This document shows positions 1 to 64,000 of a stretch of DNA of 64,000 nt, piece after piece. Numbering within the stretch: position 1 is the stretch's first letter; every line of letters starts with the position of its first letter. The notes below the pieces were generated by a model. That model was not told the DNA's origin. It did no database searches and saw nothing but the letters and a program-made list of their open reading frames with translations. The stretch is taken from NCBI GenBank assembly GCA_944392655.1, contig CALXXL010000006.1, positions 1 through 64,000 of the forward strand, in the 5' to 3' direction. This stretch comes from an uncultured Victivallaceae bacterium. Its GTDB lineage: Bacteria; Verrucomicrobiota; Lentisphaeria; Victivallales; Victivallaceae. Made by a program: the position numbers and the translations under genes.

Positions 1-25
1 TTTAAGCTGAAGCTATTCGGCTACA

Positions 26-50
26 TACCGGCGCAGCCGGTAGTTTTTTT
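26..50 (+). terminator. Rho-independent terminator of an upstream gene
   Basis: A GC-rich hairpin (arms TACCGGC, loop GCA) is followed after one base by seven T residues. It would end a rightward transcript entering from outside the window. No gene of that transcript is visible here. Confidence 0.7.
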
Positions 51-63
51 GCGCTTAAGCTAT

Positions 64-93
64 ATAAAAAAAGCCGCTTTGATAAGCGGCTTT
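64..93 (-). terminator. Terminator of the tRNA-Lys/rpmB transcript
   Basis: Inverted repeat AAAGCCGCTT-N4-AAGCGGCTTT. On the minus strand it is followed by a run of T. It lies 20 bp beyond the rpmB stop codon. Confidence 0.8.
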
Positions 94-113
94 GACAACA
101 ATCAAAAAGTTGC

Positions 114-341
114 TCAGGCTTTGACAAAATTGCCGGTACGGATACAGGCAGCGCAAAGACGGACGCGCTTGGTCTGACCATTCACCACAATCTTGACGCT
201 CTGAATATTGGGGTTGAAGGTACGTTTCACGTTCTTCACCACATGCAGACCGATACCGCCGGCCTTTTTGCTCAACCCTTTACGAGTGATGCAGCCGCCT
301 TCCACTTTTCTCTTGCCGCACAGCATGCAGACATTACTCAT
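114..341 (-). CDS. rpmB: 50S ribosomal protein L28
   Basis: This is the small basic ribosomal protein L28 of the large subunit. The 75 codons give the usual length. Two cysteine pairs, CMLC near residue 6 and CAAC near residue 64, form the zinc-ribbon ('C+') version of the protein. The middle is lysine-rich, as expected for rRNA contact. The ATG is preceded by AGGAGTG at good spacing. A tRNA-Lys gene lies 54 bp upstream on the same strand and a terminator follows, so the two probably share a transcript. The usual partner rpmG is not adjacent. Identification is firm. Confidence 0.96.
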   Translation of the reverse strand: MSNVCMLCGKRKVEGGCITRKGLSKKAGGIGLHVVKNVKRTFNPNIQSVKIVVNGQTKRVRLCAACIRTGNFVKA

Positions 342-395
342 TTTTTCACTCCTGTATATCTGTAAATTTTTTTATAAACCCGGTAAAAATAAAAA

Positions 396-471
396 TGGTG
401 GGTTGACAGGGATTCGAACCCTGGACCACCGCCTTAAAAGGGCGATGCTCTACCGACTGAGCTATCAACCC
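396..471 (-). tRNA. tRNA-Lys (anticodon UUU)
   Basis: Read on the minus strand, the gene starts GGGTTGATAGCTCAG and ends TCAACCCACCA. The 7-bp acceptor arm pairs perfectly and CCA is encoded. The D arm is AGCTCAGTCGGTAGAGC. The anticodon loop CTTTTAA sits on a TCGCC/GGCGG stem. The T loop is GGTTCGAATCC. The anticodon TTT reads AAA and AAG as lysine. Confidence 0.97.
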
Positions 472-685
472 ACCAGCATCATGCAGTTTAAAATAACTCA
501 AAAATGAATCTTTTCAAACTCAAAACTGAAAAAAATTCAAAAATTCTTATCAGATCATAACCGCCGGTGCTTTTTCGGAAGTAAAAACACCTTTTAATTT
601 AACATCGGAATTTGTAAATTCAATCCGAAGTATTATTTTATCCGTGATTATGCTAATTCTCCAGGGATATTTACAGGATGATTTT

Positions 686-1348
686 ATGAGTGATGAAATA
701 ATGTTTTACTGGTTCGATATGGATCATACGCTGATCAACAACGACTGCGACGTCTCATGGAAAGAGTATGTTGTTAAGCATTCACTCGGTCCTGCCGACA
801 GCATGAAGAAGGCGGATGAGTTCTTTGAACAATATAACCGGGGCACCCTGGATCACGAGGCTTTTCTGAAATTTCAGCTGCTGGAGTTTGCCGGCCAGAC
901 GGAAAGTACCATGCAAACTCACTCAAGAGCGCACTTTGAGGAATTTGTCCGGGATAAGGTTTATGCCGACGCTAAAAATTATATCGCACAACTCCGCGCA
1001 GAAGGCAAAAAAACCGGCATTCTGACGGCTACCAACACCATTCTCGCTCAACCGCTGGCAGAGTATATGGAGGTCGATTTCCTACTGGGGACCACACTGG
1101 AACAGCGCAACGGCGTTTATACCGGCGGATATCTGCCGCCTTTCGGCGGTGGCAAAGGCAAGGTGGAGATAATTACCGGATTCGCTGAACACGCCGGAGT
1201 TATGCTGGCGGATATCGCCTATTTCGGCGACAGTATAAATGACCGCTTTATCCTTGAAGCGGTGGGACATCCTTTTGCTGTAAATCCATCCCCCGCACTT
1301 GATGCCTTGGCAGAGCAGCGGGGATGGACAAAAATAAAATTTGCTTAA
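686..1348 (+). CDS. HAD-superfamily phosphatase, IB (SerB-like) type
   Basis: Cytosolic HAD hydrolase of about 220 residues. Motif I, DMDHT near the N-terminus, supplies the aspartate nucleophile and the acid/base aspartate. Motif II is the TATN region, a lysine lies in GGGKGK, and motif IV is GDSINDR. These match the IB subfamily that includes phosphoserine phosphatase, but the substrate cannot be read from the sequence. I place the start at 686, where ACAGGATG gives a ribosome site. An upstream ATG at 644 lacks one. The gene is followed by the GH20-like gene after 24 bp and probably shares its transcript. It could be a sugar-phosphate phosphatase, which would suit that neighbour, but this is inference. 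Confidence 0.85.
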   Translation: MSDEIMFYWFDMDHTLINNDCDVSWKEYVVKHSLGPADSMKKADEFFEQYNRGTLDHEAFLKFQLLEFAGQTESTMQTHSRAHFEEFVRDKVYADAKNYIAQLRAEGKKTGILTATNTILAQPLAEYMEVDFLLGTTLEQRNGVYTGGYLPPFGGGKGKVEIITGFAEHAGVMLADIAYFGDSINDRFILEAVGHPFAVNPSPALDALAEQRGWTKIKFA

Positions 1349-1372
1349 CACTAAGTAATGGAGAATAATATC

Positions 1373-3223
1373 ATGTTAAAAACTCTGGTTTGGAACCGCA
1401 ATGACGTTGAACCGGCGGTCGCTGCTATGTTGACCGCGCTGGCGGAAGATTTTCCGATTGTCGAATCGGGAGAAGGCGTGAAACTCAAATTCGTCAAATC
1501 CGCCCCGGGTGTATCCAAAGTAACTCTCGAAGACAATACTGCGGTAATTGAATACGGCAGCATCGCCGCAGCAGGACGTGGCGTTGGTACAGCATTAAGC
1601 GGGCTGGAAGCGAATGAGAATACATATTTCGACACCTTCGGCATTATGCTGGATGTATCACGCAATGGCGTAATGAAGCTGGATCACTTCAAAATGTGGC
1701 TGCGCCGGCTGGCTCTGCTGGGGTACAATATGGCTATGCTCTACACCGAAGATACTTACAAGCTGCCGGATGAACCGTATTTCGGCTATATGCGCGGCGC
1801 GTATACTTTTGAAGAGATGAAAGAGCTGGATGACTACGCCGCCAGTTTGGGAATCGAAATGATCGCCTGTATTCAGACTCTCGGACACATGGAACAGGTG
1901 ATCAAGTGGGGCGCGGCATATAATCAGGTTACCGATACGACAAGAGTGTTGAATGTTGGCGAGGAAGCGACCTACAAACTGATTGAAAAAATGCTCGATT
2001 TCTGGGGCAAGGCGTTCCGCAGCCGCCGTATACATATTGGCATGGATGAAACCCACGACCTGGGACGCGGCAATTTCCTTGACCGTTACGGCTATGTCAA
2101 CGGGTTTGAACTGTTCAACCGCCATCTGGACAGAGTAAATAAAATGTGCGCCGAACGTGGGCTGCACCCGATGATCTGGTCGGATATGTATTTCCGGTTG
2201 GGCAACCCGACGCAGAATTATTATGATTTGAACACCAATATCCCGCCCGAAGTGCGCGCAAAAATTCCGGAAGGCGTTGAGCTGGTGTATTGGGACTACT
2301 ATCACAGCGATTATCAGTTCTATTATGACTTTATCAAACTGCATCAGGAGTTGAACCGGCCGGTCGCCCTGGGATCCGGGGTATGGACATGGAGCAAATT
2401 CTGGTACGACCATGTCAAAACCAAGGCTACGGTTGTACCGGGCGTTAAAGCATGCCGGGATACCGGAGTAAAGAATGTATTCTTCACTATGTGGGGAGAT
2501 GACGGCGCATTCTGCTGCTGGGATTCAGCATTGGCAGGATTGACTTTCGCCGCGGAAATATGCTATACCGGAACCGAAAATGAAGACGCATGCCGCCGCC
2601 GTTTCGCCGCAATCTGCGGCGGGGATTTCGACGCTTACGCCACCGCGGGAAAACTGGATGTTCACCGCGAAAAATGGGCGCTCAGCTGCTACCACCTCTT
2701 CTGGGATGACCCGATTCTCGGATGCGCATGGAACTATTACAAGATCGTCGATCCCGATTTTGACCAGATTGTTCTGAACGTATATAAGGAAATATGCGAA
2801 TGCCTGGCGGATAAGCGCAGCGAAGACGGATGCGCCGATTTGAACCACCCGTACCTGATTGCCGATGTGGTTATGAAAAAACTCCGGTTCCGGAAGCGGC
2901 TTCTCGCTGTTTATGAGGCTGGCGACCGCAGCGGTGCGGCAGAACTGGCTGCGGAGATTCCGGATATAATCGCGGCATACACCGAAATTGCCGACTCTTT
3001 CCGTACAGTATGGCATACGGTCTTCAAACCGTTCGGATATGAGGTAATACAGATCCGCAACGGCGGCCAGATCGCCAGATGGAAGGAACTGCACCGGAAA
3101 CTACTGGAATACTCCGCCGGTACCGCACAGAATATTCCGGAACTGGATGAAAAACTCGATTCAGACATTCCGGCGCTGCCGATATGGTACAAGGGAGTGG
3201 CTACATCCACATCTATTTTATAA
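1373..3223 (+). CDS. GH20-like beta-N-acetylhexosaminidase family protein
   Basis: Predicted glycoside hydrolase with a GH20-type TIM barrel, about 616 residues. The barrel begins near GIMLDVSRNGV (about residue 95), a region typical of GH20 enzymes. The motif HIGMDETHDLG near residue 225 carries the adjacent Asp-Glu pair that polarises the substrate N-acetyl group and acts as acid. An N-terminal domain of about 90 residues precedes the barrel and a helical C-terminus follows. No signal peptide is visible, so it should act in the cytoplasm on imported oligosaccharides. I prefer ATG 1373 because GGAG lies 9 bases upstream of it. The gene sits between the HAD phosphatase and the ferredoxin-nitroreductase in an apparent operon. 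Exact substrate is unknown. Confidence 0.8.
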   Translation: MLKTLVWNRNDVEPAVAAMLTALAEDFPIVESGEGVKLKFVKSAPGVSKVTLEDNTAVIEYGSIAAAGRGVGTALSGLEANENTYFDTFGIMLDVSRNGVMKLDHFKMWLRRLALLGYNMAMLYTEDTYKLPDEPYFGYMRGAYTFEEMKELDDYAASLGIEMIACIQTLGHMEQVIKWGAAYNQVTDTTRVLNVGEEATYKLIEKMLDFWGKAFRSRRIHIGMDETHDLGRGNFLDRYGYVNGFELFNRHLDRVNKMCAERGLHPMIWSDMYFRLGNPTQNYYDLNTNIPPEVRAKIPEGVELVYWDYYHSDYQFYYDFIKLHQELNRPVALGSGVWTWSKFWYDHVKTKATVVPGVKACRDTGVKNVFFTMWGDDGAFCCWDSALAGLTFAAEICYTGTENEDACRRRFAAICGGDFDAYATAGKLDVHREKWALSCYHLFWDDPILGCAWNYYKIVDPDFDQIVLNVYKEICECLADKRSEDGCADLNHPYLIADVVMKKLRFRKRLLAVYEAGDRSGAAELAAEIPDIIAAYTEIADSFRTVWHTVFKPFGYEVIQIRNGGQIARWKELHRKLLEYSAGTAQNIPELDEKLDSDIPALPIWYKGVATSTSIL

Positions 3224-3254
3224 CAATAACTGACAAGCCAGGGGGGACTACAAC

Positions 3255-4079
3255 ATGGGGAAACTCAACTTTGCAATCGATGAAAGCCGGTGTATACACT
3301 GTGACAGTTGCGTAAAAGAGTGTCCGCGGCGGATTATATGTGATACGGATCCCGTTCCATCTATCCCGCCGGAAATGGAGGAGAACTGCATGGCTTGTCA
3401 GCATTGTCTGACCATTTGTCCGACTGGAGCTGTCTCCATTTTCGGCAAACACCCGGAAGACAGCATCCCGTTGAGCAGCGAAACCCTGCCAACCCCGCAT
3501 AAGCTAGCTACTTTATTGCGGGGCAGGCGTAGTATCCGCCGATTCCGGCAGGAGAATGTTGACAAGGCGCTGATTCACGAAATAATGGCTACCGTATCCA
3601 ACGCTCCAACCGGATGCAATGCCATGGATGTTCACTTTTCGTTGATCGATGATATCGACGTTATGCACCGTTTTCTCGGTAAAGTCGTCACCGGACTGGA
3701 GAACGCGGCACAGAGCGGGCGCGATGTGCCGGAACACCTTTTGAAAGCGGCGGCAAAATATCGCGAAAGCGGAATAGATACATTTTTCCGCGGAGCTCCG
3801 CATCTGCTGGTGGCAACAACTGGAGAGCAGGCCGTATGCGGCCCGGAGGATATAATTATATCGCTGACATATTTTGAACTTTTAGCACACAGCTTCGGAC
3901 TGGGAGCAACCTGGTGCGGCTATTTGAAGTTCGTCACTGACGCAGTTCCGGAACTGAAACTGGAACTCGGTATCGCCGAAAACAAATATCTGTACGGCGT
4001 TATGTTCGGCAAGCCGGCAATCCGGCACTGCCGGACAGCTCAGCGCGACGAAGCGGCAAAGATAAGAGTAATAAAGTAG
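3255..4079 (+). CDS. Ferredoxin-nitroreductase fusion protein
   Basis: A 274-residue two-domain redox protein. Residues about 8-65 hold a 2[4Fe-4S] ferredoxin with CIHCDSCVKECP and CMACQHCLTICP. The rest is an FMN-binding nitroreductase fold, beginning RGRRSIRRFR near residue 92. Such fusions occur in anaerobes, where the ferredoxin part can feed electrons to the flavin. Natural substrates are usually unknown. A GGGGGG run lies 10 bp before the ATG. It is the last gene of the 686-4079 operon and is followed by a strong terminator. Nothing links it directly to the glycosidase upstream beyond position. Confidence 0.9.
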   Translation: MGKLNFAIDESRCIHCDSCVKECPRRIICDTDPVPSIPPEMEENCMACQHCLTICPTGAVSIFGKHPEDSIPLSSETLPTPHKLATLLRGRRSIRRFRQENVDKALIHEIMATVSNAPTGCNAMDVHFSLIDDIDVMHRFLGKVVTGLENAAQSGRDVPEHLLKAAAKYRESGIDTFFRGAPHLLVATTGEQAVCGPEDIIISLTYFELLAHSFGLGATWCGYLKFVTDAVPELKLELGIAENKYLYGVMFGKPAIRHCRTAQRDEAAKIRVIK

Positions 4080-4096
4080 ATTAATTACGCATCTCC

Positions 4097-4138
4097 AAAA
4101 CTCCCGGGGGGCGGGAGTTACCCCCCGGGAGTTTTTTC
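4097..4138 (+). terminator. Strong terminator after the nitroreductase gene
   Basis: A 13-bp stem AACTCCCGGGGGG paired with CCCCCCGGGAGTT is followed by TTTTTT. It ends the 686-4079 operon. The gene on the far side is convergent. Confidence 0.9.
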
Positions 4139-4189
4139 TCTCTTCCCCCATAAACCATTATCTGATCCACTCCCAAGATAATATTCTGC

Positions 4190-5521
4190 TTATAAAACCA
4201 ACGTGTATTCGTTTTCACTGCGCGGCGTCATTGCCACTTTATGATGACATCCGGCGATGTCAAGAAGATATTCGCCGTAAAAACCGTTCCATTCGGCCTC
4301 GCCGTCGGCGTTGGTCACAATTGTGGTCTCAGTATGCCACTCTTTATTTACCAGACGATCAAGCATACGGTATGATGGTTTCTCTTTGAAGTCAGCATCA
4401 ATAAGACATGCATCAAACCGGCTCTCCGAACCGAATGCGGTTTTATCACACATATTCCAATATACAATGGAAGCACAGTTGCGCTGACTGAACCAGACCC
4501 GGTACAGATTATACAGCAACTGAGCCTGAACCTCTTCCGCCAGTTCACGCGGCAGATCGGGATACGTGGTAAGGGAAATCTCCGAAATATGCAACGGCAT
4601 ATTGAGCTTACCCAGTTGATCCATTACATTGAGCAGATGGACTGGATCAAAGTAATTCCGGTTCTCCGGCGCAGAATGTACTTCCGGAGAGTTACCATAC
4701 ATATGAAACTGCATACCAAGTCCATCAAGCTTCACGCCGCGACGCAGAAGACGGTCGGCAAAAAGGAACATCGGACTGCTGTCGTGCGCAAAAGCCCCGA
4801 AACTGATGAATTCACCATCGTTATAGATAAATTCATTCGATACAGGAAAGTACTTCTCCGCCATTTTAAAGACCATATAGGCGTAATCCGCCGGTACCGA
4901 CGCATCGTTGATGCCGGGATTATGACGCGGATGATAGGTGAACGTCTCATTAAGTACATCCCATTTCCTTATTCTTGTACCATAGCGTTCCCCCAGAAGC
5001 GCTATACGCTTTTCCAGCCGATGCATCACTTCGCGGGAATCCTTTGACAACCATGCCGGGGCAAAATTATCGCAAAACAGCCAGTGCCCCTTGGGCGCAA
5101 TTTGATTTTCTTCACACCAATCAAGCATAACATCAACCGGCGGACGACGCTCAACCCGGGGCGAATCAGCGCCAAAACGCGGCTGATTTTCCACCGGCTC
5201 CAGCGTATCCCAGAGAAACGGCACCACCGCTTCATTAAATACACGCTTGAAATACATCTCGTATGCGTCATTTTTTTCCTGACACTCAAAGTCTTTAAGT
5301 TTAAAAGCATTACAGCCAAATTTAAAATCGTGGGTAAGCTGTTTGACTTTTATCTCCTGATTGGCTAACGGCTTTCCATTGCCATCTTTTAAATAAAGCG
5401 TACCCCAACCCATGCGGTTACGCTTGATGTCCAGCTCCACCCGCTGCCAGGTACCGGCCTTGGGGTGTTCAAAAAAACGCATCAGTTTCTTGATTTCAGC
5501 CTGCGACGATACAATATCCAC
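4190..5521 (-). CDS. GH10 xylanase-like glycoside hydrolase
   Basis: Predicted endo-1,4-beta-xylanase-type enzyme of family GH10, about 443 residues. The acid/base glutamate is in WDVLNETF and the nucleophile glutamate in HISEIS, both typical of the family. An N-terminal beta-rich stretch (RVELDIKRNRMG...) precedes the barrel. No signal peptide is seen, so the protein probably acts inside the cell on xylo-oligosaccharides. The start is a GTG at 5521, chosen because AAGGAG lies 7 bp upstream. ATGs further upstream in the same frame have no such site. The gene is divergent from an AraC regulator, its likely controller. Substrate is inferred from family. Confidence 0.85.
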   Translation of the reverse strand: MDIVSSQAEIKKLMRFFEHPKAGTWQRVELDIKRNRMGWGTLYLKDGNGKPLANQEIKVKQLTHDFKFGCNAFKLKDFECQEKNDAYEMYFKRVFNEAVVPFLWDTLEPVENQPRFGADSPRVERRPPVDVMLDWCEENQIAPKGHWLFCDNFAPAWLSKDSREVMHRLEKRIALLGERYGTRIRKWDVLNETFTYHPRHNPGINDASVPADYAYMVFKMAEKYFPVSNEFIYNDGEFISFGAFAHDSSPMFLFADRLLRRGVKLDGLGMQFHMYGNSPEVHSAPENRNYFDPVHLLNVMDQLGKLNMPLHISEISLTTYPDLPRELAEEVQAQLLYNLYRVWFSQRNCASIVYWNMCDKTAFGSESRFDACLIDADFKEKPSYRMLDRLVNKEWHTETTIVTNADGEAEWNGFYGEYLLDIAGCHHKVAMTPRSENEYTLVL

Positions 5522-5572
5522 AATTGTGCTCCTTTTTAGGTTCATTGTTATTAAAAATTTACACAGCTGATA

Positions 5573-5601
5573 TTGCAAAATCAATTTTGGCAGGATATAA
5601 T
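5573..5601 (+). promoter_or_regulatory. Sigma-70-type promoter of the AraC-family gene
   Basis: TTGCAA, a 17-bp spacer and TATAAT lie 43 bp before the AraC-family start codon. The match to the vegetative consensus is close. Confidence 0.65.
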
Positions 5602-5616
5602 AGATTTGTATTTCGT

Positions 5617-5628
5617 CAAATACATTTG
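5617..5628. promoter_or_regulatory. Small palindrome in the AraC/GH10 control region
   Basis: CAAAT-AC-ATTTG is a 12-bp inverted repeat just downstream of the probable transcription start of the regulator gene. It could be an operator for self-control. It is short and may be chance. Confidence 0.3.
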
Positions 5629-5643
5629 GTAAATTAACAAAAA

Positions 5644-6567
5644 ATGCGCAAGATAGATTTTTGGAGCCGTCCGGCTCATATTGAACCGGTAATATATTTT
5701 CAGGAGAACGGGAGACAGTTCAGCTCCCGCGAACGGCACCGCTTTTTGCGTTATATCATGCCGTCAGAACAGGATCTTTCGCTGCTGTGCAGCTGTCAGC
5801 TGATCTGCAACAGCCGCTCGTGGACCGGCGATTATCACCGCCGGATCAATCCAGGATTCCTCACAATAATGCTGATCCATTCCGGAGAGACCCTCGTACG
5901 CCACAATAAAGATTATATCGCCGCCGACCCAGGAGATGTGGTATTACTGCATCCAGACGCAGATTATGAGGTGATGAGTGAGGGGTTTTGCGAAAGATCG
6001 GCAATAATTATAGAGGGAACCGGCGTCTCCGCTCTGCTGGAGGCTTCAGGATTGTCGGAGACGATCTGCGTTACACCGGCAGATCCATCCATGGTGGAAA
6101 AGTGTCTGGACAAACTCGCGGTTATGTTGCCGGAGAGCCACCTGCCCAGAACCAGACACAATATCTCAGTTACATGTTATGAGATTATTCAGCTTTTGTC
6201 TGAACCGGAGATATCTTCCGGACTACCCGCAGAATTGGAGATCGCAATCAGTCAGATAAGTCATGGATATGCTTCTACGTTAACGCTTGAAATGCTGGCA
6301 AAAAATTCCGGAACCAGCGTGACAAACCTCGTGCGGCTGTTCCGGAAGTATTTAAATACTACTCCGCACCGTTATTTAATCGATTTCCGGATGCGACACG
6401 CAGAACGACTGCTGGATGAACACATATCCTCAATAAAAGAGATAGCTCAGTTGGTCGGGTACCCCAATCCGCTGAACTTCTCTACCGAATTCCGCCGCCG
6501 GCATGGATGTTCCCCACGCGAATGGAGCGCCAGAAACAACGCCCCGGGCAATAATCAAACGCCTTAA
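5644..6567 (+). CDS. AraC-family transcriptional regulator
   Basis: A 307-residue regulator. The first 180 residues form a cupin-like sensor region, with HPDADYEVMSEG typical of the AraC ligand-binding barrel. The C-terminal 100 residues hold two helix-turn-helix units: LEMLAKNSGTSVTNLVRLFRK and IKEIAQLVGYPNPLNFSTEF. The ending CSPREWS is characteristic of the family. It is divergent from the GH10 gene and probably controls it in response to a sugar, which is the usual arrangement in glycan-use loci. The ligand is unknown. The ribosome site is weak. Confidence 0.9.
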   Translation: MRKIDFWSRPAHIEPVIYFQENGRQFSSRERHRFLRYIMPSEQDLSLLCSCQLICNSRSWTGDYHRRINPGFLTIMLIHSGETLVRHNKDYIAADPGDVVLLHPDADYEVMSEGFCERSAIIIEGTGVSALLEASGLSETICVTPADPSMVEKCLDKLAVMLPESHLPRTRHNISVTCYEIIQLLSEPEISSGLPAELEIAISQISHGYASTLTLEMLAKNSGTSVTNLVRLFRKYLNTTPHRYLIDFRMRHAERLLDEHISSIKEIAQLVGYPNPLNFSTEFRRRHGCSPREWSARNNAPGNNQTP

Positions 6568-6576
6568 AGCATAAAA

Positions 6577-7176
6577 TCAGGCATCAATATTTTCAATAAA
6601 GTAATCGGGATAATTCTTTTTATAACCGGTATAAACCCGATCAGTCATACCATCCAGATTAAGCTGATACATCCGGAAAATCACCCGTATATTCTTGGGC
6701 TGCCACTGCTCAACATAACTGTAACAGTATTTCATCCCTATTTTGCGCATTACCGCACCGCTGCGCGGATTGTTTACGTCATGAGTTGCAGTTATAAAGT
6801 CCATTTTGTCTGCACGCAACCGCTGAACCACCGCCTTCGCAGCTTCAGTGACAATACCGCGGTGCCACAGATCTCTGCGCAGACCGTAACCAAAGTCATG
6901 ACTCTCGCCTTCGCTTAACCCGATATAACCGACTGGAATGTTATCTTCTTTAAGGCATATCGCGTAACGATAGCCTTTTTCCCCATTATAAGTATTGAGA
7001 AAACGCTCTTGAACATGCTGCCGGGCCTCATCCAGATCTTTCACGGGGAACCACGGCAGGAAACGATTGGTCTCAATATCGCTCAGGATAGTAAACATCG
7101 CTTCTATGTCTTCAGGTTCTCCCGTGAATTTTCTCAATATAAGACGGTCGGTAATTAATTGAGGAGAATTAGACAT
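6577..7176 (-). CDS. GNAT acetyltransferase, RimJ/RimL type
   Basis: A 199-residue acetyl-CoA-dependent N-acetyltransferase of the RimJ/RimL branch. It opens with LITDRLILRKF, the usual first strand of this group. The acetyl-CoA loop region is GYGLRRDLWHRGIVTEAA, and NPRSGAVMRKIGMK is the conserved C-terminal helix. Members acetylate ribosomal proteins, antibiotics or small amines, and the target here cannot be told. The start is ATG 7176, with AGGA six bases upstream. An earlier in-frame codon at 7194 would overlap the upstream gene. It lies 8 bp after the DUF134-NifX fusion and is probably cotranscribed with it. Confidence 0.88.
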   Translation of the reverse strand: MSNSPQLITDRLILRKFTGEPEDIEAMFTILSDIETNRFLPWFPVKDLDEARQHVQERFLNTYNGEKGYRYAICLKEDNIPVGYIGLSEGESHDFGYGLRRDLWHRGIVTEAAKAVVQRLRADKMDFITATHDVNNPRSGAVMRKIGMKYCYSYVEQWQPKNIRVIFRMYQLNLDGMTDRVYTGYKKNYPDYFIENIDA

Positions 7177-7184
7177 AAAAATTC

Positions 7185-7934
7185 CTAGTGACACTTATGT
7201 TCACCACAGCCATGCTCGCCACACTTGTGATTTTCTCCATGATGGTGATGATTGCACTGGAAAGCCGCGTTGACTTTCAACGTCCCGTCAAGATAAGCAT
7301 TTACCACATCGGTAACGTTGCCTGACGCGCCGCCAATCAATTCAATTCCAGCCTCGGCCAACGCCATTTGTGCTCCGCCGCCAATACCGCCGCAGATCAG
7401 AAGATCTATATTATTCCCGCTCAACAGTCCGGCCAATGCTCCATGCCCGCTCTCTCCTGTTGACTCTATACGCATGTCTTTGATTTTGCCGTCTTCAATA
7501 TCAAATACGGCAAATTCCGGCGTGTGCCCGAAATGCTGAAAAACCTGATTGTTTTCACAAGTAACCGCGATTCTCATAATTCTTTCTCCTGCTGAATGTT
7601 GTTTGTAATTTTTCAAGCCGCAGAAACGGCATTTTTTTCCAATACATCTATCCGGAATACCATAGCCGGACTCACCCGCCACATTGAACGATTTCCTGAA
7701 ACACAGGGCAAAAGCCAGCTTACGGTGAGCAGAGTACAGCAGACGCTGTAATGTCCCCCGGGATATATTCATCCGCTCCGCCGCCTCTCCCTGCGGCAGC
7801 TCCTCCAGGTCGCACAGACGCAAAGCCTCCAACTCATCAGCCGGAATATTCAGCAGCGGTTCATCCGCCCCTGCACGGAAGCAGACCGGAATATACCCGG
7901 GACAGATTACACGATCTTTGGTTGGACGCGACAT
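7185..7934 (-). CDS. DUF134 helix-turn-helix / NifX-like fusion protein
   Basis: A 249-residue fusion. The N-terminal 100 residues match DUF134: opening MSRPTKDR and a helix-turn-helix in GEAAERMNISRGTLQRLLYSA. A linker carries CIGKKCRFC, a possible metal site. From about residue 119 a dinitrogenase Fe-Mo cofactor-type domain (NifX/NifB-like) begins with MRIAVTCENNQVFQHFG and includes LICGGIGGGAQ. The tail is rich in His and Cys (CNHHHHGENHKCGEHGCGEH), a likely metal-binding end. No nitrogenase genes are present, so a metal- or cluster-sensing regulator is more likely than a cofactor role, as an inference. AGGAG precedes the ATG. A near-perfect palindrome lies just upstream. Confidence 0.85.
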   Translation of the reverse strand: MSRPTKDRVICPGYIPVCFRAGADEPLLNIPADELEALRLCDLEELPQGEAAERMNISRGTLQRLLYSAHRKLAFALCFRKSFNVAGESGYGIPDRCIGKKCRFCGLKNYKQHSAGERIMRIAVTCENNQVFQHFGHTPEFAVFDIEDGKIKDMRIESTGESGHGALAGLLSGNNIDLLICGGIGGGAQMALAEAGIELIGGASGNVTDVVNAYLDGTLKVNAAFQCNHHHHGENHKCGEHGCGEHKCH

Positions 7935-7947
7935 TGTTTATCTCCTG

Positions 7948-7967
7948 TTTTGTGCAAATGCACAAAA
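7948..7967. promoter_or_regulatory. Palindromic operator candidate before the DUF134-NifX gene
   Basis: TTTTGTGCA-AA-TGCACAAAA has perfect 9-bp arms with a 2-bp spacer. It lies 14 bp upstream of the start codon. The position suits self-repression by the helix-turn-helix of the gene product. It could also be read in the 104-bp gap after the chromate-transporter genes. Confidence 0.6.
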
Positions 7968-8038
7968 ATAAATGTAATCCGATTTTTCAATAAAGCAAAT
8001 GAAAAACCGGGGAATAAACGGATTTTTTTCCGGTTTGC

Positions 8039-8665
8039 TTACCGGCAGATGAAAGCGCCGACAACCGCGCTTATTATCATAAGATAGAAGACATTGACCT
8101 TTTTCCACAGCATGAGAGCAGTTGATACAGCCATAATGGCAAATCCGGAAAAACGGAATCCCGGCCACTCCGGAGCTTCGGAAATCCCGAGCAGATACTC
8201 CATCCATTTTTCAAACGGCAATTCACTGCGGAAAACCGACATACCCATAAAAATCATCACCGCCATCAGAATAAGTGCAACTGATGCCGGACGTATACCA
8301 CCTAAAATTCCCTGAACTATCAGGCTCTTTTCCCACTTCTTCAGATAATAACTTGCCCCTATCACCAGAAAATATCCCGGCGTGAGAATACCTGCGGTTC
8401 CGACAATGCCGCCAATTATACCGGTAAAAATATTATTCGCCGCCCCGGCACCTTCCAGATAACCGACAAACGTACCGGTATTCAGCCCGATCGGCCCCGG
8501 CGTCATCTGCGCTATGGCAACCAGATTGCCGAACATATCGGCATCAAGAATAAAATTGGGATTCTCAACAATATTGGCTATAATAAGCGGCACCAGCACA
8601 TACCCGCCGCCAAAACACAGCAACCCGAACTGAAAGAAGAGCCAGTAAACTGCCAACATACTCAT
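8039..8665 (-). CDS. Chromate transporter family protein, second half
   Basis: A 208-residue integral membrane protein with one CHR domain. The signature FGGGYVLVPLI is near residue 18 and AQMTPGPIGLNTGTFVGY near residue 54. Hydrophobic segments suggest about six membrane spans. Short-chain CHR proteins usually work as pairs, and here the partner is the gene just upstream, overlapping by 4 bp. GGAGG lies seven bases before the ATG. The family exports chromate or takes up sulfate-like anions. The natural anion is not known for gut-type anaerobes. It is the last gene of the 11729-8039 leftward group. Confidence 0.9.
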   Translation of the reverse strand: MSMLAVYWLFFQFGLLCFGGGYVLVPLIIANIVENPNFILDADMFGNLVAIAQMTPGPIGLNTGTFVGYLEGAGAANNIFTGIIGGIVGTAGILTPGYFLVIGASYYLKKWEKSLIVQGILGGIRPASVALILMAVMIFMGMSVFRSELPFEKWMEYLLGISEAPEWPGFRFSGFAIMAVSTALMLWKKVNVFYLMIISAVVGAFICR

Positions 8666-9288
8666 TTTACCGCCTCCCCGCTGCCGGAAAGAAATTTAAA
8701 GCGCAAGGCAAAATAGATAACCCCGATAACCGCGCCTATCACCATGGCAATACCGGGATTCACCGGGAAGAACGTTACCGCAATAAATGCACATACTCCA
8801 ACCGTTATTTCAAAAGCCCCGGTGAAGATCTTTTTCGCCATCTTTATCGCAGTGGCCAACACCATTCCGCATACCGCCGATTTTACCCCGATAAACGCCC
8901 CCTGCACCCACGGGGTTGCCATTGCTTCCCGGGAGATCATATTAAAACATATAGCAATAACCGTTATAATAATAACCGACGGCGTCGCCACCCCGATCAG
9001 AGCAGCCAATGAACCGCGCATTCCGGCAACGCGATAACCAAGATATATAGCCGAATTTCCGGCGATGATCCCGGGAATCGTCTGCACCACGGCTGTCATA
9101 TCCACAAACTCTTCAGGCTTAATCCATTTGCGCCGTTGCACCAACTCCTGCTCCACCATCGGAAGAATCACATACCCGCCGCCAACCACAAATGCCGCGA
9201 TTTTGGCAAAAATAAAGAAAAGCAGCCAAAGCCTTTTCGCCATGGATATCTCTTCCAGCGGCGGTAACTCTTTCCGGTCGACATTCAT
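8662..9288 (-). CDS. Chromate transporter family protein, first half
   Basis: A 208-residue membrane protein with a single CHR domain. VGGGYVILPMVEQEL near residue 36 and AVVQTIPGIIAGNSAIYLGY near residue 66 are the family signatures. It pairs with the following gene, whose start codon overlaps this stop. The N-terminal 15 residues are a hydrophilic lead-in. GGGA precedes the ATG by about ten bases. It begins only 3 bp after the DUF3047 gene. The two halves together would form one transporter. The transported oxyanion is unproved. Confidence 0.9.
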   Translation of the reverse strand: MNVDRKELPPLEEISMAKRLWLLFFIFAKIAAFVVGGGYVILPMVEQELVQRRKWIKPEEFVDMTAVVQTIPGIIAGNSAIYLGYRVAGMRGSLAALIGVATPSVIIITVIAICFNMISREAMATPWVQGAFIGVKSAVCGMVLATAIKMAKKIFTGAFEITVGVCAFIAVTFFPVNPGIAMVIGAVIGVIYFALRFKFLSGSGEAVK

Positions 9289-9291
9289 AGC

Positions 9292-10011
9292 TTAATTCCC
9301 GCTTTTTTCAGGCGCAATAAATTCAATATATTCTATCTGCGCCTTGCTGCTGCTCCCGGTATACTGACTGTTGGCGCCTATGCTCAACGCAAACTCATCC
9401 GGAACATAGCCGTAAACCTTTTTAAAATCATCTCTCACATTGCGTTCTTCAACCACCCATTCCCCTACATGGTTTTCCTTGTTTTGAAGAACCTCATACC
9501 ATACCTGTACCAGCCCGCCGCCATACGAAGCTTTGCCAGTTATACCGACCGGAGTCTCTGTCTCCCACCGGTAGGATATGCTTTTATTCTTGAGAAATGA
9601 TTTGGCGCCGATATAAAGTACCATTGCCTGATCATCCTTTCTGGGATCCCGGCCGTCAGCCCCTTTGGGCAGGGTTATCGCACGCCATTTCCAACGCATC
9701 ACGGGATATTTGTTTAAATCAACTTTGGGTTGACACATCAATGCTCCAGTGGCATCCACGCTGGAAACAGTAAGCACAGCTCCGGTTGCGGAATCAGTAC
9801 ATTTCTCAACTACATAAGTAGGTTCGGCCACTCCGATTTTGGTTCCGCCGGCTTCCCACAGATTTTTATCAAAACCGGCCGAGTCCTGATTATCAGGCAA
9901 AGAAAATGTGACCTTCCAGCCGACTTTATAACTGCCCGCCGACTCAGCGGCGCCACCTGCGGTAACCATTGCAGCCGTCAGTACAACCGCGGCAATCTGT
10001 TTAATCTTCAT
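9292..10011 (-). CDS. DUF3047 exported protein
   Basis: A 239-residue exported protein with an N-terminal signal peptide (IAAVVLTAAMVTAGGAAES). The body matches DUF3047: a RWKWRAITLPKGADGR segment, a KDDQAMVLYIG segment and a SYRWETETPVG segment. The DUF3047 fold has no assigned activity and may bind an extracellular ligand. The start is ATG 10011, with a GGGG ribosome site eight bases away. An in-frame GTG at 10017 is too close to it. It overlaps the lytic transglycosylase gene by 11 bp and is followed by chromate-transporter genes 3 bp later. Confidence 0.78.
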   Translation of the reverse strand: MKIKQIAAVVLTAAMVTAGGAAESAGSYKVGWKVTFSLPDNQDSAGFDKNLWEAGGTKIGVAEPTYVVEKCTDSATGAVLTVSSVDATGALMCQPKVDLNKYPVMRWKWRAITLPKGADGRDPRKDDQAMVLYIGAKSFLKNKSISYRWETETPVGITGKASYGGGLVQVWYEVLQNKENHVGEWVVEERNVRDDFKKVYGYVPDEFALSIGANSQYTGSSSKAQIEYIEFIAPEKSGN

Positions 10012-10594
10012 TGTCACTTCCCCTTTCCTGATAAAGCTGATATCTGCGCATCACTTTTTTTACATATGCTTTTGTACTCTCAATATCGATATTTTCCAGA
10101 AAATCATCTTGCGGATTCTCCGGCGCCCATCTCCTGGCTCTGCGGTTGCCGGCATTATAACGGCATAATGCCAGAGCTTTGGCCTCTTTATATCCGGCAT
10201 AGAGCTTCAGCCCTTCTGCCAGATACCAGGTCCCGATGTCAATATTCACTGCCGGATCAAACAGTTTTGAACGCGGAGGAACATCTATCCCGTACTCCCT
10301 GGCGTAATCGACTGCCGCACCGGACGGCATAATCTGCATCAGGCCGACCTCCCCGGCATCGCCTGTGGCAAACGGGTCGAATTTACTCTCCGTGTATATA
10401 ACCGCACGGACAAAATTACTGTCTACACCATATTTTTCAGCGGACGCTTTTATGAAACTGTCATACCTGTCCGGCTCCATTCTCAAAGATATGACATCAT
10501 ACCACAGCACCACAATTGCCCCGAGCATAATAAACAACGCCGCCGACATTGTCCATGTTGCGGCGGCGTTGACTATTTTCTTATATTTTTTCAT
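10001..10594 (-). CDS. Membrane-anchored lytic transglycosylase, SLT type
   Basis: A 197-residue peptidoglycan lyase. One membrane anchor lies near residues 10-33. It is followed by a Slt70-type catalytic domain. The catalytic glutamate is in YTESKFDP, followed by GEVGLMQIMP and CRYNAGN, the three standard motifs. It should act in the periplasm, cleaving muramyl-GlcNAc bonds. The start at 10594 gives the shortest sensible anchor, although its ribosome site is weak. It lies 31 bp after the unknown exported protein and overlaps DUF3047. The grouping with an anion transporter is unexplained. Confidence 0.88.
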   Translation of the reverse strand: MKKYKKIVNAAATWTMSAALFIMLGAIVVLWYDVISLRMEPDRYDSFIKASAEKYGVDSNFVRAVIYTESKFDPFATGDAGEVGLMQIMPSGAAVDYAREYGIDVPPRSKLFDPAVNIDIGTWYLAEGLKLYAGYKEAKALALCRYNAGNRRARRWAPENPQDDFLENIDIESTKAYVKKVMRRYQLYQERGSDNED

Positions 10595-10625
10595 GCTTGC
10601 GGCACAAAAATCCCGGCGGCTGAAA

Positions 10626-11729
10626 TCAGTTACCAAAGAGATTCGCAGCTTCAGCCGGTGCTTCAACCGCGGCACCTGCCGGAGCAGAACCACTGCTCAT
10701 GTGTTCTGAAAGCTGGAACTGGTCAAACATAACGCTCAGGCATTCCGTCGCAATATCGGGATGCAAATCACGCAATTTGGCATATACGGCAGCCGGCATC
10801 TTGACTTCCATATCCACTCTGCGTTCGCCAAGACGGATATTGATGCAGGAGGCTACTTCACTTTTAAGTTCAGAATCTCCTTCGCCGAAGGTGGCGTTCA
10901 GCCACATATCGCGCTTCTCACGCAACGCCTTTACAAAGGTGGCGGAGGGACTGACACTGCCGGCAGTTACGCCGCCGGAAGCCATGGGCGTACCTTCGCA
11001 ATAGAAACGGGCCATAAGATATATATCTTCTTCATTGGCGCCAGTGAGGTCGAACGTAATTTCAACAAAGATGAGACCGTCAAATTCCGGCCCCCAGGTC
11101 GAAATGCCATCACGCTTTTTCAGAGAAGCAAGCAAACCGGCTACGGCATTGCCATTCATTGATTCCAAAGCATTGGCAATTTCACCACGGATCGGCATAT
11201 TGCTTCTTACCGCTTTGATTGTCTGATCAAGATAATCCATCGGGAAAATGGTGACAATCGACGGAGTAATGTAGTATGCACCGTATTTCTGCCCCGGAGA
11301 ACGTTTGCGGGTTACTTCAAAAAAAGACACCTCTTTGCGGTCAACCACCGCATTGGAGGCTATTGACGAATTGAAAAATGCATAATCGGCTACAAAGACA
11401 TCCTGAAATTTATCCTGCGGCACGATCGTTTCCATAATATAAAAGGAAGAGGCTGCCTTGCCTGTATCACGGCAGAGAAGAACATTCTTTACTGCATTGC
11501 CGCCAAGTTTTAGCTCTTCCGCCTTGTACTGCAATCCGTCAATCACATAGTCCAGATTGGAATTGTCCTGACGCATTTCCGCCAACAGCTGCGTTCCCAT
11601 CAACCGGTCAACATTCACATAAAAGATAACGTTGGTTCCGGCGGGTACATATTTCGCGAGCTGATCACTATCGGCCATAGCCATCATCCCGCACATCATA
11701 AAAACGAGCAACAACAAAATTTTCCGCAT
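10626..11729 (-). CDS. Exported protein of unknown function
   Basis: I do not recognise a family. The protein has about 367 residues. It starts with a signal peptide ILLLLVFMMCGMMAMA, followed by a soluble region beginning DQLAKYVPAGTNVIFYVNVDRL. That opening resembles the DUF3352-like pattern 'proteins that report on their own levels' only in style, so I make no claim. The middle is mixed alpha/beta and the last 20 residues are Ala-rich (GSAPAGAAVEAPAEAA). AAGGA lies seven bases before ATG 11729, better than an upstream in-frame ATG. It is the first gene of the leftward group with the transglycosylase, and has its own promoter. Confidence 0.6.
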   Translation of the reverse strand: MRKILLLLVFMMCGMMAMADSDQLAKYVPAGTNVIFYVNVDRLMGTQLLAEMRQDNSNLDYVIDGLQYKAEELKLGGNAVKNVLLCRDTGKAASSFYIMETIVPQDKFQDVFVADYAFFNSSIASNAVVDRKEVSFFEVTRKRSPGQKYGAYYITPSIVTIFPMDYLDQTIKAVRSNMPIRGEIANALESMNGNAVAGLLASLKKRDGISTWGPEFDGLIFVEITFDLTGANEEDIYLMARFYCEGTPMASGGVTAGSVSPSATFVKALREKRDMWLNATFGEGDSELKSEVASCINIRLGERRVDMEVKMPAAVYAKLRDLHPDIATECLSVMFDQFQLSEHMSSGSAPAGAAVEAPAEAANLFGN

Positions 11730-11776
11730 TTCAAAGTCCTTGTTTATCATTTAGATTTATTGTATACACGCTTTTT

Positions 11777-11805
11777 AATATAGCACATCTGCACCGCTTT
11801 TTCAT
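11777..11805 (-). promoter_or_regulatory. Promoter for the 11729-8039 leftward operon
   Basis: On the minus strand, ATGAAA, 17 bp and TATATT are found. The start codon is about 48 bp downstream. The -10 matches the TATATT type seen elsewhere in this window. Confidence 0.45.
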
Positions 11806-11934
11806 TACTGCCGTAATGATTTTTTAATTTTTTTGATTAAAAGAAGATAAAAAGTGGTTGCGGATATGGATTTTAACCGGTGTTGATATATATTTAGAAA
11901 AACAAAATGTTAACCTGCATCCCGGAAAAATAAA

Positions 11935-12477
11935 ATGCGAAAAAATAATTTTAATCTGGTTGAAGTGATAATAACTGTAACGGTATTTGTTTTATTGGCA
12001 ATTGTAATGACAGCGGCATTAAAACAGTCCGGCAAAGCGGCGCCGGAACGCTCATGCACATACAATCTTAAGAAGATCGGCGCAGCGCTTAACAGTTTTT
12101 ACAGCAAAAACAACCGTTTCCCGGCCGGTGAAGAGTGGATGAAAGAGCTGCAACCGGAAATTATCCACTTCCAGGATTATCTGGTATGCCCTCTGGATGA
12201 CACACCGGCAGCCGCAACGGGAACCGGAATACTGTCAAGCTACGCTTTGAATGACCGGCTGACTGCTGAAAAGGGGTGGCCGGAAAATGCTGATCCTGAT
12301 ACTTTTATTCTGGTTGCCGACGCCGCCCCCGGGTGCGTACTCTTTAATCAGGATACGCTGGAAGGATTGAGCACACGGCATCCACAGCCGGGAGAACCGG
12401 ATACGGTAAAGGTTAATGCCCTTCTCCTTAATGGACAGGTAAAATCTGTGGTATTGAAAAAATCAGCGGTCAAGTAA
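11935..12477 (+). CDS. Prepilin-type pseudopilin with degenerate H-X9-DG-like end
   Basis: A 180-residue type II pseudopilin. Residues 1-13 end in NFNLVEVIIT, a variant of the FTLIELL signal, followed by a hydrophobic helix. The residue before Phe is Asn instead of the usual Gly, so peptidase cleavage is uncertain. The C-terminus has the layout of the H-X9-DG domain found in many PVC prepilin-like proteins: a His (RHPQPGEP) and a later NG. Such proteins are abundant in Lentisphaerota and Planctomycetes. It stands alone with no secretion operon nearby. The last 15 bp overlap the convergent debranching-enzyme gene. Confidence 0.75.
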   Translation: MRKNNFNLVEVIITVTVFVLLAIVMTAALKQSGKAAPERSCTYNLKKIGAALNSFYSKNNRFPAGEEWMKELQPEIIHFQDYLVCPLDDTPAAATGTGILSSYALNDRLTAEKGWPENADPDTFILVADAAPGCVLFNQDTLEGLSTRHPQPGEPDTVKVNALLLNGQVKSVVLKKSAVK

Positions 12478-15400
12478 TTTCCAGACCCGGAAAAATTCAG
12501 TTACGCTCCAGGCCTGAGCTCCGCAGCCGCCCCACCGGTGCGGTGCATCGCCATCCATCACCTCCGGCAGCTGCCCCGGAACCCCTGAGCGCATGGCGGT
12601 AAACGCCGAATTCAGATATCCGCGGCACAGCGGTTTTACCGCCTCGCCTCCGGCCATCATAAGAGCTTCCACATAAGACGGGAAAGGCCAGCTCCAGGCG
12701 GTACCGTTGTGATAGGCCATTTTGCGCGAAGTATCTTCCGGCCCCGCATAACGCCCCTGGTATGGACGGGATGGATTGTTGAGAAGAACCCCATGCCAGT
12801 ATACCGGCAGTGGCGGAGTTGTTTCCGCATCGGCCAGCGAACGGATCGCCCCGGGAACCAGCAGTTTTTTGCAGCTTTCAATGATTCCCTGCATCTTATC
12901 AGGTTCTGTCACCAGTTTTAACGTGACGGCAAAGAGTTGATTCGGCCGGATCGCGTTGTCCGGAACAGCCTTATCCGCCGGAGTTCCGGAGGCGCAGTGC
13001 AGACAGTCGGACAAGCCGCCGGATTCCAGTGCAAACAGACGGATGAAGTTCTGTTTAACCTCCGCGGCATATTGATTATATTCATTAAAATACCGCCCCA
13101 TGAAGCTCAGCGCCGCAAACCACAGCGCCTGTATCTCCACCGGATAGCCCTCCCTCGGAGTTCCCATCGGATAATTGGTATCCATCCAGGTGTAATGGGG
13201 AGGTGCAAACACAAGTTTGCTCGCCGGATCCGCCTTGATACCATTGGGGGTTCCAGCCATATAGTTGTCAACAATGCTCCTAAGCACATCTATAAGCACT
13301 CTGCCGCCGCATTTCTCCCTGAGAACTGCTTCGCCGCCGCGCTGTACATAATCATCCACCGCGACAATCAGCCACAAAGGCGCATCCACTGTATCACGGT
13401 TGGAAACATCAGTCCCGTTGATCATATTGGGAATGGTGCCATGCTCTTCAAAAGCGGCAAAGTTGAGTATTATCGCCCGGGCATCACTCATCTTTCCGGC
13501 GGCCATCAGACCACGCAGGCAGATAAGCGTATCACGCCCCCAGTCAAGAAACCACGGATAACCGGCAATCACTGTGGCAAGCGAGTTACGCTTTACCGTA
13601 TATATATTCATCAGCTCCTGCAACACATCCGGAATTGTCATGTCCGGACGCGGTTTACCCGACGGCCAGACCGGCACACTCGATTCCATAACCGCGTCAC
13701 CCCAGCTTACCTCCGCCTCAAGCACAGCGGATTCACTGCCCTTTATTCGCTGCTCAAAGTAACCGGGACTGAACATATCCGTATGATCCTCCAGCCCGTA
13801 GTAATTCTCCCGCGGCAGATGCACCATATATTGCCACTCCGGCTGGGCGACATACCGGCCATGACGCATGACCAGCCTGAGCTTGCGCTCCGCCGGAGCA
13901 AACACAAAACCGTTTTCACAACTCTGCACCGACCACGGGAAGCGCTGTTCCGGCCCGGTATAAGCCTTGGTGACTGTATGGTTGACACGATCCTCCAGAT
14001 CCGGACGCAGAATAATCTTCACCGGCTGCTCGTCCGGCAGCGCATTCTCTCCGGAGGACGCCGGACGCTCAAAGGATAACCGTACCGCATTCTTGTTGTG
14101 CGCCATTTCCAGACGGATATTCAATTTTACCGTCATCCCCTGCCCCACCGGAACCGCAAAATGCCATACCGCAACATTCCGCTCCGGAGAGCTCCAGCCG
14201 GACAGACAGTTCCGGTCCAGCGAGAATGAATAATCCCGGAATACCAGCCACGCCCGGCACCGGCTGAACATCACATAACGGTCAACCGGAATTGTCCCGT
14301 TGCAATTGGCCGCCAGCAATGCATCGTATTTACTGCGGGTCGTACCCCAGTCGGCCGGACACTGGGCGTAACCGGCCAGATCATTGGTCAGCAAGGCATA
14401 AATATCGCGGTCGCCGTCAAACAACTGTTTATGATTATAGCTGAAGTCGAATTTTATATCTTTACAATGCGGCAGCACTACCAGCCTGCCCTCCGAACGG
14501 ACTCCGCCGCCATTGCGGTATACAATGAATTTTATATCAAGCGTTACCGGCATCTCCGGCCCGCTGTCCGGAATAATACATACCGCCAGCTCGCGGCCGC
14601 CGGCAACTTTCATACTGAATCCGCCGTCTATTACCGACTTCCCATGCATGATTTCAAAATGAAACGGCGCGTCTCCGGCAATCGCCAGAACACACCCGGG
14701 GAATACCATAACCTCACGGCGCAGATCTGTATCCAACTCAAAATGCACACAGCCGCCCACGGTCATGCCGGAGACATCGCGGATAAAGGAGTTGAAAGAT
14801 TCCGAAAATTTCCGCGCCAACCCGATTTCATCTCCGGCAAAACTCACGCCGGGATGAAAATGCGACCATATCTTCAATGCCGCCGCCCGGATCCGGCACT
14901 CTGCGGCGCTATCCGGTTCGGCACTGACCGGATGATTTACGGAATTGAGCTTCTGCAGAAGAGCGGAATCGTTGGAAAATATCTTTACTTCGCCCGGCAT
15001 GAGTTCAAGCGTTCCCTCCCCGGAAATAACCGTTTCCTCTCCGGAAAACAGTTCAAACGCACTCTCATGATCAAATGCCGCTCCACGCCATGACGCGGCA
15101 ACCGCTCTCCCGCAATCCAGATTAATCAACGCCAGAATCTTATTTTTACCGGCGGCATCTTTACGTGATACTGCCAGAAAATTACCGCTGCCGTACTGGA
15201 CTAAATGCCACTCCGCACCACTGCGGAAACATGAACTGTAACGCAATATATCGTTTATCCGGCGCAGGAATGCAACCTGATTGTCCTCCGCGCCCCAGTT
15301 GAGTCCGCAGTCCAGATGCACATCGATCTTCTCTTCGGCAAAAAATTCCACCCCATTGGTAATGCCGAATAATCCGGCGTCGGAAAGCATGGCGTTAACC

Positions 15401-16680
15401 GCACAGCGCATTTTCGACCACTGGTGCGACACCGCTGCCAGCCGCGCATTATCGTGAGTCTCCGCCATATTGAGCAACATACCGTTACTGCGGCAACCTG
15501 GAGCTATGGAGTTGTAATAATACTCTATCGCACCGCGGTCATAATTCTGAAACAGCTCGGAATACGCCCAGTTAAGTCCGCTCACCCCCAGCAGCCGCTC
15601 CTGAACCGGAACCGGACCACCAAGCCCTTCAAGCAGAAAAACCGTATCGGGAAACTCCAGCCTCACCTTGGAAACAATGTAGTCCCACGCCCGCTCCGGC
15701 AGCATGTAACCGGCGTCGCAGCGGAATCCGTCCACCCCGCGCCGGCACCAGAAGAGGAAGACGTCGCTCATCAGTTTTACTGTATCATCTTTGGAGTAGT
15801 CGAGCTTGCACAAATCCGCCCAGACCACCCCCCAGGCGCCGGGACTGACAAACCGCCCCTGTTCATCATGAACAAACAGATCCGGTCTCTCCGTCTGCAA
15901 ACGGGAGTTCCAGCCGGTATGGTTCACCGGAATATCGAGGAATATTTTTCCGCCGCGGGCATGAACCGCATCGATCAGTTCATCAAACTGCTCCATCGCG
16001 GAAGCGGCGGGATCGAACTCCGCCAGCTCCTGCGCCACACTGAAGTAATCAGTTGCGGCAAACGGACTGCCGAACCGCCCCATGCGCCCGAAACTTACCG
16101 GAGTCGGATGCACCGGCAGAAGCTGAATTATACGGAATCCAAGTTCAAAAAAGATAAAATCCAGTTTCGCGATCAGATCCCGGAAGGTACCGGAACCGGG
16201 AATAACAGTATAACCTTTTTCATCCAGACCGGACAGTTCGGAATCCGCCTCCCGGTCACGGAACATACGCCGGCAGTTGGGACCGAACTGGCGGACAAAG
16301 GCACAATACAGAAGATTGCCGCCGGCATAATCGGCCGGTTCCACCTTGAAGCGCAGATTGTCTCCGCGCGCCCAGACTATCCGGCCGTCACGGACAAAAA
16401 AGCATTTACACTCGAAAATACCGACTTCGGTAACCGGAAAGCGGAAACTCCACAATCCCGGCTCCACCATCGTCATAGGCAGATCATGCCAGTCCCGCCC
16501 GATAACATCAACGTCATTCTCCATCGCGCCGATAATTTCGCGGCGGCGCACCACAGCACAGCCGTGATTGGTGCGTATATAGGCGCTGCATCCCTCCGGC
16601 ACGCCGGAAAAGACCACCTCCGCCACCTCGCCGCACAGCCATACTCTGCGGTCGGGGGCCATCCTCTGAGTCAGCCCCAT
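12463..16680 (-). CDS. Bifunctional glycogen debranching enzyme (GH13 + GH133)
   Basis: A 1405-residue protein. After an N-terminal beta domain (residues 1-110) comes a GH13 barrel, about 120-570. Its nucleophile aspartate lies in FRCDAGYM, acid/base glutamate in FLLEGLGG and third aspartate in ETHDNAR. The last 440 residues form a GH133 amylo-alpha-1,6-glucosidase domain: FLDWGRDTLICLRG, NMINGTDVSNRDT, and HRWGGCGAQAWS. This order resembles the 4-alpha-glucanotransferase plus 1,6-glucosidase enzyme of eukaryotes, and some PVC bacteria. It should remove glycogen branches in the cytoplasm. GAGGAG precedes the ATG at a wide spacing of ten bases. It follows purQ after 14 bp. Confidence 0.85.
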   Translation of the reverse strand: MGLTQRMAPDRRVWLCGEVAEVVFSGVPEGCSAYIRTNHGCAVVRRREIIGAMENDVDVIGRDWHDLPMTMVEPGLWSFRFPVTEVGIFECKCFFVRDGRIVWARGDNLRFKVEPADYAGGNLLYCAFVRQFGPNCRRMFRDREADSELSGLDEKGYTVIPGSGTFRDLIAKLDFIFFELGFRIIQLLPVHPTPVSFGRMGRFGSPFAATDYFSVAQELAEFDPAASAMEQFDELIDAVHARGGKIFLDIPVNHTGWNSRLQTERPDLFVHDEQGRFVSPGAWGVVWADLCKLDYSKDDTVKLMSDVFLFWCRRGVDGFRCDAGYMLPERAWDYIVSKVRLEFPDTVFLLEGLGGPVPVQERLLGVSGLNWAYSELFQNYDRGAIEYYYNSIAPGCRSNGMLLNMAETHDNARLAAVSHQWSKMRCAVNAMLSDAGLFGITNGVEFFAEEKIDVHLDCGLNWGAEDNQVAFLRRINDILRYSSCFRSGAEWHLVQYGSGNFLAVSRKDAAGKNKILALINLDCGRAVAASWRGAAFDHESAFELFSGEETVISGEGTLELMPGEVKIFSNDSALLQKLNSVNHPVSAEPDSAAECRIRAAALKIWSHFHPGVSFAGDEIGLARKFSESFNSFIRDVSGMTVGGCVHFELDTDLRREVMVFPGCVLAIAGDAPFHFEIMHGKSVIDGGFSMKVAGGRELAVCIIPDSGPEMPVTLDIKFIVYRNGGGVRSEGRLVVLPHCKDIKFDFSYNHKQLFDGDRDIYALLTNDLAGYAQCPADWGTTRSKYDALLAANCNGTIPVDRYVMFSRCRAWLVFRDYSFSLDRNCLSGWSSPERNVAVWHFAVPVGQGMTVKLNIRLEMAHNKNAVRLSFERPASSGENALPDEQPVKIILRPDLEDRVNHTVTKAYTGPEQRFPWSVQSCENGFVFAPAERKLRLVMRHGRYVAQPEWQYMVHLPRENYYGLEDHTDMFSPGYFEQRIKGSESAVLEAEVSWGDAVMESSVPVWPSGKPRPDMTIPDVLQELMNIYTVKRNSLATVIAGYPWFLDWGRDTLICLRGLMAAGKMSDARAIILNFAAFEEHGTIPNMINGTDVSNRDTVDAPLWLIVAVDDYVQRGGEAVLREKCGGRVLIDVLRSIVDNYMAGTPNGIKADPASKLVFAPPHYTWMDTNYPMGTPREGYPVEIQALWFAALSFMGRYFNEYNQYAAEVKQNFIRLFALESGGLSDCLHCASGTPADKAVPDNAIRPNQLFAVTLKLVTEPDKMQGIIESCKKLLVPGAIRSLADAETTPPLPVYWHGVLLNNPSRPYQGRYAGPEDTSRKMAYHNGTAWSWPFPSYVEALMMAGGEAVKPLCRGYLNSAFTAMRSGVPGQLPEVMDGDAPHRWGGCGAQAWSVTEFFRVWKLLDR

Positions 16681-16694
16681 ACCGGATCAACTCC

Positions 16695-17501
16695 TCAGAA
16701 ATTATCGCGGATATATTCTACTGCGTTGCGGAATATCTGCACGCCGTCGCCCTCTCCGGGCAGACGGTTTTCGATCTTCGCCGTTGTCCAGTCCGGAGCG
16801 TTATAGGGAGAAAGGAATGCCTCCGGATGCGGCATAAGTCCGAAAATACGCCCCGTTTCATCACAGATTGCCGCAATCGAATTGAGCGAACCGTTCGGGT
16901 TGGCGGGAAATTCCGTGGCCGGAGTGCCGTCGCAATTGGCATATCTGGCAACTACGAGATTCTGTTTTTCAATCCGGCTCAATACCGCCTCTTCCGCCAC
17001 AAACTTACCCTCTCCGTGACGCAGCGGCAGACGGATCATATCCATGCCGCGGGTGAAAACACAGGGAGATTCAGGATTTATTTTGAGTTTGCACCAGTCG
17101 TCGCGGAACACTCCGGAATCGTTATGCGCAAGCGCGCACTCCTGAACAAAATATTTGCCGTCAAGCGCCGGCACAATACCGAGCCGGGTCAGGGTCTGGA
17201 AACCATTGCAGATACCGATAATCAGCTTGCCGTCGGCAATAAACTGCTGCAGCTGCTCATGAAGTTTGAAATTGACGCGGTTGGCGAAAATTGTCCCCGC
17301 GCCCAAATGGTCGCCGAAAGCGAATCCGCCGATGAATGCGAGAATGTGAAACTCCTTTAAAGATCTCTTGCCCGCAATGAGATCGTTCAAATGCACCTGT
17401 TCGGCAGTGGCGCCGACCATGTTGAACGCCGCCTGGGTTTCGCGTTCGCAGTTCAGTCCGAATCCGGTAATTATCAATGCCTTGACGTCTTTATTTTCCA
17501 T
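16695..17501 (-). CDS. purQ: Phosphoribosylformylglycinamidine synthase glutaminase subunit
   Basis: PurQ hydrolyses glutamine to supply ammonia for the fourth step of purine synthesis, FGAR to FGAM. The class I glutaminase triad is visible: Cys in GICNGFQTL near residue 99, and His and Glu in MPHPEAF near residue 230. It is longer (268) than Bacillus PurQ (about 227), with the extra length in the middle. AAGGTGA lies before the ATG. The gene sits between pheA and the debranching enzyme on one leftward transcript. purL and purS are not in the window. purD is encoded separately at 21934. Confidence 0.92.
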   Translation of the reverse strand: MENKDVKALIITGFGLNCERETQAAFNMVGATAEQVHLNDLIAGKRSLKEFHILAFIGGFAFGDHLGAGTIFANRVNFKLHEQLQQFIADGKLIIGICNGFQTLTRLGIVPALDGKYFVQECALAHNDSGVFRDDWCKLKINPESPCVFTRGMDMIRLPLRHGEGKFVAEEAVLSRIEKQNLVVARYANCDGTPATEFPANPNGSLNSIAAICDETGRIFGLMPHPEAFLSPYNAPDWTTAKIENRLPGEGDGVQIFRNAVEYIRDNF

Positions 17502-17537
17502 TTACGGTCACCTTATATAAAAATTTTACTGTAATTC

Positions 17538-18617
17538 TCAATCATTGCCGCGCGGATAACTGCCCAGCACTTTGACAAACGAGCAGATCGCCTGAGCCTC
17601 CTGCAACGCCTGTTTTACTTCCGGATCCTTTTTGTGGCCGATAATATCGGCAAAGAAGGAATAAGAGAATGATTCAACTTTGCTGGGACGGCTTTCGATC
17701 ATAGTAAGGCTGATCTTCGCCTTCTTAAACGGCTCAAGCGCAGAGTAGAGAGCCCCCACCTTGTCCGGCATTCCGAGGCAGAGCGAGGTCTTGTCGTTGC
17801 CGGTAGGCTCCGGCTGCTGCCGGCCGATAATAAGGAAACGGGTGGTATTGTAAGCCGAATCCTCCACGTTGGCCATAATGGTTGGCAGTCCCGTCAGCTC
17901 AAGCGCGATCTTACCGCACAGCGCAGCGCTTTCCGGCCCCTCTGCCAGAGCGGTCTTGGCCGCCTGGGCGGTGCTGGAGGACTCAATAATCTCCGCCTGA
18001 TGGCAGTGTTCATGCAGGAAGTTGCGGCACTGCCCCAGCACCTGCGGATGGGAATAGACCTTTTTTATGGTCTCAAGCGTCCCCTGCCCGGCCAGATGAT
18101 GATGAATGGGCAGATAGACCTCGCTGCAGATCTTCAGCGTTGAACCGAAAATACGGTCGAGCGTACTGGTAACCACCCCCTCGGTGGAATTTTCAACCGG
18201 AACGCAACCGTAATCGGCACGGTAGCATTCAACCGCGGAAAAGACATCAAAAATCGTTCTCTGCGCATCGAATTGAGTCTGGGAAGAGAAACGCTTTCTG
18301 GCGGCCTCGTGCGAGAAGGTTCCCTCCGGCCCCAGATATGCGACGATCATCGGACGCTCAAGTTCTCGCGCAGCAGCCATAATCTCCCGGTATATCGCCC
18401 GCATGGCTTCAGGTGTAAGCGGACCGGAGTTGCCACTGTCCAGGCGGTTGAATATTTCCCGCTCCCTTTCGGGAACAAAAACCGGAGTGCCGTTCTCCTC
18501 TTTCAAAGCGCCAATGGAACGCACCACTTCGCAGCGCTGGTTAAGCAGTTTGAGTATCTCGTCATCAATACGGTCTATCTCTTTGCGGTATTTCCGCAAT
18601 CCGGAATCTTCTGTCAT
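17538..18617 (-). CDS. pheA: Chorismate mutase / prephenate dehydratase
   Basis: A 359-residue bifunctional enzyme converting chorismate through prephenate to phenylpyruvate, for phenylalanine synthesis. Residues 1-90 are an AroQ chorismate mutase (IDRIDDEILKLLNQR). Residues about 92-270 are the dehydratase (VAYLGPEGTFSHEAA, VPVENSTEGVV). The C-terminal 85 residues are an ACT domain with the ESRPS motif used for phenylalanine feedback. GGGAG lies six bases before the ATG. It is the first gene of a pheA-purQ-debranching operon. A TATATT promoter and a 16-bp palindrome lie upstream. Identification is firm. Confidence 0.95.
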   Translation of the reverse strand: MTEDSGLRKYRKEIDRIDDEILKLLNQRCEVVRSIGALKEENGTPVFVPEREREIFNRLDSGNSGPLTPEAMRAIYREIMAAARELERPMIVAYLGPEGTFSHEAARKRFSSQTQFDAQRTIFDVFSAVECYRADYGCVPVENSTEGVVTSTLDRIFGSTLKICSEVYLPIHHHLAGQGTLETIKKVYSHPQVLGQCRNFLHEHCHQAEIIESSSTAQAAKTALAEGPESAALCGKIALELTGLPTIMANVEDSAYNTTRFLIIGRQQPEPTGNDKTSLCLGMPDKVGALYSALEPFKKAKISLTMIESRPSKVESFSYSFFADIIGHKKDPEVKQALQEAQAICSFVKVLGSYPRGND

Positions 18618-18662
18618 AATATCTCCCGCAGATTGTTTTTATTTTTTATTTTTCGTATACTT

Positions 18663-18690
18663 AATATAATATGTTCAAAAGGAATTTCAA
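18663..18690 (-). promoter_or_regulatory. pheA promoter
   Basis: Minus strand TTGAAA, 16 bp, TATATT, about 45 bp before the pheA start codon. Confidence 0.55.
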
Positions 18691-18696
18691 AATTCC
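18681..18696. promoter_or_regulatory. Palindrome over the pheA -35 element
   Basis: GGAATTT-CA-AAATTCC is a perfect 7-bp inverted repeat with a 2-bp centre. It covers the predicted -35, so a bound protein would block pheA transcription. Regulator unknown. Confidence 0.4.
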
Positions 18697-18832
18697 ACTC
18701 CGGACAATATTGGGTAAAAGTGGAATAAATGGTTCCATTTTGCACGGTTTTTTTCTTTTTACAGTTGAAAAGAAATGAAATGAATAGTAATTTTATGAAT
18801 TATCAGCAAACTGTTTAAGGAATTGTCATATT

Positions 18833-19894
18833 ATGAAGTCATTGCGTAAAGCCCTGCACTGGTTGTATACCGGAGCTGTAATTATGGCTGCCGGATGTTC
18901 AAGCCCAGATTTTCTCAGTCGGGAACAGGCGGAGACAATACTGCCGGCTGTCACGGCTGAATTGGAGTCACGCGCGGCGGAGTTCCGTTCTGAGATGGCG
19001 AAAAACGCGGCCGCGGGAGCGTTTGTCAACGGAGAAACCCTGAATTTCTTTGCCGGAATGCCCGATGTCCTGGCCGAACGCCTGGCAATGCTGGGAATTA
19101 ACGAAGTGTACGTAGCTTACGATGGAGAATTTTTTGCCGACGGAAGTTACCAATCCGTGCTCGGCAATCTGCTTATGGAGCTGAAAAAGCACAACATCAG
19201 CGCCCGGCTGGCGTTTAAAATGAGCGATACGGTATGGAAAAGATCGCCTAACTTTATCGTCCGCAATCTGATCGATCCCAAGCATGATATTCTTGAAGAG
19301 ATCATGGATGAGTTGAACGGTTTTAACCGTGCTTATCCTGACTCTCCATTCACCGGAGTGGTGTTTGATATGAATGTCGAAGCATTTTCCGGCCACAATC
19401 TTGCGGTTCCGGGAGGTCAGATATACGGCTGGGGAGAGAATACTTTCGGTATCGGCAGAGATAACGATATGCTGATGAAAGACGGATTTGCAATTCTGGA
19501 AAAACTCAAAGCCGGACTGCCGGGTATCGATATAGGATGCCTCTTCTCCTCAGAACTGAATACTTTTGCTCAGGAAGGCAAACTCTCGGTAGGCAAAGTA
19601 TCTGACTTCGCCGCGGCGGCCGACACACTCTTTATCCGGGTGGATGCGTCAGCCAGCGCGGAAATTGTACGCGCGGCGGCGGCTCTGCTGCCGCAGAGCG
19701 GAGATAAACAGAGCTCATTGTATCTGGAACTGGCGGTTCATGCGGAAAACAACCGCCCGGCGCTGCGCCGCAGATCATTCCGCCAGTTCATGACCGGACT
19801 GAATGCGGTAAATTCCGGCTGCGGAGCTTATCCGGAGTTCCGGGGCATGGCGTTTGACTGTTTCGCAGGCTTGGAAGACATCTGGGAGAAATAG
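18833..19894 (+). CDS. Lipoprotein of unknown function
   Basis: A 353-residue exported lipoprotein. The N-terminus has basic residues, a hydrophobic core and a lipobox ending AAGC at residue 22. I see no sure family. Segments such as TGVVFDMNVEAF, PGIDIGCLFSSELN and GMAFDCFAGLEDIW look like beta strands of a TIM-barrel glycosidase-like fold, but the catalytic residues cannot be assigned. GGAATTGTCAT precedes the ATG. It is followed by nrdR after 3 bp and may be cotranscribed, although no functional link is apparent. A weak promoter (TTGAAA-17-TAATTT) lies 60 bp upstream. Confidence 0.65.
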   Translation: MKSLRKALHWLYTGAVIMAAGCSSPDFLSREQAETILPAVTAELESRAAEFRSEMAKNAAAGAFVNGETLNFFAGMPDVLAERLAMLGINEVYVAYDGEFFADGSYQSVLGNLLMELKKHNISARLAFKMSDTVWKRSPNFIVRNLIDPKHDILEEIMDELNGFNRAYPDSPFTGVVFDMNVEAFSGHNLAVPGGQIYGWGENTFGIGRDNDMLMKDGFAILEKLKAGLPGIDIGCLFSSELNTFAQEGKLSVGKVSDFAAAADTLFIRVDASASAEIVRAAAALLPQSGDKQSSLYLELAVHAENNRPALRRRSFRQFMTGLNAVNSGCGAYPEFRGMAFDCFAGLEDIWEK

Positions 19895-19897
19895 GTT

Positions 19898-20353
19898 ATG
19901 CGCTGTCCGAAATGCGGTTGTCAGGATGACAAGGTGATCGACTCCCGTTCCGTAAGAGACGGCTCCGGAGTGCGACGGCGGAGAGAGTGCACCCAGTGCG
20001 CCCACCGCTTCACCACCTATGAAGGAATAATTCAAAGTGAGCTGCGGGTTCTCAAACGCAACGGAGTTCTGGAAGACTTTGACCGGGACAAGATATTTCA
20101 GGGCATTCTCAATGCCTGCTATAAACGCCCGATATCGAATGATGAAATATCACGGGTGGTGGATGAGATCGCCCTGGAGGTGCAGAACGATTACGATCGG
20201 GAGATACCAAGCTCGGAAATCGGTTTGCGGGTAATGGAAAAACTGCGCAAACTGGATCATGTAGCTTATGTGCGGTTTGCCTCGGTATACCGCAAATTCA
20301 AGGATGTCGAAGAGTTTATTGAAGCGATCCGCACACTGGAGGACGGGAAGTGA
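19898..20353 (+). CDS. nrdR: Transcriptional repressor NrdR
   Basis: NrdR is a 151-residue repressor of ribonucleotide reductase genes. It starts MRCPKCGCQDDKVIDSR, the conserved zinc ribbon, with a second Cys pair in CTQCAHR. Residues about 49-139 form the ATP-cone, which senses ATP and dATP. The length matches the family. It lies 3 bp after a lipoprotein gene and its stop overlaps the GTG start of the next gene (GTGA). No ribonucleotide reductase is in the window. The 4-bp overlap suggests tight coupling to the ATP-cone gene downstream. Confidence 0.97.
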   Translation: MRCPKCGCQDDKVIDSRSVRDGSGVRRRRECTQCAHRFTTYEGIIQSELRVLKRNGVLEDFDRDKIFQGILNACYKRPISNDEISRVVDEIALEVQNDYDREIPSSEIGLRVMEKLRKLDHVAYVRFASVYRKFKDVEEFIEAIRTLEDGK

Positions 20354-21297
20354 TTCAGACTTCCTCCGAAGCGGTAATGGTGCTTCGCGGCGACGGAGTG
20401 ACCGTGTCGTTTGACCCGGCGGAGCTTCAGGCGGCAATACTGGAATGCTTCGAAGCCACGGGAACACCGGAGAGCTATCTGGCCGAAGACGCGGCACTGG
20501 CGGTGGAATTTGCCATGAAAAGTTCGCGCCGTCCGCGCAAGGTATTTACAGAAAGCGAGATAAATACTGCGGCGGTAAAGGTGCTCGAACAGGCCGGTCT
20601 GGCCGAAGTCGCATCGCTTTTCAGCCGCCGCAACAGCGGAATAAAATTGAGTTTATCGGCTCAGCGACAGCTTATTCACACTCTGCTGGAGCGTCATCTG
20701 TCATCTCTGGAAAACCGCGATCTGGACGACCTTACCGATCATGTGGTAAATGCGGTGAATCTGCTGAAAATCCGCGAGGCTCAGCCGGCGCTCTATCTGG
20801 AGCTGGCACGCTATTTCCAGGACAACACATCCGGCATCGAACTGCCAGAACTGCCGGCGCCGCCGCCGGAAGACGCATTTGAAACATTGAGTCTAACTGA
20901 AATTTCCGGCACCCTGCCGGCCGGGGCAATCCGGTTGATAAATGAGAAAATTCTATCTGTCGCGCCGGTAAGCTCTATCTTCAAAACCCTGCGCATCACG
21001 GTTAAAATATGCCGGCTGGCCGAATCCATGTGCCTGAAACCGCCGATCACGGAAATGATGATCTCAAGCGAACTTTTCCGCATCGGCAGAATATTGAACA
21101 ACACGGTTTTATCCATTCAGGCGTTGTACAGTACAAAAACCGGCAGCGACTACGAACTCCCCGTCTACATAATGGTTCCTGACCTGGAGAAATTCGCGGT
21201 GGAATGGCTGGAGTGGAGCTGGCCGGATGCGGAAAACGCCTGCCGGGAATTGCTGCTGCCGTTCGCCTGCCCCGGAGCAAATCTGCGCTATAAATGA
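20350..21297 (+). CDS. Orphan ATP-cone domain protein
   Basis: A 315-residue protein. The first 100 residues fit an ATP-cone: a lead strand VMVLRGDGVTVSFDPAELQAAI, a helix pair, and EINTAAVKVLEQAGLAEVASLF. The rest is mostly helical and unassigned, with no reductase motif. It starts with a GTG that overlaps the nrdR stop. ATP-cones bind dATP or ATP and usually sit on ribonucleotide reductases, so this protein may modulate NrdR or another nucleotide-sensing step, by inference. It ends in a 10-bp convergent overlap with the release-factor-like gene. No other homology is recognisable. Confidence 0.65.
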   Translation: MIQTSSEAVMVLRGDGVTVSFDPAELQAAILECFEATGTPESYLAEDAALAVEFAMKSSRRPRKVFTESEINTAAVKVLEQAGLAEVASLFSRRNSGIKLSLSAQRQLIHTLLERHLSSLENRDLDDLTDHVVNAVNLLKIREAQPALYLELARYFQDNTSGIELPELPAPPPEDAFETLSLTEISGTLPAGAIRLINEKILSVAPVSSIFKTLRITVKICRLAESMCLKPPITEMMISSELFRIGRILNNTVLSIQALYSTKTGSDYELPVYIMVPDLEKFAVEWLEWSWPDAENACRELLLPFACPGANLRYK

Positions 21298-21791
21298 AGC
21301 GGAGGAAGGCCGTTTTGACGGCGGAATTCGTTCAACCGGGCAAATGTACGGCTGTCGCGGGCAAGGAGCTTGAGTAATTTGGAACGGCTGATTCCAAGTT
21401 TTACCGCCGACTCTGCATCATCCCAGCTGTTCTCACACAGCAGGTCGAAAATTCTCGCCAGATTGATAAAATAGTTTGGATTCGAAAGCCCGTATTCCGG
21501 ATTCTCAGGCAGAACCGCCGGCAGAACTCTCACGGTCAAAGCAATTTCACAACGCAGTTTCTCCAGCGCGGTTTTGCGGTTGCGGTGCTGACTGCGTTCG
21601 GAGCAGTCGGTAACAGCAATCCCGGTCGGGGTATGCACGATCCGCACTGCGCTGGAAGTCTTATTGCGCTTCTGGCCGCCATTGCCGGTGGCTTTGAAAA
21701 AATCCAGCGTACAGCAGCTCAGCAGAGCATCATCATCCGCAGCAAGCCACTCATCTCTCCGGGCGGCAAAATTGTCATTGAGTTTATTCAT
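21288..21791 (-). CDS. Peptide chain release factor-like (GGQ) protein
   Basis: A 167-residue protein with the GGQ ester-hydrolysis loop: GNGGQKRNKTSSAVRI near residue 36. GGQ proteins hydrolyse peptidyl-tRNA on the ribosome. No stop-codon recognition domain is present, so it should rescue stalled ribosomes and not read codons. The C-terminal half is a helical region (ESAVKLGISRSKLLKLL...), unlike the lysine-rich tail of ArfB. I believe this form is typical of PVC bacteria. ATG 21791 is preferred over an upstream in-frame start that would add a hydrophobic lead. No clear ribosome site is seen. Rescue role is inferred. Confidence 0.75.
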   Translation of the reverse strand: MNKLNDNFAARRDEWLAADDDALLSCCTLDFFKATGNGGQKRNKTSSAVRIVHTPTGIAVTDCSERSQHRNRKTALEKLRCEIALTVRVLPAVLPENPEYGLSNPNYFINLARIFDLLCENSWDDAESAVKLGISRSKLLKLLARDSRTFARLNEFRRQNGLPPLHL

Positions 21792-21847
21792 AACACAATA
21801 CAATACATCATTAACGGCAAAAAACCAGAATAAAACTGCTGTTACGG

Positions 21848-21876
21848 CTGACAAACGTGAAAAACCGGTGTATATT
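21848..21876 (+). promoter_or_regulatory. purD promoter
   Basis: CTGACA, a 17-bp spacer and TATATT, 58 bp before the purD start codon. Five of six bases match the consensus in each box. Confidence 0.65.
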
Positions 21877-21933
21877 TTGAAAAAGTTTTTTAACTGTTAT
21901 TCAAATCCATGATTGGTTTAAGGAGAGTACTTA

Positions 21934-23226
21934 ATGAAGATTCTAGTAGTTGGCAGCGGCGGCCGTGAACACGCAATTTGCTGGAAACTGGCGCAGAGCA
22001 ATAAGGTAACCAAAGTCTACTGCGCACCGGGCAATGCCGGTATCGCCGCAGATGCGGAATGCGTTAATATTCCGGTGAGTGACCTGAACGGATTGGCCGA
22101 TTTTGCCGAAGCAAATCACATAGATCTGACTATTGCCGGCCCTGAAGCCCCTCTGTGTGCCGGACTGGGCGATGTGTTTAAAGCACGCAATCTTAAAATA
22201 TTCGGGCCGGACAAGTACGCAGCACAGCTGGAGGGCAGCAAAGATTTTGCCAAGAACTTCATGCGCAAATACAATATTCCGTGCGCGGAATCGGCCACGT
22301 TTACCGATGCAGCGGCTGGAGTGGATTATGTACGCAAAGAGTTTGCCCGCGGAGTAAAGGGCATCGTTATTAAGGCCGACGGCCTCGCAGCAGGCAAAGG
22401 AGTACTGGTGGCGGAGGATGAATCCAGCGCAGTAAAATTTCTGGAAGAGTGTTTTGACGGCGCTTTCGGCGACTCCGGCAAACGGGTGCTGGTGGAAGAG
22501 TGTTTGTATGGCGAAGAGGCCTCCATTCTGGCGCTGACGGATACCAGAGTGATCAAAGCGATGGCCTCAAGCCAGGATCACAAACGGGTCGGCGACGGCG
22601 ATACCGGCCCCAATACCGGCGGCATGGGCGCGTACTCTCCCGCTCCGGTTGTAACGGATCAGGTAATGGAAAGAATTCAGCATGAAATTCTGGATAACTT
22701 CCTGCGCGGTGTGCAGGCGGAAAAGCTCAACTATCATGGAGTTATCTTCGTCGGGGTAATGGTTACCGCCGACGGCCCGAAGGTGCTGGAGTTCAACGTC
22801 CGTTTCGGCGACCCGGAAATCCAGCCGGTGCTGATGCGGCTGGACAGCGACCTGGCAGAACTCCTGCTGGCAGTCACAGATGAACACTTGAGCGAATACG
22901 ATATGAATTGGAGCAAAGATCCGGCGGTCAGCGTAATTGTGGCCTCCGGCGGCTATCCGGGCAAATGTGCGACCGGATTTGAAATCACCGGACTGGACGC
23001 CGCCCGGAAAGAGGGTGTGCAGATATTCCATGCCGGAACCGCTTTGAAAGACGGCAGAATTGTCAACTCCGGCGGCCGGGTGCTCGGCGTTGCGGCGCGC
23101 GGCAAAACCGTGGCGGAAGCTATCGAAAAAGCCTACCGCGGAGTGGATATGATCCGGTTTGACGGATGCTTTTCGCGCCGCGATATTGCCTACCGGGCAC
23201 TGGCGCGGGAAAAAGCCGCGAAATGA
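21934..23226 (+). CDS. purD: Phosphoribosylamine-glycine ligase
   Basis: PurD (GARS) joins phosphoribosylamine and glycine using ATP, the second purine synthesis step. The N-terminal KILVVGSGGREHAI is diagnostic. The ATP-grasp domain contains KADGLAAGKGV and the C-terminal metal segment FNVRFGDPE. The 430-residue length matches the family. AAGGAG lies 9 bp before the ATG. It stands alone after its own promoter. Confidence is high. Confidence 0.97.
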   Translation: MKILVVGSGGREHAICWKLAQSNKVTKVYCAPGNAGIAADAECVNIPVSDLNGLADFAEANHIDLTIAGPEAPLCAGLGDVFKARNLKIFGPDKYAAQLEGSKDFAKNFMRKYNIPCAESATFTDAAAGVDYVRKEFARGVKGIVIKADGLAAGKGVLVAEDESSAVKFLEECFDGAFGDSGKRVLVEECLYGEEASILALTDTRVIKAMASSQDHKRVGDGDTGPNTGGMGAYSPAPVVTDQVMERIQHEILDNFLRGVQAEKLNYHGVIFVGVMVTADGPKVLEFNVRFGDPEIQPVLMRLDSDLAELLLAVTDEHLSEYDMNWSKDPAVSVIVASGGYPGKCATGFEITGLDAARKEGVQIFHAGTALKDGRIVNSGGRVLGVAARGKTVAEAIEKAYRGVDMIRFDGCFSRRDIAYRALAREKAAK

Positions 23227-23272
23227 GTTTCCTTTATTTAATATAAAAGGTCAAAAAGCTCGCAAAACAGGG

Positions 23273-23300
23273 TTGAAAAAGCCGAAATAGGCGTTATATT
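23273..23300 (+). promoter_or_regulatory. Promoter of the small lipoprotein gene
   Basis: TTGAAA, 16 bp, TATATT, 51 bp before the start codon. Confidence 0.55.
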
Positions 23301-23350
23301 AGCGTGTTGAAGACAATCCGGAAAACAACAAATCACAGGAGTTCAAGTTA

Positions 23351-23746
23351 ATGAAACGGGTTCTTGCAGTTATCTCAATGGCGGCGCTGGTAATGTGCTT
23401 CAGCGGCTGCAGCAGTATGGAAGTGGCAAAAAAGACAAACGGCGTGGGAATGACGGCAAACGGCTATACTCCTGCGATGGCTCACTTAACCTATACCAAT
23501 TACGGTTTCTATTTCCTGAACTGGATTCCGGTATTGACCGGTTCCGTAAGCAATCCTGACGCTTTCGCCCTGTTTACCGACACGGTTAACACCGAAACAG
23601 CCGTACTGGAAACCACCCGGGTGGCAATCAACCTCGGCGGCAGCAAGGTTATCAACCTCAGCACCTCCACCAAGAGTGAATACAATGTACTTTCCCTCTT
23701 CTTCTGGACCCGCGAAGTACAGGTATCTGCAACAGTATTGGAATAA
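23351..23746 (+). CDS. Small lipoprotein
   Basis: A 131-residue exported lipoprotein with a lipobox ending FSGC at residue 20. The mature part begins SSMEVAKKTNGVGMTANGYTPAMAHL and has no domain I can name. It is rich in Thr, Ser and beta-type residues. AGGAG lies ten bases before the ATG. It has a promoter, and a hairpin follows 24 bp after its stop, just before nifJ. It is probably an outer-membrane or periplasmic anchor protein. No link to nifJ is implied. Confidence 0.7.
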   Translation: MKRVLAVISMAALVMCFSGCSSMEVAKKTNGVGMTANGYTPAMAHLTYTNYGFYFLNWIPVLTGSVSNPDAFALFTDTVNTETAVLETTRVAINLGGSKVINLSTSTKSEYNVLSLFFWTREVQVSATVLE

Positions 23747-23769
23747 ATCAAATATCACATAATTTTATA

Positions 23770-23795
23770 AACAACCCGCTGAGAAGCGGGTTGTT
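23770..23795 (+). terminator. Hairpin between the lipoprotein gene and nifJ
   Basis: An 11-bp stem AACAACCCGCT / AGCGGGTTGTT with a GAGA tetraloop. The T tract after it is poor, so read-through into nifJ is possible. Confidence 0.55.
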
Positions 23796-23828
23796 CAATT
23801 TCTAACAACAATGGAGACAACAAGAAAA

Positions 23829-26800
23829 ATGGGCAAAAAGATGCAAACCATCGACGGCAATTACGCCGCCGCCTATGTGGCCTATGCGTTCAGTGAAGTA
23901 GCCGCGATCTACCCGATCACTCCTTCTTCGACCATGGGCGAATATGCCGACACCTGGGCAAGCCAGGGCTTGAAAAACATGTTCGGCGAAAAGGTTGAAG
24001 TAGCGGAAATGCAGTCGGAAGCCGGTGCGGCCGGTGCGGTGCACGGTTCTTTGAACGCCGGTGCGTTGACGACCACCTTCACAGCGAGCCAGGGCTTGCT
24101 TCTGATGATTCCGAACATGTACAAGATCGCCGGGGAAATGATCCCGACCGTCTTCCACGTTTCCGCACGCGCACTGGCGGCGCAGTCGCTGTCGATCTTC
24201 GGCGACCACTCCGACGTTATGAGCTGCCGCGCCACCGGTTTTGCCATGACCTCGGCAGCCAGCATCCAGGAAACTCACGACCTGGCGATTGTGGCACATC
24301 TTTCAACTCTGGAAAGCCGCATTCCTTTCCTCTCTTTCTTTGACGGATTCCGTACCTCTCATGAAATCCAGAAGATCGAACTGCTCGACTACGAAGATAT
24401 GAAGAGCATGCTCGATATGAAATATGTGGAAGAGTTCCGCAACCGCGCGATGCGTCCGGAAGCACCGTTCGCAAAAATGGCGGCGCAGAACCCGGATGTA
24501 TACTTCCAGGGACGTGAATCAACCAACCAGATCTATGCCGACCTCCCGGCGATCGTTCAGAAGAATATGGACAAGCTGGCTGCGATTACCGGCCGCAAAC
24601 TGCATCTGTTCGACTATGTCGGCGCTCCGGATGCGGACAAGGTTATTATCGCAATGGGTTCCGGCTGCGAAACGATTGAAGAAACCGTTGACTACCTGAC
24701 CGCCAAAGGCGAAAAGGTCGGCCTCCTGAAGGTCCGCCTCTATCGTCCGTTTGCCGCGGATGTATTTGTCAAGGCTCTGCCGGCCAGCGTCAAACGCGTT
24801 GCCGTGCTCGACCGTTGCAAGGAACCGGGTTCACTCGGCGAACCGCTCTATCTGGATGTCGCGGCGGCTCTGGCCAAGAGCGATGTAAAAGTAATCGGCG
24901 GCCGTTTCGGTCTGGCGAGCAAAGAGTTCACCCCGAGCATGGTCAATGCGATTTTCCAGCACCTGGCGGGAAAATGCACCCACAACTTCACCGTCGGTAT
25001 CAACGACGACGTTACCTATCTATCACTGCCGGTAACTGAAACCATCATCACCGAACCCGCGGACGCCACCTGCTGCATGTTCTGGGGTCTGGGCGCTGAC
25101 GGTACGGTCGGTTCCAACAAGAACTCGATCAAGATTATCGGCGACAATACCAAGAAATATGTTCAGGCGTACTTTGTTTACGACTCCAAGAAATCCGGCG
25201 GTATCACGGTATCCCACCTGCGTTTCGGCGATACCCCGATCAAGTCGCAGTACACCGTGACCAGCCCGAACTTCGTCGCCTGCCATAACGCCGCCTACAT
25301 CGGCCGTTATGACATGCTTGCCGGCATCCGCGAAGGCGGTACCTTCCTGTTGAACAGCGAAATTCCGGCGGACAAGGTATTTGAATCGTTCACCCGCGAC
25401 ATGCAGGAAACGATCATCAAGAAAAAGATCAACGTATATACTATTGACGCGTTGAAGATCTCCCAGGAAGCCGGATTGGGCGCACGTATCAATACGGTAA
25501 TGCAGGTCTGCTTCTTCAAGCTGGCCAATATCATTCCGGTGGATGAAGCGATCGGTTACATCAAGAAAGCGATCAAAAAGACCTTCGCCAAGAAAGGTGA
25601 AGAGATCATCAACAAGAACATCACCTGCGTTGACAACGCTCTGGCTCACCTGCAGAAGGTGGAAGTTCCGGCCTCTCTGGACGGCGTTGCCTGCGTTGAA
25701 CCCGCAGTTCTGATCGGCGATGACGCCGGCGACTTCGCGGTAAAACTGATGAAGCCGATTCTGCATCAGAAGGGTGATGAAATTCCGGTATCCGCTATGA
25801 GTATTGACGGTACAATGCCGATCGGTACCAGCAGACTGGAAAAACGCGGTATCGCTCCTATGGTTCCGAAATGGGATCCGAGCAAATGTATCCAGTGTAA
25901 CCAGTGCTCAATGGCGTGTCCGCATGCGGTTATCCGCCCGAAACTGATGACAGAAGCGGATCTGGCCGGAGCACCCGCCACCTTCGTTACTGTTGATGCC
26001 AAGGGCGTCAAGGAACCGAACCTGAAGTATCGTTTGCAGGTATATATTGAAGACTGTACCGGTTGCGGCGTATGTATCGAAGCGTGCCCGGCGAAGGAAA
26101 AGGCGATCTCCTTCAGCCATCTGACAGACGAACGCGCCGCCGGTCAGCGTGACAACGAAAAATTCTTCGAAGCTCTGCCGGATAACGTTCTGGGCGGTCT
26201 GCAGCCGAACACGGTCAAGGCTTCGCAGTTCCTGATGCCGCACTTCGAATTCTCCGGTGCGTGCGCCGGTTGCGGCGAAACTCCGTATGTCAAGCTGGTA
26301 TCCCAGCTGTTCGGCGACCGCATGGTCGTAGCGAACGCCACCGGCTGCTCCTCGATCTACGGCGGCTCCTTCCCGTCCCTGCCCTACTGCAAGAACAAGA
26401 AGGGCTGCGGTCCGGCCTGGGCGAACTCACTGTTTGAAGACAACGCCGAATTCGGTTATGGTATGCGTTTGGCGATAGACAACAACCGCAAACAGCTGCG
26501 CCGCAATGTTGAAGAAGCGCTGGCTCTGCCGATCGACGCCGATCTCAAGAAAGCGTTGGAAGCGGCTCTCTCCACCTGGGATAAGGTTGATGATGAAGCC
26601 AAGGCCAATCAGGCGGCGGTCAAAGCTGCTCTGGCCAAAGTCAAACCGTGCGAACAGTACAAAGACCTGATCGCCAAGATTGCGGAACTTGCCGACTACT
26701 TCGTTGACAAATCCCTGTGGATCATCGGCGGTGACGGCTGGGCATACGATATCGGTTACGGCGGTCTGGACCACGTTGTCGCGCAGAACCGCAACGTCAA

Positions 26801-27350
26801 TATCCTGGTTCTGGATACTGAAGTATACTCCAACACCGGTGGTCAGGCTTCCAAATCCACCCCGATCGGTGCGGTGGCTCTGTTTGCCAACTCCGGTAAG
26901 CGCCTGACCAAGAAGAACCTCGGCTTCATGTGCATGAGCTACGGCAACGTATATGTTGCCAGCGTATGTATGGGTGCCGACCGCAACCAGACGCTGAAAG
27001 CGATCCGCGAAGCGGAAGCATACAATGGTCCGTCCATCATCATCGCTTACGCTCCGTGTATTGCTCACGGTATCAAGGGTGACATGCGTCAGAGTCAGAA
27101 CGAAGCGAAACGTGCGGTGGAAGCCGGCTACTGGCCGCTCTACCAGTACAATCCGAGTGCGGAAGTACCGTTCACCTGGCAGACCAAGCCTGCAACCGGC
27201 AGCTTCCAGGACTTCATCCGCAGTGAACGTCGTTACGCCTCACTGCAGAAGACCGCTCCTGATGCCGCAGAAGCCCTCTACGCCAAGGCGGAAGAAGATA
27301 ACAACCGCCGCATGGACTTCTACAAGAAGCTGGGCGAAATAATGAAGTAA
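23829..27350 (+). CDS. nifJ: Pyruvate:ferredoxin (flavodoxin) oxidoreductase
   Basis: A 1173-residue single-chain PFOR that oxidises pyruvate to acetyl-CoA and CO2, reducing ferredoxin. The N-terminus TIDGNYAAAYVAYAFSEV is the pyrimidine-binding domain I. Two [4Fe-4S] motifs lie near residues 687 (CIQCNQCSMACP) and 743 (CTGCGVCIEACP). A cysteine motif GACAGCGETPY follows. The thiamine diphosphate motif GDGWAYDIGYGG is near residue 967, followed by NTGGQASK. All domains are in the usual order. I choose ATG 23829, since the upstream in-frame ATG at 23811 has no ribosome site. Codon use looks biased like a highly expressed gene. It is a key fermentation enzyme and needs anoxic conditions. Confidence 0.97.
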   Translation: MGKKMQTIDGNYAAAYVAYAFSEVAAIYPITPSSTMGEYADTWASQGLKNMFGEKVEVAEMQSEAGAAGAVHGSLNAGALTTTFTASQGLLLMIPNMYKIAGEMIPTVFHVSARALAAQSLSIFGDHSDVMSCRATGFAMTSAASIQETHDLAIVAHLSTLESRIPFLSFFDGFRTSHEIQKIELLDYEDMKSMLDMKYVEEFRNRAMRPEAPFAKMAAQNPDVYFQGRESTNQIYADLPAIVQKNMDKLAAITGRKLHLFDYVGAPDADKVIIAMGSGCETIEETVDYLTAKGEKVGLLKVRLYRPFAADVFVKALPASVKRVAVLDRCKEPGSLGEPLYLDVAAALAKSDVKVIGGRFGLASKEFTPSMVNAIFQHLAGKCTHNFTVGINDDVTYLSLPVTETIITEPADATCCMFWGLGADGTVGSNKNSIKIIGDNTKKYVQAYFVYDSKKSGGITVSHLRFGDTPIKSQYTVTSPNFVACHNAAYIGRYDMLAGIREGGTFLLNSEIPADKVFESFTRDMQETIIKKKINVYTIDALKISQEAGLGARINTVMQVCFFKLANIIPVDEAIGYIKKAIKKTFAKKGEEIINKNITCVDNALAHLQKVEVPASLDGVACVEPAVLIGDDAGDFAVKLMKPILHQKGDEIPVSAMSIDGTMPIGTSRLEKRGIAPMVPKWDPSKCIQCNQCSMACPHAVIRPKLMTEADLAGAPATFVTVDAKGVKEPNLKYRLQVYIEDCTGCGVCIEACPAKEKAISFSHLTDERAAGQRDNEKFFEALPDNVLGGLQPNTVKASQFLMPHFEFSGACAGCGETPYVKLVSQLFGDRMVVANATGCSSIYGGSFPSLPYCKNKKGCGPAWANSLFEDNAEFGYGMRLAIDNNRKQLRRNVEEALALPIDADLKKALEAALSTWDKVDDEAKANQAAVKAALAKVKPCEQYKDLIAKIAELADYFVDKSLWIIGGDGWAYDIGYGGLDHVVAQNRNVNILVLDTEVYSNTGGQASKSTPIGAVALFANSGKRLTKKNLGFMCMSYGNVYVASVCMGADRNQTLKAIREAEAYNGPSIIIAYAPCIAHGIKGDMRQSQNEAKRAVEAGYWPLYQYNPSAEVPFTWQTKPATGSFQDFIRSERRYASLQKTAPDAAEALYAKAEEDNNRRMDFYKKLGEIMK

Positions 27351-27379
27351 TAAAGTTTGTAACAAACTTACAACTTCCA

Positions 27380-27414
27380 AACCGGCCGCGTTTTTACACG
27401 CGGCCGGTTTTTTT
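27380..27414 (+). terminator. nifJ terminator
   Basis: An 11-bp stem AACCGGCCGCG / CGCGGCCGGTT with an 8-base loop is followed by a T run, 30 bp after the nifJ stop. Confidence 0.9.
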
Positions 27415-27426
27415 ATTGTATAAAAA

Positions 27427-27467
27427 TAAAAAAAAAGACAAAACCGGCATCAAGCATGGTCTTGTCT
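27427..27467 (-). terminator. parC terminator
   Basis: Minus-strand stem AGACAAGACC / GGTTTTGTCT with one mismatch and a 12-base loop, then a long T run. It lies downstream of the parC stop at 27501. Confidence 0.7.
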
Positions 27468-27500
27468 GAAATTAAAAAACGATAAAATATTATATAGCCG

Positions 27501-30104
27501 TCAGAAGCCGAATTCCGGCTGAATTATGCCGAAATCATTGTCATCATGATCATCATCTTTACCGGCAGAGCTTTTCTCATCCGTTTCTGCGTTATTCCCG
27601 GCAGAAGCAGAAGAAGCGGTCTCATCCTTTCCGGATTTAGCTGTTCTCCTGACACGGCGGCGTTTTTCAGGTTCCGGAGCCGGTGCGTCAAGAAGCGGTT
27701 CCGGCTCGGGTATGAGTTCATTGCCCTCCCCTTCTGCGCGGTTTTCCGCCGGCTCAGGTTCAGTAGTCTCCGGGACAGCATCAGCCGCATCTGTTTCATC
27801 TGGTACAGGATCGGATGTTTCCGGAACCTTACTGTCTTCAGAAGCTTCGGCATCATCTGCCGCCTCCGCATCCGGAATTTCTGCGCTGTCGGCATCATCC
27901 CTGTCCGGAGATTCCGCGGCGGAATTTTCCATTCCCTGCGCCTGCTCTTCTCCACCGTCCTCTGCTGTTTCCGCGACGGTGTCATCAATCTCCTGAGTTG
28001 CGGTACCATCTGTCCCTGATTCATCATCTGAATCATTGATCTCTTCGGTTGCCGCTCTCTTTTTAAGCTCTTCCAGCTCTTCTTCGGTAAGATAGCGGAC
28101 AAAAGTTATCTTGCTGATATTGTTGCCGATTAAAATTCCGCGCGCCTTCGGGCTGCGCTGCGGCAGTTCCATCAGATTAATTTCAACCGGCGGCTTACGA
28201 CCGTCAAACTTCAGCTGATATATGGCATCCGCCCGTGGCGTAAGCAACTCAAGCCGGCACTTTTCCGGACAGAGCATATACTCGCGGTCAGTTATAAATT
28301 TGGATATAATTGATCGTTTGCCGTAGAATTTGCCGCTCTTCTGATCCTTGTAGATCACTCCGAAATCCAGCTCGGAATCCTGCTTCCGGAACTCATACAG
28401 CCGGTCGATAAATATCTTATCCGGAATATTGATGATTTTATAACGCCCGGAACGCTGAACGCATAACAGCTGGTCAAACTCGCTGACCATCACAGAGTCT
28501 TCGCTCTTAACCTGAGTGCCGATGTAGCAGTTTTTGCGGTCCCAGCCAACTTTGATATTACTCAGTGCCGCCGCCTTGCGGTCGATCTTTTCCAGCTTTT
28601 CAATCTCGGTACGGCGCGGGAAATTCGCTCCATAGCGGTTTAACAGATCAGTCAGATAATTTTTTGCGTAATCAGTCAGATTTTTCAAATTATGTCTGAT
28701 TTCAGCAATTTTACGTTCGATCTCCCGTAGCTCCTGCTGGTTCTTTTCAATATCGAAACGGCTGATTCTGCGTACCGGCAATGCCAGAAGTTTATCGATA
28801 TCATCGTTGGTAATATCGCGCCGGACCAGCTCCCGGAACGGCGCGAGTCCGGCGTGAACTTCGGCATACTCCTCTTCCTGGGATTTGCACTCTTCAATCC
28901 TCTTATATATCCGGTTTTCAAAGAATATCTGCGCCAGAGTTTTGGCATGAAAAAGTTCATTCTGCCGGTTCAGTGCAATCTCCAACTCTCTTTGCAGATG
29001 CTCAAGCAGCTTTTCCGTATTGCGGTGTATAACCCCGGTAACGCTCATCACCGCCGGCCGGTTCTCACGGATTACCGTTAGATTGGCGGAGATCGTAACC
29101 GCGCAGTCGGTATACATGTACAAAGCCTGCAATGCCTTCTGCGGATCGTAACCACGCATCGGCACAATTTCAATCTCCACCTCTTTGGCGGTATAATCAT
29201 TGACTGAAGCAATTTTGATTTTGCCTTTTTCGGCCGCCTTTTCAATGGAGGCAATCAGACTTTCAGTAGTGGTGGAGGCCGGAATTTCACGGATGATCAA
29301 TCTCCGCCCGTCCAGCTCGATTTTTGCACGCAGAGTTATTTTGCCGTTACCGTCATTGTATTCGCTGACGTCCATCAGCCCGCCCTGCAGAAAATCCGGA
29401 TAAAGCTCAAACGGCCGGTTTTCAAGCACGGCGATCTGCGCCTCCAGCAGCTCGCAGAAGTTGTGCGGCATAATCTTGGTCGCCATCCCTACAGCGATCC
29501 CGTCCGCCCCAAGCATTAACAGCGAAGGAATTTTAACCGGCAGCACCACCGGCTCCATGTGCCGCCCGTCGTAGGTATCCACAAGTTCAGTGATGTCGTC
29601 GTTAAAAAGTACCTCCCGCGCCAGAGGCGCCAGTCCGCACTCAATATAACGGGAGGCCGCCGCCGCACTGCCGGTAATGATATTGCCGAAATTACCCTGT
29701 TTTTCAATAAAATACTCTTTGTTGGCCAGCACCACCAGCGCATCCTTGATTGAGGCATCGCCGTGCGGATGATACTTACCCATCACTTCGCCGACGACAA
29801 ACGCCGCCTTGTGAGTACGCCCGTCATCAACCTTGTGCATCGCCCAGAGTATCCGGCGTTGAACCGGCTTCAAGCCGTCGTCCACATCCGGAATCGCCCG
29901 GTCCTTGATTACATAGGAGGCGTATTCGAGGAAGTTGCGGTCCACCATCGAGTGGAAATACTGATTAACCGCCGCGCTCTTGTCCGCCTCACGCTCGCCC
30001 TCGCCTAACGCCTCGATCTCATCCGGCGGCAGAACTGCGGAATCCGGCATCGCGCTATCTGTTTCCGGAGTCGCGTCTTTCATATTTTCATTATTATCAC
30101 TCAT
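27501..30104 (-). CDS. parC: DNA topoisomerase IV subunit A with acidic tail
   Basis: An 867-residue type IIA topoisomerase A subunit. The breakage domain has DGLKPVQRRILW and the catalytic tyrosine in AAASRYIE. The C-terminal beta-propeller part is truncated relative to GyrA and lacks the GyrA box, so I call it a ParC, decatenating type. The last 180 residues, about 686-867, are an acidic low-complexity region (TEEINDSDDE start) broken by a basic patch KRRRVRR. The start codon overlaps the parE stop by 8 bp, so the two are translated together. Tail function is not known. Confidence 0.87.
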   Translation of the reverse strand: MSDNNENMKDATPETDSAMPDSAVLPPDEIEALGEGEREADKSAAVNQYFHSMVDRNFLEYASYVIKDRAIPDVDDGLKPVQRRILWAMHKVDDGRTHKAAFVVGEVMGKYHPHGDASIKDALVVLANKEYFIEKQGNFGNIITGSAAAASRYIECGLAPLAREVLFNDDITELVDTYDGRHMEPVVLPVKIPSLLMLGADGIAVGMATKIMPHNFCELLEAQIAVLENRPFELYPDFLQGGLMDVSEYNDGNGKITLRAKIELDGRRLIIREIPASTTTESLIASIEKAAEKGKIKIASVNDYTAKEVEIEIVPMRGYDPQKALQALYMYTDCAVTISANLTVIRENRPAVMSVTGVIHRNTEKLLEHLQRELEIALNRQNELFHAKTLAQIFFENRIYKRIEECKSQEEEYAEVHAGLAPFRELVRRDITNDDIDKLLALPVRRISRFDIEKNQQELREIERKIAEIRHNLKNLTDYAKNYLTDLLNRYGANFPRRTEIEKLEKIDRKAAALSNIKVGWDRKNCYIGTQVKSEDSVMVSEFDQLLCVQRSGRYKIINIPDKIFIDRLYEFRKQDSELDFGVIYKDQKSGKFYGKRSIISKFITDREYMLCPEKCRLELLTPRADAIYQLKFDGRKPPVEINLMELPQRSPKARGILIGNNISKITFVRYLTEEELEELKKRAATEEINDSDDESGTDGTATQEIDDTVAETAEDGGEEQAQGMENSAAESPDRDDADSAEIPDAEAADDAEASEDSKVPETSDPVPDETDAADAVPETTEPEPAENRAEGEGNELIPEPEPLLDAPAPEPEKRRRVRRTAKSGKDETASSASAGNNAETDEKSSAGKDDDHDDNDFGIIQPEFGF

Positions 30105-31920
30105 AAAGCGGCAGCTCCAGATTGTTCATAATATATTCGCGCCTTACCGGCGTATTGTTCCCCATGTAAAAGGAGAGAATTTCAGGAACATTGCGCATAT
30201 TGTCCAGCGTCACCGGCAGGAGTTTGATGTCCTCGCCGATAAACTCGCCGAAATCATCCGGAGATATCTCTCCCAGCCCTTTGAACCGGGTGATTTCAGC
30301 CGATTTACCCAGTCTCTTCACCGCTTCATCCCGTTCGGCGTCGCTGTAACAGTAGACCGGTTTGCCCTTCTTCAGCCGCACCCGGTAGAGCGGAGTCTCC
30401 AGTACAAACAAGTGTCCGTGCATTACCAGCTGATCGAAAAAGCTCAGAAAATAGGTCATTAAAAGATTGCGGATATGCATCCCGTCCACATCGGCATCGG
30501 TGGCGATGATGACTTTGTCGTAACGCAAATTGTCAATGTCATTTTCAATATCCAGCGCCTGCATGATAAACAGCAGCTCATCGTTGGAATAGATTTTATC
30601 CCGTTTTTCGCCGAATACGTTCAAGGGTTTCCCCTTTAATGCAAAAATCGCCTGAGTATTTACGTTGCGGCACTTTTCCAGCGAACCGGCGGCGGAATCC
30701 CCCTCGGTCAGGAAAATCATGGTTTCCGGCACCGGCTCGCCTTTTTTGCCTTTATCGCCGCGGTGCAGTTTGCAATCTTTAAGTTTGGGAATCCGCAAAG
30801 AGGTCTTCTTCACCGCCTCGCGGGATTTCTTCTTAGCCTCCTGAATCTGACGGTGCAGCTGTTCATTGCGGATAACTTTGTCCACCAGAATATCGGCCAC
30901 CTCGCGGTTGCGGTGGAGAAAGTCCTCAACCGCAGTCTTGACCGCTTCGACAATCGGCCATTTGACGTCGGTATTGCCCAGCTTGTTTTTGGTCTGCGAC
31001 TCGAATACCGGGTCTTTAAGTTTTATCGCTATCGCCCCCGCCATCCCGTCGCGCACTTCGTCGGCCTTATATGATTTGCCGGTATAGGCGTTGATCGCCT
31101 TCAACACCCCCTCTTTAAAAGCGGAGAGATGGGTGCCGCCGTCATTGGTGTACTGCCCGTTGACGAACGAATAGGAGATCTCCCCGTAATTGTTGCTGTG
31201 GCTCAGAGCGAATTCAATCGTCTTGCTTTTATAGGATATAATATCGTACAGACAATCCTCACCGCATTCGGCCTCCAGCAGATCTTTCAAACCGTTCTGG
31301 GAATAGAAGCGGTTGCCGTTGAAATAGATGCTAAGTCCGCTGTTCAAATAGGCGTACATCCACATCCGGCGCTCAATATATTCCGGCTTAAACACATAAT
31401 TGGGAAAAAGTTTGCCGTCCGGAATAAAACTTATGCAGGTACCGTTCTTATCGTCGCATTCGCCTTCGCGTTCGGCAACAAGTTCGCCGCGACAAAACTC
31501 GGCCTCTCTGAACTTACCTTCGCGCACGGTTCTGGCAATAAAAAGTTCGGAAAGCGCATTGACCGCCTTGGTACCGACGCCGTTCAAGCCTACCGAAAAC
31601 TGGAATACATCGTCATTATATTTCCCGCCGGTATTCATTACGGAAACGCATTCAACCAGTTTTCCCGGCGGAATACCGCGGCCGTAGTCGCGCACGGTAA
31701 CGAGATTATTCTCCAGTTTGACGTCGATTCTGCGGCCAGCGCCCATGATAAATTCGTCGATACTGTTATCGATTATCTCTTTGAGCAGGATATATATACC
31801 GTCATTCGGATTGGAACCGTCGCCCATGCGCCCGATATACATACCGGGGCGGAGACGGATATGCTCCAGCGAGCTTAAGGTTTTAATTTTTGATTCGTCG
31901 TACTTAACTGCTTCTGCCAT
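30097..31920 (-). CDS. parE: DNA topoisomerase IV subunit B
   Basis: A 607-residue ATPase subunit. The GHKL ATP site shows as LRPGMYIGRMGDG and ELIDNSIDEFI-type residues (IIDNSIDE), with YGRGIP and VGLNGVGTK. The toprim metal site is TEGDSAAG and DADVDGMHIRNLL. It pairs with the ParC above, gyrase-like arrangements being excluded by the partner's lack of a GyrA box. ATG 31920 follows AGGA at good spacing. A longer in-frame start at 31971 would add an unlikely lead. A hairpin with 11-bp arms lies 36 bp upstream of the start. Confidence 0.9.
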   Translation of the reverse strand: MAEAVKYDESKIKTLSSLEHIRLRPGMYIGRMGDGSNPNDGIYILLKEIIDNSIDEFIMGAGRRIDVKLENNLVTVRDYGRGIPPGKLVECVSVMNTGGKYNDDVFQFSVGLNGVGTKAVNALSELFIARTVREGKFREAEFCRGELVAEREGECDDKNGTCISFIPDGKLFPNYVFKPEYIERRMWMYAYLNSGLSIYFNGNRFYSQNGLKDLLEAECGEDCLYDIISYKSKTIEFALSHSNNYGEISYSFVNGQYTNDGGTHLSAFKEGVLKAINAYTGKSYKADEVRDGMAGAIAIKLKDPVFESQTKNKLGNTDVKWPIVEAVKTAVEDFLHRNREVADILVDKVIRNEQLHRQIQEAKKKSREAVKKTSLRIPKLKDCKLHRGDKGKKGEPVPETMIFLTEGDSAAGSLEKCRNVNTQAIFALKGKPLNVFGEKRDKIYSNDELLFIMQALDIENDIDNLRYDKVIIATDADVDGMHIRNLLMTYFLSFFDQLVMHGHLFVLETPLYRVRLKKGKPVYCYSDAERDEAVKRLGKSAEITRFKGLGEISPDDFGEFIGEDIKLLPVTLDNMRNVPEILSFYMGNNTPVRREYIMNNLELPLYE

Positions 31921-31955
31921 CTTTTTTATCCTGTAATAGCTAAATTTAACGCCGA

Positions 31956-31986
31956 AACCGGATTTTTTCAAGTAGAAAATCCGGTT
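31956..31986. repeat. Inverted repeat upstream of parE
   Basis: AACCGGATTTT and AAAATCCGGTT form an 11-bp perfect stem with a 9-base loop. No T tract follows on either strand, so it is not a terminator. It could be an operator or a 5'-leader hairpin of the parE transcript. Confidence 0.5.
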
Positions 31987-32124
31987 AAAGCGGCTCTTCT
32001 TTTTATATAATTAAAGAAACCGTCCGGCCAGGAGGAGTGTTCATTAATCTGTTCAAGTTTTATCTCATTAAAAAAGCGCTGAAAAAGTTATTCGTACAAA
32101 TATTTTTTTCCAGCTTATTACGAC

Positions 32125-32153
32125 TTGACTTTTGAAAAACGTCATATTAGATT
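32125..32153 (+). promoter_or_regulatory. Promoter candidate for the EIIA-CBS gene
   Basis: TTGACT, 17 bp, TAGATT, 49 bp before ATG 32203. The -10 is weak. Confidence 0.35.
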
Positions 32154-32202
32154 ACCCGTAAGTTTTTGTATGGTTTTAATTTACCGGAAGGAAACACGCT
32201 TT

Positions 32203-33126
32203 ATGAACGACATGAGCTCATTTGATTTCTGCAATTATCTGGCAGAAGGGAACATCATCTGTCAAACCCCGGTCAAAACCGGCGAAGAGATCATCACTAA
32301 ACTGGCCGAACGGTTGGCATTCAATACCGCCGGGCTTAACAAAGATGAAATTCTGGAAAAAGTTCACGAGCGTGAGGCGCTGATGCCTACGGTGGTCGCC
32401 CCCGGGCTGGCCATACCGCACGCCAGGATGAGCAATGTCGAAAACCTTCTCATTGCCGTTGCCACCAGCGAAAACGGTATCGACTTCAATACTCCGGAAA
32501 TGGGGCCGGTAAGAGTGGTGGCGCTGATTGTCACTCCGGCGGACGACCCGGGACTGCATTTGCAGGTAGTTGCGGCACTGGCAAAGATGCTGCTAAATCC
32601 GGAGATGGTAATAAAAATGTCCAAACTGGAGAGTCCGGGAGCGATTATTGATTTCTGCTGCGACTCAAAAATGGAGCTGCCGGCCTATCTGCGGGTGCGG
32701 GATCTGATGGACCGCAATCCGGTGATCCTTTATGAGAGCGATACTCTCAACACCTGCATCGCCACAATTGCCGCCAACCATGTGGATGAAATTCCGGTAC
32801 TGGATGAGGAAGGGGATTTGCGCGGAGTGGTTTCGGCGCACGACATCTTGCGCTTCAGTCTGCCGGAACACATATTGTGGATGGATGACTTAACTCCGAT
32901 TCTCCGCTTCCAGCCGTTCGCTGAAATGCTGAAAAACGCGCAGGATACCAAACTGGCTGACTTCATGCGTGAAAGTTTTGAGTCGATCGACGAGGATGCT
33001 CCGGCAGTACAGCTGGTCAAACTCTTTATCGTCTCAAAAGCAAAACAGGTTATCGTAACCAACGCCGGGCGTTTCTCCGGAGTGGTTAAGATGGATTCGG
33101 TAATAAGAGATTTGTTCTGGGCGTAA
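32203..33126 (+). CDS. PTS EIIA (Ntr/fructose-type) fused to CBS pair
   Basis: A 307-residue regulatory protein. Residues about 1-150 are a PTS EIIA domain of the fructose/PtsN type. The phosphorylatable histidine is in GLAIPHAR. The rest is a tandem CBS pair (VRDLMDRNPV, DEIPVLDEEGDLRGVV, VVKMDSVIRD) that normally binds adenine nucleotides. AAGGA precedes ATG 32203. The next gene, 35 bp on, encodes an ion permease, so the protein probably controls transport in response to phosphorylation and nucleotide charge. No EI or HPr gene is in the window. The target is inferred from position. Confidence 0.85.
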   Translation: MNDMSSFDFCNYLAEGNIICQTPVKTGEEIITKLAERLAFNTAGLNKDEILEKVHEREALMPTVVAPGLAIPHARMSNVENLLIAVATSENGIDFNTPEMGPVRVVALIVTPADDPGLHLQVVAALAKMLLNPEMVIKMSKLESPGAIIDFCCDSKMELPAYLRVRDLMDRNPVILYESDTLNTCIATIAANHVDEIPVLDEEGDLRGVVSAHDILRFSLPEHILWMDDLTPILRFQPFAEMLKNAQDTKLADFMRESFESIDEDAPAVQLVKLFIVSKAKQVIVTNAGRFSGVVKMDSVIRDLFWA

Positions 33127-33160
33127 ATCAGCTAATTATTCAGGAAAAGGAAGATATATT

Positions 33161-34849
33161 ATGCATGACGAAGAAGGTTCAGTGGAGCTCTCAACCAAAT
33201 CGATGTTGTGGCGTTTCTTTATTATGATTGCGGTATCCGGCGGAGCCGGGGTACTGGGGTGTGTTTCCGGTGCGCTGGAGATGCACCAGGCTACGGCATG
33301 CGGCGTATTTTTAGCGATTATATTCGGGACTCTGTTTTTCTGGAATTTCCGTCTGGCAATTGCTTTTCTGGGATTGTCGGTGCTTATTTTCACCAACTCG
33401 CTCAATATCGCCAGATTTGTCACCTCGTCCTCGCTCGAGGTGATTCTATTTCTCGTGGGTATGATGATTATTGTCGGCGCACTGCGGGATCTGGGGTTCT
33501 TCACCTGGGTGGTGCAGCTGATCGTTTCAATGCCGAAAATATCCGGGCGCAAATTCATCGCCTGTACCGCGTTCGCCTCGGCGCTGCTGGCCTGCGCGGT
33601 GGATGAAGTAACCTCGATTATCTTCGTATCGACCCTGATCTTTCAGGTGTGCGACCGGCTTAAGCTCAACCCCCTCCCCTATATCATGATCTGCGTACTC
33701 GCCACCAATGTGGGAAGCGCGGGAACAATGATGGGGAACCCGGTGGGGATTTTCATCGGTACCAAAGCCGGATTGACCTTTATCGACTTTATGATATGGG
33801 CATTTCCGTTGATGATTATCTCGTTGCTGGCCACGATTGCCCTCACTATGTTCTACTTCCGTAAGGATCTGCGGCTGTTTGATAAACATTTGCAGGACCG
33901 CATCGCCAAAAATCTCAGCCTCGCCCCGGTGGTCGACGTACCATACAAGCAGGGATTGCTGCTGCTGATTGTAACAATATGCGTAATCGCCTCGCATCAC
34001 CAGCTGGAACAGCTGTTCGGGCTGGAAAAGAACAGCATTCTTTTAATCGCGCCCCTGATCTGTTCCGGTATCGTAATGATTATCAAGCGCAACCGGGCGC
34101 GCCACTATGTTGAACGGGAAGTCGACTGGTGGACACTGCTCTTCTTCATGCTGCTCTTCGCGGTGGCGGGTACAGTGCAGTACACCGGGGTTGACCGGGT
34201 AATGGCCGACTATTTCACCAGTATATGCGGTACAAGTCACGGAGCGCTGGTACCATTCATCTTAATGTCCTCGGCCATCGGTTCGGCTTTTGTGGATAAC
34301 GTTATTTTTGTCGCGGCATTCAGTCCGGTAATTGAGCAGTTGTCGCTGACGTTAAAGGATCTTCCGTTGTGGTGGGCGCTGCTCTTCGGAGCCTGTTTCG
34401 GCGGCAATATCACCATGATCGGCAGTACCGCCAACATTGTAGCATTGGGTATGCTGGAAAGAAAGAGTCACATTCATGTAAGTTTCTTCCAGTGGCTGAA
34501 AGTCGGCTTTATTTCAGCGTTGCTGGCGGCGGCAATCGCCTGGGCGGGGATTATGCTATGTTCGCCTCTGATGCCGGACAGATATGTCGCGTTGCCGGAG
34601 GACTCATTTGATGCCGGAAAAGGATTGAATTTTGACGAAAAAATGGTAATTATTAACGCCCGTCTTGGCGAAAACGGTCTCATGACGGAAAGTGAAAATC
34701 AGGAGTACAACATTACCCCGCAACTGCCGGAAGGCGCAGATCCCGGCACCGGACTGCGTTCCTATTACGGCGTAATCTCCGGTTCTCCGGAAAACGGGTA
34801 TACTCTTAAAGTTGATCAAATTGCGGAGAAAGGCGCAAGGGCGCATTAA
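33161..34849 (+). CDS. ArsB/NhaD/SLC13-type ion permease
   Basis: A 562-residue membrane protein of the ion transporter superfamily. About eleven hydrophobic spans are seen. The two inverted halves each carry a hairpin motif: GNPVGIFIG in the first and GSTANIVALG in the second. DEVTSIIF and DNVIFVAAFSP are typical of NhaD and ArsB relatives. A hydrophilic C-terminal tail of about 75 residues follows. The cargo may be Na+/H+, an arsenite-like anion, or a dicarboxylate, which I cannot decide. It lies behind the EIIA-CBS gene and 2 bp before trmO. Confidence 0.82.
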   Translation: MHDEEGSVELSTKSMLWRFFIMIAVSGGAGVLGCVSGALEMHQATACGVFLAIIFGTLFFWNFRLAIAFLGLSVLIFTNSLNIARFVTSSSLEVILFLVGMMIIVGALRDLGFFTWVVQLIVSMPKISGRKFIACTAFASALLACAVDEVTSIIFVSTLIFQVCDRLKLNPLPYIMICVLATNVGSAGTMMGNPVGIFIGTKAGLTFIDFMIWAFPLMIISLLATIALTMFYFRKDLRLFDKHLQDRIAKNLSLAPVVDVPYKQGLLLLIVTICVIASHHQLEQLFGLEKNSILLIAPLICSGIVMIIKRNRARHYVEREVDWWTLLFFMLLFAVAGTVQYTGVDRVMADYFTSICGTSHGALVPFILMSSAIGSAFVDNVIFVAAFSPVIEQLSLTLKDLPLWWALLFGACFGGNITMIGSTANIVALGMLERKSHIHVSFFQWLKVGFISALLAAAIAWAGIMLCSPLMPDRYVALPEDSFDAGKGLNFDEKMVIINARLGENGLMTESENQEYNITPQLPEGADPGTGLRSYYGVISGSPENGYTLKVDQIAEKGARAH

Positions 34850-34851
34850 AA

Positions 34852-35658
34852 TTGAATAAACATCAGGAATCGGTCGAGCTCAAGGCCATTGGGCTCGTCC
34901 ACACCCGCGAGAGATACCGTTACGAAGCGCCGCGGCAATCGGTTTTCGCCAGCAATGAAGGATGGATTGAGTTGCTGCCGGACTATAACTTTGAAGCGGC
35001 GCTGGAAGATCTCAGCGGCTTTGAGCGGATATGGGTAATATTTAAATTTCATCTGAATGAGACGTGGAATCCCAAAGTATCGCCGCCGGTGATATCACCG
35101 GCCGGGCGGAAAGTCGGCGTGTTCGCCAGCCGTTCCCCGCACCGGCCGAATCCTATCGGGATGAGCTGCGTCGAACTTACCGGAGTGGAAAAGCGCCGGA
35201 TTTATATCCGCAATTTTGACATGCTGGACGGCACGCCGGTTTTTGACATCAAGCCGTATATTCCGGCGGTTGACGCGTTCCCCGGCTCCGCCGCCGGCTG
35301 GGTGGATGAAACGGCAAAATGTACCTGGCAGATCAATTATTCTCCATTATTTATGGAGGAGTGCAACTTTATTATCTCGCAAGGCGGCATTAATCTTGAA
35401 AATTTCTGCCGTATTCAGCTGGCGGTTGAACCGCTCAATGCCAGAAGAAAGCGCATCAATATCATAAGCGATGGAGTGTGCGACATCGCCTGCCGCACCT
35501 GGCGGATAAGATTCGAATTCGATCAGCACGCCCGGCAAATACAGGTATTAAAAATATATTCAGCCTATACGGCAGAGGAGCTCTTGCCTGATGCACCGGA
35601 CAAATATGGCGACAAACCACTGCACCGGCTGTTCAACGACAAATACTCCGGGTGGTAA
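34852..35658 (+). CDS. trmO: tRNA (t6A37) N6-methyltransferase
   Basis: TrmO (TsaA family) methylates N6-threonylcarbamoyladenosine at position 37 of tRNA(Thr). It has about 268 residues. The domain starts VELKAIGLVHT at residue 8. The signature RKVGVFASRSPHRPNPIGMS and GTPVFDIKPYIP are conserved. The C-terminal region of about 100 residues (LEKINYSP-type domain) is also usual. The start is a TTG, required by the close domain boundary, with a weak ribosome site. The gene follows the permease by 2 bp, so translation is probably coupled. Confidence 0.88.
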   Translation: MNKHQESVELKAIGLVHTRERYRYEAPRQSVFASNEGWIELLPDYNFEAALEDLSGFERIWVIFKFHLNETWNPKVSPPVISPAGRKVGVFASRSPHRPNPIGMSCVELTGVEKRRIYIRNFDMLDGTPVFDIKPYIPAVDAFPGSAAGWVDETAKCTWQINYSPLFMEECNFIISQGGINLENFCRIQLAVEPLNARRKRINIISDGVCDIACRTWRIRFEFDQHARQIQVLKIYSAYTAEELLPDAPDKYGDKPLHRLFNDKYSGW

Positions 35659-35687
35659 ATCACGGAATTAATCGTTTGAAAAAACGG

Positions 35688-35716
35688 TTGAAAACGACCG
35701 GTTTTTGATATATATT
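35688..35716 (+). promoter_or_regulatory. Promoter of the GlpA-like operon
   Basis: TTGAAA, 17 bp, TATATT, 31 bp before the ATG at 35747. Confidence 0.65.
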
Positions 35717-35746
35717 ATTCAGTTATATCAAAAGAAGGATGGATGT

Positions 35747-37192
35747 ATGAAAGAATTTGATGTTGCCATTATCGGCGCCGGAGTCTCCGGAGCGTCGGTA
35801 GCGTGGCAGTTGTCCAAATACCGGTTGAAAACGGCGCTGCTGGAAAAGTGCGCCGACGTTGGTTTCGGCGTATCCAAGGCCAACAGCGGTATTGTGCACG
35901 GCGGATTTCATCACAGCAAATCGACCCTGAAAGCCAGATTGGAACTGCAGGGCAATTTAATGTTTGAACAGCTGCAGTATCAGCTCGACTTCCCGTTCAA
36001 GCGCAACGGTATTCTGGTGGTCGCCTTCAGTGAGGAGGAGATGGAGACGGTACGGGTGCTGTTCCGTCAGGGAAAAGCCAACGGAGTGCGCAATCTGGAG
36101 CTGTGCGGAAGAGACCGGCTGCTGCAACTCGAACCGAAACTGTCGCCCGACGTGGTTGGCGGATTCTATGTTCCGAACGGCGGTACGATTGAGCCGTACC
36201 GTTATGTATTTGCACTGGTTGAAGGTGCAAAGAAAGGCGGCGTGGAGCTTTTCACTAATTTCAAAGTGGCTGAATCGGAACGCGAAGGCGAATACTGGCA
36301 GATAAAGAGCGCGGATGGCGAAACAATCCGGGCACGTTATGTTGTCAATGCCGCCGGACTCTATGCGGATGAAGTTTCAAAAATATTCGGAGCAGAAGAG
36401 TTCACCATCACCCCCCGCAAAGGCGAGGAATATCTGCTCGACCGCCATACGCAGGCTTCGGTCTCCAAAGTGATTTTCCCGGTGCCGAGCAAGGTTAGCA
36501 AAGGCATACTGGTTATTCCGACGGTCGAAGGTACGATAATGATCGGCCCGACCGCGGAAATGGTGCAGGACAAGGAGGACGTCGGCACTTCAAGCGACAA
36601 CCTCCACCGCATATTGACTCAGGTAAAACACATGATCTCCGGAATTTCGGTCAACGATGTGATAACTTCGTTTGCCGGAATGCGGCCGACCATGCCGGGA
36701 GATGACTTTTATATCGATATCTCCGGCAAAGCGCCGCACTTCATTCAGGTGGCGGGGATACAGTCGCCGGGGTTGACGGCCTCCCCGGCAATCGGAGAAT
36801 ATGTCAAGGATCTGCTGAAGAAGGATGGTCTTGTTCTGGTGGAAAAGGATTGCCCGAAGACTGTCCTGCCGGAATTTAAAGAGATCCGTCACATGACTCC
36901 GGAAGAGATCGACGCCAAATTTGCCGACGATCCCGCCTACGCCCATGTGGTATGCCGCTGCGAAAAGATATCGGAAGCGGAGATCGTAGAGGCGATCCGG
37001 CGCGGACATACGACGCTGGACGGAATAAAATTCTACACCCGTTCCGGAATGGGGCGCTGTCAGGGTGGCTTCTGTACTGAAAAGATCATCAAAATCATCT
37101 GCCGGGAGACGGGCATGAGTCCGGAAGAGGTAACCAAACGCGGCGGCGAGAGCAAAATAATTGTCGGCGAACTGCATCGGGGTGAAAAATGA
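35747..37192 (+). CDS. GlpA-like FAD-dependent dehydrogenase with 2Fe-2S domain
   Basis: A 481-residue flavoprotein resembling anaerobic glycerol-3-phosphate dehydrogenase subunit A. The FAD-binding GAGVSGASVAWQL is at the N-terminus. The last 90 residues form a BFD-like cysteine domain: CRCEKISEAEI and GMGRCQGGFC. ATG 35747 is preferred; AAGGATGG lies upstream. It is followed by an FAD/NAD oxidoreductase (4-bp overlap) and a DUF1667 gene, an arrangement known in anaerobes for electron transfer from glycerol-3-phosphate or related substrates. The actual substrate is unknown. Confidence 0.88.
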   Translation: MKEFDVAIIGAGVSGASVAWQLSKYRLKTALLEKCADVGFGVSKANSGIVHGGFHHSKSTLKARLELQGNLMFEQLQYQLDFPFKRNGILVVAFSEEEMETVRVLFRQGKANGVRNLELCGRDRLLQLEPKLSPDVVGGFYVPNGGTIEPYRYVFALVEGAKKGGVELFTNFKVAESEREGEYWQIKSADGETIRARYVVNAAGLYADEVSKIFGAEEFTITPRKGEEYLLDRHTQASVSKVIFPVPSKVSKGILVIPTVEGTIMIGPTAEMVQDKEDVGTSSDNLHRILTQVKHMISGISVNDVITSFAGMRPTMPGDDFYIDISGKAPHFIQVAGIQSPGLTASPAIGEYVKDLLKKDGLVLVEKDCPKTVLPEFKEIRHMTPEEIDAKFADDPAYAHVVCRCEKISEAEIVEAIRRGHTTLDGIKFYTRSGMGRCQGGFCTEKIIKIICRETGMSPEEVTKRGGESKIIVGELHRGEK

Positions 37193-38445
37193 AAGAGTTG
37201 AATTATGATGTAGTGGTGATCGGCGCGGGCGCGGCCGGGTTGGCGACAGCGGAGGTTACTGCGTCGGCCGGACGGTCCACGCTGGTAATAGATCGCGACG
37301 ATTTTGCCGGCGGCGTACTTATGCAGTGTATTCATAACGGCTTCGGTCTGCACCACTTTAAAGAGGAGCTTACCGGCCCGGAATACGCCGAACGGCTGGA
37401 ATCGGCAGCCAGAAACGCCGGAGCGGAATTTCTTTTGCAGACCACGGTAATGGATTTTAATCTGGCGGATAACGAAAATAAGGAGCTGCTGGCGTTGTCG
37501 CCGGAATACGGCGTAATGCGGATCACGGCGAAAGCGGTGATGCTGGCGATGGGCTGCCGGGAACGCAACCGCGGCAATATCGGCATCCCCGGCCGGCGGC
37601 CGGCGGGGATATTCACTGCAGGGTTGGCACAGCGGTTGATCAATATGTCCGGACTGCTGCCGGGGAAATCGGCGGTTATCATCGGGTCGGGAGATATCGG
37701 TCTGATTATGGCGCGTCGGCTGACCTGGAGCGGCATACCGGTTAAAGCGGTGGTGGAAATCCGCCCGTTCCCGTCGGGATTGACCAGAAATATCGTCCAA
37801 TGCCTGAACGACTTCAATATTCCGCTGTATCTGGGACACACAGTTTCAAAAATCAACGGTGCCGACCGGGTTGAATCGGTAGAGATTTCGCCTCTGGTTG
37901 ACGGGGTGCCGGACAGCAGCCGCAGCTTCACCATAGAGTGCGACACAGTACTGCTCTCAGCCGGGCTGATTCCGGAAAACGAACTCTCCAAACGCGGCGG
38001 AGTGACGATAAACATGACTACCGGCGGCCCGTTGGTGGATGCGTGGCGGATGACCAATATTCCCGGGGTATTTGCCGGCGGCAACGTTCTGCACGTTCAC
38101 GACCTGGCGGACTACGCCAGCGATGAAGCGGCGCTGGCCGGACGTCACATACTTGATTACTTGAACGGCAAACGTCCGGGCCGTGAGTTTCCGGTTGCGG
38201 CGGGCGGCAATCTGCGTTATGTCACCCCGAACGAATATATTCCGGGCGAAAAGACGCAGTTCTTCATGCGTTCGCTGATCGTGGAAGATGATGCGGAGTT
38301 GATAGTTTCTCTGGACGGGCAGGAGATAATGCGCAAAAAACTGCGCTTTGTCAAGCCGCCTGAAATGTTGAGTGTGGAAGTTCCGGGCGAGTTGACCGCC
38401 CGCGGCGGACAGTTGAGTTTTGCGTTGAATGGAGGCGGCAGATGA
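37189..38445 (+). CDS. FAD/NAD-dependent oxidoreductase
   Basis: A 418-residue pyridine-nucleotide-disulfide-type flavoprotein. The FAD motif GAGAAGLATAEV is at the N-terminus and the NAD motif is GSGDIGLIMARR near residue 162. GVFAGGNVLHVHDLADYA is the second FAD contact. A C-terminal hydrophilic domain of about 100 residues is present. It overlaps the GlpA-like gene by 4 bp and the DUF1667 gene by 4 bp. The three probably form one enzyme complex. Confidence 0.87.
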   Translation: MKELNYDVVVIGAGAAGLATAEVTASAGRSTLVIDRDDFAGGVLMQCIHNGFGLHHFKEELTGPEYAERLESAARNAGAEFLLQTTVMDFNLADNENKELLALSPEYGVMRITAKAVMLAMGCRERNRGNIGIPGRRPAGIFTAGLAQRLINMSGLLPGKSAVIIGSGDIGLIMARRLTWSGIPVKAVVEIRPFPSGLTRNIVQCLNDFNIPLYLGHTVSKINGADRVESVEISPLVDGVPDSSRSFTIECDTVLLSAGLIPENELSKRGGVTINMTTGGPLVDAWRMTNIPGVFAGGNVLHVHDLADYASDEAALAGRHILDYLNGKRPGREFPVAAGGNLRYVTPNEYIPGEKTQFFMRSLIVEDDAELIVSLDGQEIMRKKLRFVKPPEMLSVEVPGELTARGGQLSFALNGGGR

Positions 38446-38801
38446 AGCGGGAGTTGATTTGTATTTCTTGCCCGATCGGGTGTCATATTCAGGCGGAGAT
38501 GACGGCGGCTGGCGAGGTTGAGGTCTCCGGTAACCGCTGTCCGCGCGGCAAAGCCTATGCTTTGAATGAATTGACAGATCCCAAGCGGATGGTGACATCG
38601 GTGGTGGCCTGTGCTTCCAAAGAGCTGCCGTTTGTGCCGGTGAGAAGTTCAGCTCCGGTAAGCATGGCTTTAATCGGCGAACTTCTGGATACGTTAAGAG
38701 CGCTAGAAGTTGCTCCGCCGCTGGCGTCAGGCAGTGTGGTTCTCTCCGACTTCAAAGGCTCAGGAGTAAATATTATCACTACAAGAAGCGTGAAAGAGTA
38801 G
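38442..38801 (+). CDS. DUF1667 iron-sulfur-type protein
   Basis: A 119-residue protein of the DUF1667 family. Four cysteines are clear: CISCPIGC near residue 7 and NRCPRG near residue 31. It has a small domain after them. DUF1667 genes usually follow FAD/NAD oxidoreductase genes of the GlpA type. The start codon overlaps the previous stop. It is likely an electron-transfer subunit. The cluster type is not proved. Confidence 0.8.
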   Translation: MKRELICISCPIGCHIQAEMTAAGEVEVSGNRCPRGKAYALNELTDPKRMVTSVVACASKELPFVPVRSSAPVSMALIGELLDTLRALEVAPPLASGSVVLSDFKGSGVNIITTRSVKE

Positions 38802-38805
38802 GCAA

Positions 38806-39633
38806 ATGAGCGTCTCTCTGCATCAGTTCTGGATTGTAATGGGGTTGACCACTATTGCCGGTCTGGCAACCGGTATTGGCGGATTGCTGGCGTTTTTCAG
38901 CCGTCCGGGGAAAGACAACGGCCGTTTTCTCTCGGCCTCGCTGGGATTTTCCGGCGGAGTGATGGTCTTCATTTCGCTGGCGGAGCTGATGCCGGAGGCG
39001 CGTCACGCACTGGTCGGAGAATACGGTTCGCCGCACGGCGGACTGCTGGCAATGCTGGCGCTGGCGGCAGGCATGGTGATCACTGCGGTGATAGACAAGA
39101 TGATTCCGGAGGTGGAAAACCCGCACCATGTCCGCAGTGAAGAGGAGTTCAACCACGCCGGAGATGCGTCTGAAGATGAGCGCCGCAAGCTGGGACGTTC
39201 CGGGCTGATGTTTGCCCTGGCGATCGGAATACACAATTTTCCTGAAGGGTTGGCCACCTTTGCCGGCGGCCTGTCGGGAATGGATGTGGCGTTGCCGTTG
39301 ACCTGTGCAATTGCACTGCACAATATACCGGAAGGGATTGCGATTGCGGTACCGATATTCTACGCCACTGGAAACAGAAAAAAAGCGTTCATGTACTCTC
39401 TGTTTTCCGGATTGGCGGAACCGGTCGGCGCACTGATCGGATTTCTGATTTTAATGCCGTTTCTCTCTGCAACGCTGCTGGCCGTTCTCTTTGCGATCGT
39501 CGCCGGAATTATGATCTACATAACCTTTGACGAACTCCTGCCGATGGCGGAAACCTATGGGCAGCACCACATTGTGCTTGCCGGACTGCTCCTGGGAATG
39601 CTCGGCATGGGCGCGGTTATGGAGTTTATGTAA
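38806..39633 (+). CDS. zupT: ZIP-family zinc transporter
   Basis: A 275-residue ZIP protein with eight predicted membrane spans. The metal-binding helices are ALAIGIHNFPEGLATF and AIALHNIPEGIAIAVP, both diagnostic for ZupT. It takes up zinc and other divalent metals. The gene follows DUF1667 by 4 bp. Its ribosome site is weak. It overlaps the convergent SirB1-like gene by 8 bp. Confidence is high for the family. Confidence 0.93.
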   Translation: MSVSLHQFWIVMGLTTIAGLATGIGGLLAFFSRPGKDNGRFLSASLGFSGGVMVFISLAELMPEARHALVGEYGSPHGGLLAMLALAAGMVITAVIDKMIPEVENPHHVRSEEEFNHAGDASEDERRKLGRSGLMFALAIGIHNFPEGLATFAGGLSGMDVALPLTCAIALHNIPEGIAIAVPIFYATGNRKKAFMYSLFSGLAEPVGALIGFLILMPFLSATLLAVLFAIVAGIMIYITFDELLPMAETYGQHHIVLAGLLLGMLGMGAVMEFM

Positions 39634-40447
39634 GCGGCGGCGGATTATTGGGATTAAAAGGATACGGCAGATATTCCGGCGGGCGGTTGTCCGGCTCTCC
39701 GGTAATAGCGCAGTAGAGGGTGTGTATATAGCGGAAGCTGTTGGCCTCAACGGCGTAAGAGAATAGCATCTGCATAACGTAGCGCAGAATCTGATTGTTC
39801 CGGCATACCACCGCAGTAGAAGGAGAGTGTTCGGTTAGCCGCCACTGTTTTTCCGGAGTCAGAAGCTCTCCGGATGAGCGGTTGATCAATACAAAAGTTC
39901 CCATAAATCTGGCGATTTCCACCTCCAGCCCCTGTACAGCGGCAAAGCTCCGGGCTACGGCGCACAGAATGACGTCCGCGCCACGGCGGGAGTCGAGTAC
40001 AGAACCGAGACAATAGTGTTCGGGAAAAGTGATCTCCTTCTCTTCCGGAGCAGTGAAGCCGTTGCGCCGCATATAATCGGCAAGGCGGTTCATAGTTGTC
40101 AGGTCAAACTTCCGCGAATGAGTCAGAAAATCGCGGTAATAGTTGCGCACAACATCCGGATTGTCATTATCATACCATTGCAGATGCACTTCGATCAAAC
40201 CTTCAAGCAGATCAGTATCCGGATCCGCCAGTCTGGCGGCAAACGACTTGCGGCGCGAACGCAGCGTCAATATTGCCTCAAGCTGATGGATATGGCGGCG
40301 CACCCGCGGGTCGGCGCTCTCCTGATTGGCGCGGATGTAACCGGCGAGCAGAGTGTCGTCATAGTTGAGAAGAGCAGCAAGCGTCTCCCGGGTTGTCTCC
40401 GGATCATCATCGGCCAGCAGAGATATCAATGCGTCAATTTCACTCAT
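39626..40447 (-). CDS. SirB1/transglutaminase-like protein
   Basis: A 273-residue protein. The stretch around LGSVLDSRRGADVILCAVARSFAAVQGLEVEI resembles the SirB1 N-terminal transglutaminase-like domain (pattern L..vL..RrG.pi). The N-terminal 80 residues look like HEAT-type helices. It lacks a clear catalytic triad. A short Pro-rich tail follows. Its start overlaps the dnaQ-like stop by 4 bp (ATGA), so the two are probably translated together. The family is a moderate-confidence call. Confidence 0.55.
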   Translation of the reverse strand: MSEIDALISLLADDDPETTRETLAALLNYDDTLLAGYIRANQESADPRVRRHIHQLEAILTLRSRRKSFAARLADPDTDLLEGLIEVHLQWYDNDNPDVVRNYYRDFLTHSRKFDLTTMNRLADYMRRNGFTAPEEKEITFPEHYCLGSVLDSRRGADVILCAVARSFAAVQGLEVEIARFMGTFVLINRSSGELLTPEKQWRLTEHSPSTAVVCRNNQILRYVMQMLFSYAVEANSFRYIHTLYCAITGEPDNRPPEYLPYPFNPNNPPPLT

Positions 40448-41229
40448 TTGCTTCGCTCGGGGAAAATACCTGAGAGTGCATCCGAGGCGATCTTTTTTAC
40501 CTCGTCGGGAAAATCTGAACGCAGAATCCAGCGCAGGAAGCCCGGTTCTTCAGCGGCGATCTGTTTCAGCGGGGTACCGGCGTGTTTGCCAAAATTGACC
40601 ACCGGAACATCTCCGGCAAATTTGAAACGTCTACCGGAGTCAATAGCGTCCGGGTCGCGGTTATCGCTGAATTCGTGCAGAGCGTCAAGCTCGCGCGGGA
40701 GTTCCGGATGTCTGGCCAGTTCGCCGGCAAGCACCTCCACCGTGGCAAGGGTATCGGCCTCGGCGCTGTGCGCGTCCTCCAGATCCTTGCCGCAGAAGAA
40801 TTTATATGCGGCCGACAGTGTACGCGGATAAAGTTTGGTAAAAATGGCATAGGCGTCCACCACCCGTCGCCCGGAGGTGGAAAATTCCAGTCCGGCGCGT
40901 TTGAACTCCTCGCCCAGCATCGGGATATCGAAGCCGTTGATATTGTAGCCGCCCAAATCGCAATCTTCAAAATATTTCAACAGATTTCCGGCAATCTGGG
41001 CAAAGGTCGGCGCCCTGGCGACGTCGGCGTCGCTGATGCCGTGAATCTGGGTGGCGGCGGCGGGGATTGGAATGGTGGGATTGAGTTTTCTGGTGGTGCA
41101 TTCGTGATGTCCATCCGGAAAGATCTTTACTACCGATATCTCGACAATCCGGTCGCGCTGAGGATTAACCCCGGTCGCCTCCAGGTCAAAAAATATTATC
41201 GGTCTGGTCAAATGCAGTTCTTCAAGCAT
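40444..41229 (-). CDS. DnaQ-like 3'-5' exonuclease with C-terminal DUF3820-like domain
   Basis: A 261-residue DEDDh exonuclease. Exo motif I is FFDLEATGVNPQRDRIVE, motif II near GGYNINGFDIPML and motif III HSAEADTLATVEV. The tail VVNFGKHAGTPLKQIA ... FLRWIL resembles DUF3820. It may proofread or process nucleic acid. It sits upstream of the SirB1-like gene with a 4-bp overlap. A partial copy of its first 119 codons, with about 38 base changes, lies at 42841-43199. The ribosome site is weak. Confidence 0.85.
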   Translation of the reverse strand: MLEELHLTRPIIFFDLEATGVNPQRDRIVEISVVKIFPDGHHECTTRKLNPTIPIPAAATQIHGISDADVARAPTFAQIAGNLLKYFEDCDLGGYNINGFDIPMLGEEFKRAGLEFSTSGRRVVDAYAIFTKLYPRTLSAAYKFFCGKDLEDAHSAEADTLATVEVLAGELARHPELPRELDALHEFSDNRDPDAIDSGRRFKFAGDVPVVNFGKHAGTPLKQIAAEEPGFLRWILRSDFPDEVKKIASDALSGIFPERSK

Positions 41230-41302
41230 AGTTGCTCAACTCCGTGTTTTTACTTTTTATCAATAATGTAATGTTAAAACCTTTTTTCTCAAGTTCCACC
41301 GC

Positions 41303-41331
41303 TTGAAAATTATTATCTTTGCGGATATATT
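41303..41331 (+). promoter_or_regulatory. Promoter of SGNH esterase copy A
   Basis: TTGAAA, 17 bp, TATATT, 37 bp before the ATG. Confidence 0.65.
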
Positions 41332-41367
41332 CAGTACGCTTTTAACCCAATCAAGGAGTTTTGGAAT

Positions 41368-42570
41368 ATGAAAAAATTACTCTTGGCGGCGGCGGTTCTC
41401 GGAGTAACCGGTATAATGACAGCCGGCGAAGTACTGCCTAAGATTGAAGATGTGGATAAGTATATGACCATCAAGGAGCCGGATGAATCCGGCCTGGTCT
41501 GGTACAAGCCGGACGTGGCGGAGGATTCCCCGTTTAAACTCATCGGTTTCTACTGGTACGGCAAGGATCATATCTACAACCGCCTGCCGCAGGGGATCGA
41601 TCTTCCTCTGACTGACGGGGTAAAATACCTGAGCCGCCATACCGCAGGCGGTCAGGTACGCTTCCGCACCAACAGCAAACGGGTAGTAGTGCGGGCGAAA
41701 ACATCCGGCTTCGGAGTAATGAACCACATGGCGCAAACCGGCTCCGGCGGTTTTGACCTCTACGCCGGAGATGGAACAGATCAGGTATTCTGGCGCACAA
41801 CCACCTATCCAACGGGCGAAACCAATATAAATTCGCTCCTGTTTAACGAGGGCGATGGCAAGACAATGCACGACTTCACCTTGAACTTCCCGCTCTACAA
41901 CGGGGTTGAGTCGCTGGAAATCGGCGTGGACGAAGGTGCGGAGTTTGAAACGCCGCTGCCGTTTGAAGATGACCGCCCGATTGTCATTTACGGCACCAGT
42001 ATTACGCAGGGCGGCTGTGCGTCGCGTCCCGGGAGCTTATTTACCAATATTTTAAGCCGTAGGCTGAACCGTCAGTTCATCAATTTAGGCTTCTCCGGCA
42101 ACGGCCGCGGCGAACCGGAGCTGGCGAAGATCATAAATATGATTGACGATCCGGCGCTGATCATTCTGGATTATGAAGCCAATGCTGAAACCGACATGGA
42201 TAAAACCCTGGCTCCGTTTATGGAAATTCTGCGCGAACACGACCCGGATGTCCCGATACTTATCATGACCAGAATCCGCTTCGCCAGCGAAGCGTGGTTC
42301 AACCGGAACACTATGGATGACCCGCGTGAAGAGCGGGCGCAGATCCGCTTCAACCATCAGAAAAACGAGTATGACAAATGGGTGGCGCGCGGCGATAAAA
42401 ACATCTATTTCCTCGATGGCGGCACGCTGTTGGGCGACGACTACGCCGACTGCACGGTAGATGGCATTCACCCGACCGATATGGGCTTCTTCCGCATGGC
42501 TGACAATATGGAGCCGGTTCTGCGCGATATTCTGGCGAAATATCCGAAGAATGCGGATAAAGCCGAATAA
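41368..42570 (+). CDS. SGNH-family carbohydrate esterase (copy A)
   Basis: A 400-residue exported SGNH hydrolase. A signal peptide is seen at residues 1-19 (LLLAAAVLGVTGIMTAGE). The N-terminal beta domain includes GGFDLYAG, the GxDLY-type motif of the family. The catalytic serine is in GTSITQGG, the oxyanion glycine in GFSGNGRG, and the Asp/His pair in DGIHPTDMGF. Such enzymes often remove acetyl or other esters from polysaccharides. AAGGAG lies 9 bp upstream. An identical copy is at 43328. A related third gene is at 44660. Confidence 0.85.
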   Translation: MKKLLLAAAVLGVTGIMTAGEVLPKIEDVDKYMTIKEPDESGLVWYKPDVAEDSPFKLIGFYWYGKDHIYNRLPQGIDLPLTDGVKYLSRHTAGGQVRFRTNSKRVVVRAKTSGFGVMNHMAQTGSGGFDLYAGDGTDQVFWRTTTYPTGETNINSLLFNEGDGKTMHDFTLNFPLYNGVESLEIGVDEGAEFETPLPFEDDRPIVIYGTSITQGGCASRPGSLFTNILSRRLNRQFINLGFSGNGRGEPELAKIINMIDDPALIILDYEANAETDMDKTLAPFMEILREHDPDVPILIMTRIRFASEAWFNRNTMDDPREERAQIRFNHQKNEYDKWVARGDKNIYFLDGGTLLGDDYADCTVDGIHPTDMGFFRMADNMEPVLRDILAKYPKNADKAE

Positions 42571-42594
42571 GATTATCTCATTAAGAGTCGTGTA

Positions 42595-42630
42595 CATTCC
42601 CGCAGGTTGATCCCGCGGGAATGTTTTTTT
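42595..42630 (+). terminator. Terminator after SGNH copy A
   Basis: CATTCCCGC / GCGGGAATG stem with an 11-base loop and a 7-T run. It is duplicated exactly at 44555-44590. Confidence 0.85.
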
Positions 42631-42638
42631 ATGCGGAA

Positions 42639-42666
42639 TTGAAAAAACCTTTTCCGCATCTATATT
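42639..42666 (+). promoter_or_regulatory. Promoter of the broken second SGNH gene
   Basis: TTGAAA, 16 bp, TATATT, 33 bp before the ATG of the truncated gene at 42700. Confidence 0.5.
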
Positions 42667-42699
42667 GTAATTGCTATATCAACTCTAAAGGATAAATTT

Positions 42700-42845
42700 A
42701 TGAAAAAGAGCATTATCTCCGTACTGGCGGCCACTGCCGCGGCGACTGCGATTGCGGGCGGACCGCTACCGAAAATCGAGGATCTGGACCGCTATATGAC
42801 CATCAAAGAGCCGGATGAATCCGGATTTGTCTGGTACAAGCCGGA
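42700..42845 (+). pseudogene. 5' fragment of a second SGNH esterase gene
   Basis: The first 48 codons match the start of the gene at 44660 except for four silent-looking changes. At 42841-42845 (CCGGA) the sequence switches to the antisense of the dnaQ-like gene. The reading frame runs on to 43014 with no esterase sequence. It has no catalytic residue and is not functional. Confidence 0.9.
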
Positions 42846-43199
42846 GGTGGAAAATTCGAGTCCGGCGCGTTTGAATTCCTCGCACAGCATCGGAATATCA
42901 AATCCGTTGATATTGTATCCGCCAAGGTCGCAGTTTTCAAAATACTTCAACAGATTACCGGCGATCTGGGCAAACGTTGGAGCTCTGGCGACGTCGGCGT
43001 CGCTGATGCCGTGAATCTGGGTGGCGGCGGCGGGAATCGGAATGGTGGGGTTGAGTTTTCTGGTGGTACACTCGTGGCGGCCGTCGGGAAAAATTTTGAC
43101 TACCGATATTTCGACAATCCGGTCGCGCTGTGGATTGACTCCGGTTGCCTCCAGGTCAAAAAATATTATTGGTCTGGTCAAATGCAGTTCTTCAAGCAT
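42841..43199 (-). pseudogene. 5' fragment of the dnaQ-like gene (119 codons)
   Basis: This is the start of the exonuclease gene as at 40871-41229. It differs there by about 38 bases of 359, yet only three residues change (H to R, D to N, G to C). It keeps motif I but lacks motif III, being cut at the CCGGA junction. The open frame runs on into antisense esterase sequence for 17 codons. It should be inactive as a nuclease. The mostly silent differences are not what a neutrally decaying fragment would show. Confidence 0.9.
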
Positions 43200-43262
43200 A
43201 ATGGCTCAACTCCCGTGTTGTTGTTTTTAAGTAATAATGTATTTTTTCTCAAGCTCTACTGC

Positions 43263-43291
43263 TTGAAAATTATTATCTTTGCGGATATATT
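43263..43291 (+). promoter_or_regulatory. Promoter of SGNH esterase copy B
   Basis: Duplicate of the promoter at 41303: TTGAAA, 17 bp, TATATT. Confidence 0.65.
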
Positions 43292-43327
43292 CAGTACGCT
43301 TTTAACCCAATCAAGGAGTTTTGGAAT

Positions 43328-44530
43328 ATGAAAAAATTACTCTTGGCGGCGGCGGTTCTCGGAGTAACCGGTATAATGACAGCCGGCGAAGTACTGCCTA
43401 AGATTGAAGATGTGGATAAGTATATGACCATCAAGGAGCCGGATGAATCCGGCCTGGTCTGGTACAAGCCGGACGTGGCGGAGGATTCCCCGTTTAAACT
43501 CATCGGTTTCTACTGGTACGGCAAGGATCATATCTACAACCGCCTGCCGCAGGGGATCGATCTTCCTCTGACTGACGGGGTAAAATACCTGAGCCGCCAT
43601 ACCGCAGGCGGTCAGGTACGCTTCCGCACCAACAGCAAACGGGTAGTAGTGCGGGCGAAAACATCCGGCTTCGGAGTAATGAACCACATGGCGCAAACCG
43701 GCTCCGGCGGTTTTGACCTCTACGCCGGAGATGGAACAGATCAGGTATTCTGGCGCACAACCACCTATCCAACGGGCGAAACCAATATAAATTCGCTCCT
43801 GTTTAACGAGGGCGATGGCAAGACAATGCACGACTTCACCTTGAACTTCCCGCTCTACAACGGGGTTGAGTCGCTGGAAATCGGCGTGGACGAAGGTGCG
43901 GAGTTTGAAACGCCGCTGCCGTTTGAAGATGACCGCCCGATTGTCATTTACGGCACCAGTATTACGCAGGGCGGCTGTGCGTCGCGTCCCGGGAGCTTAT
44001 TTACCAATATTTTAAGCCGTAGGCTGAACCGTCAGTTCATCAATTTAGGCTTCTCCGGCAACGGCCGCGGCGAACCGGAGCTGGCGAAGATCATAAATAT
44101 GATTGACGATCCGGCGCTGATCATTCTGGATTATGAAGCCAATGCTGAAACCGACATGGATAAAACCCTGGCTCCGTTTATGGAAATTCTGCGCGAACAC
44201 GACCCGGATGTCCCGATACTTATCATGACCAGAATCCGCTTCGCCAGCGAAGCGTGGTTCAACCGGAACACTATGGATGACCCGCGTGAAGAGCGGGCGC
44301 AGATCCGCTTCAACCATCAGAAAAACGAGTATGACAAATGGGTGGCGCGCGGCGATAAAAACATCTATTTCCTCGATGGCGGCACGCTGTTGGGCGACGA
44401 CTACGCCGACTGCACGGTAGATGGCATTCACCCGACCGATATGGGCTTCTTCCGCATGGCTGACAATATGGAGCCGGTTCTGCGCGATATTCTGGCGAAA
44501 TATCCGAAGAATGCGGATAAAGCCGAATAA
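43328..44530 (+). CDS. SGNH-family carbohydrate esterase (copy B)
   Basis: The 400-residue protein is identical to that at 41368, including the signal peptide, GTSITQGG serine motif and DGIHPTDMGF motif. The bases appear identical too. The gene therefore provides extra dosage of the same enzyme. It lies between the broken dnaQ-like fragment and the full second esterase gene, each with its own promoter and terminator. Confidence 0.85.
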   Translation: MKKLLLAAAVLGVTGIMTAGEVLPKIEDVDKYMTIKEPDESGLVWYKPDVAEDSPFKLIGFYWYGKDHIYNRLPQGIDLPLTDGVKYLSRHTAGGQVRFRTNSKRVVVRAKTSGFGVMNHMAQTGSGGFDLYAGDGTDQVFWRTTTYPTGETNINSLLFNEGDGKTMHDFTLNFPLYNGVESLEIGVDEGAEFETPLPFEDDRPIVIYGTSITQGGCASRPGSLFTNILSRRLNRQFINLGFSGNGRGEPELAKIINMIDDPALIILDYEANAETDMDKTLAPFMEILREHDPDVPILIMTRIRFASEAWFNRNTMDDPREERAQIRFNHQKNEYDKWVARGDKNIYFLDGGTLLGDDYADCTVDGIHPTDMGFFRMADNMEPVLRDILAKYPKNADKAE

Positions 44531-44554
44531 GATTATCTCATTAAGAGTCGTGTA

Positions 44555-44590
44555 CATTCCCGCAGGTTGATCCCGCGGGAATGTTTTTTT
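44555..44590 (+). terminator. Terminator after SGNH copy B
   Basis: Exact duplicate of the stem CATTCCCGC / GCGGGAATG and T run at 42595. Confidence 0.85.
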
Positions 44591-44598
44591 ATGCGGAA

Positions 44599-44626
44599 TT
44601 GAAAAAACCTTTTCCGCATCTATATT
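44599..44626 (+). promoter_or_regulatory. Promoter of the second SGNH gene
   Basis: TTGAAA, 16 bp, TATATT, 33 bp before the ATG at 44660. Confidence 0.55.
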
Positions 44627-44659
44627 GTAATTGCTATATCAACTCTAAAGGATAAATTT

Positions 44660-45856
44660 ATGAAAAAGAGCATTATCTCCGTACTGGCGGCCACTGCCGC
44701 AGCAACTGCGATTGCGGGCGGACCGCTGCCGAAAATCGAGGATCTGGACCGCTATATGACCATCAAGGAGCCGGATGAATCCGGATTTGTCTGGTACAAG
44801 CCGGATGTGAGCGAAGATTCGCCATTCAAATTAATCGGTTTCTACTGGTATGGTGAAGATCACATCTTCAACCGCCTGCCGCAGAAATCCGGCATTGAGT
44901 TTCCCAAAGGGGTAAAAGTACTTGCACAACATACTGCTGGTGGACAGGTGCGCTTCCGCACCAACAGCAAACGGGTGGCGGTGCGGGCGGAGACGACCGG
45001 ATTCGGTGCAATGAACCACATGGCGCAGACCGGCTCCGGCGGGTTTGACCTGTATGCCGGCAAAGGCACGGATCAGATATTTTTGAAGACCACCACTTAT
45101 CCGTTGAATGAAACAAAATTCACCTCAATCCTGTTTACCGAAGGCGATGGTGAAACGATGTACGACTTCACCTTGAATTTTCCGCTCTACAACGGAGTCA
45201 AATCGCTGGAGATCGGAGTAGATGCCGGAGCGGAGTTTGAAACGCCGCTGCCGTTCGTGGATGACCGTCCGATTGTCATCTACGGCACCAGCGTCACCCA
45301 GGGCGGCTGTGCATCGCGTCCGGGAAGTTTATTTACCAATATATTGAGCCGCCGGCTGAACCGTCCGTTCATCAATCTCGGATTCTCCGGCAACGGCTGC
45401 GGCGAACCGGAGATGGCGCATCTCATCAATTTGATCGACAACCCGGCTCTCATTATCATCGACTACGAAGGCAATGCGGATGAAGCTATGGACAAAACGC
45501 TTACGCCGTTTATGGAAATCCTGCGCAATCACGATCCGGATGTTCCGATACTTATCATGACCAGAATCCGTTCCGCCTTTGAAGCGTGGGGACACTCCAA
45601 CACCATGGCCGACCCGCGGGCGGAGAGAATGCAGATCCGCTATCAGCACCAGAAGAATGAATATGACAAATGGGTAGCCCGCGGCGATAAAAACATCTAT
45701 TTTCTCGATGGCGGCACGCTGTTGGGCGACGATTATGCCGACTGCACGGTAGACGGCATTCACCCGACCGATATGGGATTCTTCCGCATGGCTGACAATA
45801 TGGAGCCGGTTCTGCGCGATATTCTGGCGAAATATCCGGTTGAAAAGCAACAATAA
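44660..45856 (+). CDS. SGNH-family carbohydrate esterase (paralogue)
   Basis: A 398-residue paralogue of the genes at 41368 and 43328, with very high similarity over the whole length. Signal peptide at residues 1-19 (SVLAATAAATAIAGG). GGFDLYAG, GTSVTQGG with the catalytic serine, GFSGNGCG and DGIHPTDMGF are present. Sequence differs most in the middle (GMEFPKG-like and WGHSNTMAD regions), so substrate may differ. AAAGGA precedes the ATG. Its 5' end was copied to 42700. It is likely exported to act on polysaccharide esters. Confidence 0.85.
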   Translation: MKKSIISVLAATAAATAIAGGPLPKIEDLDRYMTIKEPDESGFVWYKPDVSEDSPFKLIGFYWYGEDHIFNRLPQKSGIEFPKGVKVLAQHTAGGQVRFRTNSKRVAVRAETTGFGAMNHMAQTGSGGFDLYAGKGTDQIFLKTTTYPLNETKFTSILFTEGDGETMYDFTLNFPLYNGVKSLEIGVDAGAEFETPLPFVDDRPIVIYGTSVTQGGCASRPGSLFTNILSRRLNRPFINLGFSGNGCGEPEMAHLINLIDNPALIIIDYEGNADEAMDKTLTPFMEILRNHDPDVPILIMTRIRSAFEAWGHSNTMADPRAERMQIRYQHQKNEYDKWVARGDKNIYFLDGGTLLGDDYADCTVDGIHPTDMGFFRMADNMEPVLRDILAKYPVEKQQ

Positions 45857-45892
45857 ACAGCCCCCCTTCCCGTTCCATCAAATATCGGATAT

Positions 45893-45930
45893 ATAAAAAA
45901 AACGCCGGGAATAAATCCCGGCGTTTTCCT
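45893..45930 (-). terminator. groL terminator (bidirectional)
   Basis: 10-bp stem AACGCCGGGA / TCCCGGCGTT with a 5-base loop. The minus strand has a long T run after it. It also serves the convergent esterase gene. Confidence 0.85.
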
Positions 45931-45970
45931 TTATTTCAGCCTGTTGCGGCTTTGCGGATCACCGCATGAA

Positions 45971-47617
<1,647 letters not shown>

Positions 47618-47654
47618 TTAAATATATATTAACTTTATCTTGATTCAAAATCCA

Positions 47655-47951
47655 TTATCCGACGATCGCGAGGATATCATCCTGGGAGATGACCTTGTAT
47701 TCCTTGCCGTCGATTTTTACTTCAGTGCCGCCGTAACGGCTGGTGAGAACGATATCGCCCACCTTGACATCAAATTCAACCTTCTTGCCGTTGTCATCGG
47801 TCTTGCCGGTGCCGAGGGCGATTACTTTATATTCCTGCGGTTTTTCCTTGGCGGTATCAGGAATAAAGATGCCGCCTTTCATCTGATTGGCGTCTTCCAC
47901 GATTTCCAAAAGAACACGGTCGCCCAGAGGTTTCACATTTACATTAGCCAT
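47655..47951 (-). CDS. groS: 10 kDa chaperonin GroES
   Basis: GroES is the co-chaperonin cap. It has 98 residues. The N-terminus [14 protein letters not shown] and mobile loop [15 protein letters not shown] are conserved, as is the C-terminal [11 protein letters not shown]. It precedes groL on the same strand. The gap from dnaK (48057) is 105 bp and holds a hairpin without a T run. No CIRCE inverted repeat is seen, unusual for PVC and Gram-positive groESL operons. Confidence 0.98.
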
Positions 47952-48008
47952 TTTTAGACTCCTTTTTTTCAGTTTTTAATACATAATTGTTTGTTTTCAT
48001 ATCAAACA

Positions 48009-48045
48009 GGCTTCCGGCAACGGAGGTTGTCCATTGCCGGAAGCC
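48009..48045. repeat. Hairpin between dnaK and groS
   Basis: 12-bp stem GGCTTCCGGCAA / TTGCCGGAAGCC with a 13-base loop. No T tract follows on the minus strand, so it may be a processing or attenuation hairpin and not a full terminator. Confidence 0.6.
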
Positions 48046-48056
48046 CGGTTCAATCC

Positions 48057-49961
48057 TTACTTGTCGTCAACGACTTCAGCGTCAACGATATTGTCGTCAT
48101 CGTTCTTGCCGCCGGCCTGACCGCCGTTGTCCGCCGTGCTGCCGGAAGACTGCTGCTGTTGCTGCTGCTGGGAGTAGATCTCCTGACCGAGCTTCATCAG
48201 ATTTTCTTCCAGGCTCTTCATGGTAGCTTTCATAGCTTCAGTATCGTCGGCTTCGAGCTCTTTCTTAAGTTTGGCTATACCGTCTTCAACCGGAGCTTTG
48301 ACTTCCGGAGAGACCTTGTCGCCGAATTCCTTGAGCTGTTTTTCGACCTGATAAACCATCGAATCAGCCTGATTTTTGACCTCAATCTTTTCCTTCTGCG
48401 CCTTATCCTGTTCAGCATGAACCTTGGCGTCGTTCACCATCTTTTCGATCTCGTCATCATTCAAGCCGCTGTTGGCGGTAATGGTGATCTTCTGTTCCTT
48501 GCCGGTACCGCGGTCCTTGGCGGTAACGTGCAGAATACCGTTGGCGTCGATATCGAAAGTAACTTCGATCTGCGGGACTCCGCGCGGCGCCGGTGCGATA
48601 CCATCCAACCGGAAGTTACCGATGGTCTTGTTATCCGAAGCCATTTCACGTTCCCCCTGCAACACATGGATATCAACCGACGGCTGATTATCCGCGGCCG
48701 TACTGAACACCTGGCTCTTGCGGGCAGGAATCGTAGTGTTACGGTCAATTAAGCGAGTGAATACGCCGCCCAGCGTTTCAATACCGAGGGACAACGGAGT
48801 AACGTCGAGCAGAACCACGTCATTGACTTCGCCGCCGAGCACACCGCCCTGAATTGCAGCGCCGCAGGCCACAACTTCGTCCGGGTTTACCCCCTTGTGC
48901 GGTTCTTTACCGAAGATGCTCTTGGCTTCGTCCTGAACTTTCGGCATACGGGTCATACCGCCGACCATAATAACTTCCTTGATATCGCTGCTGGAAATGC
49001 CTGCGTCTCTCACGCAGTTCCGGCACGGAATTTCAGTACGCTTAATCAGGTCATCAACCTGTTTTTCCAGTTCGGAACGGGTCAGGGTGATGTTGAGATG
49101 CAACGGACCATCAGCATTCATAGTAATGAACGGCAGATTGATTTCGGTGCTCATGCTGCTGGAAAGTTCGCATTTCGCCTTTTCGGCAGCTTCCTTAAGC
49201 CGCTGCAACGCCTGAGAATCCTTACGCAGGTCGATAGAGTTTTCGGCTTTGAATTTTTCCGCCAGGAAATCGATCAGTTTCTGGTCAAAGTCATCCCCGC
49301 CGAGGTGGGTATCACCGTTGGTGGATTTAACTTCAAACACGCCGTCGCCGATTTCGAGGATGGATATATCGAACGTACCGCCGCCGAGGTCGTATACCGC
49401 AACGACTTCTTCCGATTTCTTATCCAGACCGTAGGCCAGAGCCGCGGCAGTCGGTTCATTCACGATACGCAGAACTTCCAGACCGGCGATCTTACCGGCG
49501 TCTTTGGTCGCCTGACGCTGACTGTCGTTAAAATAAGCCGGAACGGTGATAACCGCCTGCTTGATCTCTTCGCCCAGGTAGGCTTCCGCATCGGCTTTCA
49601 GCTTCTGCAGAATCATCGCGGAAATTTCCGGCGGTGAATAGAGTTTGTCGCCGATCTTGATATAAGCGTCGCCGTTCTTCGCTTCCACGATTTCATACGG
49701 TACGCTTTCGCGTTCGATGTCAACTTCCTTGAAGCGGCGTCCCATAAAACGCTTTACAGAGAACACCGTGTTCTTGGGGTTGGTTACCGCCTGACGTTTG
49801 GCCAGCTGACCGACCAGACGTTCACCACTCTTGGTAAAAGCAACTACCGACGGGGTAGTGCGGTTGCCTTCCGCATTCGGAATAACCTTGGCTTCCCCGT
49901 GTTCCATTACCGCCATACAACTGTTGGTGGTACCTAAGTCAATACCTAAAATCTTGCTCAT
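48057..49961 (-). CDS. dnaK: Hsp70 chaperone DnaK
   Basis: A 634-residue Hsp70. The N-terminal ATPase includes [25 protein letters not shown], and [11 protein letters not shown]. The substrate domain includes [14 protein letters not shown]. The C-terminal lid ends in a Q-rich linker (seven Q) and DAEVVDDK. The ATG is preceded by AAGGAG eight bases away. A perfect sigma-54 promoter lies 55 bp upstream. No dnaJ, grpE or hrcA gene is in the window. The gene follows rsmE after 196 bp and precedes groS. Confidence 0.98.
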
Positions 49962-50015
49962 GATACTTTCTCCTTTTTATTTAAATTTTATTTTTTTCGC
50001 AAACACCTGTCTATT

Positions 50016-50033
50016 TAGCAAACCCCGTGCCAA
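50016..50033 (-). promoter_or_regulatory. Sigma-54 (-24/-12) promoter of dnaK
   Basis: On the minus strand the sequence TTGGCACGGGGTTTGCTA fits the RpoN consensus TGGCACG-N4-TTGCW exactly. GG at -24 and GC at -12 are 10 bp apart, as required. The predicted start would be about position 50005, leaving a 44-nt leader with AAGGAG. It is the only clear -24/-12 site I found in an intergenic region. Confidence 0.8.
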
Positions 50034-50041
50034 CTTTGCAT

Positions 50042-50053
50042 TTTGAGCTCAAA
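50042..50053. promoter_or_regulatory. 12-bp palindrome upstream of the sigma-54 site
   Basis: TTTGAGCTCAAA is a perfect palindrome about 42 bp upstream of the predicted dnaK transcription start. Function unknown; it may be chance. Confidence 0.35.
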
Positions 50054-50101
50054 TTGACCGTGAATGCCGGATAGGGCAAGGTAAAAAAGAGAAAAAACGC
50101 G

Positions 50102-50131
50102 CACAATGTGTCACAATGCGTCACAATGTGT
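50102..50131. repeat. Three 10-bp tandem repeats, enhancer candidate
   Basis: CACAATGTGT, CACAATGCGT and CACAATGTGT follow without gaps (one change). The 10-bp spacing puts each on the same DNA face. They lie about 97-126 bp upstream of the predicted start, a usual place for activator sites of sigma-54 promoters. Confidence 0.6.
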
Positions 50132-50141
50132 GCCAAAAGTA

Positions 50142-50160
50142 TGACACAAAATCTGTGTCA
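50142..50160. promoter_or_regulatory. TGACACA-N5-TGTGTCA inverted repeat
   Basis: Perfect 7-bp arms with a 5-bp centre, overlapping the rsmE stop codon. It lies about 137-155 bp upstream of the predicted dnaK start. It has no T run and so is not a terminator. With the tandem repeats it may bind an activator. Confidence 0.5.
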
Positions 50161-50868
50161 CAGCAGTTTCCCAAGCAGGAATGAGAGCGCAACTTCGCTT
50201 CTGAGTATGCGTGGCCCCAGAGAAACTCTTGTTGCCCCCTGCTCCGTCAGCAGTTGAATCTCATAGTCGGTAAATCCGCCTTCCGGACCGAGGCAGACAA
50301 CGGTTTCCCGGTCATGAACCGGCTTAATCTCATCCGCGTCAGGTGCGGGGTGGAATGCGAGCAATTCTCTGCCCGCGGCCAATCCCGGCAGGATATCTTC
50401 GGCAAAAGGTTTAAAGAAACGGTGGAAATGAATTTGCCATGGGACGGTGTCCACACACTGTTCCAGCGCGAGACGCATCTCCTGATTGAGAAAATCCGGT
50501 TCGAGAAACGGCGAATCCCAGTAGCTCTTCTCCACCTTGAATGTGCCGATAAAATGAAACTCCTTGACTCCGAGCGTTCCGGCATAATGGAGCATTTTGC
50601 GCAAAGTTTTCGGGCGCGGGAGCGCGCTGACCAGAATCAAAGGCGCAGCCGGAGGCGGAGGCGCGGCAAGTTGCAGTTCAATCGTGAGCGAATCCGCATC
50701 CAGCCGGGTTATCAGTCCGGTGCCGATATTGCCGTTCAAAAGACCGCATTTGCACTCATCCCCGGTTTTCTTGCGCAGCTGTCCTCTGATATGGTCGAAC
50801 CGCCGTCCGGTAATGACGGCGCGGGAGCCGTCAATCAAATCACAATTTTCAATCAGAATCATATTCAT
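50158..50868 (-). CDS. rsmE: 16S rRNA m3U1498 methyltransferase
   Basis: RsmE methylates U1498 of 16S rRNA. It has about 236 residues and a SPOUT fold. The knot motif VCLGPEGGFTDYEI and the C-terminal SLGPRILRSEVA are characteristic. The N-terminal PUA-like domain includes DHIRGQLRKKTGDE. The ribosome site is not clear, and an in-frame ATG two codons later is as good. It precedes dnaK by 196 bp on the same strand and is divergent from the HD gene. Confidence is high. Confidence 0.93.
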   Translation of the reverse strand: MNMILIENCDLIDGSRAVITGRRFDHIRGQLRKKTGDECKCGLLNGNIGTGLITRLDADSLTIELQLAAPPPPAAPLILVSALPRPKTLRKMLHYAGTLGVKEFHFIGTFKVEKSYWDSPFLEPDFLNQEMRLALEQCVDTVPWQIHFHRFFKPFAEDILPGLAAGRELLAFHPAPDADEIKPVHDRETVVCLGPEGGFTDYEIQLLTEQGATRVSLGPRILRSEVALSFLLGKLL

Positions 50869-50906
50869 ATTTTATAATATAGAACCGGGAACCCGCATTA
50901 CAACCC

Positions 50907-50935
50907 TTGCAAGCTGAAATTCCAGGCGGTATATT
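50907..50935 (+). promoter_or_regulatory. Promoter of the HD hydrolase gene
   Basis: TTGCAA, 17 bp, TATATT, 30 bp before the ATG at 50965. Confidence 0.65.
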
Positions 50936-50964
50936 ATTATTTCATCTGAGACGGGATTGATATT

Positions 50965-51741
50965 ATGGAATTGACAACAGTTTTTCAGAATTACGCAAAG
51001 AGTTTTCTCTGCGGCCGGGCGGATTTTGACGGCAATATTGAGCTGAAGCGGACTCATTCATTCCGGGTTATGTCGCTTGCGGCCAAAATCGCGCGGGCGG
51101 AAAAGGCGGACGAAAATGATTTCCGGCTTGCCGTAACCGCCGGTCTGCTGCACGACTACGGGCGCTTTGAACAGTACAGGCAGTTTGAGACCTTTGCCGA
51201 CGCCCGCAGCATCGATCACGGCGAACTGGGGGCAAGACTGCTGAAAGAGCACAATGTATTGCATGATTTTTCCTCCCGGGATGCGGAGTGGATTATTACC
51301 GCGGTGCGCTGTCACAATATGCGGGAGCTGCCGGCAGAACTGTCCGGCAAAGCGCTGTGGCTTACCCAGATTGTCCGGGATGCGGACAAAATCGACATTA
51401 TCGAGCTGGTACTCAGCTATTACGCCAGCAATCTGGACAATCCGCAGGTGACGCTGGGTTTGTCGCCGGAAAAACGGCTGTCCCCCGCCATTGTAAGCGC
51501 CGCCATACAGGGGAAAGCGCCGGATTACCGTGATCTGCGGACCTTTTACGACTTTGCCGTAACCAAGCTGTCATGGTTTGCCGGACTCTATTTTGACTGG
51601 AGCAGGCGTGAGTTTCTGCGCCGCGCCTATCCGGAAAGAATCATCGGCTTTATTGCCGGAATACCGGGGGCGGAGGAGATTACCGCCGCGTTTGCCGGAA
51701 TGGTAAAAAACGCCGGTATTGAGTATGAGTTGAACCTTTAA
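50965..51741 (+). CDS. HD-domain phosphohydrolase
   Basis: A 258-residue HD-superfamily metal phosphohydrolase. The HD pair is in GLLHDYGRF near residue 60; the first His is in KRTHSFRV and the last Asp in RDADKIDI. Members act on nucleotides or cyclic nucleotides, or are simple phosphatases. Target unknown. GGGA is the best ribosome site. It is divergent from rsmE and its promoter is clear. Confidence 0.85.
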   Translation: MELTTVFQNYAKSFLCGRADFDGNIELKRTHSFRVMSLAAKIARAEKADENDFRLAVTAGLLHDYGRFEQYRQFETFADARSIDHGELGARLLKEHNVLHDFSSRDAEWIITAVRCHNMRELPAELSGKALWLTQIVRDADKIDIIELVLSYYASNLDNPQVTLGLSPEKRLSPAIVSAAIQGKAPDYRDLRTFYDFAVTKLSWFAGLYFDWSRREFLRRAYPERIIGFIAGIPGAEEITAAFAGMVKNAGIEYELNL

Positions 51742-51843
51742 TAACTTTTACTCTTTTTTTCATTTGCTGAAATGCTTATTGTGGTGTAAATTGATAATAA
51801 AACAGTTAGTCTGATAAAAGATGATATTGAAAGGCGGTCTTTT

Positions 51844-52419
51844 ATGTATTTGAAAAAACTATTTGTATTCTGCGCCGCGGCGACTGCGGCACTCCTCACT
51901 GGCTGCGCCAGAGATGTGGTGATTCCGGAAGTCATGCAGCTGCCGGTGGACGGCAAAATCTACACCCGGTGCAACATCTGGTTCACCAATCCTGAAGATA
52001 TCAGCTGTCTCAATTATCAGGAAGGGCGTATTCTGCCTATCGGCAGTGAAATTGTGCCGGTATCGGCAACGGAAAAAGAGATCGTCTTTACTTCCGGCGA
52101 TGTGGAATATACGATCAATTTCGATGCGGATGAGATGATGATTCCGGTTGAAAGCTATATAGAAAGAATTTTCACGCTGGAACCGGTAGATGTGCTTCTG
52201 GCAGATGTATCGCCGGAAAATCAGGCGCGCATAAAATCCGGAGCTGTTATTCCCGGCATGTCGCGTGACGAAGTAATTTTTGCTTTCGGTTATCCGGCGG
52301 CCGGCAGAACGCCAAATCTCTCCAACACCAGTTATCTGTATTATCAGAGCAAGGATCGCACCTTCCGGGTGGTATTCAGCGGAGATGAAGTGCGCAATAT
52401 TATTCCGCCGCTCAACTGA
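51844..52419 (+). CDS. Lipoprotein with BamE-like C-terminal region
   Basis: A 191-residue exported lipoprotein with lipobox LTGC at residue 21. The C-terminal part, GAVIPGMSRDEVIFAFGYPA, resembles the SmpA/BamE pattern (G.v..GMs..ev....G.P). It is not certain to be BamE, whose normal length is shorter. AAAGGCGGTC precedes the ATG. It lies 24 bp before the UDP-glucuronate decarboxylase gene and could be cotranscribed. The N-terminal domain is unassigned. Confidence 0.65.
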   Translation: MYLKKLFVFCAAATAALLTGCARDVVIPEVMQLPVDGKIYTRCNIWFTNPEDISCLNYQEGRILPIGSEIVPVSATEKEIVFTSGDVEYTINFDADEMMIPVESYIERIFTLEPVDVLLADVSPENQARIKSGAVIPGMSRDEVIFAFGYPAAGRTPNLSNTSYLYYQSKDRTFRVVFSGDEVRNIIPPLN

Positions 52420-52443
52420 TTTTTGGGAAGGCCAAAAGTAATC

Positions 52444-53394
52444 ATGTGCGCCAAGAAGACGGTTCTGGTAACCGGCGGCGGCGGATTCATCGGGTCTCAT
52501 TTATGCGACCGTCTTATTCAGGATGGACACGATGTAATCTGCGCCGACAACTTTTTCACCGGTTCCAAAGAGAATATCAAACACCTGCTGGGCAATCCGG
52601 CGTTTGAACTTATCCGGCACGATATCACTCATCCTCTGCTGCTGGAGGTGGATGCAATATACAATCTGGCCTGTCCGGCCTCTCCGGTGCAGTATCAGTT
52701 CAATCCGGTTCACACGGTAAAGACCTGCGTATTAGGGGCAATCAATATGCTTGGCATGGCAAAACGGCTGGGGGTGCCGGTATTGCAGGCCTCCACCAGC
52801 GAAATCTACGGTAATCCGGCGGTGCATCCGCAGAAAGAGGATTACTGGGGGAATGTAAACTGCATCGGGCCGCGCAGCTGTTACGACGAGGGCAAACGGT
52901 GTGCGGAAACGCTCTTCTTCGACTATCACCGCGAATGGGATGTCGCCATAAAAGTTGTCCGGATATTCAACACTTACGGATCGCGGATGCGTCCGGATGA
53001 CGGGCGTGTAGTCAGCAACTTCATTGTCCAGGCGTTGAAAAATCAGCCCATCACAATATACGGCAACGGCGAACAGACCCGGAGCTTCTGTTATATCAGC
53101 GATCTGATCGAAGGGCTGGTACGGATGATGAATACGCCGAAAGAGGTCACCGGCCCGGTCAATCTCGGTAATCCCAGTGAATTCACCATGCTGGAACTGG
53201 CAAAACTGATTATTGAGTTGACCAACTCAAACTCTGAGCTGATATTCAAGCCCCTGCCTGCCGATGACCCGTTCCGGCGCAAGCCGGATATAACATTGGC
53301 GGGAAAGCTCCTGGACTGGCGTCCGCAGGTACAGCTGCGCGAGGGGTTGACCAAAACAATTGAATATTTTGCATCAACGCTGGAGATACAATAA
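52444..53394 (+). CDS. UDP-glucuronic acid decarboxylase-like NAD-dependent SDR
   Basis: A 316-residue extended short-chain dehydrogenase. The NAD motif is [12 protein letters not shown]. The catalytic YxxxK is in SCYDEGKR, with the serine in STSEIYGNP. The region [18 protein letters not shown] is typical of UDP-xylose synthase. It should convert UDP-glucuronate to UDP-xylose for cell-surface polysaccharide. ATG 52444 is preferred over an upstream TTG. murF begins directly after its stop codon. Confidence 0.88.
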
Positions 53395-54813
53395 ATGAGT
53401 GCAATTTTTTCAGGTCAGGAGTTGACTGCTGCCAGTGGCGGCAAATGGCTCCCGGCACCACCTGCTGCTGAAGCGGTGTTTTCCATTGCCACCGACAGTC
53501 GCCGGGATTGTACCGGCACACTGTTTCTTGCGCTCAAGGGAGAGAATTTTGACGGCCACAACTGTTTGGCGCAGGCGTTGGAACGCGGTGCGGCGGCATT
53601 GTGCGTAGAATCGCCGCATGCGGAGGAAGCGGCAGCTCTGGGCGTGCCGGTTCTGGTGGTTGGTTCAACCATGAAAGCATACCATAATATCGCCCGTTTT
53701 CACCGTCTGAGATTTAAGGATTTAACGGTAATCGGACTGACTGGCAGCGTAGGCAAAACCAGCGTCAAGGAGATGTTGCGGGCAATCTGCACCGCCGCCT
53801 GCGATGGCAATGGCGATGCGGTACTGGCCACTCCCGGCAACCGGAACAATCACTTCGGTGTGCCGGACACACTGCTTATGCTGACGGAAAATCACCGTTA
53901 TGCTGTAATTGAAATGGGGACGTCGGGTCCGGGGGAGATCGCCGTTTTGACTGAAATGGTCGAACCCGATGTTGCCTTGGTTAATTCAATCGCCGCCTGC
54001 CATCTGGAACGCTTAAAGACGCTTGATGGAGTGGCGCTGGAAAAATCCCAGATCTTCTCTGCGTTAAAGCCGGCAGGGATCGGCGTTATACCGGCCGATT
54101 CGCCCGGACACAATATATTAAAAGCGGCGCTGCCGGTTCGCCGGAGAATGGAGTTCGGCCACGGTGGCACAGTGGACTACCGTTATCTCGGCGGCAATCT
54201 TTCCGGCAGTGCGGTGATGCTGAAATTTCCGGATGGCAGAGAGTATGAACTTATCTGGCGCTTGTCCGGCAAACATCAGGCGGTCAACGCCTCGGCGGCG
54301 GCAACGGCCGGAATTGCGTTGGGGTTATCTCCGGAGACAATCCTCAAGGGTCTGGCGAATACGGAATTGCCGGGGATGCGGATGAACGTGATAAAATGTA
54401 ACGGGGCAAACTGGATTCTTGACGCCTACAATGCCAATCCCGAAAGTATGCGGGCGGCGTTAAGCTGGCTGTCGGACTTTACAGAACCGGATAAGACGCT
54501 GGTAATACTTGGCGACATGCTTGAGCTTGGAGCGTCGGAACAGCTGGAGCACTATCATATTCTGGCGGAACTTGTCCGCCGGCTGCCGGATGCGGCGGTA
54601 ATACTGGTTGGTGCGGCGATGAGCAACGCCGCCGGACTGCTGCCGCCGTCGCTGCAGGAAAAGTGGCAGACCTTCGACTCCTCCGAAGCGGCGGCGACAG
54701 CGGTTGCCGCAACAGTTCACCCCGAGTGGAACATACTGGTAAAAGGCTCGCGCGGCATAATGCTGGAGAAAGCGGTGCCGGAAGAGGTAAAGAGGTGTGC
54801 TGATGGCCGGTGA
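53395..54813 (+). CDS. murF: UDP-MurNAc-tripeptide D-Ala-D-Ala ligase
   Basis: MurF adds D-Ala-D-Ala to UDP-MurNAc-tripeptide, the last cytosolic step of peptidoglycan precursor synthesis. It has about 472 residues. The ATP loop is GSVGKTSVKEML. NAVALVNS and the C-terminal Mur ligase domain (LDAYNANPESMRAAL, LGDMLELG) are conserved. The start codon follows the previous stop codon directly. An 11-bp overlap links it to the next gene. Other mur/fts genes are not nearby. Confidence 0.95.
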   Translation: MSAIFSGQELTAASGGKWLPAPPAAEAVFSIATDSRRDCTGTLFLALKGENFDGHNCLAQALERGAAALCVESPHAEEAAALGVPVLVVGSTMKAYHNIARFHRLRFKDLTVIGLTGSVGKTSVKEMLRAICTAACDGNGDAVLATPGNRNNHFGVPDTLLMLTENHRYAVIEMGTSGPGEIAVLTEMVEPDVALVNSIAACHLERLKTLDGVALEKSQIFSALKPAGIGVIPADSPGHNILKAALPVRRRMEFGHGGTVDYRYLGGNLSGSAVMLKFPDGREYELIWRLSGKHQAVNASAAATAGIALGLSPETILKGLANTELPGMRMNVIKCNGANWILDAYNANPESMRAALSWLSDFTEPDKTLVILGDMLELGASEQLEHYHILAELVRRLPDAAVILVGAAMSNAAGLLPPSLQEKWQTFDSSEAAATAVAATVHPEWNILVKGSRGIMLEKAVPEEVKRCADGR

Positions 54814-55189
54814 GGATTTCTTTATTATCGGGCGCCGGCCGCTGACCGAGGCGGAAGCGACCTGCCGTTACATATTTCTCGATTTTGACGGAGCAAGAAC
54901 CCGCCCCGGCGTAGCACATACGATTCCGGTTCCCAGCGAAGCCAAGCTGAATGCGGAAAGCATTGAACGGATTCTGGCCACGTTGAACGATGTCTTTGCC
55001 TCCCAGCAGATCAGATTTGTCAACGAGGAGCCGGAAGCCAGTTATCACACCATTCATGTTGACGCCCCCGACCCGGATAAAGTGGTGGATATCGATGCGG
55101 TGGTTGAAGAGCCCGATTCAGAACGCAAACTTATTGAATCGATTGCCGCCCGTGCCGAAGAGATGCTGAAAGAGAAACAGCGGCGTTAA
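54803..55189 (+). CDS. Small hypothetical protein after murF
   Basis: A 128-residue cytosolic protein with no family I recognise. It is acidic, with a helical C-terminus RKLIESIAARAEEMLKEKQRR. The start at ATG 54803 is supported by GAGG six bases upstream. It overlaps the 3' end of murF by 11 bp and is followed by a terminator. The coupling to murF suggests a linked role, unproved. Confidence 0.55.
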   Translation: MAGEDFFIIGRRPLTEAEATCRYIFLDFDGARTRPGVAHTIPVPSEAKLNAESIERILATLNDVFASQQIRFVNEEPEASYHTIHVDAPDPDKVVDIDAVVEEPDSERKLIESIAARAEEMLKEKQRR

Positions 55190-55212
55190 ACATCTGCAAC
55201 AAGTGTAACTGA

Positions 55213-55240
55213 AAAGCCGGAGTAGTATCCGGCTTTTTTT
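55213..55240 (+). terminator. Terminator of the murF operon
   Basis: AAAGCCGGA / TCCGGCTTT stem with a T run. Confidence 0.85.
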
Positions 55241-55244
55241 GCAT

Positions 55245-55281
55245 ATAAAAAAACGGCGTACGGATAATCCATACGCCGTTT
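55245..55281 (-). terminator. serA terminator
   Basis: AAACGGCGTA / TACGCCGTTT stem, with an A run on the plus strand giving a T run on the minus strand. Confidence 0.85.
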
Positions 55282-55302
55282 CATTTTGCAATATTGCGTT
55301 AT

Positions 55303-56871
55303 TTACGCCTGATACTGGAAAGTAAAGGCGTTCAATGCGCCGATCTCTTCCTTGATTTTATCCACCATAATCTGCGGGACTTCGATATTGGTTTTGATAA
55401 TCGCCATGGATTTGGTGCGGGAGAGATTCTGCGGAGCGCGGATATCAATAATATTGATATTCTTTTCGCCCAGGATACCGGTGATTTTGCTGATCATTCC
55501 GGGAGCGTCGGCATATTCGACAAAGAGGATATTGCCGGTCGGTTCCAGATAGATGTGTTCAAAGTCGCCGATGCGGGAAATCATCAGGTTGTTTTCAGTG
55601 ATGGTTCCGCGTACGCTGATGGTGCGGATAGCGTCCTGTCCGGCGAAGAGGTCGATCGTCATTGCGTTGCCGTAATGTTTGGAGTCATCCGCTTCGCGGT
55701 TGACCAGTTCAACTCCGCGGTTGGCGAGGAACTCTTTAGCATCCGCCGCATCGTGCATATCGACGTCATTGGAAATACCGGCCACGATTGGCGCGGTCAT
55801 CCATTTGGCAAATTCGCAGAGATCGCCGTAGAAGCTGGTGGCGATTTTGCTCGGCTGTGCTTCACCGAGATACTGATGAGCGATTGCAGATACAACGTAA
55901 GCGAGTTCCTGATATTTCGGATTGAGGTTATCCGGGATCTCCTTATTGACTACCGCAGTGGTGATGCCGTGTTCAAAATATGCGATGGTCTGTTCCGCCG
56001 CCTTGCGCGCCGCCATAAAGTTGGCTTCCTTGGTATTGGCGCCGAGATGCGGCAGCATAAGATCTGCCACATCCTTCACGCTCTTGTCGCCGGCCTCATC
56101 CTTGGGATATACGTCGTTGCAGTATATAATATTCTTTTCCTGTTTAGCCGCGCGCAGATCAGCCTCATTGAGTACGCCGGCGCGGGCGCAGTTAACCAGC
56201 ATTGCGCCGGGCTTCATCAAAGCAAAGAGCTTGCTGTTGACCATACCGCGGGTATCGTTGTTTTCCGGGATATGAAGGGAGATGACATCGCACTCCTGGA
56301 AGATCTCTTCCACGGTGGCGAGCTGAACGCCCATCTGATTGGCCATATCCGCCGAGATAAAGGGGTCGTATCCCATAATTTTAACTTCAAAACCGCCGAG
56401 GCGTTTAACCAGCAGTTGTCCGATATGACCGAGTCCGAGAATACCTACGGTTTTACCGGTAAGTTCACGGCCCATAAATTTCTTCTTTTCCCAGAGACCG
56501 GCGCGGGTGGAGTTGTCGCCGGCGACCACATGGCGGTAAGCCGCCAGAATCATTGCGATAACCTCTTCGGCAACGGCGTTGGAGTTTGCGCCCGGAGTAT
56601 TCATTACATCGATATTATGCTTTCTGGCATATTTTATATCGATGGTATTGAATCCGGCGCCGGCGCGGACGATGAGTTTGAGTTCCGGCATAAGGTCGAT
56701 AATTTCCGGAGTAATCTTTTCGCTGCGCACAATCATGACAGCAACGTCAGAGTTGCTTTTCACCAGTTCGTCCAGCGGGGTTTCCGCATCCTGAACCACC
56801 TGGAATCCGTTCTTGCTGAGCAAGTCAGCGGCAAATTTATCAAGTTTGGTTGGAATGAGTACTTTCATCAT
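55303..56871 (-). CDS. serA: D-3-phosphoglycerate dehydrogenase
   Basis: SerA oxidises 3-phosphoglycerate, the first step of serine synthesis. It has 522 residues, the long form with a regulatory C-terminus. The NAD motif is GILGLGHIGQLL and the catalytic HLGAN segment follows (PHLGANTKEA). The C-terminal third carries an intervening domain and a final ACT domain (ILFVEYADAPGMISKIT). GGAGG lies six bases before the first of two ATG codons. It has a terminator downstream and is divergent from birA. Confidence 0.95.
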   Translation of the reverse strand: MMKVLIPTKLDKFAADLLSKNGFQVVQDAETPLDELVKSNSDVAVMIVRSEKITPEIIDLMPELKLIVRAGAGFNTIDIKYARKHNIDVMNTPGANSNAVAEEVIAMILAAYRHVVAGDNSTRAGLWEKKKFMGRELTGKTVGILGLGHIGQLLVKRLGGFEVKIMGYDPFISADMANQMGVQLATVEEIFQECDVISLHIPENNDTRGMVNSKLFALMKPGAMLVNCARAGVLNEADLRAAKQEKNIIYCNDVYPKDEAGDKSVKDVADLMLPHLGANTKEANFMAARKAAEQTIAYFEHGITTAVVNKEIPDNLNPKYQELAYVVSAIAHQYLGEAQPSKIATSFYGDLCEFAKWMTAPIVAGISNDVDMHDAADAKEFLANRGVELVNREADDSKHYGNAMTIDLFAGQDAIRTISVRGTITENNLMISRIGDFEHIYLEPTGNILFVEYADAPGMISKITGILGEKNINIIDIRAPQNLSRTKSMAIIKTNIEVPQIMVDKIKEEIGALNAFTFQYQA

Positions 56872-57060
56872 ATTCTGCCTCCAAAAGAGTTGTTTTGTAT
56901 CAATCTGCTCTGTTAATATACATCCAAAAAAGTTTTATTCAAAGCAAAAAACCAACTCCGGCCTTTTTTGATTGCCAGTCAAGGTGTTGTGGAGTTGTGT
57001 CATTCAGTTGCATCTGCAATTATTTAATATAAAATTAATGAATATTTTTATGTCTCCGGC

Positions 57061-57088
57061 TTTAAAAAAACCTTATAGGCGGTATATT
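57061..57088 (+). promoter_or_regulatory. birA promoter candidate
   Basis: TTTAAA, 16 bp, TATATT, 33 bp before the ATG. The sequence GGCGGTATATTAT is also found before the HD gene. Confidence 0.45.
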
Positions 57089-57120
57089 ATAAGCGATTTT
57101 TTTAATTTTATGGAGGGATA

Positions 57121-57852
57121 ATGCCGGACAGGCTCATTCATCTTGAAAGTGTGGACTCGACCAATCTCCACTGCAAGCGTGAATTTGACTCGCTTGCCGA
57201 CGGAGCGCTGGTCTATGCCGACATGCAAACAGCGGGGCGCGGCAGACTTGGCCGGAAATGGCTTTCTCCTCCCTGCAATTTTTACGGCAGTGCGGTTTTC
57301 AAGCAGTGCTTTGACGGTTTTGGCGCTACGATGACGCTCTCCCTGGCGGCGCTGGATGTTCTGCATGAACTGGTTCCCGAGATGGATGTCTATATAAAGT
57401 GGCCGAATGATCTCTTCTGCGGTCGTGCCAAACTTGCCGGAATGCTGTGTGAAGGAGTTCTGGACAATCACAACCGTTTAAAAGGGGTAATTGCCGGGCT
57501 TGGCGTCAATCTCAATATGACCGGAGATGATTTAGCCGCAATTGGTCAGGCGGCGGTAAGTGTTTTAAGTGTTGCCAACAGGCAAATAATGCCGGATTTT
57601 TTTGCTGAAAAACTAGCTTTTTATCTGAATCGGCGTTATATTAATTATTCAAATTCTCCGGAATCTGTTTTTGCTGAATGGCGCGATGCGAACCGTCTGA
57701 TTGGCCGTCGAATAAAAGTTATCGGCTTCAAAGGCAGTGAGGAAGGGATATTCCGTGACGTTGCCGAATCAGGCGAGATGCTGCTGGAGACGGCCGGCGG
57801 AATAAAGAAAATAAACTCCGGTGATGTGAGTATAGACAAGGGCTCGCTGTAA
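57121..57852 (+). CDS. birA: Biotin-protein ligase
   Basis: BirA attaches biotin to acceptor lysines. It has 243 residues, so it is the class I type lacking the N-terminal DNA-binding domain. The ATP/biotin site is GRGRLGRKWLSP and KWPNDLFC. The C-terminal SH3-like part (IKVIGFKGSEEGIF) is present. GGAGG precedes the ATG. It lies just upstream of oadG and oadA, whose biotin domain is its probable substrate. The arrangement supports dedicated biotinylation of the pump. Confidence 0.93.
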   Translation: MPDRLIHLESVDSTNLHCKREFDSLADGALVYADMQTAGRGRLGRKWLSPPCNFYGSAVFKQCFDGFGATMTLSLAALDVLHELVPEMDVYIKWPNDLFCGRAKLAGMLCEGVLDNHNRLKGVIAGLGVNLNMTGDDLAAIGQAAVSVLSVANRQIMPDFFAEKLAFYLNRRYINYSNSPESVFAEWRDANRLIGRRIKVIGFKGSEEGIFRDVAESGEMLLETAGGIKKINSGDVSIDKGSL

Positions 57853-57936
57853 GGGTTCGTTTAAGAGTGAAGTTTTGCAGTAATTTTAAAAAATATTAAC
57901 ACTGCGGTTATCCGCATAAAACCAATGAGGTGATTT

Positions 57937-58164
57937 ATGGATGTTTCTTTGATTTGGGACGGTATCAAAATGATGGTCATCGGGATGGGGATGGTATATG
58001 TGTTCCTCATTGTGATGATATACTGCATGAAAGGTATGGGAAAAGCGTTGGCGCCGTATGCCAATTTCCTTGCGCCGGCCGCTACTCAGCAGAAACGTAA
58101 CGACGCGGTTGATCCGGCGGCGGTAGCGGCGGCAGTAGCGGCGATGCACGCCAGCAAGAAGTGA
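57937..58164 (+). CDS. oadG: Decarboxylase pump gamma subunit, OadG-like
   Basis: A 75-residue protein with one N-terminal membrane helix (IGMGMVYVFLIVMIYCM) and an Ala-rich cytoplasmic tail. This is the usual shape of OadG, which links the alpha and beta subunits. GAGGTG precedes the ATG. It lies 84 bp after birA and 43 bp before oadA. The short length limits family evidence, so the call rests largely on context. Confidence 0.8.
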   Translation: MDVSLIWDGIKMMVIGMGMVYVFLIVMIYCMKGMGKALAPYANFLAPAATQQKRNDAVDPAAVAAAVAAMHASKK

Positions 58165-58207
58165 AATTAACGTCAAACGATAACATAAACAACAAAGGAT
58201 TAGGCAA

Positions 58208-60001
58208 ATGGCTAAAAAAATCTCTTACATGGATACTTCGTTCCGCGACGGTTTTCAGTCCTGTCTCGGAGCGCGCGTAAAATTTGAAGACTATGCTCCC
58301 GCGATTGAAGCCGCGTTGAAGGCCGGCACCACCAATTTTGAAATTGGCGGCGGTGCTCTCTTCCAGAGCAGCTATTTTTACTGCCAGCAGGATGCTTTTG
58401 AAGTTATGGATAAAATCCGTGCGATGGTTGGTCCGGATGTAAATCTTCAGACCCTCGCCCGTGGAGCTAACGTGGTTGGTCTGGTATCCCAGTCCCGCGA
58501 CATCATTGACCTGCATGCCAAAATGTTCGCCAAGCACGGCGTATCCACCATCCGTAACTTTGATGCGTTGAATGACGTACGCAACGTTGCCTTCTCCGGC
58601 CAGTGCATCAAGAATGCCGGAGTCAAGCATCAGATCTGCGTTACCATGATGGGTCTTGCTCCCGCGCTCAAGGAAACTTATGTTCACACTCCGAAATTCT
58701 ATGCCGACTGCCTGAAGAGCTTCCTCGATGCCGGAGTTCCGTTTGACAGTCTCTGCTTCAAGGATGCCAGCGGCACGTCCACTCCGCAGACGGTTTATGA
58801 AACTGTAAAAGCTGCGCGTAAACTTCTGGGTGAAGATATTCCGATTCAGTTCCACACTCATGAAACTGCCGGTCAGTCTGTTGCCTGCAACATGGCGGCT
58901 ATCGAAGGTGGTGCCAACATTATCGACCTGGCGATGAATCCGCTCTCCGGCGGTACCTGCCAGGCTGACATTCTGGTTATGTGGCAGAAGCTCCGCGGCA
59001 CCGACTATGAACTCGATGTTGATCCAGATAAGATTGTTGAAGCTGAACAGGTACTCGAAGATTGCCTGAGCAAATATTTCATGCCGCCGGAAGCGACGAT
59101 GATCTCTCCGAAGATCATCTTCTCCCCGATGCCGGGTGGTGCTCTTACTGCCAACACCCAGATGATGCGCGACAACAACTGCCTGGACAAATTCCCGGCC
59201 ACCATCGAGGCGATGCGCGAAGTTGTAGCCAAGGGTGGTTTCGGCACCTCAGTAACTCCGGTATCCCAGTTCTACTTCCAGCAGGCATTCAGCAACGTAA
59301 TGCAGGGCCCGTGGAAGAAGATCACCACCGGTTACGGCAACATGGTACTTGGTTATTTCGGTAAGACTCCGGCTGCTCCGGATCCCGAAATTGTCAAGAT
59401 TGCGGCTGAACAGCTGGGCAAACAGCCGACCACTGAAGACGTTCATGATATCAATGACCGCAATCCGGAACTCGGCATCAAGGCCGCCACTGCGAAGTTG
59501 GAAGCTGCCGGTCTGCCTGTTACCGATGAAAACATCTTCATCACCGCCACCTGCGGTGACAAGGGTGTAGAATACCTGAAGGGTAACAAGCCGTTCGGTA
59601 TCCGTTATAAAGAAGAAACGAAACCGGCTGCCAAGAGTTCTTCCGGCAACTATGCGGTTACAGTTGACGGCAAGACCTATCAGGCACAGGTTGCCGCGGA
59701 CGGTAAAGTCACTGTCAATGGCAAGGTTTATGTAGTTGATGTTGCTGACGGCAAAGCCGCTCCGGCCGCAGCCGCCTCCAGCGGCAAAGCGGAAGACCTG
59801 ATCTCTCCGCTGCCCGGTACAATACTCAAGATTGTTGCTCCGGCTGGAACTGTGGTCGCAGAAGGCGACACCATCCTTATCCTCGAAGCAATGAAGCAGG
59901 AAACTGAAATTAAGGCCGAAAAAGGCGGTACCGTGGTTAAGGTCATGGTTGAAGTCGGTAACGTGGTTGCTCAGGGCGACGCTCTGGCGAGCATCGAATG
60001 A
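58208..60001 (+). CDS. oadA: Biotin-dependent carboxyltransferase alpha subunit, OadA/PycB-like
   Basis: A 597-residue alpha subunit. The carboxyltransferase barrel begins [10 protein letters not shown] at residue 9, where known OadA has a TLRDAHQS-type sequence. Metal ligands appear kept: Asp14, the Lys of CFKDASG, and the HTH of FHTHET. The C-terminal biotinyl domain carries Lys563 in EAMKQETEI, where most have EAMKME. An Ala-rich linker precedes it. AAAGGA lies before the ATG. It sits in birA-oadG-oadA-oadB. The substrate may be oxaloacetate, but several motif differences make it uncertain. Confidence 0.87.
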
Positions 60002-60014
60002 GGAGTGGTGTAGT

Positions 60015-61673
60015 ATGCAGCGTTTTTATGGTTTTTTTGCAGCTCTTTTGATGCTGTTCAGCTGGACGGTATGCGCCCAGCAGATTCAGGAGCCGGCTCC
60101 CGGCGCCTCACAGGAAGAGATCGACGCGTTTGTCGCATCTCTGCCGGACGACGGTGACCCTTTGACCACCAAGATTGAATACAAGAACGAATACGGCGCC
60201 GATGTGATAGACGTCTACTATATCTGGGATAAACCGGCTACGGTTATGTCAGTATATATCGCCAACGGCAAGAAGGTTACTCCGGGCCGTGAATTGATGA
60301 ACCTTGACGTTCCCGGACGCAGCAAGGCGAAATTCAAAGCTGAAGCAGGCGGGATTATCACTTATGTCAATCCCGATCTGGTGGCTGCCGGATCTATTTC
60401 CAAAGGTCAGAAGCTCTTCAGTATGCAGCCTAAGACTCTGGTGCATGACTCACTTGACAGCAATGACCCCAACGCCAATAAGAAGCTGCCGTCGATGAGC
60501 GTCATGTTCAACGGACTCTGGCAGAGCACTGGTATCTATGATATAATTCATCAGACCAGCGCTGACTTTGCCAAAACCTGGATTCTCGGTCTTGGCCGTG
60601 TAGTTATGATGCTGGTAGGCGTACTGTTGCTTTACCTGGCCATTGTTAAGGAGTTTGAACCTCTGCTGCTGCTGCCGATCGGCTTCGGTGCGATTCTGGC
60701 CAACATTCCGCTCGCCGGAATGGCCGGTCCGGAAGGTATTCTCGGCATATTCTATGTCTGCGGTTTGGAAAGCGGATTGTTCCCGCTGCTCATCTTCATG
60801 GGCGTAGGTGCGATGACCGACTTCGGTCCGCTTATCGCCAACCCGAAAACCGCGCTGCTCGGCGGTGCGGCGCAGCTTGGTATCTTCTTTGCGCTGATTG
60901 GTGCGTTGCTGCTCTCGGTATACGTTCCCGGCATCACCTTCACTCTGCGTGACGCGGCCTCCATCGGTATCATTGGCGGTGCTGACGGCCCGACGGCGAT
61001 TTACCTGACCAGCAGACTTTCTCCGCACCTCCTCGGTGCGATTGCGGTGGCGGCGTACAGCTATATGGCTCTGGTGCCGATCATCCAGCCGCCGATCATG
61101 AAGCTTTTCACGACTGAAGCGGAACGTAAGATCAAAATGAAACAGCTCCGCAATGTCTCCAAGCTGGAAAAGATATGCTTCCCGGTGCTTATCACCTTCC
61201 TTTGCGCCTTCCTGCTGCCGGATGCCGCTCCTTTGATCGGTATGCTGATGTTCGGTAACCTGATGCGCGAATGCGGAGTGGTGGAACGCCTCAATCAGAC
61301 TGCGCAGAATGCGTTGATCAATATCGTAACCATATTCCTCGGTCTGACCGTCGGTTCCAAGCTTTCAGCCGACCAGTTCCTCAATATGAATACCATCGGT
61401 ATTCTGATTCTGGGAGCTATCGCCTTCGCTGTCGGTACCGCCGGCGGGGTTATATTTGGCAAGATCATGAACATGTTCAGCAAAGACAAGATCAATCCGT
61501 TGATTGGTGCGGCCGGTGTATCGGCGGTACCGATGGCAGCGCGTGTTGTCAACAAGGTTGGTCTTGAATCTGACAAACACAACTTCCTCCTGATGCATGC
61601 GATGGGCCCGAACGTTTCCGGCGTTATCGGTTCTGCGGTGGCAGCCGGTGTGCTGCTGAAGATGCTGCAATAA
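60015..61673 (+). CDS. oadB: Decarboxylase Na+ pump beta subunit with N-terminal extension
   Basis: A 552-residue membrane protein. Residues about 160-552 are the OadB core: the Na+ site segment [10 protein letters not shown] and [18 protein letters not shown] keep the residues known to matter in Klebsiella OadB. Residues 1-21 look like a signal peptide ([12 protein letters not shown]). About 75-138 form a biotinyl/lipoyl-like repeat ([11 protein letters not shown] ... [10 protein letters not shown] ... ISKGQKLF) but with no lysine at the biotin position. The core should use decarboxylation to export Na+. GGAG lies nine bases before ATG 60015. The extension is unusual for OadB, which is normally near 430 residues. 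Confidence 0.88.
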
Positions 61674-61700
61674 GTTGTGTTGCACTGATACATAAAATAA

Positions 61701-61731
61701 AAAACCTCCCGTTTTTGCGGGAGGTTTTTTT
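61701..61731 (+). terminator. oadB terminator (bidirectional)
   Basis: AAAACCTCCCG / CGGGAGGTTTT stem with a short loop, T run after it. Confidence 0.9.
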
Positions 61732-61871
61732 ATATAGTTTTCAGCAATAACTGCGTTTACCGGAGTGTAATATATTATCCCTGAATGCTGCTGATAATTA
61801 CCATGTAATAGTGTGGGGATTTGTCTTCTGCAATGCTGGCTTGCGCCTGCTGTTTTTTAAGTTTACGGCAT

Positions 61872-62957
61872 TTACCGCTGTGGTTTAAAGATAACGAACT
61901 TCTGAATGCTGAAGCTGAGGCAGAACAGGATAACATCCACTGCGGCTTTCAGCCAGACCACATCGGCCTTGAACAATGTCGCCGCCGCCTTGGTTCCGGC
62001 GTATGAAGCGAACATAATAATTATACTGAGCAAAAGATATTTAACCAGATTATTGCGCCGCGGCTTGTACTCTTTGGCGGCGAAGACGATATACCGGTTA
62101 AAAGAGTAGTTGCATCCGATAGAAATAATTCTGGCGAAAATCACCGACCACAATAAAACCGGCATTGCGGTATGCGGCAGAATAACCTTGCAGAAGAGCG
62201 CGAAGAGCCCCCAGTCGATCACCGCCGAACATATACTGCTGATAAAAAAAAGCATCATCTGGCGTATAGTTTTCTCAAAGATAACTTTATATACTTTAAC
62301 CGAATCCTTAAGCGGATCGAAATGGGTTCCCCGGTTATCGTTGAGATAGATAGTAGAAATTTTCTCTTCAATAAACTCGATCTGCGCCTCTTTCCCGGCG
62401 ACGAGCATCGAAGTTTCGAATTCAAACCTCTCTCCTTTCAAAGGCAGGATCTGTTTCAAAAACCATCTTGGTATTCCCCGCAGCCCGGTCTGGGTATCTG
62501 AAATAGGTGCGCCGATAGCCCACTTAAGGATGGTGCGGGTAATTTTATTGCCGACCCGGCTGCGTAATGGAACATCTTTCCTGGAAAAATCCCTTACGCC
62601 CAGTATCAGTGCTTCCGGAGAATGGCGCAGCCGTTCGACGCACTTGATGATATCCTCCGGTGCATGCTGGCCGTCGCCGTCGGCAGTAACCACGCCGATG
62701 CCATCCGGAAAGTAATTGAGGTAGTAGTTGAATGCGGTCTTAAGCGCCCTGCCCTTGCCGAGATTGACATGATGCTGAAGCAATGTAACCTGCGGCATAG
62801 CTTCTATGGTATTGAATATAGTTTTGCACTCCGGCTTGCTGCCGTCGTTGACTACTACAATCGGTATTTCTGGAGCCAGATCAACAATTTTCCGCAACAG
62901 AGAGATGATACTTTCATCCGGGTTGCATGATGGAATAATTACTGCTATATTGTCCAT
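61872..62957 (-). CDS. GT2 glycosyltransferase fused to GtrA-like domain
   Basis: A 361-residue fusion. The N-terminal 220 residues are a family-2 glycosyltransferase of the DPM1 group: IAVIIPSCNPDESI, VVVNDGS, and the nucleotide-sugar/metal motif TADGDGQH. The C-terminal 130 residues are a GtrA-like membrane domain with four predicted spans. GtrA domains help flip lipid-linked sugars. ATG 62957 is preferred, with GGGA close upstream; a TTG 12 bases earlier is poor. It probably makes or moves a polyprenyl-phosphate sugar, by inference. The 200 bp between it and oadB holds only the terminator. Confidence 0.82.
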   Translation of the reverse strand: MDNIAVIIPSCNPDESIISLLRKIVDLAPEIPIVVVNDGSKPECKTIFNTIEAMPQVTLLQHHVNLGKGRALKTAFNYYLNYFPDGIGVVTADGDGQHAPEDIIKCVERLRHSPEALILGVRDFSRKDVPLRSRVGNKITRTILKWAIGAPISDTQTGLRGIPRWFLKQILPLKGERFEFETSMLVAGKEAQIEFIEEKISTIYLNDNRGTHFDPLKDSVKVYKVIFEKTIRQMMLFFISSICSAVIDWGLFALFCKVILPHTAMPVLLWSVIFARIISIGCNYSFNRYIVFAAKEYKPRRNNLVKYLLLSIIIMFASYAGTKAAATLFKADVVWLKAAVDVILFCLSFSIQKFVIFKPQR

Positions 62958-63046
62958 TAGTTCCCGCAAATTGCATTATTTGTATTTATGAAATAAAATA
63001 ACGCCATAAAAATCCAAAGTCAAGAAGAAATTGTCACGCCATAAAA

Positions 63047-63078
63047 AAAGGCCGGGATTTTTGCCCGGTCTTTTTTTT
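63047..63078 (-). terminator. Terminator after the coiled-coil gene
   Basis: AGGCCGGG / CCCGGTCT-type stem with a G-T pair and T/A runs on both sides. It ends the leftward transcript of 63090-63971. Confidence 0.75.
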
Positions 63079-63089
63079 ATGGTATATGA

Positions 63090-63971
63090 TTACTTATTTT
63101 CGGATGCGGATTGAATAACGGTGATATTTCCGCCTACCGGTTCAATAACCGCCGGAGTTTCCACCTCCTCCCGAGGGGTGGGTTCGGCATTATTCATATC
63201 ATTTTCAGTCGTCTGCGTGGCGGCATCCTGATTATTGGAGAGCGCCTCGAGTTTCTTCATCGCTTCGGCGAGTTCAGCGCGAACAGCGGCCAACTCATCG
63301 GCCTGGTTGGAGTTGAGTTTGCCGAGTTTATCATTTTCGGTGGAAAGGGAGTTGTTAACCAAAGTAAGTTCATCGAGCTGTTTCTGCAGATTTTCCGCCT
63401 TGCTTTTTTCAGCGTTCAACTCTCCTGAAAGTTGTTTTTCTTTTTCGCGGATCGCCTCGAGCTGTCTGGTGTGTTCCTCCTGGAGGAGTTTGGTTTCGCT
63501 TTCGAGTCTTCCGGTCATAGCCTTCTGAAGTTCGTCAAACTGGTTTTTGGCGGATTTGCGCTGTTCGAGCATTTCGCCCCGCAGAGTAACTATTTCCTTC
63601 TGCTGTTCGTTGGCCTGTTCTTCGAGTTTAAATATCAGTGCGTCGAGCTGATTTTTCTGTTCCGCATTAAAATTCTCCACTCCGTTGCGTACCTCTTTAA
63701 GGAGTGCCTGTTCTGCCGCGGTAAATTTCTCGGTAATAGCGGCGGCATTGGCGGCGTTTTGTTCCGCCGCGCTCTTATTGGCGTCCTGAACGGTGAGCAT
63801 AAGTTTAGCGCCGAGCAATACAGATATGACTCCGGCAACCAGAACTATTAGCAAAAGCAGAACCACCGGCCATAAGATACGCCTGGTGCTGCGTGTGATT
63901 GCGTTGCGCTGATTCTCTTCCGCCCGGTTGACAAACTGTACGAGAGATTTGATCTCCTCGATATTGACCAT
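63090..63971 (-). CDS. Membrane protein with long coiled coil
   Basis: A 293-residue protein. One membrane span lies at about residues 33-55 (PVVLLLLIVLVAGVISVLLGA). The rest, about 60-250, is a heptad-rich coiled coil with many Glu, Lys and Gln, followed by a tail with Pro and Glu. I do not recognise a family. Similar proteins act as envelope tethers or structural filaments, but nothing specific is shown. A ribosome site cannot be judged because the window ends 29 bp upstream of the ATG. It has its own terminator. Confidence 0.65.
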   Translation of the reverse strand: MVNIEEIKSLVQFVNRAEENQRNAITRSTRRILWPVVLLLLIVLVAGVISVLLGAKLMLTVQDANKSAAEQNAANAAAITEKFTAAEQALLKEVRNGVENFNAEQKNQLDALIFKLEEQANEQQKEIVTLRGEMLEQRKSAKNQFDELQKAMTGRLESETKLLQEEHTRQLEAIREKEKQLSGELNAEKSKAENLQKQLDELTLVNNSLSTENDKLGKLNSNQADELAAVRAELAEAMKKLEALSNNQDAATQTTENDMNNAEPTPREEVETPAVIEPVGGNITVIQSASENK

Positions 63972-64000
63972 CTGAAAATTTTTGTTTTCGTCATTGTTTT

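Follow-up and report, generated by a model that had tools for sequence, protein, structure and literature searches.

A predicted sigma-54 promoter before dnaK in the Verrucomicrobiota and its probable NtrC-type activator, shared with clpB

Chaperone control is poorly worked out outside Proteobacteria, Firmicutes and Actinobacteria, and the dnaK locus of an uncultured Victivallaceae bacterium raises the question of which sigma factor, and which regulator, directs transcription of this gene. The window, by which we mean the whole stretch of 64,000 nucleotides analysed here (contig CALXXL010000006.1, positions 1 to 64,000), had been given an initial annotation that placed a perfect sigma-54 promoter match before dnaK and suggested control by an RpoN activator, perhaps extending to groS-groL. 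Our analysis points to dnaK being transcribed from a sigma-54 promoter under an NtrC-type regulator that would bind an upstream palindrome, serve clpB as well, and date back to the ancestor of the phylum, a reading in which we have high confidence.

The promoter element and its conservation

The features below make up dnaK and the 196-bp gap that separates it from the upstream gene, the length of which agrees with the initial annotation.

48057-49961, minus strand: dnaK (HSP70), the controlled gene (ORF; PF00012, E 2.5e-273), start codon at 49961
49970-49973, minus strand: GGAG, ribosome-binding site of dnaK (from sequence)
50006, minus strand: predicted +1, by standard sigma-54 geometry 12 nt downstream of the GC element (C50018 = -12)
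50016-50033, minus strand: sigma-54 -24/-12 element TTGGCACGGGGTTTGCTA, 12/12 consensus, conserved in relatives
50158-50868, minus strand: rsmE-like 16S rRNA methyltransferase gene, upstream neighbour (ORF; PF04452)

Read on the minus strand from 50033 to 50016, the element matches all 12 fixed positions of TGGCACG-N4-TTGCW, as the initial annotation had it, with GG (50031-50030) and GC (50019-50018) spaced 10 bp apart; it likewise agrees with TGGCACR-N4-TTGCW, and it is the only perfect -24/-12 match of the window. The predicted transcription start lies at about 50006, leaving a 5' leader of about 45 nt. When up to 2 mismatches are allowed, the window shows no enrichment of such sites (6 observed versus 11.2 expected), and the consensus match alone is thus weak evidence, the promoter call being carried by conservation.

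To this end 109 dnaK upstream regions were assembled, comprising 30 from the order (own genome included), a further 15 from the order, 25 from other orders of the class and 39 from other classes of the phylum, and a site was counted when at least 10 of 12 positions matched within 250 bp of the dnaK start codon in the right orientation. Sites were present in 30/30 and 15/15 upstream regions of the order, 19/25 of the other orders and 34/39 of the other classes, a total of 98 of 109 versus about 5 expected, and mostly 50-120 bp from the start codon. Dinucleotide shuffles yielded 0.04-0.05 sites per sequence and the reverse strand 1 site in all sets together; a recognisable dnaK site is missing in some genomes of the class, for example G049.

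These counts bear directly on the possibility that the match arose by chance and that a housekeeping sigma-70 promoter drives dnaK, to which the lack of enrichment of approximate matches, as well as a weak sigma-70-like match (10/12) at 49985-50013 that overlaps the leader, would lend themselves. Across that segment, however, sigma-70 matches fail to rise above shuffles (8.47 versus a mean of 8.08), and with the conservation described we regard this reading as having next to no probability. The view that the match was unlikely to be fortuitous, formed beforehand from a single site, thereby gains the backing of the phylum. The initial annotation had also tied its reading to the presence of an rpoN gene, which was found as one copy in the own genome (PF04552, E 6e-54) and in 21 of 21 genomes. 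The dnaK promoter is thus almost certainly a sigma-54 promoter, and with rpoN present and the site conserved across the phylum, dependence on sigma-54 together with an enhancer-binding activator, as first proposed, is very probable.

None of the classical heat-shock elements was found before dnaK, and CIRCE, HAIR and sigma-32 boxes were accordingly rejected as its control elements. Congruent with the earlier remark on CIRCE, the repeat TTAGCACTC-N9-GAGTGCTAA has 0 matches in the window at up to 3 mismatches, and none turned up in the scanned dnaK upstream regions of relatives, part of which loci were read in the wrong orientation. The only window match to HAIR, CTTGAGT-N7-ACTCAAG (3 mismatches, at 61563), is not above chance, and the sigma-32 box CTTGAAA-N12-CCCCATNT is absent upstream of dnaK, with 8 matches in the window versus 6.6 expected. 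A second layer of heat control may exist besides sigma-54.

A palindrome upstream of the promoter

A second conserved element, absent from the initial annotation, is the palindrome TGTGNCA-N3-TGNCACA upstream of the dnaK promoter. Its profile, built from repeated TGTG/CACA half-sites, was trained only on the 30 dnaK upstream regions of the order, and recovers the following copies.

50109-50125, minus strand: putative activator site, best copy TGTGACGCATTGTGACA, 16.1 bits (profile scan and genome-wide palindrome search)
50119-50135, minus strand: putative activator site TGGCACACATTGTGACG, 14.3 bits, one helical turn upstream (profile scan; 10-bp direct repeat)
50099-50115, minus strand: putative activator site TGTGACACATTGTGCGC, 11.7 bits, one helical turn downstream (profile scan; 10-bp direct repeat)
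50142-50160, minus strand: palindrome TGACACAGATTTTGTGTCA, half-sites as above but spacer of 5 nt; overlaps the stop codon of rsmE (sequence; 7.3 bits)

The first three overlap, spanning 50099-50135 with a period of 10 bp, one helical turn, and are centred about 111 bp before the predicted +1. Upstream activator sites of sigma-54 promoters typically lie some 80-150 bp before the start; the dnaK palindromes fall within this range and are conserved in relatives, and their spacing and symmetry fit the site of an enhancer-binding protein. In the sets that took no part in training, matches of at least 11.5 bits occur in 14/15 (order), 19/25 (class) and 27/39 (other classes) upstream regions, versus about 1% of shuffles. 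The outlying element at 50142-50160 is a perfect inverted repeat, TGACACA / TGTGTCA, and could serve as an additional binding site or as an alternative one.

The genomes compared are those of the GTDB phylum Verrucomicrobiota, with Lentisphaeria, Kiritimatiellae and Akkermansia included. Genome G171, which we take to be Akkermansia muciniphila from the Amuc_1100 gene on its chromosome, carries two palindrome copies before dnaK, TGTGACATTTTGTCTCT and TGTGACATTATGTCCCG, 24 bp apart and upstream of TTGGCATGCCATTTGCAA. In the best explanation of this distribution the predicted sigma-54 arrangement of dnaK is ancestral to the phylum, and a whole phylum, the human-gut symbiont included, appears to run dnaK by an all-or-none sigma-54 mechanism. 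As a separate observation, G141 has two dnaK-like genes (L216, L237), one preceded by a sigma-54-like (11/12) and a palindrome-like element (9.9 bits) and the other by neither.

The candidate activator and its targets

Four full enhancer-binding proteins are encoded in the own genome: two of GAF type (C11:43161 and C25:1704), one with an unassigned N-terminal domain (C12:4778) and one NtrC-type response regulator, which is accompanied by a kinase.

C1:199679-201031: NtrC-type response regulator (PF00072 receiver, PF00158 Sigma54_activat, PF02954 Fis-type HTH, all above cut-off)
C1:201035-202207: soluble PAS histidine kinase (PAS, HisKA, HATPase_c), directly before the regulator

The presence of four such proteins, and the wide occurrence of the two GAF-type ones in the order (35/41), would permit a sigma-54-dependent dnaK served by a GAF-type or the C12 protein instead. 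GAF-type matches are, however, absent from G003, G009, G023, G025, G026 and G030, whose dnaK elements were present where examined, with both promoter and palindrome kept in G003, G009, G023, G026 and G030; the GAF-type proteins were therefore rejected as activator. The C12 protein, found in only 7/41 relatives, was likewise rejected. Moreover, in an enhancer-binding protein census of ten genomes, three (G003, G009 and G019) have the response regulator alone, as a full-length ortholog (54-57% identity), and despite this single enhancer-binding protein keep the dnaK promoter and palindrome. Considering also that the palindrome stands before the response regulator's own operon, we deem another activator very unlikely. 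The C12 protein itself (C12:4778-5860; L046, L059) begins with a domain of some 190 residues that has no Pfam match, its gene adjoins that of an ankyrin-repeat protein, and its distribution is patchy.

The NtrC-type regulator, on the other hand, has an ortholog in 34/34 phylum genomes searched (48-59% identity, nearly full length). It is the sole enhancer-binding protein of two 0.9-Mb genomes; in G113, the one of the two whose dnaK elements were examined, these are degenerate (9/12 and 11.5 bits). GAFTGA is visible in the AAA+ domain sequence of the own regulator, and its orthologs share an almost unchanging recognition helix, LGISRRTLxRK; LGISRRTL helices are common in NtrC-type proteins generally. 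A kinase-like ORF adjoins the regulator in 17 of the 28 orthologs readable in the loci examined, and the A. muciniphila kinase aligns with the own kinase over its whole length (32% identity, E 4e-70). The regulator gene of A. muciniphila begins near position 368,029 of its 2,664,102-bp chromosome.

The kinase-regulator operon carries the palindrome as well. In the own genome the kinase start codon is preceded, at 24-40 bp, by TGTGTCATTTTGACACT (C1:202231-202247), the only palindrome of at least 13 bits in 16 kb around the operon, and A. muciniphila has CGCGACAATGTGTCACA (16.2 bits) 87 bp before its kinase gene. Four relatives (L355, L358, L359 and L367) show palindromes of at least 12 bits at the kinase start and L382 one upstream of the regulator, with only two others elsewhere in these loci. 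No clear -24/-12 site stands alongside in the operons that carry the palindrome, so that the effect of the regulator at these operons may be repression or modulation. Regulators of the NtrC type commonly control themselves, and it is on the elimination of the other proteins, together with the palindromes before its own operon, that we assign the regulator with its adjacent PAS kinase as the most likely activator of dnaK.

The regulon was searched genome-wide with sequence patterns. TGGCAC-N5-TTGC occurs 8 times in the 2.34-Mb genome versus 3 for the reversed pattern, and three of the eight matches precede a gene in the right orientation and at a promoter-like distance, namely dnaK, clpB and the glutamine synthetase gene. 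The strict palindrome occurs in 8 places versus 2 for the reversed control; six of them are within coding sequence, and the only two outside are before dnaK and clpB, where a sigma-54 site follows each of them. The own clpB upstream region reads TGTGCCATTTTGACATA and TGAGCCATTATGACGCA, then, at 67 bp from the start codon, the sigma-54 site CTGGCACGCATTTTGCTG. Within the order, clpB upstream regions have the promoter in 22/30 and the palindrome in 13/30 cases (shuffles, 0.018 and 0.005 per sequence), a recognisable site being missing before clpB in about a quarter of the order. As clpB was never used for training of the profile, its matches are independent support.

By these elements the second predicted target is clpB, not groS-groL. 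The extension of RpoN control to groS-groL, which the initial annotation had raised together with a scan of other chaperone genes, is not supported: upstream of groS-groL the best -24/-12 match reaches 7/12, too few for a site, the palindrome is lacking, and a strong terminator-like hairpin follows dnaK.

48007-48047, minus strand: terminator-like hairpin after dnaK, 18 pairs followed by T residues, separating dnaK from groS-groL

We thus rejected groS-groL as part of the same system. In other respects the finding is larger than stated initially, with sigma-54 control of dnaK predicted phylum-wide and, in this order at least, extending to clpB. Two further matches deserve mention. The glutamine synthetase gene, glnA, has a sigma-54 site of its own, TTGGCACGGATATTGCTA (C11:52688-52702; L005); the TGTGNCA palindrome was not found upstream of glnA in the own genome, and the gene is presumably under a different activator than dnaK. 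A sigma-54-like match at C2:5516-5530 (L001), about 20 bp before the rpmI start codon, is inside the infC-rpmI translation operon with no strict palindrome nearby, and was treated as probably a chance match.

In the mechanism that we propose, sigma-54 RNA polymerase would transcribe dnaK from the -24/-12 element at 50016-50033 and be held there as a closed complex until an activator acts. An enhancer-binding protein would occupy the palindromes at 50099-50135, some 111 bp upstream of the start, and from there loop over and open the promoter by ATP hydrolysis; this protein would be the NtrC-type regulator (C1:199679-201031), phosphorylated by the soluble PAS kinase (C1:201035-202207), and it would also drive clpB and probably control its own kinase-regulator operon. 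Promoter, palindrome, the conservation of both and the distribution of the regulator are read from the sequences, and from these we infer binding and activation at the dnaK palindromes. The proposal offers named parts for experiments: a kinase, a regulator, a candidate binding site and two promoters.

Signal, related systems and wider spread

Judging from the target genes, we lean towards heat or misfolded protein, that is protein damage, as the signal. Alternatively, the promoter might be real but respond to growth phase, nitrogen or envelope status via the PAS kinase, with basal chaperone supplied from another promoter. The kinase resembles NtrB in being soluble and having a PAS domain, and a sigma-54 site precedes glnA here as well; NtrB/NtrC nitrogen control shares with the present system the domain architecture of kinase and regulator and the sigma-54 mechanism. 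It differs in that TGTGNCA-N3-TGNCACA is absent before glnA here and is unlike the NtrC site, TGCACC-N5-GGTGCA. Sigma-54 promoters of Flavobacterium psychrophilum as a group respond to blood agar, osmotic pressure and plasma (PMC9723704), which would also fit a signal other than heat. Against this stand the targets themselves, dnaK and clpB being classic protein-quality genes, and the lack of the palindrome before glnA; we consider a signal other than heat unlikely, though it retains appreciable weight, and keep protein damage as the preferred reading.

There is precedent for several elements of this arrangement. In Myxococcus xanthus direct control of the heat-shock protease gene lonD falls to HsfBA, which pairs a kinase with an NtrC-like response regulator and so sets a precedent for NtrC-like regulation of a heat-shock gene; by description it differs in its hybrid kinase and in other targets such as secondary metabolism, and it is not known to act on dnaK (PMC9109919). 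In F. psychrophilum the mapped starts of dnaK, groES-groEL, grpE-dnaJ, clpB, lon and htpG carry -24/-12 motifs. It is thus alike in the sigma-54 promoters at dnaK and clpB, and differs in belonging to Bacteroidota and in including groES-groEL, which is not the case in this window; the available part of that paper names neither the activator nor an upstream site (PMC9723704). A sigma-54 regulon prediction published in PLoS One in 2025 has a chaperone cluster including DnaK enriched in Planctomycetota and Bacteroidota, and differs, as far as its available part extends, in mentioning Verrucomicrobiota only for other functions and in leaving the chaperone upstream site and activator unnamed (PMC12316311).

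The literature searched yielded no report of sigma-54 chaperone control in Lentisphaerota or Verrucomicrobiota. The initial claim that no case is described in Lentisphaerota stands to that extent, but sigma-54 chaperone promoters as such are known in F. psychrophilum (PMC9723704) and predicted for Bacteroidota and Planctomycetota (PMC12316311). Relative to the literature searched, the new elements are the extension across the phylum, the binding site and the activator; the promoters in Flavobacterium and the predictions for Bacteroidota and Planctomycetota are known.

When GTDB genomes were scanned for the promoter with a dnaK start 40-70 bp behind it, at least 116 stretches came up, the taxonomic spread of which is given as a sample, by the 80 matches listed. 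Among these 80, we assign 44 to Bacteroidota, 16 to Planctomycetota, 15 to Verrucomicrobiota in the wide sense and 5 to Fibrobacterota, Poribacteria, FCPU426 or unnamed bacteria, with none assigned to Pseudomonadota, Bacillota or Actinomycetota. Although the loci were picked for the promoter only, the core palindrome TGNCA-N3-TGNCA precedes dnaK in 25/44 Bacteroidota and 11/16 Planctomycetota among the matches listed, versus 0.06 and 0.04, respectively, expected by shuffling. This suggests an ancestral chaperone control that the phylum shares with Bacteroidota and Planctomycetota, where promoters are known or predicted without a named activator in the available parts of the sources. More tentatively, and with slightly less than even confidence, one ancestral sigma-54 two-component system, a soluble PAS kinase with an NtrC-type regulator reading TGNCA-N3-TGNCA, could be the master chaperone control of the PVC/FCB bacteria (Verrucomicrobiota, Planctomycetota, Bacteroidota), replacing sigma-32 and HrcA and sensing protein damage by phosphorelay. 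If so, a phosphorelay would take the place of a heat-labile sigma factor or repressor as the damage sensor.

Elsewhere in the window, the plus-strand genes at 43328-44530 and 44660-45856 are adjacent and encode closely similar secreted proteins, SGNH/GDSL-type hydrolase-like by eye, in a tandem duplication.
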